This document shows, one piece after another, positions 1 to 38,965 of a stretch of DNA of 38,965 nt. Each line of letters starts with the position of its first letter. The first letter of the stretch is position 1. The DNA is from Oscillospiraceae bacterium (GTDB lineage Bacteria > Bacillota > Clostridia > Oscillospirales > Oscillospiraceae). The position numbers and the translations under genes are program-made. Below the pieces are notes generated by a model that saw only the letters and a program-made list of their open reading frames with translations, was not told the origin of the DNA and searched no databases. The stretch is taken from positions 1 to 38,965 of the forward strand of contig WQXY01000021.1 of assembly GCA_009781515.1 (NCBI GenBank), written 5' to 3'.

Positions 1-1
1 C

Positions 2-88
2 CTTGAAATAACCGGCGATGAAATGACGCTTGAATTGAATTTAGCATTATTGAAAATAAAGCACACAGTAAAGCGCGGGAAGAAATAA
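2..88 (+). CDS. 3' end of an unidentified gene (left-edge partial)
   Basis: An open frame enters from the left edge and ends at TAA 86-88, giving about 28 residues with a lysine/arginine-rich end (VKRGKK). It stops just before a hairpin repeat, as a real gene would. No family is recognised from so short a tail, and it could be a chance open frame. Confidence 0.3.
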   Translation, partial: LEITGDEMTLELNLALLKIKHTVKRGKK

Positions 89-146
89 TGCCGGGGACAA
101 CCACCCCGGCACTTCGTGCCACCTCTCCAAGGAGGGGAATTTTGCA
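89..146 (+). repeat. GC-rich multi-hairpin interspersed repeat, copy 1
   Basis: This copy has three successive small palindromes: a 7-bp stem (90-96 with 104-110), GGCAC-ttc-GTGCC (108-120), and a CTCTCC/GGAGGGG stem ending in AATTTTG. The same core occurs at 314-355 (inverted) and 6304-6365. Such elements give spurious reading frames with the recurring peptide PALRATPPRRG. The function is unknown; it is probably a non-autonomous interspersed repeat of the chromosome. Confidence 0.8.
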
Positions 147-170
147 ACCTGCCGCCCGCGTTCTTTCGGT

Positions 171-242
171 CATTGCGGGCTTGACCCGCAATCTCACCCG
201 CCGTCATTGCGAGGAGCACATGGTGCGACGTGGCAATCCAGA
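171..242 (+). repeat. Second interspersed repeat family (CATTGCGAGG type)
   Basis: The first half is a perfect 8-bp hairpin (ATTGCGGG 172-179, CCCGCAAT 185-192). The second half (202-242) runs from CGTCATTGCGAGGAGC to GACGTGGCAATCCAGA and is nearly identical to 18343-18380 inside the tadA/ogg junction. It is a different family from the element at 89-146, although the two are side by side here. Confidence 0.75.
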
Positions 243-248
243 AATTCT

Positions 249-310
249 ATTAATATAAGGAGGGGCTGTGGAATGTATTTTTTATACGTGTTCCGCAGCC
301 TTATATTAAT
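249..310. repeat. Long imperfect hairpin between repeat copies
   Basis: The outer arms ATTAATATAA (249-258) and TTATATTAAT (301-310) pair perfectly over 10 bp. Inside them GGCTG/CAGCC and GGAA/TTCC also pair around a T-rich loop. It is sandwiched between two known repeat copies, so it is probably another part of a repeat mosaic rather than a gene for a structured RNA. Confidence 0.6.
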
Positions 311-313
311 TAC

Positions 314-355
314 ACTTCCCCTCCTCGGAGGGGTGGCACGAAGTGCCGGGGTGGT
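314..355 (-). repeat. GC-rich multi-hairpin interspersed repeat, copy 2 (inverted)
   Basis: Read on the minus strand this carries the same core as copy 1: CCCCGGCACTTCGTGCC, then a CCCCTCC/GGAGGGG stem. It lies in inverted orientation to copies 1 and 3. One or two loop bases differ while the stems are kept, which suggests selection on secondary structure or recent spread. Confidence 0.8.
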
Positions 356-363
356 TTTCGTAG

Positions 364-408
364 GGGCGACCACCTTATCACCATGTGACATGTGGTCGCC
401 CGTTTTTT
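364..408 (+). terminator. Strong stem-loop followed by a T run
   Basis: A perfect 10-bp stem (GGGCGACCAC 364-373 with GTGGTCGCCC 392-401) is followed by GTTTTTT. The loop itself can form a smaller hairpin. It has the shape of a factor-independent terminator on the plus strand, with no certain gene just upstream. It may be a repeat-borne terminator insulating the AbiE operon from the left. Confidence 0.6.
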
Positions 409-528
409 CATTTCTCAGATAATCTCTATAATTATGATTATAGTATACCTTTTTAGTTAAAATGGCAGTTTGCTTATAATCCCGGATCAAAACAAACTTA
501 TTATTCCACTATTTATTATAAAAATCAA

Positions 529-576
529 CTTGATAATTGTGCAAGTATGTAGTATAATGTGAGCATAATTATCAAG
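529..576 (+). promoter_or_regulatory. AbiE promoter with overlapping inverted-repeat operator
   Basis: The promoter has -35 TTGATA (530-535), a 17-base spacer and -10 TATAAT (553-558). Arms CTTGATAATTGTGC (529-542) and GCATAATTATCAAG (563-576) are inverted repeats with one mismatch in 14, one covering the -35 and the other the start region. Known AbiEi antitoxins repress their own promoter by binding such inverted repeats, so this is the likely autoregulatory operator. The GGGAGGT ribosome site follows at 578-584. Confidence 0.8.
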
Positions 577-591
577 AGGGAGGTATAAACT

Positions 592-1185
592 GTGTCATTA
601 CCTAACGAACTTTCATTGCTCTTGTCTGAACGTGGTGGTGTGTTTACAACAGCACAGGCAAATAGTGCAGGTGTGTCAAATGAGCGGTTATGCTTGTTAG
701 TAAAAGCCGGTGAGTTGGATAGGGTATCTTTTGGTGTTTATGCTGCTCCAGATGACTTCGCAGACAGAATGTATGCAATTCAACTACGCAAGCCAAAAGT
801 TATCTATTCGCATGATACCGCTTTTTTTCTGCATGATTTAACTGATAGAGATCCTATTAAATACTCCGTTACTGTTCCTACAGGATATAACGCTACGAGG
901 TTACGAGAAGATAATCTTGTTGTTTTTACTATTAAGCGTGAATTACACGAACTTGGAGTAATGCAGCTATCTTCAATGTTTGGTAATAATATCCATGTTT
1001 ATACTATGGAGCGTACAATTTGTGATTGTCTGCGAAGTAGAAGTTTAATGGACATTGCTATTGTAACGGATGCTGTAAAACGGTATGCAAAAAGAAAAGA
1101 GAGAAACTTGAATGTTCTTATGCAAATGGCAGAAACTTTTAAGGTAACAAAACTTCTCAGAAACTACATGGAGGTGCTTCTGTGA
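592..1185 (+). CDS. abiEi: AbiEi-family antitoxin (type IV toxin-antitoxin)
   Basis: This 197-residue protein resembles AbiEi antitoxins. The N-terminal part (about residues 5-45; FTTAQANSAGVSNERLCLLVKAGELDRV) is the winged-helix DNA-binding region of the family, followed by a short VYAAPD segment and the C-terminal antitoxin domain ending in a basic helix (KRYAKRKER). It starts at GTG with a strong ribosome site, GGGAGGT, eight bases upstream. The inverted-repeat operator at 529-576 fits autorepression by the winged helix. It overlaps the next gene by four bases (GTGA), the usual coupling of antitoxin and toxin. In the family the antitoxin opposes the nucleotidyltransferase toxin without a stable complex. 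Family recognition is by eye. Confidence 0.82.
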   Translation: MSLPNELSLLLSERGGVFTTAQANSAGVSNERLCLLVKAGELDRVSFGVYAAPDDFADRMYAIQLRKPKVIYSHDTAFFLHDLTDRDPIKYSVTVPTGYNATRLREDNLVVFTIKRELHELGVMQLSSMFGNNIHVYTMERTICDCLRSRSLMDIAIVTDAVKRYAKRKERNLNVLMQMAETFKVTKLLRNYMEVLL

Positions 1186-2003
1186 AAACTTCAACACAGT
1201 TAAATGCTAAAATCCGCAATCTTTCAGGTAAGCTAAATGTGGAGCATGAAGTACTACTGAGAAATTTCATTATGGAACGTTTTCTTGAAAGGATTTCTGT
1301 TTCAAACAGCAGAAGCAACTTTATCCTTAAGGGTGGTATGCTCATAGCCTCAGTTGTGGGGATAGATACTCGCAATACCATGGATATGGATGTTTCTATT
1401 GTCAATAATCCTGTTACAGAATCGGAAGTAGTATCTCTTGTAAATGATATTATTAACACACAAATAGATGATAATGTTGAGTTTTCTTACAAGAGTATTG
1501 AAGAAATCAGGGAAGAATCAGAATATTACGGTTTTCGCGTTTCTATTGGTGCAGCATTCGATAAAATCCGGCATACTATCAAAGTAGATATTTCCACAGG
1601 TGACACTATTACTCCAAAAGAGATTGAGTACAGTTATAAGCTAATGTTTGAGAATAGGGATATAAGCATCCTTGCGTATAACTTGGAAACAATACTTTCT
1701 GAAAAATATGAGACTATAATAACAAGAGGTGTTTTAAACACCCGCATGAGAGATTTTTATGATATATACATTCTAACATCTCTTTTTTCATATGATATTG
1801 ACATTTTTAATACGGCACTACAGAACACAGCAGCACAAAGAGGAACATTGGATCAGTTAATCGAATCAAAGAATTTACTCACCACAATTTCCAGTAGTCA
1901 GGTTATGGTCAATCTTTGGCTTGCGTATCAAACAAAGTATCCGTTTGCAACAGATGTCACTTGGGACATGGCGATTGCTGCAGTAAATAAGCTGACAGGT
2001 TGA
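1182..2003 (+). CDS. abiEii: AbiEii-family nucleotidyltransferase toxin
   Basis: This 273-residue protein has the DUF1814/AbiEii nucleotidyltransferase pattern. FILKGGMLIA (about 47-56) is the glycine-containing motif, and TMDMDVSI (about 69-76) supplies the paired acidic residues usual for metal and nucleotide binding. KVDIST (about 144-149) is the third acidic strand, and LAYNLETILSEKYETI followed by RMRDFYDIYIL is the conserved lysine/aspartate helix region. Family members transfer nucleotides to tRNA or other targets and stop growth, and some give abortive phage resistance. The start is GTG, four bases inside abiEi, with GGAGG at 1170-1174. All key motifs are present, so the toxin is probably active. 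Confidence 0.83.
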   Translation: MKTSTQLNAKIRNLSGKLNVEHEVLLRNFIMERFLERISVSNSRSNFILKGGMLIASVVGIDTRNTMDMDVSIVNNPVTESEVVSLVNDIINTQIDDNVEFSYKSIEEIREESEYYGFRVSIGAAFDKIRHTIKVDISTGDTITPKEIEYSYKLMFENRDISILAYNLETILSEKYETIITRGVLNTRMRDFYDIYILTSLFSYDIDIFNTALQNTAAQRGTLDQLIESKNLLTTISSSQVMVNLWLAYQTKYPFATDVTWDMAIAAVNKLTG

Positions 2004-2024
2004 ATTTAACAGTATCAACATAAT

Positions 2025-2069
2025 AAAGACTGTTGACGCTTCCCAAAAGGGATAACGACAACCGTCTTT
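2025..2069. terminator. Imperfect hairpin between convergent genes
   Basis: AAAGAC-t-GTTG (2025-2034) pairs with CAAC-c-GTCTTT (2059-2069), and CCC/GGG pairs near the loop. A TTTTTT run lies about 20 bases further on. It sits between abiEii (plus) and the kinase gene (minus). The T run is too far away for a textbook terminator, so the call is tentative. Confidence 0.35.
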
Positions 2070-2174
2070 CATCTTAACAATTTTTTAGAGTAATATTGGA
2101 TTGTAAACTATCATGTTTTATAGAAATAATCAAATATGTTGTTTATAAGGACACTTCTTGAGTTCCAAACGAGT

Positions 2175-4097
2175 TTATTTTTGCGGCTCGTAAATAAAGC
2201 CAAACTTCATTTCCACCCATTCCGGCGGAGCATATCCGGAGGGTGGATTTGTTGCATTGGTGTCAATTGTAGCTTGGATTGATGCGATTGATGCGCGGTT
2301 TTCACTATCTTCCAAATCGATGAAATTGTTTCTGATTGCCAAAAAACATAACTTGTTAAAATTTTCAAATACCGATAAATTTGTGAGGTTGTTATTTCGC
2401 GCTTCTATGAACATTATGTTATTATCTGCCGGAACTATAAAAGTTTGCTCAGAAACATCATTACTCCAAAACCACAAATACCTTAAATTAATATTGTTGG
2501 ATAGATTAAGAGCAGTGAGATAATTTTCACCGCATATAAACTCTCTGAGTGCAATTTGGTTGGATACATCAAGTGTTGTAAGATGATTTGCCTTCAAGTC
2601 AAGAATTTCTATTAAAGTATTTTCCGTTATATCAATATCGGTAAGATTATTTTCTTGTAATGTAAGCCATGTAAGTTTTGGTAAATCTGTTAAATCAAGA
2701 TGCGTTAGTCCGTTTCCGCTTAAGTCCAAATGGCGGAGAATGGTATTTTCGGAAAAATTGACATTGGTGATGTTGTTGTTTGAAACACTTAAGTGTTCCA
2801 TATAGGATAATCCTGTGACATCAAGCTCACCGGTTAGTCCGACAGTAGTATTCATTTCATTATTATACCAATTATTCCAGTATCTTATTGATATTATACG
2901 AAGTTCACCGGATTCTTCGCGCCAACGAACACCGTTATATCTGTTTTGTCCGGTGCTCCACTCCCACGTTTCAGGGTCATTTAGGTCAAAATTCGGGTTG
3001 ACAGATTTGATTGCATCGGCATTTCCTGCATGATTATTTCCTTGCAAGAAAAATGTAATCATTTTTTGGTAATCATTATCGTTATAACCTTCAGGTGTCG
3101 GATAAATATCGCTATAATCTACAATGGGATTTTCTCCCATGTCGCTTGTAGTATCGGGAGCATTGTTGGCATCCGGAGTAGGTGCAATTATTTGTGCAGG
3201 AGGAGAAAGGTCAACAGCTGCATTTCCGACAGCGCTTTCCCAAATCATAATTCCTGCAAATAGAGCAACCATACAACATATTAAACTCGCTACAGTTGCT
3301 ACTACAACACATTTGTCTTTGTTCTTGTAAGCGAAAAGAGCTTTTTTCAACTCTTCAGCACTCTGGAATCGCATTTTTGGTGCTATTTCGGTACATTTCG
3401 CTGCGATTTTTTCAAGCGTTTTATCATCAATCGTCACTTTAGCGTCCGTAGATCCCGTGAGCCAATAGCGCATCAAAACACCAACAGAATAGATATCACT
3501 GCGACAGTCGGTTTGAGCGAAGCCGTATTGTTCAGGCGGAGCAAACTGATGAGTGCCGAAATAAGTTGTGTCCTGTTTGGCATTTTTAGAATATTTCCTT
3601 GCAATACCAAAGTCGATCAGCATAATTGAATTATCTTGAGGGTTAATTATGATATTGGAAGGCTTAATATCTCTGTGAATTATCGGCTCGGGTTGATTAT
3701 GTAAGTAAATAAGAATATCACACAGTGAAATAAGAACATTTACTGCTTGTAACAAATTGACATCATGCATCCCGGTAAGATACTCACTTAGGGGTTCACC
3801 TTTAATAAATCGACGCAGTGTATATTGTGTTCCACCTTGTTCTATTACTTCATTAAACTCAGGGAGTCCTTTATGATTAAGTCCGTGCAACAGTCTTGCT
3901 TCATCTGCTTCTGTTCCTGAATTTTCATGCGTCTTTAACACATACAAATCACCGGTAGTATTTTCCTTCATAACAAAAGTTTCACCAAACTCGCTTTCAA
4001 TACATTCAAGCGCGGTGAAACGCCCGGAAATCTCCGGTGGAAATATGGTTTTTTCATAGTTGGCACTTAAAAAGCTGTCCAGCAGTTTTTTATTCAT
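2175..4097 (-). CDS. Membrane Ser/Thr protein kinase with leucine-rich-repeat ectodomain
   Basis: This 640-residue protein has three parts. Residues about 25-255 are a Hanks-type kinase: candidate lysine K55 (LYVLK), catalytic loop HRDIKPSN with D143 and N148, DFG at 162-164, and APPEQYG at 186-192 replacing APE. No clear glycine-rich loop is seen. Residues about 263-285 are one transmembrane segment. Residues about 295-640 should be outside the cell: a proline/threonine/asparagine linker, a GYNDNDYQ segment (about 338-345), then roughly eight leucine-rich repeats (LDLSGNGLTHLDLTDLPKL pattern, about 420-610). The layout is that of a receptor kinase with the kinase N-terminal. It overlaps the upstream HTH gene by four bases (ATGA). 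The ligand and substrates are unknown. Confidence 0.85.
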   Translation of the reverse strand: MNKKLLDSFLSANYEKTIFPPEISGRFTALECIESEFGETFVMKENTTGDLYVLKTHENSGTEADEARLLHGLNHKGLPEFNEVIEQGGTQYTLRRFIKGEPLSEYLTGMHDVNLLQAVNVLISLCDILIYLHNQPEPIIHRDIKPSNIIINPQDNSIMLIDFGIARKYSKNAKQDTTYFGTHQFAPPEQYGFAQTDCRSDIYSVGVLMRYWLTGSTDAKVTIDDKTLEKIAAKCTEIAPKMRFQSAEELKKALFAYKNKDKCVVVATVASLICCMVALFAGIMIWESAVGNAAVDLSPPAQIIAPTPDANNAPDTTSDMGENPIVDYSDIYPTPEGYNDNDYQKMITFFLQGNNHAGNADAIKSVNPNFDLNDPETWEWSTGQNRYNGVRWREESGELRIISIRYWNNWYNNEMNTTVGLTGELDVTGLSYMEHLSVSNNNITNVNFSENTILRHLDLSGNGLTHLDLTDLPKLTWLTLQENNLTDIDITENTLIEILDLKANHLTTLDVSNQIALREFICGENYLTALNLSNNINLRYLWFWSNDVSEQTFIVPADNNIMFIEARNNNLTNLSVFENFNKLCFLAIRNNFIDLEDSENRASIASIQATIDTNATNPPSGYAPPEWVEMKFGFIYEPQK

Positions 4098-4537
4098 CTG
4101 TCCTCGCCAAGAATGGTAACTGATAGTTCGTATAAAGCTTCCTGTACAGATGCGACATCATAACCGTGATTTAGTGCATGAATAATAACAGCATCACGAG
4201 TTATTTTCGGATAAAGTGCTGTTTTTCTCGCAACTCTCAAAAGCTCTTGTGTTTCATCATAATTCATTTCAAAACTGAACGCAAGTTGAATTACTCTGTC
4301 ACGGGAAGGATTACGTTCACCATTGAATATCTGGTACCCATACGTTTTAGAGATATCAGCTTTTTTTATTATCCTATCGCGTGAAACACCCTTTTGTACA
4401 CAAAGTTGACTAATGTAGTCGTGAAATACAGGATATAAATCCATATCCTCGTTATACCGCTTAATAAAACGATTAATCGAGGATGTTTTCAACAGTTTAT
4501 TCAAAAATTCATTGGTTGGAATTTTCTTATCCGACAT
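4094..4537 (-). CDS. Small helix-turn-helix (XRE-like) protein coupled to the kinase
   Basis: This 147-residue protein has a lambda-repressor-like helix-turn-helix at about residues 42-101 (QKGVSRDRIIKKADISKTYGYQIFNGERNPSRDRVIQLA, read in parts), which is the XRE pattern. The N-terminal 40 residues and a C-terminal helical tail (about 105-147) are of unknown role. The start ATG is preceded by AGGT. Its stop overlaps the kinase start (ATGA), so the two are translationally coupled and probably work together. One inference is that this is a DNA-binding regulator phosphorylated or controlled by the kinase; an adaptor is another possibility. Confidence 0.75.
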   Translation of the reverse strand: MSDKKIPTNEFLNKLLKTSSINRFIKRYNEDMDLYPVFHDYISQLCVQKGVSRDRIIKKADISKTYGYQIFNGERNPSRDRVIQLAFSFEMNYDETQELLRVARKTALYPKITRDAVIIHALNHGYDVASVQEALYELSVTILGEDR

Positions 4538-4581
4538 TATTTCAAACCTATGATTAAAGTGTGTTGGTAAATATAGAGGTC

Positions 4582-4609
4582 ATTATATCACTAACAGGAT
4601 TTTTTGCAA
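4582..4609 (-). promoter_or_regulatory. Promoter of the HTH-kinase operon
   Basis: On the minus strand -35 TTGCAA (4609-4604), a 16-base spacer and -10 TATAAT (4587-4582) lie about 45 bases before the HTH start. The same gap must hold the divergent xylanase promoter, but no confident -35/-10 pair is seen for that gene. Confidence 0.55.
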
Positions 4610-4686
4610 GTCCGCAAGTTGCGTACCCATCTCAATATTCATTTGTGCTATAAATATCAGTATATTGTTTAGAGAGGTATTGTATT

Positions 4687-6030
4687 ATGTTAAAATTAAA
4701 ATCAAGAATTCTTATTTCTATGCTAATAATTTTCTCAATATTATCAACTACTGTCGCATGTAATAATGAAGAAGTAGTTCAGCCACCGGATGTGTCATCA
4801 ACACCTACGCCGACTTCGATTCCGACTCCGCCTCTTACCCCACCGAATGATACCAACAATGGCGGTGATGAAACACTTGTACATACTCCTGACCCTTATC
4901 TAAGAGGCGTGCTGCCGGAAGCAAGCGCTGACTCTCTTCGGGGAGCGTATGCGGAAATATTTGAGTACATGGGAGCAGCAACATATAATGAACACTACGC
5001 AAACTTACCAAGTGCTCTTCAAGGTAACAGCCTTGAATTCATTAAAGAACACTATAATAGTATTACTGCTGAAAATGAAATGAAACAAGAGAATGTTTTT
5101 GTTTCTACTGAATGGTCATGGGAAACAGGGCATCAGAAAGCCAGCCTTTTAACAATAGATGCTGCACTTGAGCGAGGCTATGTAGTTCCCGACGGATATG
5201 AAGATGCATTTGTACCGGAAATTAATTTTAAAAGAATAGAAAACTTTATTAAGATTGCTTATGAAGAAGGATTGTCGGTTCGTTATCACGCGCTGATATG
5301 GCACAGCCAAGTACCCAAATGGTTTTATATAGAAGACTATAAAGATGAAGGAAATCTTGTTTCGCAAAACATAATGAATAAACGTATTGAGTACTTTATT
5401 AAGACTGTTTTGAAACTGACTTATGAAAGCCCTTACGGTGATGCCGTTTATTCATGGGATGTAGTAAATGAGTTCTTTTCAAATTATAATACAGAACTCT
5501 ACAAGATATACAACAATACCGACGTATATGTAATAAATGCTTTTAATTACGCTCATGAGCAGCTGGTAGAAATGGGAATACGATCCGAAGTAAGCTTAAT
5601 ATTAAATGAAGCACAAGAGCAACGTTATGTTGACAGAATGGTTAATTTAGTCAATAAAATAAATGATGGTGGTGTTATACGTTGTGATGGAGTTGGCTTA
5701 CAAGGGCATTATAGTATAGGAAGTCCAACAATAAGTGATATAGCAAAAATGATTGATTCATTCTCTAATGCCGGATTTGAAATACATTATACAGAAATTG
5801 ATGTTGCTGTAAGAGGTTCACAAACTCTTGAAGATCAAGCAACGTATTACGGTGAATTTTTTAGTATGCTTGTAGCAAAGAAAAAAGAAGGTGCGAATAT
5901 AACAAGCATTACGTTTTGGGGGCTTTTTGACAGCGGATCATGGCTTGAAGCAGAAAAACCATTACTCTTCTCCGATATAGACACTCCAAAACCTGCTTTT
6001 TATGCTGTAATAGATGCAGCAAGTAAATAA
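4687..6030 (+). CDS. GH10 endo-1,4-beta-xylanase, predicted lipoprotein
   Basis: This is a glycoside hydrolase family 10 enzyme that cuts xylan chains with retention of configuration. The acid/base is E262 in WDVVNE and the nucleophile is E370 in HYTEID. Substrate-site residues include the HALIWHSQ (201-208), QGH (339-341) and TFWGLFD (409-415) motifs. The N terminus is a hydrophobic signal ending at C25 (TTVAC), a weak lipobox because T replaces the usual leucine at -3. A Pro/Thr/Ser linker (about 33-55) then leads to the catalytic domain (about 75-445), so the enzyme is probably tethered at the outer face of the membrane. There is no carbohydrate-binding module. AGAGAGGT precedes the ATG. 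It stands alone, with no transporter or sugar regulator beside it. Confidence 0.93.
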   Translation: MLKLKSRILISMLIIFSILSTTVACNNEEVVQPPDVSSTPTPTSIPTPPLTPPNDTNNGGDETLVHTPDPYLRGVLPEASADSLRGAYAEIFEYMGAATYNEHYANLPSALQGNSLEFIKEHYNSITAENEMKQENVFVSTEWSWETGHQKASLLTIDAALERGYVVPDGYEDAFVPEINFKRIENFIKIAYEEGLSVRYHALIWHSQVPKWFYIEDYKDEGNLVSQNIMNKRIEYFIKTVLKLTYESPYGDAVYSWDVVNEFFSNYNTELYKIYNNTDVYVINAFNYAHEQLVEMGIRSEVSLILNEAQEQRYVDRMVNLVNKINDGGVIRCDGVGLQGHYSIGSPTISDIAKMIDSFSNAGFEIHYTEIDVAVRGSQTLEDQATYYGEFFSMLVAKKKEGANITSITFWGLFDSGSWLEAEKPLLFSDIDTPKPAFYAVIDAASK

Positions 6031-6156
6031 AAATTCTGACCGTTATGAAGTTGTGTTAAGCAGACCGATTATGCCTAATAAAGATTTTTGATATCAAATT
6101 AAGTATATTCACATTTTACCTACATAGTATATAAATTTACTGTCTTGTGGTCAGTT

Positions 6157-6176
6157 TTTTCTGCTACCGCAGAAAA
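6157..6176. terminator. Small perfect hairpin downstream of the xylanase gene
   Basis: TTTTCTGC (6157-6164) and GCAGAAAA (6169-6176) form an 8-bp stem with a TACC loop. No T run follows on either strand, so termination is uncertain. The remainder of 6031-6300 shows no gene or recognisable element. Confidence 0.3.
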
Positions 6177-6303
6177 GAAAATTAACCAAGAACATCATAA
6201 CACAGACAAGGGTAACACACAATGTCACTTCCTCTGGAAGGCAGTAAGTTACACGCTTCATCATTATATTTAGAAATTCACACTTTAGATGTGAGTTTTT
6301 CAG

Positions 6304-6365
6304 AGGGGTTGGAATTTTTCAACCCCCCGGCACTTCGTGCCACCCCTCCAAGGAGGGGAATTTTG
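6304..6365 (+). repeat. GC-rich multi-hairpin interspersed repeat, copy 3
   Basis: The first stem is GGGGTTG/CAACCCC (6306-6312 with 6320-6326). Then come the shared core GGCAC-ttc-GTGCC and CCCCTCC-aa-GGAGGGG, ending AATTTT. It is in direct orientation to copy 1 (89-146), and together they bracket the accessory island. The first stem differs in sequence from copy 1 but pairs equally well. Confidence 0.8.
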
Positions 6366-6380
6366 CCCTCTTCACACCAT

Positions 6381-7571
6381 TCAAAATCCCATTTGTTCTA
6401 CGAACTTGTCGTTAAAGAACGCTATTGACGACAGCTCGACATATTCGCAGTGCTCACGTATTTTTTCAAGACGCTCTTGTGCATCACTGCACAGGAGCGT
6501 TTTTACCGCACCCTCGCCCGCTGTGTTTCCAAGCACTTTTGCTACAGGCAGCAGGCTTTTTGGAATAAGTCCGATACGCGCAGCACTTTTTAGATCCATA
6601 TAACTTCCAAAACCCCCTGCAAGCGCAAGCAGCTTTACGTCCGTTTCCGATATTCCCGCAAAATGCAGCAGCACTTCAATGCCTGCGGCTATGGCGGCTT
6701 TTGCGAGCTGCAATTTTCTTATATCCTCTGCCGTTATAAAAATATCCGAGGCTTCATCAAGATAAAACCTGTCTTTGCCAAGAAGCCTGCCTGTGCTGTC
6801 AACGGTGCCTATGTCAAGCAGCACTGCAAGCAAATCTAAAAGCCCCGAGCCGCACAATCCCTTTGGTCTGCCACCGCCGATTACGGAAAATTCTATTTTC
6901 CCGCTACCGCCCGACCAAACATGGTCAACTGCCCCGTCGATTGCTGCCATGCCTTTTGTTATTTCCGCACCCTCAAAAGCAGGACCCGCTGCGGTTGCGC
7001 AGCAGTAATATGTATCTTTGTGTTTTAGTACTAACTCACCGTTTGTGCCGATGTCAATAAAAAGTGCAGGCTTATTTTCATTTTCAAAGTCTGCGGCAAA
7101 AAGCCCTGCCGTTATATCGCCGCCGACGTACGCAGACACTGCAGGTGTGTAGTATATTTTTGCGTTATCTGCGACGGGCAGATTATCCCACACAGGAAGC
7201 TCCCCTCCAAAGAGGCTCACAGGTGTAAACGGAGCTTTTCCCAAGCTGACAGGTGAAAGACCTGCAACCAAATGCTGCATAACGGTGTTTGCGGCAACCG
7301 TAATTTTTATTATTTGCTCAGTTTTTACATCTGCGGACACGCAAGCCGCCTTTATCATTGACGATAACTGCTCTGTAATAACCTGTGTCGGTTTTTCATG
7401 TCCGTTATCGGAAGAGTAACGGATACGGCTTGTTACATCAGCGCCATAAATATCTTGGGCATTTGTATCGCCTGTTGTGGCAATCACAACACCCGTTTCC
7501 ATGTCAACCAAATATACCGCAACGGTTGTTGTGCCGACATCAATCGCAATGCCATAATTTTTATCACTCAT
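6381..7571 (-). CDS. ASKHA-fold ATPase related to corrinoid reductive activators (DUF4445-like)
   Basis: This 396-residue protein has the ASKHA nucleotide-binding pattern: phosphate-1 motif IAIDVGTTTVAVYLVD (8-23), a second phosphate motif FIDIGTNGELVL (about 176-187), and the adenosine motif LLALAGGFGSY (about 331-341). It matches the C-terminal ATPase half of RACo/RamA-type proteins, which use ATP to reactivate oxidised corrinoid proteins. Those proteins normally also carry an N-terminal 2Fe-2S ferredoxin domain, which is absent here. There is no room for it, because the ATG overlaps the miaB stop by four bases. The likely electron donor would be a separate protein. No corrinoid methyltransferase is in the window, so the partner is unknown. 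Confidence 0.75.
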   Translation of the reverse strand: MSDKNYGIAIDVGTTTVAVYLVDMETGVVIATTGDTNAQDIYGADVTSRIRYSSDNGHEKPTQVITEQLSSMIKAACVSADVKTEQIIKITVAANTVMQHLVAGLSPVSLGKAPFTPVSLFGGELPVWDNLPVADNAKIYYTPAVSAYVGGDITAGLFAADFENENKPALFIDIGTNGELVLKHKDTYYCCATAAGPAFEGAEITKGMAAIDGAVDHVWSGGSGKIEFSVIGGGRPKGLCGSGLLDLLAVLLDIGTVDSTGRLLGKDRFYLDEASDIFITAEDIRKLQLAKAAIAAGIEVLLHFAGISETDVKLLALAGGFGSYMDLKSAARIGLIPKSLLPVAKVLGNTAGEGAVKTLLCSDAQERLEKIREHCEYVELSSIAFFNDKFVEQMGF

Positions 7572-8962
7572 AATGCTTCTCCAAATAATGACCAGTTGTT
7601 ACTATGTGTAATTTTTGCGTCAATAAAACTGCCAAGTGTCGACGGCTCGCCGATAAGATGCACCAACCTGCCCCCGTTTGTCCGTGCCTTAAGCGGATAA
7701 GCCTCGCTTCGTGCCTGCCCGTCAACAAGCACCTTTATTGCTTTGCCAACATATGCGGCATGTTTTTTCTCGGATATTTCATTTTGAAGCGTCATAAGGC
7801 GGTCAAATCTGACCTGCTTTTCTTCTCTTGTCACATCGTCGTCTAATTTTTCTGCGGGAGTACCGGGACGCTTTGAATATATAAATGTAAACATTGCGTC
7901 AAAATCCGCCGCTTCAACAAGCCTCAGTGTATCGTTAAATTCTTCCTCTGTTTCACCGGGAAATCCGACAATAACATCGCTTGTTATTACGATATCCGGC
8001 ATGAGCGCTCTTGCTTCGGCGAGTTTTTCAAGATACTCGGCGGCTGTATATCCTCTGTTCATAAGCTTAAGTATGCGGTCGCTTCCGGCTTGAAACGGCA
8101 GATGTATGTGCTTTGCAATTCTCTCGCTTTCTGCCATTGCAGAAAAAAGGTCAAGCGAAGCGTCCTTAGGGTGGCTTGTCATAAAACGAAGCAGATAATC
8201 GCCCTTTATGGCACTTATTTGGCGAAGAAGCGTGGCAAAATCAACCTCGCCCGAGTATGAATTTACATTTTGCCCAAGCAGGGTTATATCCTTATATCCT
8301 GCTTCAATCAGAGACTTTGCCTCTGCGAGAACGGCATCTGTGCTGCGGCTTCTTTCCCTGCCCCTGACAAAAGGCACAATGCAATATGAGCAGAAATTAT
8401 TGCACCCGTACATAATTGGAAGCCATGCTTTTATCGTACTGTCTCGGCTTTGCGGCAATCCCTCTGCGATTTGTGCATTTTCACAATCGGGTTCAAAAAC
8501 ACGTTTTTTTTCTGTAAATGTCCTGTGCAGCAGCTCGGGAAAACGCCATAGCTGATTTGGCGGAAAGGTCAGATTTACATGCTCGTAAGACTCTCGAATT
8601 TTTTCTACCGTTTCGGGAACGCCCGCAAGACAGCCGCAAAACACAATTTTTTGCGTTTTGTTTGCTTTTTTCGCATGAACAAGCTCCCCGACATTTCCAA
8701 GTACACGATTTTCCGCATTTTCGCGGATAGCGCAGGTATTGACAATGGCAATGTCTGCCAAAAACTCGTCGCTTGTGATGCTGTAACCCATTTCGATGAG
8801 CATACCACGCAGTTTTTCACTGTCGGACTCGTTTTGCTGACAGCCATAGGTGTCCACATATGCGTATGCTGCACGTCCACGTGTTTCAACCAACTCGCGG
8901 ATTTTTTGCATAAACTCTTTTTGCTTTTCTATATCACTCGCTTGCACTTGTTTATTATTCAT
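7568..8962 (-). CDS. miaB: tRNA-2-methylthio-N6-dimethylallyladenosine synthase MiaB
   Basis: This radical-SAM methylthiotransferase adds a methylthio group to i6A37 of tRNAs reading U-starting codons. Its substrate is made by MiaA, encoded at 11910. The N-terminal UPF0004 domain has cluster cysteines C41, C77 and C111. The radical-SAM domain has C187, C191 and C194 (CNNFCSYC), and the C-terminal TRAM domain is about residues 390-455. The 464 residues are normal for the family. The ATG has no clear ribosome site, and a -10-like TACAAT ends only six bases before it, so a leaderless message or a later start (M18) is possible. It overlaps the ASKHA gene and faces away from the mutL-miaA run. Confidence 0.95.
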   Translation of the reverse strand: MNNKQVQASDIEKQKEFMQKIRELVETRGRAAYAYVDTYGCQQNESDSEKLRGMLIEMGYSITSDEFLADIAIVNTCAIRENAENRVLGNVGELVHAKKANKTQKIVFCGCLAGVPETVEKIRESYEHVNLTFPPNQLWRFPELLHRTFTEKKRVFEPDCENAQIAEGLPQSRDSTIKAWLPIMYGCNNFCSYCIVPFVRGRERSRSTDAVLAEAKSLIEAGYKDITLLGQNVNSYSGEVDFATLLRQISAIKGDYLLRFMTSHPKDASLDLFSAMAESERIAKHIHLPFQAGSDRILKLMNRGYTAAEYLEKLAEARALMPDIVITSDVIVGFPGETEEEFNDTLRLVEAADFDAMFTFIYSKRPGTPAEKLDDDVTREEKQVRFDRLMTLQNEISEKKHAAYVGKAIKVLVDGQARSEAYPLKARTNGGRLVHLIGEPSTLGSFIDAKITHSNNWSLFGEAL

Positions 8963-8985
8963 GGTTATATTGTATCATATCTTTG

Positions 8986-9026
8986 AAAAAAGTGCTAAGT
9001 CCCAAAATGAGACTTAGCAACTTTTT
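8986..9026. terminator. Symmetrical bidirectional terminator-like hairpin between divergent genes
   Basis: TGCTAAGTC (8993-9001) and GACTTAGCA (9011-9019) form a perfect 9-bp stem with a nine-base loop. It is flanked by an A run on the left (8986-8991) and TTTTT on the right (9022-9026), so it reads as a terminator on both strands. On minus it sits 31 bases before the miaB ATG. Confidence 0.6.
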
Positions 9027-9040
9027 AGCTTCTAAAATTC

Positions 9041-9069
9041 TTGCGTGTGAGCCTAAAATGTGGTATTAT
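9041..9069 (+). promoter_or_regulatory. Promoter of the racemase-like/mutL/miaA run
   Basis: The promoter has -35 TTGCGT (9041-9046), a 17-base spacer and -10 TATTAT (9064-9069). It gives a leader of about 25 bases to the ATG at 9100. Confidence 0.55.
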
Positions 9070-9099
9070 TGATTGCCATTAGGACAGGAGAACACTTGT

Positions 9100-10164
9100 A
9101 TGAAAAACTTGATTATTGACTTGCGGGTGGTCAGAAATAATCTTCGTGCGATAAAAGACCGTGCCGAGGGCGTGCATGTTTTCGCGGATATCAGTGCCAA
9201 CGCGGGCGGCATGGGGCTTCTTCCCGTTGCAAGCTTCCTGCGTGACGAGGGTATCCGTAATTTTGTCGTTTCAGACCCCGGCGACGCTCTGCTTCTGAGA
9301 AAAAACAAGTTTGATAAAGAACGTATTATGATGCTGCGAAGCACTGCAGACCCTAACGAAATCGCCGAACTTTTATCGTGCGGTGTCGTTTGTACGGCAG
9401 GCTCGTATGATGCGGCGGTTGCAATAAACGGCATAGCCGAAGCAAACAAAATAGTCGCCGACATTCAAATAAAAATAGACTCCGGACTTGGCAGATACGG
9501 CTTTCAGCCGACGGAGCTCGACAAGGTTGCCGCAATCTATAAATATATGTCAAGCTTAAATGTTGTCGGAACATTTACAACATTTTCTTCATCATGGCGC
9601 AGTAAAAAGCAGACCTTTGCTCAGCTTGATATTTTTAACAAAGCACTTGACAGAATTATCGAAATGGGTCTTGAGCCGGGAGCTGCTCATGCTGTGGACT
9701 CCGCTGCTCTCTTTAAGTATGATATCGAACTTATGGACGCCGTGCGAGTTGACACCGCGCTCACAGGCAGAATTCCCGGAAAGCCGATACAGGGTCTTTC
9801 AAAGGTCGGGTTCATTGAGGCAGGTATTGAGGAGGTCGGCTGGCATCCCAAGGGGCATACGGTCGGTGCCGAGCGGAGCTTTGTGACAAAAGCCCCCACA
9901 AAAATTGCGATTTTATCAGTTGGTTATTATCACGGCTTTGGCGTAGACAGATATATTGTTGAAAAAAGTTTGTTTAGTATATTCAGGTGGCGTCGTCGCA
10001 AGACTTTTATTAAAATAAACGGACAGCGCGCCCGCGTGCTCGGCAGTGTTGGCTTAATGCATACGATAGTTGATGTTACAAACATTGATTGTACTGTCGG
10101 TGATATTGCAATTCTTGACGTTGACCCCGTCAATGTCAAGGGTTTGCCCATAGAATACAGATAA
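9100..10164 (+). CDS. Alanine-racemase-like protein lacking the PLP lysine
   Basis: This 354-residue protein has the fold pattern of a PLP-dependent alanine racemase (N-terminal barrel, C-terminal beta domain). The start is ATG 9100, preceded by AGGACAGGAG; an upstream TTG at 9073 is less likely. Recognisable parts are KIDSGLGRYGF (the conserved arginine segment), LMDAVRVDTALTGR (usually MVRPGIALYG) and IAILSVGYYHGFGVDR (usually GYADGYPR). Where racemases have VKANAYGHG this protein has ISANAGGMG: the catalytic lysine is Ser32 and the next tyrosine is glycine. Normal racemisation is therefore unlikely. It may be a binding or regulatory protein of the cell-wall pathway, or use another chemistry. 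It lies 24 bases before mutL. Confidence 0.75.
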   Translation: MKNLIIDLRVVRNNLRAIKDRAEGVHVFADISANAGGMGLLPVASFLRDEGIRNFVVSDPGDALLLRKNKFDKERIMMLRSTADPNEIAELLSCGVVCTAGSYDAAVAINGIAEANKIVADIQIKIDSGLGRYGFQPTELDKVAAIYKYMSSLNVVGTFTTFSSSWRSKKQTFAQLDIFNKALDRIIEMGLEPGAAHAVDSAALFKYDIELMDAVRVDTALTGRIPGKPIQGLSKVGFIEAGIEEVGWHPKGHTVGAERSFVTKAPTKIAILSVGYYHGFGVDRYIVEKSLFSIFRWRRRKTFIKINGQRARVLGSVGLMHTIVDVTNIDCTVGDIAILDVDPVNVKGLPIEYR

Positions 10165-10188
10165 CAGAGAAAGGGTGTAGCTTCAGCC

Positions 10189-11913
10189 TTGGCAAGTATT
10201 AAGGTTTTAGAGCAGCATGTAGCAGATCTAATCGCGGCGGGCGAGGTCGTTTCAAGACCGGCGTCCGTCGTAAAAGAATTGGTGGAAAATTCGATAGATG
10301 CAGGTGCTACAATAATTACCGTGGAAATATCCTCAGGCGGCATGGCTTTAATCCGAGTAACGGATAACGGCAGCGGAATAGCCTCGGGCGATATCAAAAC
10401 GGCATTTCTCCGCCATGCAACAAGTAAGCTCCATGACGCAAGAGGTCTTGAGGCGATTGAAACTCTCGGTTTTCGCGGCGAAGCTTTAGCTGCAATAGCC
10501 GCTGTGTCACGTGTCGAGATTAATACCCGCACACAAGCTGCACATGAGGGTACAGCTTTGGTATTAAATGCGGGCGAAGCTCTTCGCTCATCGCCTGTGG
10601 GGTGCCCTGTTGGCACAACAATTATTGTGAGGGATTTGTTTTTTAACACCCCCGCACGGCTTAAATTTATGAAAACCGACCGTGCTGAGGGCAGCGCCGT
10701 TTCCTCTACAGTTTTGCGATGCGCTCTTTCCCGTCCCGACATTTCCTTTAGATTTATCAAAGACGGCAAAACAGAATATCACACCCCGGGCGACTGTCTT
10801 GTTGACTCTTGCATATACAGCCTGCTCGGCAGGGATATTGAAGCGGGCTTTGCGAAAGTAGAGCTTAAGGACGAGGCCGTTTCTGTCAAAGGTTTCGCCT
10901 CAAAACCCGATGCCGCCCGCGGAAACAGAACTTATCAGTTCTTTTTTGTAAACGGCAGAGCTGTCCGCTCATTGCTTTTACAATCGGCACTTGAGCAGGC
11001 ATATAAAAACTCCCTTATGTCGGGGCGTTTTCCCGCCTGTGTGCTTTATATAGAAACAACTCCCGCAAGTGTAGATGTCAACGTTCACCCTGCAAAAGCA
11101 GAGGTAAAATTTGTTTCCGATAAGCAGATTTTCGACGGAGTTTATTATGCCGTGCTCTCTATGTTGGAACAAAACAGCAAGGCAGGCGAGCCGCAGCAGC
11201 AGCCGCCGCAGTATGATTTTGCAAGCATTCAAAGCGCTCCCCGCGATCTGTTTGTCTCTGAGCCGATAAAAGAATACAAGTCACCCGCCAAGACAAATAT
11301 GTCATATACTCCCCCGCCTGTCAGAAACATATCACGAGCATATATCGAAGTTCCCGACTATAAAATTATCGGCGAAGCTCTTGGTGTTTATATTATTCTT
11401 GAATATGAGGACTGCGTTTTATTTATTGACAAACATGCAGTGCATGAGAGAATTCACTTTGACGCACTCAAAAGCGGCGATTATCAGCCTATGTCCGAAG
11501 CCTTGCTCACGCCTGTTATCTGCCGTGTCGGTCACGAAGATACCTTGCTTTTGGAAGAGGTGGCAGACTTTTTGGATAAGCTTGGCTTTACGGTAGAGCG
11601 CTTTGGTGAAGACAGTGTTGCCGTGCGTCACATTCCCGCAGATATCGGCATTGGCGATGTGGAATTTGTTTTATCTGAAATGTGTGTACAGCTGCGGCAG
11701 GGCGGAGCTTTAGAGCCTGCAAATCTTGATAAAATATATAAGGCACTCGCTTGCAAGGCCGCAATAAAAGCCGGTAGCATGTCTGATATTAAAGAGCTAA
11801 AACCCCTCGTTGAAAAGGTTATCTCAGGGGCTGTAACACATTGCCCGCACGGACGCCCCGTTACTTATCGCATACCAAAAGCCGCGCTTGAAAAGAGCTT
11901 TGGCAGAATATGA
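10189..11913 (+). CDS. mutL: DNA mismatch repair protein MutL (endonuclease type)
   Basis: This GHKL ATPase links mismatch recognition to strand removal. The N-terminal ATPase carries ELVENSIDAG, DNGSGI and TLGFRGEAL. A low-complexity linker (about 325-375) leads to the C-terminal dimer and nuclease domain. The endonuclease motif reads DKHAVHER (D414-H416-A417-E420), with lysine where most have glutamine. ACKAAIKAG (521-529) and CPHGRP (552-557) complete the metal site, so nicking activity is expected. The start is TTG at 10189 with a weak GAAAGGGTG upstream, and no ATG fits the conserved N terminus. It overlaps miaA by four bases. No mutS is in the window, although miaB, mutL and miaA often cluster with it. 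Confidence 0.95.
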   Translation: MASIKVLEQHVADLIAAGEVVSRPASVVKELVENSIDAGATIITVEISSGGMALIRVTDNGSGIASGDIKTAFLRHATSKLHDARGLEAIETLGFRGEALAAIAAVSRVEINTRTQAAHEGTALVLNAGEALRSSPVGCPVGTTIIVRDLFFNTPARLKFMKTDRAEGSAVSSTVLRCALSRPDISFRFIKDGKTEYHTPGDCLVDSCIYSLLGRDIEAGFAKVELKDEAVSVKGFASKPDAARGNRTYQFFFVNGRAVRSLLLQSALEQAYKNSLMSGRFPACVLYIETTPASVDVNVHPAKAEVKFVSDKQIFDGVYYAVLSMLEQNSKAGEPQQQPPQYDFASIQSAPRDLFVSEPIKEYKSPAKTNMSYTPPPVRNISRAYIEVPDYKIIGEALGVYIILEYEDCVLFIDKHAVHERIHFDALKSGDYQPMSEALLTPVICRVGHEDTLLLEEVADFLDKLGFTVERFGEDSVAVRHIPADIGIGDVEFVLSEMCVQLRQGGALEPANLDKIYKALACKAAIKAGSMSDIKELKPLVEKVISGAVTHCPHGRPVTYRIPKAALEKSFGRI

Positions 11914-12848
11914 GTACGCCAAAGGTTTTAGTTATAGCAGGCCCTACCGCTACGGGAAAAACACTGTTAGGTGTGCAGGTTGCAAAAGCTGTGGGCGGAG
12001 AGGTTGTTTCTGCCGACGCAATGCAGGTATACAAATACATGGATATCGGCACGGCAAAACCGACCCCCGATGAAATGGACAATATCCCGCACTATATGAT
12101 AAACACAGCTTTGCCTTGGGAAGATTATTCTGTAGCCCGCTACGTTAGAGAAGCACAGGTACATGTTGATGATATCCTAAGCCGCGGGAAGCTTCCGATA
12201 ATCGTCGGCGGCTCCGGATTATATATTGACTCTCTCCTTGCAGGGCGGACATTTACCGCCCGCGCAGATGAAGATCTCAGAAAAACTCTCGAAGCCCGTT
12301 ATGACAGCATTGGCGGCGAAAATATGTTAGAGGAGCTAAAGGCGCTTGACTGTGAGCGTGCAGAAAAACTCTTTCCAAACGATAAAAAACGGATAGTTCG
12401 AGCTTTTGAAGCAATAGAAATGTCGGGAAAACCCTTGTCAGAGCATGATACACAGTCAAAAACACAGCCCCCTAAATATGACGGCATAAAATTCGTTCTC
12501 ACATTTAATGACAGAGCGGTTTTGTACAGCAGAATTGATAACCGCGTTGACTTAATGATAGAAAATGGGCTGCTGCAAGAGGTGCAATCGCTGATTGATA
12601 TGGGCGCGGGGCGAAGCGGCACATCAATGAAGGCTATCGGATATAAAGAATTGGTTGACGCTGCACATGGCGAAATCACACAGGAAGCCGCAGTTGACAA
12701 GATAAAAAGGGAGTCCCGCCGCTATGCCAAGCGGCAGCTGACATGGTTTAGGCGCGACAAAAACGCAAGTTGGCTCACTTGGGACAAAACACCCGATATA
12801 AATTTCGGGGCAGAAAAAATAACAGGTATAATAAATGAAACGAAGTGA
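11910..12848 (+). CDS. miaA: tRNA dimethylallyltransferase MiaA
   Basis: MiaA transfers the dimethylallyl group from DMAPP to A37 of tRNA, the substrate for MiaB. The P-loop GPTATGKT (about 11-18), the SADAMQVYKYMDIGTAKP segment and GGSGLYIDSLL (about 100-110) are all present. Its 312 residues match the family. The ATG overlaps the mutL stop (ATGA), and the gene's own 3' end overlaps the next gene by 14 bases, so translation is tightly coupled along this run. Confidence 0.96.
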   Translation: MSTPKVLVIAGPTATGKTLLGVQVAKAVGGEVVSADAMQVYKYMDIGTAKPTPDEMDNIPHYMINTALPWEDYSVARYVREAQVHVDDILSRGKLPIIVGGSGLYIDSLLAGRTFTARADEDLRKTLEARYDSIGGENMLEELKALDCERAEKLFPNDKKRIVRAFEAIEMSGKPLSEHDTQSKTQPPKYDGIKFVLTFNDRAVLYSRIDNRVDLMIENGLLQEVQSLIDMGAGRSGTSMKAIGYKELVDAAHGEITQEAAVDKIKRESRRYAKRQLTWFRRDKNASWLTWDKTPDINFGAEKITGIINETK

Positions 12849-14007
12849 TTTATTTATAAGGTTAATGACGGGCGTGATTTTTTTGGCCGTAGCTTGTTAC
12901 GGCGGCATACTTTTGTATGACGCAATAGCAAATCCGTATGAAACAATCATTGCAGGAAGCTACACAATAGAGGAAACCCTGCCTGCCGAGGGATATATTG
13001 TCCGCACCGAGACCGTGCTGTCCGATTTTGGTTCTTCTGTTTTGCCGATAGTCAGCGAGGGGGAAAAGGTAGCCTCGGGACAGGCGGTTGCCGTTGAGTA
13101 TTACAGCACCGAGGCTCTTGAAATTGCAGGCGAAATACGAACCTTAACTATGAACATCGCACAGCTTGAAGCGTCAAGCGGTGTTGATGAAACCGCAGGA
13201 CGCTCGGCAATGGTAGCTTTATCCGCTGCCGTAAATACCAAGGATTTAAGGCGGCTTGATGAGCTGAGCTTAAACATAAAATCCGCAATATTTAACGTAC
13301 ATTCAGATATAGACACGCTGCGAAGCCGCCTTGCGGAGCTGCGGGGCAAGCATATTGATGCTCGAACCGTTTATGCTCCTGTCAGTGGTAATTTTTCTCA
13401 TGTTGTAGACGGTTTTGAACACATAAGCCCGAATATTATTCGCGATATGCTGCCAACCGAGCTTGACGCACACTTCAAAGCTCCAAACAAAGATAGTGGA
13501 GCGGGAAAGCTTATAACCGAGTTTAAGTGGTACTATCTCGCGGTAATGGATTTTTCAGATGCGGTCAGATTAAATGTCGGCGAAAACAAAAATGTGCATT
13601 TTTTCGGTGCTTATCAGGCACAGGTCAGTATGCTTGTTGAAAATGTCGGCAGACGTGAGGGTGATGCCTGTGTTGTGACTTTCTCGAGCGACCGCGGCAT
13701 TCACGATGTTGCCTCTTTGCGCTCCCTGCGAGCCGAGGTTGTCCACGATGTTATAACGGGTATCCGCGTTCCAAAGGAAGCCGTTCATTTGGACGATAGG
13801 GGCGACGGTGTTGTTGAGCATATTTTTCTGCAAACCTCAGGATATGCCGAAAGAGTTGATATTGAAAGACTTCCCGCGGGAAATCCGATAGAAATCGGCG
13901 ATAGTTACCTTGTCCGCGACGGTGCTGAAACAGGGTCTTCGCTTCGTGTCGGGTCTGTTATAATTGTTAAGGCCAAAAACTTAAAACATGGCGCCGTAGT
14001 TGGTTAG
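12835..14007 (+). CDS. HlyD-like membrane-anchored protein of a division-gene cluster
   Basis: This 390-residue protein has one N-terminal transmembrane segment (about residues 8-28). Outside the membrane there is a biotinyl-lipoyl-like beta segment (LPAEGYIVRTETVLSDFGSSV), a helical hairpin (about 95-175), VYAPVSGNFSHVVDG, and a C-terminal beta domain. This order resembles HlyD/membrane-fusion adaptors. No ABC or other transporter lies beside it; the neighbours are miaA and yggS-sepF-divIVA. Similar proteins are known next to sepF in other Clostridia, so a role at the division site or envelope is possible, but that is inference. It starts 14 bases inside miaA with AGG upstream. Confidence 0.6.
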   Translation: MKRSDLFIRLMTGVIFLAVACYGGILLYDAIANPYETIIAGSYTIEETLPAEGYIVRTETVLSDFGSSVLPIVSEGEKVASGQAVAVEYYSTEALEIAGEIRTLTMNIAQLEASSGVDETAGRSAMVALSAAVNTKDLRRLDELSLNIKSAIFNVHSDIDTLRSRLAELRGKHIDARTVYAPVSGNFSHVVDGFEHISPNIIRDMLPTELDAHFKAPNKDSGAGKLITEFKWYYLAVMDFSDAVRLNVGENKNVHFFGAYQAQVSMLVENVGRREGDACVVTFSSDRGIHDVASLRSLRAEVVHDVITGIRVPKEAVHLDDRGDGVVEHIFLQTSGYAERVDIERLPAGNPIEIGDSYLVRDGAETGSSLRVGSVIIVKAKNLKHGAVVG

Positions 14008-14029
14008 GGCATTAGTTTAGGAAGTATAT

Positions 14030-14722
14030 ATGGATAATTATGTTTTAGAAAATGTAAAAAGAATACGGGGGGAGATAGCTGAGGCTGCCGTCTCTTCGGG
14101 GCAAAAGCCCGGGGATATCACCCTCGTTGCAGCGGCAAAAACCAAGCCTGCCGAGCTTATAAAGCAGGCAATTGCCGCAGGAGTTGACGCCGTTGGCGAA
14201 AACCGTGTGCAGGAAATACTCTCAAAACGTGAATTTGATGCATATCACGGAGCGCCTCTTCACTACATCGGTCACTTGCAGTCAAATAAAGTAAACAAGC
14301 TTGTCGGCGATTGTGACTTGATAGAAACTGTGTCCTCTAACGCTCTTATTGATCAGATTGGCAGGCGTGCCGTTTCTTTGGATATTGTTCAAAATGTCTT
14401 GATTGAAGTAAACATCGGCACAGAGCCGCAAAAATCCGGCATAATGCCGGAACAGGCAGAGGAAATGCTGTATCTTGCCTCTCAAACCAAAGGAATTAAC
14501 GTTCTTGGATTTATGACAGTCCCGCCTTTTTGTGATGATATTGAAAGAAATTGTTACTATTTTGACACAATGTTTAAGCTTTTTGTTGACATGAGAGCAA
14601 AAAAATACGATAATGTTTCAGTACGGCTACTTTCCATGGGTATGAGCGACAGCTACACAGACGCGATTAGAGCCGGTTCAAACATGGTTAGGATAGGCTC
14701 TGCAATCTTCGGTAAGCGATAA
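14030..14722 (+). CDS. yggS: YggS-family PLP homeostasis protein
   Basis: This 230-residue single-barrel PLP-binding protein has the cofactor lysine in LVAAAKTKP (about residue 37). IGHLQSNKVNKL (about 83-94), LIEVNIGTEPQKSG (about 124-137) and the C-terminal LSMGMSDSYTDAIRAGSNMVRIGSAIFG are the family signatures. Members balance pyridoxal phosphate supply and are not racemases. It sits just before sepF, as ylmE does in Bacillus. AGGAAG precedes the ATG. Confidence 0.93.
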   Translation: MDNYVLENVKRIRGEIAEAAVSSGQKPGDITLVAAAKTKPAELIKQAIAAGVDAVGENRVQEILSKREFDAYHGAPLHYIGHLQSNKVNKLVGDCDLIETVSSNALIDQIGRRAVSLDIVQNVLIEVNIGTEPQKSGIMPEQAEEMLYLASQTKGINVLGFMTVPPFCDDIERNCYYFDTMFKLFVDMRAKKYDNVSVRLLSMGMSDSYTDAIRAGSNMVRIGSAIFGKR

Positions 14723-14741
14723 CTGAAAGGATGTCTCTAAT

Positions 14742-15206
14742 ATGGGATTATTCAATGAGTTAAAAAAACTAACTAAACCCTACGATGACGAGGAAGACTT
14801 CGACGATTTTCAACCAAAAATGCAAGAAGAGCTTCCGCTTGCCCCCAAGACTCCCGCACAGGCAAGAAGCACATACGCAGGCTTTGACGAACAACGCAGT
14901 AACAACAAAGTTGTTAATATTCATGCGACGGCGCAGCTTAAAGTCGCGCTATTTAAGCCTGAGCGTTTTGAAGCGGCTGCAGAAATAGCCGATAATCTGC
15001 GCGACAGGCATACTGTTGTTCTTAATCTTGAACAGACAAACAAAGATATCGCCCGTCGTTTGGTTGACTTTCTCAGTGGTGTTGCTTATGCACAAGAGGG
15101 AAAGATAAAAAAGGTGGCGGTAAATACCTACCTTATCACACCATATAATGTTGACCTGCTCGGTGATTTAATAGACGAGCTTGAAAACAACGGTCTGTAC
15201 TTCTAA
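14742..15206 (+). CDS. sepF: Cell division protein SepF
   Basis: This 154-residue protein begins MGLFNELKKL, an amphipathic membrane-binding helix. An acidic flexible linker (about 15-55) is followed by the SepF core (about 58-150), which includes LRDRHTVVLNLEQT and DFLSGVAYA. SepF polymerises into rings that anchor and align FtsZ at the membrane. GAAAGG lies upstream. The order yggS-sepF-divIVA is conserved in Firmicutes, but the ylmG and ylmH genes usually found between sepF and divIVA are missing here. Confidence 0.95.
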   Translation: MGLFNELKKLTKPYDDEEDFDDFQPKMQEELPLAPKTPAQARSTYAGFDEQRSNNKVVNIHATAQLKVALFKPERFEAAAEIADNLRDRHTVVLNLEQTNKDIARRLVDFLSGVAYAQEGKIKKVAVNTYLITPYNVDLLGDLIDELENNGLYF

Positions 15207-15244
15207 AATACCCACAATACTAAAGGTTGAAAGGATTGAAAACA

Positions 15245-16141
15245 ATGCTTACACCGCAAGATATATCTGAAAAGAGTTTTGTCAAAGCCGTTTTTGGCGG
15301 ATATGACATGTCGGGAGTTGATGATTTCCTCGAGGTTATTTCTTCCGACTACAGTGCCCTATATAAAGAAAATGCAATATTAAAGGGCAAGCTTAAGGTT
15401 CTTGTTGAAAAGGTTGAAGAATACCGTTCAACAGAAGATGCCATGAGAATGGCTCTGCTCACAGCACAGCGTATGGGCGAGGAAATCACCGTTGAAGCCG
15501 CAAGAACAAAAGATGAAATGCTCAAAACAGCAGACGAGGAAGTTCGAGCCAAACTTTCCGATACGTCTAAGCGAATTGCAGACGAAGAACTTCGTCTTTC
15601 TGTCGCCACAAAAGAAACAGCAAAATTCTTGGAGCTATCACAGGCTATTATGAAAAAACATGCAGAGTTTCTAAAGAAGCTTGAAACTGCAAACCGTGCA
15701 ATGATGCCTACCGCCCCCTCGGAGGAATTCCCTGAGCCGATAGAAGAGCCTGTTGTTTCAACCATTATTACAGCTCCTACCCCTGCACCGACCCCTGTTT
15801 CCGCACCTGCGCCGACACCTGCACAATCCGAGGCTGACTTTGATGTTGATGATGTTGCGGCTCAAATAGGCAGTGCCGTGGAAAAAATAACCTCCGGCGA
15901 TGCCGATGTGTCAAGCCCCTCAGAGACAGCCGAGCCTGCTCAGGAAGACCCGCCTATCTCTCTCTTTGAAGAAAAAGAAGACGTCGACGACGAGATTGCC
16001 ATAGAAGAACCCGAAGATATAGCTTCCGGAGATACTATCAAAATCCCTGTTGTTGAAGAAGAAGTTGAAGATATTACACCAAGACCTAAATTCGATTTTG
16101 ACGACCTTAAATTTGGAGCCAATTTCGACAGCGATGACTGA
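15245..16141 (+). CDS. divIVA: DivIVA-domain cell division/polarity protein
   Basis: The start is set at ATG 15245, which has AAAGGA upstream and gives MLTPQDISEKSFVKAVFGGYD, the typical DivIVA opening. A TTG at 15227 would add six residues. Residues 1-60 are the membrane-curvature-sensing domain, and about 30-150 form a long coiled coil. The remainder is a Pro/Ala/Thr-rich stretch (about 160-200) followed by a strongly acidic tail rich in Asp and Glu, longer than in Bacillus DivIVA. It should mark poles or septa and recruit partners. The acidic tail resembles the one on the neighbouring LspA. Confidence 0.92.
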   Translation: MLTPQDISEKSFVKAVFGGYDMSGVDDFLEVISSDYSALYKENAILKGKLKVLVEKVEEYRSTEDAMRMALLTAQRMGEEITVEAARTKDEMLKTADEEVRAKLSDTSKRIADEELRLSVATKETAKFLELSQAIMKKHAEFLKKLETANRAMMPTAPSEEFPEPIEEPVVSTIITAPTPAPTPVSAPAPTPAQSEADFDVDDVAAQIGSAVEKITSGDADVSSPSETAEPAQEDPPISLFEEKEDVDDEIAIEEPEDIASGDTIKIPVVEEEVEDITPRPKFDFDDLKFGANFDSDD

Positions 16142-16152
16142 TGAGGTGAGCT

Positions 16153-16971
16153 ATGATGCTATGTTTCCTTTTTGCAGCACTTATAGTTGCTCTTGATCAG
16201 TTTTTCAAGCACTGGGTTTTGCGGACCTTAGAAATCGGCGAAACAGGCCCCGAGCTTATCCCCGGTATTCTTGGTCTGACACGTTGGGAAAATGACGGAG
16301 CTATGCTTAATATTCTCTCCGGTCAGCAGTGGCTGCTTGCCGGAATTGCTTTCGTTGCTGCGATTGCTTTGATTATGATACTTTTGCGGTACAATGAAGG
16401 CTTTTGGGGCACTCTCGGCCTTTCCGCAGTTCTTGGCGGTACTGTCGGGAATTTGATAGACCGCATAGTAAACGAGGGTCGGGTTGTTGATATGTTCAGA
16501 ACCTTAGAGTTTCGTTTTCCCATATTTAATATCGCCGATATTTTTATAACTCTCGGATTTCTTACATTTCTTGTTCATTTTATCATTTTAACCGTAAAAA
16601 CAGGAAAACAAGAACTTCCTGCTCCCGCTCCGCGTGTTGCCGAAGATGAGCCAAATTATGACGGCTTTAACGATATCGAAGCCATTGTTGCAGCAACGTC
16701 CGAAACAGAAGTTGCACAACCCGTCACAGCAAACCCCGCGACCACTCCTGTCGCTCCCTGCGCGCCTGTAGCCCCTGTCGCGCAGGTTGCTCCGCTCACA
16801 GAAGATTACAGCTCACTGCTTGATGATATTGATGTTAGCACAGATACAACGCCCGACATTTCTTACACTATGGAGTCTCTTGAGGCTGAGCTTGGGGACT
16901 CTCTCGAGGACTACAACCTTGACGACATACTGCGTGAGTACGGCATTGAAGACGACGACCTTAACGTGTAG
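16153..16971 (+). CDS. lspA: Lipoprotein signal peptidase LspA with a long acidic C-terminal tail
   Basis: This membrane aspartyl protease removes signal peptides from lipoproteins such as those predicted at 4687 and 31775. Four transmembrane segments fill residues about 1-150. The catalytic aspartates are D103 (GNLIDRI) and D129 (FNIADIFI), and the substrate-site motif is ENDGA (46-50). At 272 residues it is about 110 longer than usual. The extra part (about 155-272) is Pro/Ala-rich, then acidic (SLLDDIDVS, LDDILREYGIEDDD) and is predicted to be cytosolic. GAGGTGAG precedes two tandem ATGs. Its last 26 bases overlap the pseudouridine synthase gene. Confidence 0.93.
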   Translation: MMLCFLFAALIVALDQFFKHWVLRTLEIGETGPELIPGILGLTRWENDGAMLNILSGQQWLLAGIAFVAAIALIMILLRYNEGFWGTLGLSAVLGGTVGNLIDRIVNEGRVVDMFRTLEFRFPIFNIADIFITLGFLTFLVHFIILTVKTGKQELPAPAPRVAEDEPNYDGFNDIEAIVAATSETEVAQPVTANPATTPVAPCAPVAPVAQVAPLTEDYSSLLDDIDVSTDTTPDISYTMESLEAELGDSLEDYNLDDILREYGIEDDDLNV

Positions 16972-17869
16972 TTGCGACAACGTTCGCCTTGATGTTTATC
17001 TTTCCGAAAACCTCGACGGTTTAACAAGAACTGCCGCACAAAAGCTGCTTGATGCAGGTCGTGTCACGCTAAAAGATATGCCTGTGCGCAAAAATCATAA
17101 AACCACCACAGACGAAATTTATACAATCACACAAGACGAGCCAAATGTTTGCGATGTTATCGCACAGGACATTCGGCTCGAAGTTGTTTATGAAGATACA
17201 GATTTAATTGTAGTTAATAAACCCCAAGGACTTGTTGTACACCCCGCTCCCGGGCACTGCGACGGAACTCTTGTAAATGCGCTGCTTTATCACTGCGGCG
17301 ACAGTCTTTCGGGCATTGGGGGTGTCATACGACCGGGGATAGTACACCGCATTGACAAAGATACATCTGGGCTTATAATCGCCGCAAAAAACGACAAGGC
17401 ACATCTGTCGCTTGCTTCACAGCTTTCCGCAAGAACACTTGTCAGGCAGTACGAGGCAGTTGTTGTTGGTGTGATAAAAGATGATATCGGAACAATCGAC
17501 GCACCTATCGGCCGCCACCCCAAAAACAGAAAAAAACAGGCTGTTTTATCAAATCAAAATGCGGGTCGCCCTGCCGTTACACATTTTGAAGTAATCGCAC
17601 GGTATAACGGATATACACATGTTCACCTCTTTCTTGAAACAGGGCGGACGCACCAAATCCGAGTTCACTTGGCACACCTTGGTTTCCCCGTTCTCGGCGA
17701 TAGCGTATACGGACGAAAAAATTCCGATTTCAAAGTTGACGGGCAGTGCCTGCACGCCCGCAAATTAATATTCATACACCCCTCGTCAGGCGAGCAGATA
17801 ACTCTCAGCGCCGATTTGCCTGATTATTTTACAAAAGTTCTTGAAAAATTAGAGAAAAAGGCTCAGTAA
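16946..17869 (+). CDS. RluD-family pseudouridine synthase (YlyB-like)
   Basis: The protein has an N-terminal S4 RNA-binding domain (VRLDVYLSENLDGLTRTAAQKLLDAGRV) and the RluA-type catalytic domain with HRIDKDTSG, the catalytic aspartate being D137 from this start. GRTHQIRVHLAHLGFPVLGD is the other family signature. It converts uridine to pseudouridine in 23S rRNA or tRNA. Adjacency to lspA is the lspA-ylyB order of Bacillus. The start is uncertain: TTG 16946 (26 bases inside lspA) gives 307 residues, close to YlyB, while GTG 16934 is an alternative. Neither has a strong ribosome site, so re-initiation after lspA is likely. Confidence 0.9.
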   Translation: MKTTTLTCSCDNVRLDVYLSENLDGLTRTAAQKLLDAGRVTLKDMPVRKNHKTTTDEIYTITQDEPNVCDVIAQDIRLEVVYEDTDLIVVNKPQGLVVHPAPGHCDGTLVNALLYHCGDSLSGIGGVIRPGIVHRIDKDTSGLIIAAKNDKAHLSLASQLSARTLVRQYEAVVVGVIKDDIGTIDAPIGRHPKNRKKQAVLSNQNAGRPAVTHFEVIARYNGYTHVHLFLETGRTHQIRVHLAHLGFPVLGDSVYGRKNSDFKVDGQCLHARKLIFIHPSSGEQITLSADLPDYFTKVLEKLEKKAQ

Positions 17870-17873
17870 CCTT

Positions 17874-18392
17874 ATGAAAACACATGAAGACTATATGTTA
17901 GACGCTCTCTGTCTTGCAAAAGAAGCAGGCGATGATTTGGAGGCTCCTGTCGGCTGTGTCATCGTTAATGCAAGCGGTGATATTATCGGGCGTGGCCGCA
18001 ACCGCCGCGAAAAGCAAAAATCCGCAACCGCACATGCAGAGATTGAAGCGATAGAAAACGCGTGCAAGGCGCTTGATGACTGGCGTCTTTCGGGCTGCTC
18101 CTTATACGTCACCCTCGAGCCTTGCCCAATGTGCGCGGGTGCAATTATTATGTCGCGAATTGACAAAGTTTTTTACGGTGCACGCGATGAAATAACAGGT
18201 TCATGCGGCAGTGTTATTAATTTATTTATGGAAGAATACGGTCAAAAAACGAAAGTAACGGGCGGCATTTTAGAGGCCGAGAGCGCCCTCTTATTATCAG
18301 TGTTCTTTGAAAATTTGCGAAGCAAAGAACAGCTAAACCCGACGTCATTGCGAGGAGCAACGCGACGTGGCAATCCAGAGGAATTATTATGA
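17874..18392 (+). CDS. tadA: tRNA-specific adenosine deaminase TadA
   Basis: TadA deaminates A34 of tRNA-Arg(ACG) to inosine. The zinc site is H54-A-E56 (AHAEIEAI) and PCPMC with C84 and C87. Residues 1-150 cover the whole family domain. The natural C terminus would be near FFENLRSKEQ (about 144-153). The remaining 19 residues (LNPTSLRGATRRGNPEELL) are the translation of an interspersed repeat at 18343-18380, so the gene end has been replaced by repeat sequence. The TGA overlaps the ogg start (ATGA). Confidence 0.94.
   Translation: MKTHEDYMLDALCLAKEAGDDLEAPVGCVIVNASGDIIGRGRNRREKQKSATAHAEIEAIENACKALDDWRLSGCSLYVTLEPCPMCAGAIIMSRIDKVFYGARDEITGSCGSVINLFMEEYGQKTKVTGGILEAESALLLSVFFENLRSKEQLNPTSLRGATRRGNPEELL
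18343..18380 (+). repeat. CATTGCGAGG-type repeat inside the end of tadA
   Basis: It runs CGTCATTGCGAGGAGC to GACGTGGCAATCCAGAG and matches 202-242 apart from the central few bases. It supplies the last codons of tadA and lies immediately before the AGAGGA ribosome site of the next gene. An 8-bp hairpin (GTTCTTTG 18302-18309 with CAAAGAAC 18323-18330) lies just upstream. Confidence 0.8.
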
Positions 18393-19219
18393 TATATCAC
18401 AAACATAACAACGAAATAGAACTCCGGGGTGTCACGGACTTTGACCTTGCCAAAACATTCGAGTGCGGTCAGTGCTTCCGTTGGAACGCTGACGAAAACG
18501 GCGCTTACATCGGCATTGCACTTGGTCGTGTCGTTCGTCTGCGAAAAAGCAACGGCAGTGTGTTTCTCGCCTGCTCCGCAGATGATTTTGAAAATATTTG
18601 GCAAAAATATTTTGACCTTGACCGTGATTATGCAAAAATAAGAGAGTTTTTGTGTGTTGATGATTTTATGAAAAAAGCAACTGCATTTGGCGAGGGTATT
18701 CGAATTTTGCGGCAGGATAAATGGGAAGCTCTCAGTTCTTTTGTAATTTCACAAAATAATAATATCCCGCGAATAAGGAAAATTATTGATGTTCTCTGCC
18801 GCAACTATGGTGAAAAGATATATTTCGAAGAAAAAGAGTACTATACATACCCTCCGGCATCAAAAATTGCTTTACTTAATGAAAAAAAACTTGCTCCCCT
18901 GCGCTGCGGCTACAGGGCCGGGTATCTTTTAGATGCTGCTCGAAAAGTCGCTGACGGCTCTGTCGACCTTGAAGCAATTTCAAAGCTAACACCGGAAGAA
19001 GCAAAAGCTGCTCTTTTGAAGCTGCATGGTGTTGGCTACAAGGTCGCTGACTGTATGCTTCTTTTTGGGCTTCATATGCTTGATGCATTTCCGCGTGATG
19101 TTTGGATAAGACGCGCGCTCTCTGGAAATTATGAAAGTGACTTCGACCCCGGTGTATTTTCACCATACGCAGGCATCGCCCAGCAGTACATGTTTCATTA
19201 TATGAGAAACAGGCAATAA
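18389..19219 (+). CDS. ogg: OGG1-type 8-oxoguanine DNA glycosylase/lyase
   Basis: This 276-residue helix-hairpin-helix glycosylase excises 8-oxoguanine. The N-terminal domain includes FECGQCFRWNAD, typical of the OGG1 group. The hairpin motif LLKLHGVGYKVADCMLLFGL carries the nucleophile lysine K218, and FPRDVW supplies the catalytic aspartate D237. The 19-residue gap is the same as between K249 and D268 of human OGG1. SQNNNIPRIRKII is the conserved segment before it. The ATG overlaps the tadA stop, with AGAGGA upstream. Firmicutes vary in whether they carry OGG1-type or MutM enzymes; here OGG1-type is clear. Confidence 0.92.
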   Translation: MIYHKHNNEIELRGVTDFDLAKTFECGQCFRWNADENGAYIGIALGRVVRLRKSNGSVFLACSADDFENIWQKYFDLDRDYAKIREFLCVDDFMKKATAFGEGIRILRQDKWEALSSFVISQNNNIPRIRKIIDVLCRNYGEKIYFEEKEYYTYPPASKIALLNEKKLAPLRCGYRAGYLLDAARKVADGSVDLEAISKLTPEEAKAALLKLHGVGYKVADCMLLFGLHMLDAFPRDVWIRRALSGNYESDFDPGVFSPYAGIAQQYMFHYMRNRQ

Positions 19220-19224
19220 AAAGC

Positions 19225-19253
19225 TTGCATTTGGTTATTCATAGTGGTATTAT
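19225..19253 (+). promoter_or_regulatory. rpsT promoter
   Basis: The promoter has -35 TTGCAT (19225-19230), a 17-base spacer and -10 TATTAT (19248-19253). It lies between the ogg stop and rpsT, giving a leader of about 45 bases with AGGAGG at 19285-19290. Confidence 0.65.
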
Positions 19254-19303
19254 GTCCCTTGCACTCTATTTTTACCATATCTTTAGGAGGTATCGGGAAC
19301 ACC

Positions 19304-19570
19304 ATGGCTAACATAAAATCATCTGCAAAAAGAGCTCTGCTTATAGAGAAATCTGCCGCAAAGAATAAGGCAGCAAAGTCACTTATGAAAACCAACATCA
19401 AAAAGTTTGACGCTGCAGTAGCAGACGGCGACCAAAAGAACGCCGAAGCTGCTTACAAAACAGCTGTAAAAACAGTTGACAGAGCAGCAACAAAAAACCT
19501 TATTCATAAGAATAAAGCAGCGCGCAGAAAAAGCTCAATGACAACTAAGCTTAATGCAATGAACGGCTAA
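19304..19570 (+). CDS. rpsT: 30S ribosomal protein S20
   Basis: This 88-residue basic protein begins MANIKSSAKRALLIEKSAAKN, the standard S20 opening, and is rich in Ala and Lys throughout (NKAARRKSSMTTKLNAMNG end). It binds 16S rRNA early in 30S assembly. The ATG at 19304 is chosen because it gives the conserved start; AGGAGG lies 13 bases upstream, a rather long spacing. The reading frame is open further upstream but without family support. Its place directly before dnaA is unusual. Confidence 0.96.
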   Translation: MANIKSSAKRALLIEKSAAKNKAAKSLMKTNIKKFDAAVADGDQKNAEAAYKTAVKTVDRAATKNLIHKNKAARRKSSMTTKLNAMNG

Positions 19571-19612
19571 GCTTCATTAGCCCGAAAAACAGACCGCAAT
19601 ATAACGTATTTA

Positions 19613-19660
19613 CAGGCGTTTCTCAGCTTATTTATGGTGAGGGGCGTCTGTTGTATTTAG
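19613..19660 (+). terminator. Hairpin after rpsT, possible terminator
   Basis: CAGGCGTTTCTCA (19613-19625) can pair over 13 bp, with several G-U pairs, to TGAGGGGCGTCTG (19638-19650), followed by TTGTATTT. The sequence AACAGAC near 19590 could instead pair with GTCTGTT at the 3' arm, giving an alternative fold. It probably ends the rpsT message before the dnaA promoter. Confidence 0.5.
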
Positions 19661-19684
19661 TATATGCTTTTAATGCGTTTTTGC

Positions 19685-19713
19685 TTGCTTTTTGGGTGTA
19701 AAATTGGTAGAAT
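19685..19713 (+). promoter_or_regulatory. dnaA promoter
   Basis: The promoter has -35 TTGCTT (19685-19690), a 17-base spacer and -10 TAGAAT (19708-19713), with an AAAGG ribosome site about 13 bases before the dnaA ATG. No perfect DnaA box overlaps it, so autoregulation cannot be read from this stretch. Confidence 0.5.
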
Positions 19714-19754
19714 AAAAAGGTACATATCAATGAGCGAAAGGTCCGTATTTTTTT

Positions 19755-21083
19755 ATGAATTCTGCCACTGATATATGGGAAAAGATCCTTGGTCTTTTGC
19801 GTAAGGATTTAACAGAAGTTGCAATATCAACATGGTTTGATGAATGTAGTGCTGTTGAGCTCTCGGGCAACCGTTTGTTTATCCATACCCCGTCGGCATA
19901 CAACAAAAAAGTCATTGAAGAGCGCTTTCTCGGCACTATAAAAGGTGCTCTCGGCGAGCTGTTCTCTACCAATGATTTTGACGTCGTCGTTCTTGATGAT
20001 GACGGGCTTAAAGCAATGACCGAAGCAACAGAAGTTCCCGATTATCTCGGCATTGATGAATACACTTTCGAGCATTTTGTCGTTGGCAGCTCAAACAAAT
20101 TTGCACATGCCGCCGCACTTGCCGTTTCAGACGGCAGTCAAAAACAAAAATACAACCCTCTTTTTATATACGGAGAGTCCGGTCTTGGCAAAACTCACCT
20201 GCTCTACGCCATTCGCCATGCAGTTGAACAAAAATTCCCGCACTACAATGTTGTTTACGTTAAAGGTGACGATTTTACCAACGACCTTATAACCGCCATA
20301 CAACAAGGTAAAAACGTCGAGTTTCGTGACAAATACAGAGGTGCTGACTTTTTCTTAATGGACGATATTCAATTTATCGCCGGTAAGGAAAGTACCCAAG
20401 AGGAATATTTCAACACCTTTAACACCCTCTTTGAGCTTGGCAAGCAAATAGTATTAACCTCAGACAGACCCCCTAAGGACATGTTTTTGTTGGAAGACAG
20501 GCTCAGAACACGCTTCGAGTCCGGTCTTTTGGCAGATATTCAGCCTCCTGACGATGCTCTGCGTATTGCAATCATTAAAAACAAGGCAGAGCAGCTTGGT
20601 GTTGTTTTGCCCGAAGACGTCATTAACTATATTTCCGAAAGCTTGGGCTCAAATGTCCGTCAGCTCGAAGGTGCAGTTAAGATGATAATCGCATATCGCG
20701 ATATTATGGACGATGACATCACAATTGACACAGTAAAATCAATCCTCAAAGAAAGATTTGTCGGAGGAAAAGGTGACTTTATACCCACCACAGACACAAT
20801 CATTGAAGAAACCGCAAAGCATTATCAGCAAAAACCCGAAGATGTCAAAGGGCAAAGCAGGGTTGCCGACACCGCATATGCACGACAAATTGCAATGTAT
20901 CTTATCCGAAAGCTTACAAATCTATCATTAAAAGACATCGGCATCATTTTCGACGGGCGCGACCACTCCACGGTCCTTACATCTGTCCGTAAAATTGACA
21001 AAAAAATCAGAGAAGACAGTAATGTTTCAAATATTATCAGAGATATTACATCAAAGATAAATTCTCGAACTTCAAATATTTAA
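19755..21083 (+). CDS. dnaA: Chromosomal replication initiator DnaA
   Basis: The 442 residues carry all four DnaA domains. Domain I (about 1-75, IWEKILGLLRKDLTEVAISTWF) recruits helicase partners, and a short domain II linker follows. The AAA+ domain III has Walker A GESGLGKT at 140-147 and Walker B FFLMDDIQF. The C-terminal helix-turn-helix includes DGRDHSTVLTSVRKI, which reads DnaA boxes. The protein opens oriC in its ATP form. The likely target lies directly downstream, at 21084-21320. The short domain II explains the modest length. Confidence 0.98.
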   Translation: MNSATDIWEKILGLLRKDLTEVAISTWFDECSAVELSGNRLFIHTPSAYNKKVIEERFLGTIKGALGELFSTNDFDVVVLDDDGLKAMTEATEVPDYLGIDEYTFEHFVVGSSNKFAHAAALAVSDGSQKQKYNPLFIYGESGLGKTHLLYAIRHAVEQKFPHYNVVYVKGDDFTNDLITAIQQGKNVEFRDKYRGADFFLMDDIQFIAGKESTQEEYFNTFNTLFELGKQIVLTSDRPPKDMFLLEDRLRTRFESGLLADIQPPDDALRIAIIKNKAEQLGVVLPEDVINYISESLGSNVRQLEGAVKMIIAYRDIMDDDITIDTVKSILKERFVGGKGDFIPTTDTIIEETAKHYQQKPEDVKGQSRVADTAYARQIAMYLIRKLTNLSLKDIGIIFDGRDHSTVLTSVRKIDKKIREDSNVSNIIRDITSKINSRTSNI

Positions 21084-21166
21084 GTTATTAACATCTTCAT
21101 GTTAACTTTTGTTAAGTAATGTGTAAATCTGCGAAAAATTATCCCCCACATAAATCTGTGTAAAAA

Positions 21167-21175
21167 TTATCCACA
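21167..21175 (+). promoter_or_regulatory. Perfect DnaA box
   Basis: The sequence is TTATCCACA, the consensus DnaA-binding 9-mer. A reverse near-match (TGTGTAAAA) ends one base before it. Confidence 0.85.
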
Positions 21176-21237
21176 CCCCTATCCCAATCAAAAATATACC
21201 ACCCACAAACATTCTTGTGCTTTTCCACATTTTTTTA

Positions 21238-21258
21238 TACTACTACTATTACGACTAT
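21238..21258 (+). promoter_or_regulatory. DnaA-trio-like unwinding element
   Basis: The triplets TAC-TAC-TAC-TAT-TAC-GAC-TAT run in register, beginning eight bases after the DnaA-box-like TTTTCCACA. The complementary strand gives the GAT/AAT trios that DnaA filaments bind on single-stranded DNA in Bacillus subtilis. Confidence 0.7.
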
Positions 21259-21320
21259 AATATTAATATTTATATCTTTATATAAAATACATAAATGTAT
21301 TAAACGAAAGGATTTTATTT

Positions 21321-22439
21321 ATGAAATTCACATGCGAGAAGCTTATTTTACAAAATGCTATTATGACATCGTCGAGAGCTACGGTGGCAAAAAGCCCTAT
21401 ACCGTTGCTTGAGGGATTACTTTTGGAAGCATCGGAAGACAGTATCAGCATAAAAGGATATGACCTTAAAACAGGTATTGTTACAAATGTTCCTGCAGAG
21501 GTTGAAAAAAAAGGCGGAATAGTCTTAAATGCACGTTTATTTTGTGAAATAATAAGAAAAATGCCGGGACAATACATAACAATCTCGGTAAATTCCGGAT
21601 ATGTTGCATCTATAAGCAGTGAAATGAGCGAATTTGAAATAATAGGCTTCCCTACATCAGACTATCCCGAGCTTCCTATAGTAGACGAGCAGGATAAAAT
21701 CGAAATTGGACAGACCATTCTCAAAAAAATGATTTCTCAAACAAATTTTGCCGTCAGTGATAACGAGTCTCGCCCCATTCATACAGGAGCACTTTTTGAA
21801 ACAGGCGACGGAGAGCTTACGATTGTGGCTGTTGACGGATACAGACTTGCACTTCGCCGTGAGCCAATGGACAACAAAAACACATCAGAACTCAGCTTTG
21901 TTGTTCCGGGAGCAGCACTTACGGAAGTTGAACGCATTTTGTCAGAGGGTGAAGATGTAGTCACACTCACTCTCGGTTCAAAGCATATAATTTTTAAGAT
22001 TGAAGATACTATTCTAATATCCCGCAGACTTGAGGGTGAGTTCTTAAATTACAAAAACTCTGTTCCGGCACAGGCAAAATACAGAATAAAAGTAGAAAAA
22101 GACGAATTCATATCAGCTGTTGAGCGTGTGTCGCTCATCATCAGCGATAAAATGAAAAGCCCTGTAAAATGTATATTTGAAGATGGTTTAATAAAGCTCT
22201 ACTCTGCCTCAGCTCTCGGAAAAGCAAGTGACGAATGCGCTGTTAGCGGAGACGGTGAGGGTCTTGAAATCGGCTTTAACGACAAATACCTCATTGAAGC
22301 ACTAAAAGCAGCTCCTGCAGATGACATAACCATTGAGCTAAATTCGGGAGTTACACCTTGTGTTATTTCGCCTGCAGATGAAACAAACAGCTTTTTGTAT
22401 ATGATACTTCCTGTCAGACTAAAGGCTGAGGGAATGTAA
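21321..22439 (+). CDS. dnaN: DNA polymerase III sliding clamp (beta subunit)
   Basis: This 372-residue clamp starts MKFTCEKLILQNAI with AAAGGA upstream. Family marks include SPIPLLEGLLLEA, RPIHTGALFE, VAVDGYRLALRRE, and the end LYMILPVRLK, close to the usual MPVRL partner-binding pocket motif. The dimeric ring tethers polymerase and other enzymes to DNA. It is the first gene of the rightward replication operon dnaN-recF-remB-gyrB-gyrA. Confidence 0.97.
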   Translation: MKFTCEKLILQNAIMTSSRATVAKSPIPLLEGLLLEASEDSISIKGYDLKTGIVTNVPAEVEKKGGIVLNARLFCEIIRKMPGQYITISVNSGYVASISSEMSEFEIIGFPTSDYPELPIVDEQDKIEIGQTILKKMISQTNFAVSDNESRPIHTGALFETGDGELTIVAVDGYRLALRREPMDNKNTSELSFVVPGAALTEVERILSEGEDVVTLTLGSKHIIFKIEDTILISRRLEGEFLNYKNSVPAQAKYRIKVEKDEFISAVERVSLIISDKMKSPVKCIFEDGLIKLYSASALGKASDECAVSGDGEGLEIGFNDKYLIEALKAAPADDITIELNSGVTPCVISPADETNSFLYMILPVRLKAEGM

Positions 22440-22446
22440 ATTAATA

Positions 22447-23550
22447 ATGACAGTTAAAAGGTTGAGCCTCGACGGTTTTCGCAACTACAACACGGAAGAA
22501 GTGCATTTTTGTGACGGCATCAATGTAATAAACGGTCGTAATGCACAAGGAAAAACAAATCTTATTGAAGCAATCTATTACCTTGCAACGGGGAAGTCTT
22601 TTCGCGGGGCAAGTGATAAGGAACTGATATCTTTTAATCGCGAAAATGCGTGTATTCGGGCAGATATCAAATCAAGCGAGCGTGAGCAAACGCTTGAAGC
22701 CCGCTTTTTTTGTGGGCGGCGACGGGAAATCTATGCAAATGAAGTAAAGCTGAAAAAGACCGCCGAGCTTGCCGGACGGCTTACCGCAGTGCTTTTTTAC
22801 CCTGACGACTTAGCGATAATTAAAGAGGGAGCCTCGGTCAGAAGAAAGCTGATGGATAACTCATTATCACAGCTGCGTCCCGGATATCTTGCGGCTTTCA
22901 CAGAATTTGGAAAGCTTTACGACCATAAAACGCGAATACTTCGAGACCACTACGAGAAGCCGCAGCTGCTTGAGCTGCTTGATGATTTTAACATACGTCT
23001 CGCCGAGCACAGCGCACAGCTCATCTACTACAGAGCGGCATTTGCAAAAAAGCTCTCAGCAAGAGCCTCAATAATTCATAAAGAATTTTCAAACGGGCAA
23101 GAGGAACTTGTTATCAGATATAAAACAGTCGGCGGTATGGATGCTGCAGACAAAACGCCGCAGGAACTGTTGCCGTCACTCTTAGAGCATCAAAAAAACC
23201 ACTACAACGCAGAGCTTCGTTCAGGTTTATGCCTGTCGGGAGCACATAAAGACGACTTGGAAATTGAAATAAACGGCAATGCAGCAAGAAAATACGCATC
23301 GCAAGGGCAAACACGGACTGCTGCGGTTTCAATAAAGCTTGCGGAAAGAGATATCTTTTTTGATGACAGGGGAGAATATCCCGTTCTACTGCTCGATGAT
23401 GTGCTCTCCGAGCTTGATACAAAAAGACAGGAATTTATCTTGGGAAGAATAAAGCAGGGTCAGGTTTTTGTAACCTGCTGTGATGATGCAATAACCGGAG
23501 CATTAAGCGGAGGTAAGGCTCTGCGGATAGAAAACGGAGAATTGAGCTAA
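22447..23550 (+). CDS. recF: DNA replication and repair protein RecF
   Basis: This 367-residue SMC-like ATPase has Walker A GRNAQGKT at 30-37, the LSGAHKDD segment, the signature-type ASQGQTR and Walker B PVLLLDDVLSELD. RecF guides loading of RecA at gaps with RecO and RecR. It begins seven bases after dnaN. The small yaaA (S4-domain) gene that lies between dnaN and recF in Bacillus is missing. Confidence 0.96.
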   Translation: MTVKRLSLDGFRNYNTEEVHFCDGINVINGRNAQGKTNLIEAIYYLATGKSFRGASDKELISFNRENACIRADIKSSEREQTLEARFFCGRRREIYANEVKLKKTAELAGRLTAVLFYPDDLAIIKEGASVRRKLMDNSLSQLRPGYLAAFTEFGKLYDHKTRILRDHYEKPQLLELLDDFNIRLAEHSAQLIYYRAAFAKKLSARASIIHKEFSNGQEELVIRYKTVGGMDAADKTPQELLPSLLEHQKNHYNAELRSGLCLSGAHKDDLEIEINGNAARKYASQGQTRTAAVSIKLAERDIFFDDRGEYPVLLLDDVLSELDTKRQEFILGRIKQGQVFVTCCDDAITGALSGGKALRIENGELS

Positions 23551-23551
23551 A

Positions 23552-25776
<2,225 letters not shown>

Positions 25777-25789
25777 GGAATGAAATATT

Positions 25790-28294
25790 ATGGCAAAGAA
25801 AGAAAAAACAGGGGATATAAGTTTTCCTGAGCAAAAAATAATCACAACTCCGCTTGAAGAAGAAATGGAGACATCGTTTTTAACGTATGCAATGTCTGTT
25901 ATCATTGACAGAGCATTGCCGGACGTTCGTGACGGCTTAAAGCCTATTCACCGCCGCATATTATATACAATGCACGAGAGCGGACTTACAAGCGATAAGC
26001 CGTTTCGTAAGGCGGCAACAGCGGTTGGCGATATTATGGGTAAGTACCACCCCCACGGCGATATGTCTATTTATGATGCATTGGTGCGAATGGCACAGGA
26101 TTTCTCAATGCGTTATTTGCTTATATCGGGGCATGGTAACTTTGGCTCTGTTGACGGAGACCCCCCTGCGGCAATGCGATATACGGAAGCAAGGCTGTCG
26201 AAAATATCAGACGAAATGCTGCGTGATATCGGAAAAGAAACTGTTGAGTGGGACCCAAACTACGACGAAACACGAAAGCAACCCCGTGTTATCCCGAGCA
26301 GGTTTCCAAACTTACTTGTAAACGGCTCAAGCGGAATAGCCGTCGGCATGACAACAAACATTCCCCCGCACAACCTGACAGAAGCAATAAACGCCGTTAT
26401 TCATATCATGCAAAACCCCGATGCCGAGCTCGACGATATAATGGAGCATATAACAGGGCCTGACTTCCCGACAAAGGGCATTATTATGGGCAGAGCGGGT
26501 ATCCGTGCCGCCTATGCCACAGGCCGCGGCCGTATCAGAGTCCGTGCACGTGCGGAAATGGAGGAGTTTTCGGGCAACCGTACACGTATTGTCGTAACGG
26601 AGCTGCCGTATCAGGTTAATAAAGCAAGACTTTTAGAGTCCATAGCCGAATGTGTTAAAAACAAACGCATTGAGGGCTTATCTGCTATGCGTGACGAGTC
26701 AGACAGGGACGGAATGCGTATTGTTATCGAATTAAAACGCGATGCAAACGCACAGGTTGTATTAAACCGCCTTTATACACAAACGCAAATGCAAACAACA
26801 TTTGCAATAGTCATGCTTGCACTCGTCGACGACCAGTCGCAGCCGCGCATACTCTCTCTAAAGCAAATGTTGGAGGAATACATTACGTTCCAACGCGAAA
26901 TAGTCCGCCGCCGTACAGAGTACGACCTCAAAAAAGCCCGAGAACGTGCACATATTCTTGAAGGCTTGCGTATTGCTTGCGATAATATTGATGAGGTTAT
27001 CAAAATTATCCGCACAAGCTATGACAATGCAAAAGAGCGCCTCATGGAACGCTTTGAGCTTAGTGACATTCAAGCACAGGCAATACTTGAGATGCGTCTT
27101 CGCAGCTTGCAGGGCTTGGAGATTGAAAAAATCGAAAAAGAATATGCAGAGCTTCAAAAAATGATTGAGTATTACCTCATGCTGCTCGCCAATCAAGATA
27201 AGCTCGATGAGGTATTGGTAAAAGAGCTGACAGAAGTACGCGATAAATACGGTGATGAAAGACGCACAGAAATTGCGATAGTTGAAGATGAGATAGACAT
27301 TGAAGATTTAATTGACGAAGAAGAATGTGTCTATACCCTCACAAACGCAGGATATATAAAAAGACTGCCTGCAAGCACCTACAGAGCACAAAGGCGCGGC
27401 GGCCGAGGCATTACCGCAATGACAACAAAAGAAGAAGACTTTGTTGAAACCCTCTTTACAGCCTCAACACATGATTATATTTTGTTTTTTACAAATCACG
27501 GCAGGGTTTACCGAAAGAAAGGTTATCTGATACCCGAGTCCGGACGTCAGGCACGCGGAACAAACTTGGTTAATATTCTGCCGATACAACCGGGCGAAAA
27601 GGTTTCGGCGATGATACGCATGCGCGAGTTTGGCGAAGATGAATATCTCTTTATGGTGACACGCAGCGGAACTGTCAAACGCATGAGAATGACAGAGCTT
27701 AGAAACATTAAAAACGTTGGTATCAGAGCGTTGACGCTTAGTGAGGACGATGAGCTTATATCAGTGCGTGATACCGACGGCAAGCAAAAGATACTCATTG
27801 CAACATATAACGGCATGGCGATATGCTTTAACGAAACCGATGTCAGACCTATGGGAAGAACCGCAGCGGGCGTCCGCGGCATCAGACTTCGTAAAGGCGA
27901 CCACTGTGTCGGAGCTGCCCGAGCCAGAGAGGGCGGAGTTCTGCTCACGGTAACAGAGAACGGGTACGGCAAAAAGACAGAAATAAGCGAATACCTGCGT
28001 GGCGAAGAGGGGATTACTCAAAGCCGCGGAGGCGTCGGTCGGAAAAACCAAATCATTACGGACAAAACAGGCAGGGTTGCGGATATCAAGGTTGTTGACG
28101 ACAATGATGACGTTATGATTATCTCTGACGACGGCACGATTATCCGCATGGCAGCCGCTGACATCAGCACAATCGGACGTTCAACACAGGGTGTACGCCT
28201 TATGCGAATGGGCAGCGAAGCAAAGGTTATTTCGATTGCCAGAACGGAAAAAGACGAAGAAGATGAAAATGAAGAAAATCCGGATATACACTGA
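25790..28294 (+). CDS. gyrA: DNA gyrase subunit A
   Basis: This 834-residue subunit carries the catalytic tyrosine Y131 (AAMRYTEAR). The quinolone region is [19 protein letters not shown]. By spacing to the tyrosine, M92 lies at the Escherichia coli Ser83 position and D96 at Asp87. The six-bladed C-terminal DNA-wrapping domain contains the GyrA-box QRRGGRG (534-540), marking it as gyrase and not ParC. The last residues are acidic ([15 protein letters not shown]). It follows gyrB by 13 bases, with TGAGGAATG upstream. The tail overlaps the start of rnhA. Confidence 0.98.
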
Positions 28295-28718
28295 CGGAGC
28301 ATGCAGCGGAAATCCGGGCCCGGGCGGCTGGGGTGCTATACTCGTATACGGCTCGAAAGAAAAAGAGCTCAGCGGCTTTGAAAAGAGCACAACAAACAAC
28401 CGAATGGAGCTCACATCGGTTATTATGGCACTCGAAGCTCTAAAAGAGCCCTGCGAAATAGAGCTTTTCACAGACTCTCAATATGTCGCCAATGCAATAA
28501 ACAAAGGGTGGCTTGAGGCATGGCAAAAAAAAGGCTGGAAACGCAAAGGCGGCGAGGTTAAAAACCCCGACCTGTGGATAAAGCTTATGCCCTTTTTGGA
28601 AAAGCATAAAATTAAGTTTACATGGGTCAAAGGACATTCAGACAACGAATACAACAACCGCTGTGACGAATTAGCTGTTGCAGAATACAAAACAAAAAAA
28701 GAGGCTGCTGCAAAATGA
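28269..28718 (+). CDS. rnhA: Ribonuclease HI
   Basis: This 149-residue RNase HI removes RNA from RNA-DNA hybrids. The active-site acids are D9 ([14 protein letters not shown]), E47 (NNRMELTS), D69 (FTDSQYV) and D133 (CDELAV), with H123 in VKGHSDN. The start is taken as ATG 28269, 26 bases inside gyrA; ATG 28263 would add two residues. No strong ribosome site is present, so coupling to gyrA translation is likely. The [13 protein letters not shown] basic protrusion is present. Confidence 0.94.
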
Positions 28719-28736
28719 TGCAACAGCCCTTTTATC
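28703..28736 (+). terminator. Factor-independent terminator of the dnaN-rnhA run
   Basis: GGCTGCTGCA (28703-28712) pairs with TGCAACAGCC (28719-28728) with one mismatch and a six-base loop, followed by CTTTTATCTT. It overlaps the rnhA stop codon. Confidence 0.75.
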
Positions 28737-28746
28737 TTATTACCTA

Positions 28747-29988
28747 TTACGCTTCCGCACTGTCTTCGGCGATTGCGTCAAGCAGAGTTTTATACCATTC
28801 GAGAGCGTCTACATAAGCGGAGGTAACTTCTTCGAGTTCAAGGTTATATTTAACCATGAGGATTGCTATTTCGTCCCAGTTGGCATGTTCATATGCATGA
28901 ATGAATTCTAAAACCTTATAATGACTGCCTGCATTATCAACGAGAGCTTCCCGAACATTTTCTTCTAAGGCAACTTCGTTGGCTGCTTTTTCCATAGGCA
29001 TTTCTAAAATCACATCAAGCAGTGAAAACAGCCCCATCATAAAGAGGCTTTGTGAAAATATGCCCATTTCGTAGGATTTAGCGAGGTTTTCAGCAAATCT
29101 TGCACGAATAAGAGAGAGCTTAGAAATCTCATTCGGCTTATCGTCAGCAAGCTGCAAGGACACAGCGGTTGTTGCCCAACGCTTAACTTCCTTTTGTCCG
29201 AGAATAGCAACTGCATTTCTGATAGACTCTATTTTTCTCGGCATAATGGTGCTGATAAAACGAAGCAGAGAAATTGAAAGAGACGGGTCTTGGCTGATAG
29301 TATCAGCAATGTCGCCAAGGTCGAAGTCGTCTTGATTTATTCTGTTTATAAGATTGAGTGCATTAATTTTGATAGGAGCGATTTTAGTGACACCCTTTGT
29401 TATCGGCTCGCTGAAAAAGCGACCGCTATACAGTGTCTTCGGAATACCCGAAAGTGCGTTAAAAGTATCCATGTCGGCAATATTGTTAAGCACAACAGTC
29501 GTAAGAGAAGAGAGTGCTTTTATGGTAGCAATGAATTTTTCGCCGATTTCAAAATCTCTGACGTCAACGATTAGGTAGTCAAGATGTTCAAAGAGCGGGT
29601 TTTTTGTGTGCCCGTCCAAAAAGCCTTTAACCGCAACCTTAAACCCAAGCTCCTTTAATTCCTTACATCGTGCAATAATGGTGTCATCTGTTTTAATGCT
29701 GTTTGGGAGAACACAAACTAAAAGCTCCGGGGTTATGTCTAATGTTTGCGGAACTCTCATCAGAAGATGATACTCATTGATGTCTATAAACAAAGGACAG
29801 CCACCTGTAAGAGGCTCAACACCAAGCGTTTTGACAAGGTCAAGCCCGGGTGATGAGACAGCATCAGACATGCTCATTACTTCTGTCATCATACCAAGGA
29901 GCTTGCCTCCGGCTCTTGATTTAAGCCTGTAGGCACTGACTGACATTTTTGAGTCAAAAAACGGAATTGCAACTATGAATGTTTTCAT
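28747..29988 (-). CDS. EAL-like/HDOD domain signalling protein (YuxH-like)
   Basis: This 413-residue protein has an N-terminal EAL-related domain (about 1-200). It resembles YuxH-type proteins but without the EAL triplet or the acidic metal ligands, so it is not expected to hydrolyse cyclic di-GMP. The C-terminal HDOD domain (about 205-400) includes INQDDFDLGDIADTISQDPSLSISLLRFI and IESIRNAVAILGQKEVKRW, typical of this HD-fold without catalysis. Such proteins are signalling or scaffold parts. The start is ATG 29988 with AGAGG upstream; the longer open frame through the tRNA gene is not real. It may be co-transcribed with the tRNA. Confidence 0.82.
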   Translation of the reverse strand: MKTFIVAIPFFDSKMSVSAYRLKSRAGGKLLGMMTEVMSMSDAVSSPGLDLVKTLGVEPLTGGCPLFIDINEYHLLMRVPQTLDITPELLVCVLPNSIKTDDTIIARCKELKELGFKVAVKGFLDGHTKNPLFEHLDYLIVDVRDFEIGEKFIATIKALSSLTTVVLNNIADMDTFNALSGIPKTLYSGRFFSEPITKGVTKIAPIKINALNLINRINQDDFDLGDIADTISQDPSLSISLLRFISTIMPRKIESIRNAVAILGQKEVKRWATTAVSLQLADDKPNEISKLSLIRARFAENLAKSYEMGIFSQSLFMMGLFSLLDVILEMPMEKAANEVALEENVREALVDNAGSHYKVLEFIHAYEHANWDEIAILMVKYNLELEEVTSAYVDALEWYKTLLDAIAEDSAEA

Positions 29989-30019
29989 ATGGCTACCTCT
30001 TTTAAGCGGGTCGCAATGG

Positions 30020-30106
30020 TGGTGCGCGAGGCGGGACTTGAACCCGCACGTCCTATTGGACACTAGAACCTGAATCTAGCGAGTCTGCCAATTCCACCAC
30101 CCGCGC
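30020..30106 (-). tRNA. tRNA-Leu (anticodon CAG), CCA encoded
   Basis: This 87-base gene on minus has acceptor GCGCGGG pairing with CTCGCGC, with discriminator A and an encoded CCA (30022-30020). The anticodon arm is CTAGA-TTCAGGT-TCTAG, giving CAG. The long variable arm (TCC/GGA) marks a class II tRNA, and the T arm is GCGGG-TTCAAGT-CCCGC. It lies 31 bases before the HDOD gene on the same strand. Confidence 0.97.
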
Positions 30107-30118
30107 TCGTACATTTTG

Positions 30119-30147
30119 AGTATAGCAAGTACGCACTATAGTGTCAA
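30119..30147 (-). promoter_or_regulatory. tRNA-Leu promoter
   Basis: On minus there is a perfect -35 TTGACA (30147-30142), a 17-base spacer and -10 TATACT (30124-30119), placing the start a few bases before the mature 5' end. Confidence 0.8.
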
Positions 30148-30189
30148 GAAAAACAATAAAAGAGCGACTTATTACAACACTAAGAGTGC

Positions 30190-30219
30190 TTGACATTTTA
30201 CGTGTCAGTAGAGTAGAAT
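30190..30219 (+). promoter_or_regulatory. Promoter of the DUF1846 gene
   Basis: The promoter has a perfect -35 TTGACA (30190-30195), an 18-base spacer and -10 TAGAAT (30214-30219). Confidence 0.7.
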
Positions 30220-30257
30220 AGTAGGAAGTTTGAAATTAGCACATGTGGAGGGATTTT

Positions 30258-31748
30258 TTGTATTCGGTCGGTTTTGATATAGAAAAATACTTAGAGCTGC
30301 AAGCGAAAAAGATACTTGAGAGAATAGAGATGTTTGAAAATAAACTCTATTTGGAGTTTGGCGGCAAGCTCTTTAACGACTACCACGCAGCCCGAATACT
30401 CCCGGGATATACACCCGACATTAAAATCCAACTTCTGAAAACTCTTACGGAAAAAGCTGAAATTGTTATTGTTATAAATGCGTCAGACATTGACGCAAAC
30501 AAAGAAATCGGCGACACAGGCGTTTTTTACGACGATGATGTGCTCAGACTCATAGATGATATACGTAGAGAAGGACTTTATGTCGGTAGTGTTGTTATCA
30601 GCCAGTATTTGGGACAACCTGCCGCCATTACTTTTAAGGAGTATCTTGAGGGATTAGGCATCAAGGTTTACATAATGCACTACATTCCGGATACAGACTA
30701 TCCTGCTAATGTTCAGCTTATACTCAGTGACAAAGGCTACGGCAACAACGACTACATAGTTACAACAAGGCCTCTTGTTATCGTCACCGCGCCCGGACCC
30801 GGCAGCGGAAAAATGGCGGCATGTCTTTCTCAACTCTATCACGAGAATAAACGCGGAGTTAAAGCGGGATATGCAAAATTTGAAACATTTCCTGTTTGGA
30901 ACCTGCCGATAAAACACATGGTAAACCTTGCGTACGAGGCGGCAACGGCAGACCTAAACGATGTTAGTATGCTCGACCCGTTCCATTTAGAGGCTTACGG
31001 CGTCTCTGCTGTGAATTACAACAGGGATGTTGAGGTGTTTCCGATACTAAACGCCATGTTTACGCGCATATGGGGCAAGAGCCCATATCGCTCGCCCACC
31101 GATATGGGTGTTAATATGATTGGGTTTTGTATAAATGACGATATTTGCACAAAAGCATCAAAACAGGAGATAATAAGACGTTATTTTAACACTCAGCTTG
31201 ATTATGCAAGGGGTAAGGTAAATAAATCTGCACTGTCAAAGCTTGAGCTTCTTATGAACAACACAGGTATAACTCCCGATGAGAGGCCTCCCGTAATACC
31301 TGCGCTCAAGAAAGCAGAAGAAACCCAAAGTCCTTGCGTTGCAATCGAACTGCCTGACGGCACATTTATAATGGGAAAAACCTCGTCACTTCTTGGTGCG
31401 TCCTCGGCAGCACTGCTTAATGCTCTAAAGCATCTTGCAGGTGTTGATGATAGTGTTTTATTGATTTCCCCTACGGAAATCGAGCCGATACAAAAGTTAA
31501 AGGTAGGCTATCTCGGAAATGAAAACCCCCGTCTTCATACAGACGAGGTGCTTTTGGCGCTTGCCATTAATGCGGCTGAAAATAAAACAGCGGAGCAGGT
31601 GTTGGAACAACTTCCAAGGCTCGACAAATCCGAAGCCCACTCCAGTGTTATTCTCTCGCACATTGATATAGCGGTATTTCGCCAGTTGGGGATAAACATT
31701 ACATGCGAGCCGGTATTTCAAAACAAAAAGCTATTTTGGAAGAATTAA
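30258..31748 (+). CDS. DUF1846 family protein, function unknown
   Basis: This protein of about 496 residues belongs to the DUF1846 family. The marks are GFDIEKYLELQAKKILER, LYLEFGGKLFNDYHAARILPGY, and the glycine-rich TAPGPGSGKMAACLSQLYHE that resembles a phosphate-binding loop. The enzyme activity is not established to my knowledge. The start is taken as TTG 30258, which has GGAGGG five bases upstream and gives the conserved GFD-EKY opening. An ATG at 30243 lacks a ribosome site. It is a single-gene unit with its own promoter and terminator. Confidence 0.88.
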   Translation: MYSVGFDIEKYLELQAKKILERIEMFENKLYLEFGGKLFNDYHAARILPGYTPDIKIQLLKTLTEKAEIVIVINASDIDANKEIGDTGVFYDDDVLRLIDDIRREGLYVGSVVISQYLGQPAAITFKEYLEGLGIKVYIMHYIPDTDYPANVQLILSDKGYGNNDYIVTTRPLVIVTAPGPGSGKMAACLSQLYHENKRGVKAGYAKFETFPVWNLPIKHMVNLAYEAATADLNDVSMLDPFHLEAYGVSAVNYNRDVEVFPILNAMFTRIWGKSPYRSPTDMGVNMIGFCINDDICTKASKQEIIRRYFNTQLDYARGKVNKSALSKLELLMNNTGITPDERPPVIPALKKAEETQSPCVAIELPDGTFIMGKTSSLLGASSAALLNALKHLAGVDDSVLLISPTEIEPIQKLKVGYLGNENPRLHTDEVLLALAINAAENKTAEQVLEQLPRLDKSEAHSSVILSHIDIAVFRQLGINITCEPVFQNKKLFWKN

Positions 31749-31773
31749 AAAGTGGGCACTTGGCCCACTTTTT
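31747..31773. terminator. Bidirectional terminator
   Basis: AAAAAGTGGGC (31747-31757) pairs perfectly with GCCCACTTTTT (31763-31773) around a five-base loop. It serves the DUF1846 gene on plus and, by its A run, the convergent lipoprotein gene on minus. Confidence 0.85.
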
Positions 31774-31774
31774 C

Positions 31775-32944
31775 TTAATGGTCGCACCATGCGAATATTT
31801 CTCTTAGATTAATTGAATTAAATTCGGCAGTAAACTCGGTAGGCATGGCATCTTGCCACTGCTCTACCTTGGTTCCGAAATCGTGCAGCAGAGCAAGCTG
31901 TCTCAGCGAATATCGTTCGCCAACAGGGTTTGCATCATAATCGATAGGCAATCTGAGAATTATATGATAGCCATAGTCTGTTGTAACAATACCGCTAATG
32001 TGGTTATATTCAAGAGCAGCAGCGGCGGCTGAAAATGGCGCAACCATATGGTAAGGTTGGAACAGATAACCATTCGGGGAGCTGAAACTGCCCGGGTCTT
32101 CGCTATGCTCAGTCATAAGAAATCTGAAAAGGTCAATAAAATCTTCGTCATCTTTATGTTCGGTCAGCTGAGCGAGAACATCCTCGGCAGCCGCCAGTTT
32201 TTCAATTTTACTTTCTTCTATTTCAGCTTCGGAAGCGCCCTCTTCTTCTGTTAAAATCTTAAAAAGTATATGCTGAGCGCGCATAAATTCCTGTTCCTTT
32301 GCAAACTCAGCAACACCCTCATCGGGAAAATCAATAATGTCCTCGCCGTAAAGTTCTGTTAATAAAAGCCACGGGGCAAACTCACGCTCTCTCAATTTTC
32401 TAAACACATCAATGTCTATAAAACCTATATCATGCAGGTATTCCTCAAGATTTTCAATATCTTCGTCAATTTTAATCATCTCAATCATAGCTTCTATATC
32501 TGTTTGAATGATATCGTATTCTTCCTGACTTAGGCTCAAACCTAAAAGATTTACGGCATATTCATATACCAACAATTCTAAAGCCTGCTCTGTGAGCACT
32601 TCCATTGCCGTTTCGATGAGAGGCGTGCCGATTATATACTCCTCGTCCCAATCAATTTCCTCAGTAAACCCGTTTGAAACTGAATATGCGATATTAAAGA
32701 CAATAACATACAGCTCCGCCCATGTTATCTCAGCCTCGCCTGCTTTTATCATAACAGTATCAGGTGCAAATGTTGCCATTGCGGCATCAAGGTCTATGCC
32801 GTGAAAATCGTTGTCATGGTCGTGTCCGCCGCCGCCGTTCCCGTTATCGTCCTTGCAGCCGACAAATACAGTAAAAAGAAGTGATATGCAAAGAATGGCT
32901 GCACCTATTCTTTGCAGTGTTTTCAAGATAAATTTTGAGTTCAT
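31775..32944 (-). CDS. PrsA/SurA-type peptidyl-prolyl isomerase lipoprotein
   Basis: This 389-residue lipoprotein has a signal with lipobox FVGC (C30). A Gly/His/Asp-rich stretch follows directly (GGGGHDHDNDFHG, about 37-49). Residues about 55-215 are a helical SurA/trigger-like N-terminal domain. About 220-350 is a parvulin-like domain (RAQHILFKI, DLFRFLMTEHSEDPGSFSSPNGYL, ISGIVTTDYGYHIILRL). It should help fold exported proteins at the outer membrane face and is the kind of substrate LspA processes. It lies 62 bases after mfd on the same strand. Confidence 0.85.
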   Translation of the reverse strand: MNSKFILKTLQRIGAAILCISLLFTVFVGCKDDNGNGGGGHDHDNDFHGIDLDAAMATFAPDTVMIKAGEAEITWAELYVIVFNIAYSVSNGFTEEIDWDEEYIIGTPLIETAMEVLTEQALELLVYEYAVNLLGLSLSQEEYDIIQTDIEAMIEMIKIDEDIENLEEYLHDIGFIDIDVFRKLREREFAPWLLLTELYGEDIIDFPDEGVAEFAKEQEFMRAQHILFKILTEEEGASEAEIEESKIEKLAAAEDVLAQLTEHKDDEDFIDLFRFLMTEHSEDPGSFSSPNGYLFQPYHMVAPFSAAAAALEYNHISGIVTTDYGYHIILRLPIDYDANPVGERYSLRQLALLHDFGTKVEQWQDAMPTEFTAEFNSINLREIFAWCDH

Positions 32945-32990
32945 AATGTGTCCCTTTCTATGGTGCTAACGGCTATTTTACCCCTTGCGT

Positions 32991-33014
32991 GTAAATAAAG
33001 CAAACTTTATTTAC
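32991..33014. repeat. Perfect AT-rich hairpin at the mfd stop codon
   Basis: GTAAATAAAG (32991-33000) and CTTTATTTAC (33005-33014) pair over 10 bp with a four-base loop, enclosing the mfd stop codon. It joins directly to the GC-rich repeat at 33014-33065. It could protect the message end or attenuate read-through into the isomerase gene. Confidence 0.6.
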
Positions 33015-36000
33015 GAGCCTCCTTCGCTCGCGAAGGGGGTGCCGCTTTAGCGGCGGGGGTTGTTTCTCCAACGCTGTAGCCGTAGCTTCGCACAAATTTT
33101 ACCGCTTCTTCGACAACGCAGCCGCCTTTTAGTTTTAATGATATTGCAGGGTCGGTGCCTGCAAGAACCTTAACTCTGCCGCTGTAATCGGGGAGCGAAT
33201 ACAGTTTTGAAACACTTTCCATATTAAAGTCAGTGAGCTTCAAATTGAGCCAGCCCTCTTTTTGCGAAATCTCTGTTACACCAAGCATGGACGCTTCACT
33301 GCGAAGCATAGAAACAGAGGTGAGCGTAACAACCTGAGCAGGCGGCTCGCCATATCTGTCCACAAGCTCCGAAACCATATCGTCGCAATCCTCTTGTGTA
33401 CGAATGAGGGCAATACGCCTATATATATCCATTCTCTGCTGAGCAGAGGGTACATATTTTTCAGGAATACCGGCAGATACGTTTAAGTCAGCGGGACAAT
33501 CAACGCGTTTTGGCGGTTTTTCGCCCTTTTCTTCCAAAACAGCTTCCTCAAGCAGTTTTAGATACATATCATAACCTACGCTTATCATATGCCCCGACTG
33601 TTCCGCTCCAAGCAGTGTCCCCGCTCCTCTTATTTCAAGGTCGCGCATTGCAATCTTAAAACCGGAGTTGAACTCTGCAAATTCCTTGATTGCACTAAGG
33701 CGTTTTTCGGCAATTTCAGTTAAAAGCTTTCCGCGCCGGAAAGTAAGATAAGCATATGCGCGGCGGGGAGAACGCCCGACACGCCCTCTTATCTGGTGGA
33801 GTTGTGCCAAGCCGAGCTTGTCGGCATCTTCAACAATAAGAGTGTTTACGTTAGGAATGTCAATTCCGGACTCAATAATGGTTGTGCAAACGAGAACCTG
33901 TATTTCCCCTGCCGTCATCTGTTCCATGACATAACTCAAGCTGTCTTCGTCCATTCTGCCGTGAGCAACTGCAAGCTGAAGGTCCGGCATCATCTCTAAA
34001 AGACGTCCGGCAACACGGTCAATATTTTCGATGCGGTTATGCAGATAATAAACCTGCCCCCCGCGTGAAATCTCGCGGCGGATAGCCTCGCATATAATTG
34101 TGTTGTCATGTTCTATAACATATGTCTGAACAGGTCTGCGGCTTTGGGGAGGCTCTTCAATCGTTGACATGTCCCGAATTCCCGACAGCGCCATATTTAG
34201 AGTACGGGGTATCGGAGTTGCGGAAAGCGTCAGAACATCAACATGGTTGGAAATAGATTTTAACCGCTCCTTATGCGAAACGCCAAAGCGTTGCTCCTCG
34301 TCAACAACAAGCAGACCAAGCTTATTAAACTCTATGTCCTTTTGAAGAAGCCTGTGTGTTCCGATAACAAAATCAACGCTTCCCGCCTTTACATCGCGCA
34401 GAATTCTTTTTATCTGGGCAGGCGTTTTGAAGCGGCTGAGCACTTCGATATTTACGGGATATCCCGCAAAACGGCGCATTGAAGTAACATAGTGCTGCTC
34501 TGCCAAAACCGTTGTGGGAACAAGGATTGCCGCTTGATAACCGCCCATTATGCACTTCATAACAGCACGAAGCGCCACTTCGGTTTTCCCGTAGCCGACA
34601 TCGCCGCAAAGCAGACGGTCCATTGGTATTGACTTTTCCATATCACTTTTTATTTCTGCGCTGCTCGTTAGCTGATCATCTGTTTCCTGATAGCCAAACT
34701 TATCTTCAAACTCAGTTTGCCAGAGATTATCCGCAGGAAACGGGTGTCCGGGAGTACGCTGACGGACGGCATAAAGCTTGATAAGCTCCTTTGCCATTTC
34801 CTTTGCGGCTTTTTTTGCACGGGATTTTGCCTTAGCCCATTCTGTGCCGCCAAGCTTGGAAAGCTTGGCAGGAGCGGCTTCCTCGCCCGCTCCGATATAT
34901 TTCGCAACCATATCAAGCTGTGTTGAGAGCACATATAAGGAGTCAGTGCCTGCATATGATATTTTTATATAGTCCTTGTCAACATCGTCAACACGAAGCT
35001 TAAAAAATCCGACAAACTGACCAATTCCGTGCTGGTCATGCACCACAAGGTCCCCCGGCGAAAGGTCTGCAAAGCTTTGCAATCTCTCGCGATTTGTCTT
35101 TTCTTTAACCTTTTTCACACGTCGGGGTGTTGCGGGAGCAATTATTTGACCCTCTGTTACGACAGCAAGCTGTATAGACGGATATTCCATACCCGCAGAG
35201 AGTTCACCAAGAGCAATTACGCAGCTTTTCTCAGGCGGCAGAGCATATAAGGAACTGTCTAAGGTTGACGAAATGCTTCGCTCCTCAAGATATTCCCTCA
35301 TTCTTATTGCCCTGCGTTTGTCCTGACAAAGAAGCACAACCTTATAGTCGGCTTCAAGATAGTGAGCCACCTCAGACGCTGCGGTTTCAAGGCTTCCGCC
35401 ATATGACGGCAGACGTTTGGCATCTATGCTAAGCTGTGTGCGGGGCTTTATTGGATACTCGCTGCTTGCAAAGCTGTCTGTCATAATTACCGGATATTTA
35501 TCAAGATGAATGAGAAGTCCTTGCCAGTCTTCGGAAAAACGCACAAAACTGCTTTCAAGTATTCCGTCTTCAAGCAATGAAACACAGTCGCTTGCAAGAA
35601 GCTTGAGATAGCCGTCCGCACGCTCTTTGACGCGCAAAGGGTCACAAATTATTACAACGGTATCATCGCTGAGATAATCAAGAGACGTTGACATTTTTGA
35701 AATAAGCTCAATATATCTGTCGGATGATGAAAAACTGCGCCCCTCTTCGAGTTTGTCGATGTCTGAGAGAAAGTTTGCAATCAAAGTGGGGTTTGCCGAG
35801 CGATTTTTTTCAAGTCTCAAGCAATGCTCTTTTAACGCAGCCGCAAGCCCTGCGGCACCGCTCCCTGCAGCGCCCTCATACAAAGACGGAAGAGTTTCGG
35901 CAACAGGAATTATGCGGGCACTGCTGAGAGCTTCTGTCCGCCGTTGGGTGGATATATCAAAAAGGCCTATGGAGTCAAGCTCGTCGCCAAAAAACTCGCA

Positions 36001-36576
36001 TCGCACAGGCTCTTCGTGTGCAGGTGAGAAAAAGTCTAAAATGCCGCCGCGTTGGGCAAACTGCCCGGGACCCTCAACCTGTTCGCTTCGGCTGTAGCCG
36101 CAAAGCAGCAGGGTTTCAATCAGCTCGTGAGTATCATATGACTTGCTTGCTTTGAGGCTCATGGATACGCCGCGTAGTTGCTGTGGCGTCAGGGTTCTTT
36201 GTAAAGCAGCACTGATTGACATTACAACAATAGGCGCTTTATGTTCGCACAAAGCTGTAAGTGTTGCAATTCGAGACTGTTCTGCTTGACGGGAAACGCC
36301 CTCGGCACTGCGGAACGTAAATTCTCTTACGTTTAGCGTGAGTGCCTGTTCCATAGTCAAAGAGGCAATATCCCGAGCAAGGCGGTCGGCCTCGTCGTCC
36401 GCAGAGCAAATAACAACAATCGGACGCATGGTTGAAGCCCTGATTGCTGCGGCGGTGTGTGCACGATGAATGTCTGATAGTCCCGATATTACAGCAGGAC
36501 AAGTGCCGCCCTCAATGCTTGCTATAAGCTTTTTGAAGTCGCGGTCTTCTAAGAGTGATTTTGCGAGTGTCAGCAT
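33007..36576 (-). CDS. mfd: Transcription-repair coupling factor Mfd
   Basis: This 1189-residue SF2 translocase removes RNA polymerase stalled at lesions and recruits UvrA. In order it has a UvrB-like N-terminal module, the RNA-polymerase-interaction (CarD-like) domain (SPGDLVVHDQHGIGQF), and the RecG-like translocase. The translocase has Walker A GDVGYGKTEV (K664), VVDEEQRFGV and LSATPIPRTL, followed by VCTTIIESGIDIPN and the TRG/C-terminal domain. The ATG has AGGAG upstream. The last 17 residues (TPAAKAAPPSRAKEARK) come from a two-hairpin repeat at 33014-33065, so the natural C terminus was probably a little shorter or different. Confidence 0.97.
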   Translation of the reverse strand: MLTLAKSLLEDRDFKKLIASIEGGTCPAVISGLSDIHRAHTAAAIRASTMRPIVVICSADDEADRLARDIASLTMEQALTLNVREFTFRSAEGVSRQAEQSRIATLTALCEHKAPIVVMSISAALQRTLTPQQLRGVSMSLKASKSYDTHELIETLLLCGYSRSEQVEGPGQFAQRGGILDFFSPAHEEPVRCEFFGDELDSIGLFDISTQRRTEALSSARIIPVAETLPSLYEGAAGSGAAGLAAALKEHCLRLEKNRSANPTLIANFLSDIDKLEEGRSFSSSDRYIELISKMSTSLDYLSDDTVVIICDPLRVKERADGYLKLLASDCVSLLEDGILESSFVRFSEDWQGLLIHLDKYPVIMTDSFASSEYPIKPRTQLSIDAKRLPSYGGSLETAASEVAHYLEADYKVVLLCQDKRRAIRMREYLEERSISSTLDSSLYALPPEKSCVIALGELSAGMEYPSIQLAVVTEGQIIAPATPRRVKKVKEKTNRERLQSFADLSPGDLVVHDQHGIGQFVGFFKLRVDDVDKDYIKISYAGTDSLYVLSTQLDMVAKYIGAGEEAAPAKLSKLGGTEWAKAKSRAKKAAKEMAKELIKLYAVRQRTPGHPFPADNLWQTEFEDKFGYQETDDQLTSSAEIKSDMEKSIPMDRLLCGDVGYGKTEVALRAVMKCIMGGYQAAILVPTTVLAEQHYVTSMRRFAGYPVNIEVLSRFKTPAQIKRILRDVKAGSVDFVIGTHRLLQKDIEFNKLGLLVVDEEQRFGVSHKERLKSISNHVDVLTLSATPIPRTLNMALSGIRDMSTIEEPPQSRRPVQTYVIEHDNTIICEAIRREISRGGQVYYLHNRIENIDRVAGRLLEMMPDLQLAVAHGRMDEDSLSYVMEQMTAGEIQVLVCTTIIESGIDIPNVNTLIVEDADKLGLAQLHQIRGRVGRSPRRAYAYLTFRRGKLLTEIAEKRLSAIKEFAEFNSGFKIAMRDLEIRGAGTLLGAEQSGHMISVGYDMYLKLLEEAVLEEKGEKPPKRVDCPADLNVSAGIPEKYVPSAQQRMDIYRRIALIRTQEDCDDMVSELVDRYGEPPAQVVTLTSVSMLRSEASMLGVTEISQKEGWLNLKLTDFNMESVSKLYSLPDYSGRVKVLAGTDPAISLKLKGGCVVEEAVKFVRSYGYSVGETTPAAKAAPPSRAKEARK
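33014..33065 (-). repeat. Two-hairpin GC-rich repeat forming the mfd 3' end
   Basis: On minus: CCCCCGCCGC-taaa-GCGGC, then ACCCCCTTCG-cgag-CGAAGGAGG. The architecture (a short palindrome, AC, then a pyrimidine/purine stem) equals that of the elements at 89-146, 314-355 and 6304-6365, but the stem sequences differ. It is probably a related subfamily. Confidence 0.6.
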
Positions 36577-36616
36577 GTAACGCTCCTATAAAAATATTGT
36601 TAAAAATACCACAGAA

Positions 36617-36632
36617 TGTTTCACGTGAAACA
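36617..36632. promoter_or_regulatory. parS: parS site 1 (Spo0J/ParB binding)
   Basis: TGTTTCACGTGAAACA is a perfect 16-bp palindrome, extending to 20 bp with AAT/ATT, and matches the bacterial parS consensus. It lies about 15 kb from the oriC candidate, in the gap downstream of the DUF3784-like gene. ParB and SMC loading here would organise the origin for segregation. Confidence 0.92.
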
Positions 36633-36677
36633 TTTTTTGCTACATATTGTGTTTGTGCTATGCTGGCCTGTGTTCCC

Positions 36678-36764
36678 GACATGTTATGTATGTAGGGGAG
36701 TGATTTGCTTTCTTCTCCGACATGTTGTGTATATATGCTCGTTAGGGTGTTTCGTGAAAATCGC
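36678..36764. repeat. Fragmentary copies of the palindrome-ended element
   Basis: CCGACATGTTATGTATGTA (36677-36695) and CCGACATGTTGTGTATATATG (36718-36738, shown in part) resemble the ends of the element at 36781-36959. GTTTCGTGAAAATCGC after them matches the TTGCGTGAAAAGCGC stretch of the element at 37913. These look like internally deleted copies. Confidence 0.55.
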
Positions 36765-36780
36765 TTGAGGACTTGTGTTT

Positions 36781-36959
36781 CTGCAATGTTATGTATATAT
36801 GTGCGAGTGATTAAGTGGAGCAAATTAGCGAATGTAGGCGAAATGTCAGAAAAGAGCGGGTGATGTCTGAGCGAAGCGAGTTCGGCCGCTCCTGACATGA
36901 GCCGTACAAACGATATTTGCAAAACGTCCAAACGAGAACATATATACATAACATTGCAG
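36781..36959 (-). repeat. Palindrome-ended intergenic element, copy A
   Basis: The ends are perfect 22-bp inverted repeats (36781-36802 and 36938-36959). The inside matches copy B (37913-38087) read in the opposite direction: CGTTTGGACGTT at 36934-36923 and TTTCGCCTACAtTCGCTAATT at 36843-36823, 20 of 21 identical. It has no convincing open frame. It could be a MITE-like element or a large structured site. Confidence 0.75.
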
Positions 36960-37013
36960 TTTCGTGCCGAGGCAATTGCGAAACGCCTAAACGGTCAGAC
37001 ATATATGCCAGAC

Positions 37014-37046
37014 ATAAAAAAGTTGCAACGATAATGTGTGGCAACT
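37014..37046 (-). terminator. Terminator of the DUF3784-like gene
   Basis: On minus, AGTTGC (37046-37041) pairs with GCAACT (37026-37021), followed by TTTTT. The stem overlaps the stop codon of the gene. Confidence 0.5.
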
Positions 37047-37842
37047 AATCAATAAAGTAGGCGTCGAACCGCCACCCCATTAGCACCTTGAAAAGCTCAA
37101 CAGTTTTGCCGCTTTCCTTAAAGCTTATATATATGTCGTTGCCCCGATGTCGCTCAATTCGTATGGTTGGCGAAGATGTGGGGAAGACAAAAAGTAACTG
37201 AGGGCCAAGCTCGTCTGAGCGAAATTCGCCCTTGAGTGCATTCCCTCCAAAACCGTTAGTCCGCCGACCGATGCCAATTTCGCTCATGCTTTCTTGAACA
37301 AGCGTGATGCTGCTGATGTTTTCCATAGGAATTTCCGTGCCATACATTCCTTTTATATGAACTCTGCTGCTGTCGACAAGAACCTCGGGGTCGCGCTCGC
37401 CTTGATAGAACATAACAACTATTCCGGCGCAAATCACAATGCTGACCATGATGCCAAAAGCGATTGCAGCTTTTTTTGCCCTTGACATGGGCATGCGTAC
37501 AAAAACTTCGCTTGGATTTGGAGCGATGCGGAAACGGTTGCCCGTGTTTCCGTATATAACATATCCTATGGAAACCCCTACGACGAGGCCGATTACAATA
37601 TAAAAGAATGTCATGGTTTCGTGATACATCGTTACAGGCAAAAGTAACATCAGCGCGGTCAGCACAATCAAAAACTTGCCGGTTGAGCGGCACAGCGCCT
37701 CGGTATCATATGTTGCTTTTTCTGCAGGGCTCATCATGTTATAGCCCGATATCAGAAAGGCTCCCTTGCCTTGCAGAAGAAATATTGCTGCTATCATCAT
37801 TGGTATAGCAACCGAACCCATTATTATCCACATTAGTAACAT
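37045..37842 (-). CDS. DUF3784-like membrane protein with PH-like C-terminal domain
   Basis: This protein of about 265 residues has at least four membrane segments. The N-terminal part has FLLQGKGAFLISGYNMMSPAEKATYD followed by ALCRSTGKFLI, the pattern of DUF3784 proteins. After the membrane part, about residues 150-265 form a beta-rich domain (VDSSRVHIKGMYGTEIPMENISSITL) like bacterial PH/YcxB-type domains. The function is unknown. The start is ATG 37842, eleven bases after AGGAGG; the upstream GTG overlaps that ribosome site. The gene is bracketed by parS sites and inverted repeat elements. Confidence 0.7.
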   Translation of the reverse strand: MLLMWIIMGSVAIPMMIAAIFLLQGKGAFLISGYNMMSPAEKATYDTEALCRSTGKFLIVLTALMLLLPVTMYHETMTFFYIVIGLVVGVSIGYVIYGNTGNRFRIAPNPSEVFVRMPMSRAKKAAIAFGIMVSIVICAGIVVMFYQGERDPEVLVDSSRVHIKGMYGTEIPMENISSITLVQESMSEIGIGRRTNGFGGNALKGEFRSDELGPQLLFVFPTSSPTIRIERHRGNDIYISFKESGKTVELFKVLMGWRFDAYFID

Positions 37843-37868
37843 AATTGTTAACACCTCCTACTAAATAT

Positions 37869-37884
37869 TGTTTCACGTGAAACA
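37869..37884. promoter_or_regulatory. parS: parS site 2 (Spo0J/ParB binding)
   Basis: This is the same perfect TGTTTCACGTGAAACA as site 1, 1252 bases away. The bases after both sites (CATTTT, then a CATATnTTGTGTT-like run) are also similar, so parS belongs to the duplicated block. It lies just upstream of the DUF3784-like gene. Confidence 0.92.
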
Positions 37885-37912
37885 TTTTATATCCATATGT
37901 TGTGTTCCTGTG

Positions 37913-38087
37913 TTGCTGTTTTGTATATGTGTCCGTTTGGACGTTGCGTGAAAAGCGCTTGTGAGGCTCACATCAGGGTCTCGCGAACTCGCCTATGGCT
38001 CAAACATCGCTCCCCCTTTTCTGATGTTTCGCCTACAATCGCTAATTCACTTCACTCAATCACTCCCACATACACAAGACAGCAACC
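37913..38087 (+). repeat. Palindrome-ended intergenic element, copy B
   Basis: The ends GTTGCTGTTTTGTATATGTG (37913-37932) and CACATACACAAGACAGCAAC (38068-38087) are inverted repeats with two mismatches in 20. The interior is homologous to copy A in inverse orientation. The end sequences of A and B differ from each other, yet within each copy the two ends pair. Confidence 0.75.
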
Positions 38088-38113
38088 AGAAAACAAAGAA
38101 CAATGCTCGAAAA

Positions 38114-38818
38114 CTACAACGGAGATTTTTGTATACGTGCGAACCTGCGGGGATAGCGCTCAGAGGTTTTTGACGTTTTTTTGATAATTACAGCCCTGTG
38201 AACAATGTCAGTGTCCGGTATTGTATAGTCAACACACTTATGTAACTGCGCGCCAAGTGCTTCGATTGCCCGGTGTGCCGCGCGAAGCTCGTCCTCAGAA
38301 TTTACGCTTTTCATTGCGATAAACAAACCTTGTGGTTTTACAAACGGCAGGCAAAGCTCGCACAGCGAGTTTAACTTTGCAACCGCCCGTGATACGCATA
38401 TATCGTACTGCTCCCGCATATCAGCCGTATGTGCCGCTTCTTCGGCTCTGGCGTGAATGCACGCCGCGTCTATATTTATCAAGGCGCATAAATGCTCCAG
38501 AAAATCTATGCGTTTTCTTGTTGCATCAAGCAGAGTCAAGTCAACGGATGGCTCGGCAAGCTTCAAAGGCACTCCCGGGAAACCTGCGCCGCTTCCTATG
38601 TCTATAACTTTTGCGGTTTTGAAGTCTGCGATTGTCAGCAAAGCAATTGAGTCTAAAAAATGCAAATGTGCGACACTTTCAGCTCCCGATATAGCTGTCA
38701 GGTTTACGTTTTCGCCGTGTGTACTGAGCAAATCATAATACGCTTCAAACGCCGCCTCAGTTTCGGGCGGCAGAGTAATATTCAGCTTTTTTGCACCTTG
38801 CAGGGTGATATCAGACAC
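38114..38818 (-). CDS. rsmG: 16S rRNA (guanine-N7) methyltransferase RsmG
   Basis: This 234-residue SAM-dependent methyltransferase (GidB) modifies G527 of 16S rRNA; loss gives low-level streptomycin resistance in many species. VIDIGSGAGFPGVPLKL (about 72-88) is the SAM loop, VNLTAI (about 39-44) precedes it, and VSRAVAKL (about 140-147) and the YPRRFARIQKSPL end are typical. The start is GTG 38818, in frame with and two codons after the mscL stop. Its AGAGGAG ribosome site overlaps that stop and is only about one base from the GTG, unusually close, so the start or mode of initiation (coupling) is uncertain. Confidence 0.93.
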   Translation of the reverse strand: MSDITLQGAKKLNITLPPETEAAFEAYYDLLSTHGENVNLTAISGAESVAHLHFLDSIALLTIADFKTAKVIDIGSGAGFPGVPLKLAEPSVDLTLLDATRKRIDFLEHLCALINIDAACIHARAEEAAHTADMREQYDICVSRAVAKLNSLCELCLPFVKPQGLFIAMKSVNSEDELRAAHRAIEALGAQLHKCVDYTIPDTDIVHRAVIIKKTSKTSERYPRRFARIQKSPL

Positions 38819-38824
38819 ACTCCT

Positions 38825-38965
38825 CTACAGTTTTTTGTCTAAAATATCTCTAATCTCGGTGAGAAGAAGCTCTTCCTTAGTTGGTTTTGGTGGTTCGGGC
38901 GGCTTTTCTTGTTCTTTGTTGTGAAATGCGTTAAGAGCCCTGACAAACAGAAAAACAACAAACGC
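38825..38965 (-). CDS. mscL: Large-conductance mechanosensitive channel MscL (3' part)
   Basis: The last 46 residues are visible; the rest lies beyond the right edge. The end of the second transmembrane helix (AFVVFLFVRALNAF) is followed by a Pro/Glu/Lys-rich linker (EKPPEPPKPTKEE) and the C-terminal helix ELLLTEIRDILDKKL. That closely resembles the EVLLTEIRDLL bundle of MscL. The channel releases solutes under hypo-osmotic shock. It stops at TAG 38825 and is coupled to rsmG. Confidence 0.9.
   Translation of the reverse strand, partial: AFVVFLFVRALNAFHNKEQEKPPEPPKPTKEELLLTEIRDILDKKL

Follow-up and report, generated by a model that had tools for sequence, protein, structure and literature searches.

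The window, as we call the whole 38,965-nucleotide stretch analysed here, comes from an Oscillospiraceae bacterium and has the gap between the mfd and rsmG genes at its right end. dnaA (19755-21083) and dnaN lie at 19.8-22.4 kb of the window. The gap holds two copies of the 16-bp palindrome TGTTTCACGTGAAACA, which we take to be the consensus of the chromosomal parS sites of Firmicutes, together with one gene and two long hairpin elements accompanied by pieces of further copies (Table 1). A preliminary description of this DNA had reported two identical parS palindromes and, around one membrane-protein gene, two long palindromes in opposite orientation. The parS positions were right and both matches are exact, the opposed palindromes are borne out by pairwise comparison and by folding, and the one open reading frame between the elements belongs to the DUF3784 family.

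Table 1. Features in the mfd-rsmG gap and at its borders (window positions)
Feature	Position	Strand	Remarks
mfd	33007-36576	-	Left border of gap; Pfam TRCF, CarD/TRCF-RID and helicase domains
parS 1	36617-36632		Perfect 16-bp palindrome; exact match to TGTTTCACGTGAAACA
Short piece resembling right end of element 2	36681-36706	-	Score 15, equalled by 1/1000 shuffles; 75% complementary
Fragment b	36722-36780	+	Left half of another copy (aligned part 36723-36767); left arm of outer palindrome
Hairpin element 1	36781-36959	+	Arms 36781-36802 / 36938-36959, 22 bp, perfect; model match 36814-36934
Fragment a	36960-37017	-	Inverted left half of another copy (aligned ~36976-37015); right arm of outer palindrome
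DUF3784 gene	37045-37854	-	PF12650, E 2.5e-21; sits between both parS
parS 2	37869-37884		Perfect 16-bp palindrome; exact match to TGTTTCACGTGAAACA
Hairpin element 2	37913-38087	-	Model match 37934-38056 (-); arms paired at 27/30 aligned positions
rsmG (gidB)	38114-38818	-	Right border of gap; PF02527, E 6.4e-48

Hairpin elements and nested half-copies

Elements 1 and 2 are complementary over 75 nt at 83% and a further 69 nt at 72% (76% over 156 nt by BLAST). Folded as DNA and compared with shuffled sequences, they reach z -9.45 (36781-36959) and z -5.45 (37905-38087). Element 1 is enclosed by an outer palindrome, 36722-37017, which the preliminary description had missed. The palindrome is built of two half-copies, fragments b and a, which pair with each other, and the whole stretch folds as one nested hairpin (z -6.55). 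Fragment b and the left end of element 2 agree at 36 of 45 positions, with a score of 27 (the best of 1000 shuffles scored 16 or 20, depending on the stretch compared). Fragment a is a weaker match, both to the left end of element 1 (score 17, equalled by one of 1000 shuffles) and to fragment b (score 14, equalled by two of 1000).

Along the plus strand, the left end of an element follows each parS site, as fragment b about 90 nt past parS 1 and as element 2 about 30 nt past parS 2. The similar sequence that had been described after the two sites is found here, between 36723-36767 and the left end of element 2; it does not extend to the ~35 nt directly after each site, where 147 of 2000 shuffles were as good. 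It is possible that, in this lineage, a block of parS plus element was duplicated locally. By core identity, element 1 is closer to a copy in the related genome G006 (0.793) than to element 2 (0.769), and element 2 is closer to a partial copy in G015 (0.786) than to element 1. The two are thus not mutual nearest relatives, which weakens the case for a simple local duplication.

A dispersed family within the genus

A BLAST search with the element against its own genome gave good matches to the window copies alone, as if the element were confined to the parS gap. That reading was dropped when a covariance model, R1, built from 11 cores and with matches counted at E up to 0.01, revealed seven more, diverged copies; the BLAST result is explained by limited sensitivity. 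The nine matches of this genome are two in the window, two on contig C2 and one each on C10, C9, C1, C14 and C11 (partial). Among 119 relatives, R1 matched 10 genomes, all in the same genus (10 of its 19), with 63 matches in total and one to seventeen copies per genome; no genome was matched among the 100 relatives in other genera.

Members of the family are imperfect hairpins (the whole element is ~180 nt here) with a core of ~120 nt that has covarying stems of its own and usually a GNA-type mini-hairpin as its cap. The arms, mostly of 20-35 bp, are matched within a copy and mostly differ between copies. In the 59 of 63 matches aligned to R1 (three apex-only matches in G016 and one match in G015 were left out), 29 of the 34 pairs have changed on both sides, in an alignment that is itself fitted to the structure; the figure from a MAFFT alignment of 11 copies was 17 of 34. 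Paired cells amount to 94.2% compared with 77.6% in shuffles (0 of 500 as good), and to 31-48% when partners are slid by 1-3 columns.

The pairing of the arms is largely private to each copy. For the 55 of 59 copies with both flanks, the median complementarity of a copy's own arms is 17.0, as against 7.0 when arms of different copies are paired within a genome and 6.0 when they come from different genomes. Own arms pair better than every mismatched partner from the same genome in 36 of 53 copies; many of the other 17 belong to G007 and G013, where some copies have arms in common. Mean identity between copies of a genome is 0.68-0.92 for cores and 0.57-0.80 for arms (shuffled 0.53, sd 0.07), so that the terminal inverted repeats common to all copies that would mark a MITE were not found.

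By eye, six G015 copies (L246, L250, L252, L254, L255 and L197) have in common both their outer ends, CCGCAGTAGTAAAAAA and TTTTTTACGG, and their inner core; the 15-20-bp stem between ends and core varies among these six and is largely still paired. In G013 (L232, L234, L240-L244), also by eye, the hairpin apex holds extra inserted sequence that is partly palindromic and of varying length.

The apex loop can be read in 41 of the 59 copies and is extended or shortened in the other 18. There are 36 triloops (32 of them GNA), four tetraloops (all GNNA) and one five-base loop, that of element 2. Three of the four (GTCA, GCCA and GACA) break the GNRA rule for RNA, and mini-hairpins of the d(GCGAAGC) type are known to be extraordinarily stable; the loop types lean towards a DNA hairpin. 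The strings GTAG and CGTC, terminal tags of REP/RAYT repeats, both occur inside some copies.

Most copies are intergenic: in a simple ORF call, six of 59 overlap an ORF. At three sites (G000:C9, G005:C1 and G005:C50), arms reach 16 to 27 nt into the 3' end of a called coding region. That arms might be copies of coding ends was considered but not adopted: the arm at G005:C1 spans the last eight codons and the stop of a KDPG/KHG aldolase gene, where only about two residues look common to orthologues (by eye). At G000:C9, an AAATAG end in common with the C10 copy points (by eye) to the element rather than the gene as the source of the pyrF stop.

Presence, absence and inversion of the core

Contigs G007:C223 and G008:C225 share 95-96% identity in the sequence to either side of a site at which the core is present in G007 and absent in G008. 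The G008 site is not a clean pre-insertion site: it keeps part of an arm, and AT-rich sequence replaces the rest. Although the best case available, the pair was therefore rejected as a strict empty site, the site being degraded. A flank query at another locus of the same two genomes hit two separate G008 contigs, with identities of 88% and 83%. In the present genome (G000), an element occupies the gap between the convergent genes valS and pyrF. The aligned ends of these genes stand 37 bp apart in G004 and 18 bp apart in G018, and the gap is longer or rearranged in other relatives.

Nine loci were compared in G013. Four have common flanks, and of these the core is in one orientation in two and in the opposite orientation in two. 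Scores for the inverted flanks range from 17 to 114, with a shuffle maximum of 17; seven of the eight (23 to 114) exceed it and one equals it.

Origin of the matched arms

We consider it probable that two things share one gap here, parS sites and a dispersed family of hairpin repeats, and that the latter are MITE/REP-like repeats whose arms are matched by template switching. The elements would be selfish or neutral intergenic repeats of this kind. When single-stranded during replication, an element would fold into one long hairpin, and template switching between the arms would copy one arm onto the other, so that pairs stay matched while the sequences of different copies drift apart; the same process would sometimes flip the core. 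Both template switching as the cause and the mobility of copies to new sites are what we infer from features seen directly in the genomes, namely dispersal, covariation, arms specific to the copy in most copies, core inversion between common flanks, and presence or absence in close relatives.

In the text available of PMC8604942, template switching between inverted repeats leads to arm homogenisation and spacer inversion, and in that of PMC8794818 perfect stems are created and repaired by template switching. The matched private arms and flipped cores seen here resemble the outcomes given in those parts of the two papers, which makes template switching the most likely cause. The likeness covers matched arms, paired changes on both sides and inversion of the spacer. 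The systems treated in the available parts of PMC8794818 and PMC8604942 are RNA genes and yeast coding DNA, whereas ours is a dispersed bacterial repeat family. Stems specific to the copy would also arise through single-base compensatory drift, given selection for structure.

Part of the comparison with MITE-like palindromic repeats such as ERIC and RUP that follows draws on general background. Like the repeats in the available text of PMC2267715, the family consists of dispersed, mostly intergenic sequences of ~100-200 bp that form one long hairpin; it differs from them in that its outer arms are mostly private and its middle conserved, and in its nested hairpins and flipped cores.

The elements may also, though in our judgement this is unlikely, be under selection at the transcript level as structured non-coding RNAs or bidirectional terminators, in which only pairing matters and stems are free to vary. 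The strong covariation speaks for this, as does a strand asymmetry that is compatible with RNA too: leaving aside one fixed T.G column, cells of G.T type outnumber those of A.C type (49 versus 19). Some copies are packed closely between convergent genes, and A6/T6 runs end some of the G015 arms. The copies, however, have no fixed orientation to neighbouring genes: among the 52 of 59 with both neighbours called, 16 are -/-, 15 -/+, 13 +/- and 8 +/+, none of them preferred. Presence or absence between close relatives, inversion of the core and the tetraloops that depart from the GNRA rule also count against transcripts, as does Rfam: version 15 gave no match at 36500-38200 up to E 1, and at 14 loci with related hairpins it returned one tRNA alone at gathering scores.

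A further proposal, which we find decidedly improbable, is that the core belongs to a hairpin-targeting mobile element that inserts into the loops of pre-existing hairpins, the arms then being the target's own stem. Copy-specific arms in most copies would follow, element 1 does lie within an outer palindrome, and the G013 copies seem by eye to carry further hairpins in their own apex. On the other side, the inner part of the arm seems common to the copies of this genome (by eye), no stem of comparable length was seen by eye in the valS-pyrF gaps of relatives, with a short one in G018, and arms overlap coding 3' ends at the three sites named above, where long prior palindromes seem unlikely.

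Similar hairpins in other phyla

Named genomes from several phyla contain exact copies of the 21-nt apex, in at least 118 stretches. For 110 occurrences with full flanks among the matches listed, the complementarity of the arms beyond the apex was set against that of mismatched arms; it exceeds their 95th percentile 71, 63 and 47 times in three distance bands, with about 5.5 expected per band, and many of the occurrences come from related Burkholderiales and are not independent. R1 applied to 79 of the 118 stretches listed gave 95 matches at E up to 1, the best at 70 bits; since the stretches were chosen by their apex, these scores are not independent of it. A looser apex pattern matched 26 of 398 genomes of the phylum, some probably by chance, and a reversed-pattern control was of little use because the pattern nearly matches itself backwards. 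Common descent of the hairpins across phyla is no more than suggested.

A bolder version would see a cross-phylum superfamily of single-strand-DNA hairpins with a conserved GNA-loop cap (of the GAGCGAAGCGAG type), in which inverted copying of flanking DNA furnishes every new site with arms of its own. Its records come from Oscillospiraceae, Clostridium, Gastranaerophilales, Variovorax, Desulfobulbaceae, Parabacteroides and Patescibacteria. We hold this to be quite improbable; if true, such a superfamily would spread by an undescribed route.

Thirteen pairs of neighbouring R1 matches less than 400 bp apart were found in distant taxa (L084, L085, L089, L102, L124, L127, L130, L133, L134, L136, L138, L142 and L152). 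In all of them the minus-strand match comes first, a divergent, REPIN-like arrangement. These pairs, with the palindromic, intergenic and multi-copy nature of the family, speak for REP/REPIN-type repeats mobilised by a RAYT (Y1) transposase, a reading that we nonetheless consider very unlikely. Within the genus, PF01797 is present in four of the 10 genomes that bear elements (below the family cut-off in one of them) and in four of the nine that lack them, and was not found in the two element-richest, G013 and G015 (92% and 69% complete). RAYT mobilisation was accordingly rejected, as PF01797 does not track the presence of the element. The size is also far from that of REPs as given in the available text of PMC3733652: instead of a 20-40 bp hairpin, the model match is ~120 nt and the whole element ~180 nt. 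What the family has in common with the REPs and REPINs in that part of PMC3733652 are the hairpins and, in distant taxa, the inverted pairs; its much greater length and, in this genus, the missing correlation with PF01797 set it apart.

parS sites in this and sister genomes

In this 90%-complete assembly, the perfect parS palindrome occurs twice, both times on contig C21, and the next-best two places carry two mismatches. The pair lies ~15-17 kb from dnaA/dnaN, and is thus origin-proximal. The parA and parB genes are beyond the end of the parS contig or elsewhere; in sister genomes they are close, within roughly 2.5-5 kb of parS. We conclude that the parS pair is real and probably ordinary, and that its sites, to judge by their motif, are presumably ParB loading sites. 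Like the chromosomal parS of Firmicutes, they consist of the 16-bp palindrome near the origin, with parAB nearby in sister genomes. They differ in bracketing a DUF3784 gene and in having parA and parB off the contig.

The mfd-rsmG gap of the genus holds parS sites, sometimes more than one. A parS site adjacent to mfd was found in 14 of the 15 sister genomes examined, on the rsmG side where the locus reaches rsmG. In G002 rsmG is farther away and inverted, and the G018 locus shows neither mfd nor rsmG. The gap contains two sites 31 bp apart in G009 and, in G010, three that have genes between them. Extra parS sites lie at the start of parA in G003, G011, G015 and G016, and in G003 and G018 parS is repeated along with its own flanks, without elements.

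Genes between parS sites, like the DUF3784 gene here, are also present in G005, G006 and G010. Those tested in G006 and G010 encode acetyltransferases, an HD protein, a methyltransferase and an ECF-like protein (below cut-off). No family was found for one inter-parS protein of G010 or for the single G005 protein tested. In several species of the genus (L296, L302, L303; 36617-37884 in the window), the interval between parS sites looks as if it gathered cargo genes.

Two other observations concern the surroundings of parS. Shortly 3' of many parS sites in sister genomes there is, by eye, a loosely common stretch resembling GCTACATATTGTG. Matches to PF01797 (Y1 transposase) lie near parS at G016:C65:5614-5883 and G004:C21:9998-10324, the latter below cut-off. 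A RAYT-like ORF near parS in G010 (L026, 2733-3005), picked out by a narrow motif scan of ORFs, was discarded: it has no Pfam match, and PF01797 was not found in G010.

Are the repeats coupled to parS?

The preliminary description had proposed that parS and the element form a module that spreads or has been duplicated, and had suggested a genome-wide search for the two together. For the elements, that search largely found copies scattered away from parS. Of the nine R1 matches of this genome, seven lie on contigs that carry no perfect parS. The nine sister genomes have 54 matches, and in no case does the same contig bear a perfect parS within 40 kb; most of these assemblies are fragmented and mostly do not give the true distances between contigs. 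Nine of the 54 are uninformative either way, as they come from G007 and G008, which show no perfect parS. The only sister contig that bears both R1 matches and a perfect parS is G013:C7, where they are ~41 and 44 kb apart. Conversely, a search of 16 parS loci from the 15 sister genomes with R1 at E up to 1 found no full element near parS; the single match, in G016, is an apex-only hit of 39 nt (E 0.0013) 1.8 kb from parS.

Element pieces do follow both parS sites in the mfd-rsmG gap, and the idea of a duplicated module stands to the extent that a local duplication is possible; joint travel of parS and element, and with it a spreading unit, is not supported by the counts above. That the two form a functional centromere-like block, duplicated here, whose hairpins bar or help ParB spreading or SMC loading is hardly credible: the element left ends after both sites and the lack of any other perfect parS in the genome speak for it, and against it stand the 7/9 copies on parS-less contigs, the 0/54 sister copies within 40 kb and the one partial match at 16 loci.

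Coupling as a rule is not supported; what we see is local coincidence or local duplication. The reading that we prefer, that of template-switched repeats sharing a gap with parS, is weakest where it puts the two copies beside parS down to chance, aided by local duplication or nesting: it is a striking coincidence that a single 1.5-kb gap should hold two of the nine copies next to the sole two perfect parS sites.

Standing of the family and what it means

Literature searches with the apex motif GAGCGAAGCGAG found no paper on repeats, judged by title, and those with variants of the motif gave matches that, among those listed, were unrelated by title. Searches by topic surfaced REP, ERIC and stem-loop surveys, none of them found to describe this family, and a search on parS, mfd and gidB gave nothing relevant by title. 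Judged by these motif and topic searches, the family, a variant among the dispersed hairpins of bacteria, matches no described one.

For this genus, the analysis removes as unsupported a tempting link between a repeat and the chromosome centromere and puts in its place a repeat family whose copies have stems that differ in sequence and still pair. Should template switching be the cause, the genus, with its one to seventeen copies per genome, would offer a natural experiment on how hairpins are born and stay matched in bacteria. The copies would also counsel caution, in that 'compensatory changes' need not imply a selected RNA.
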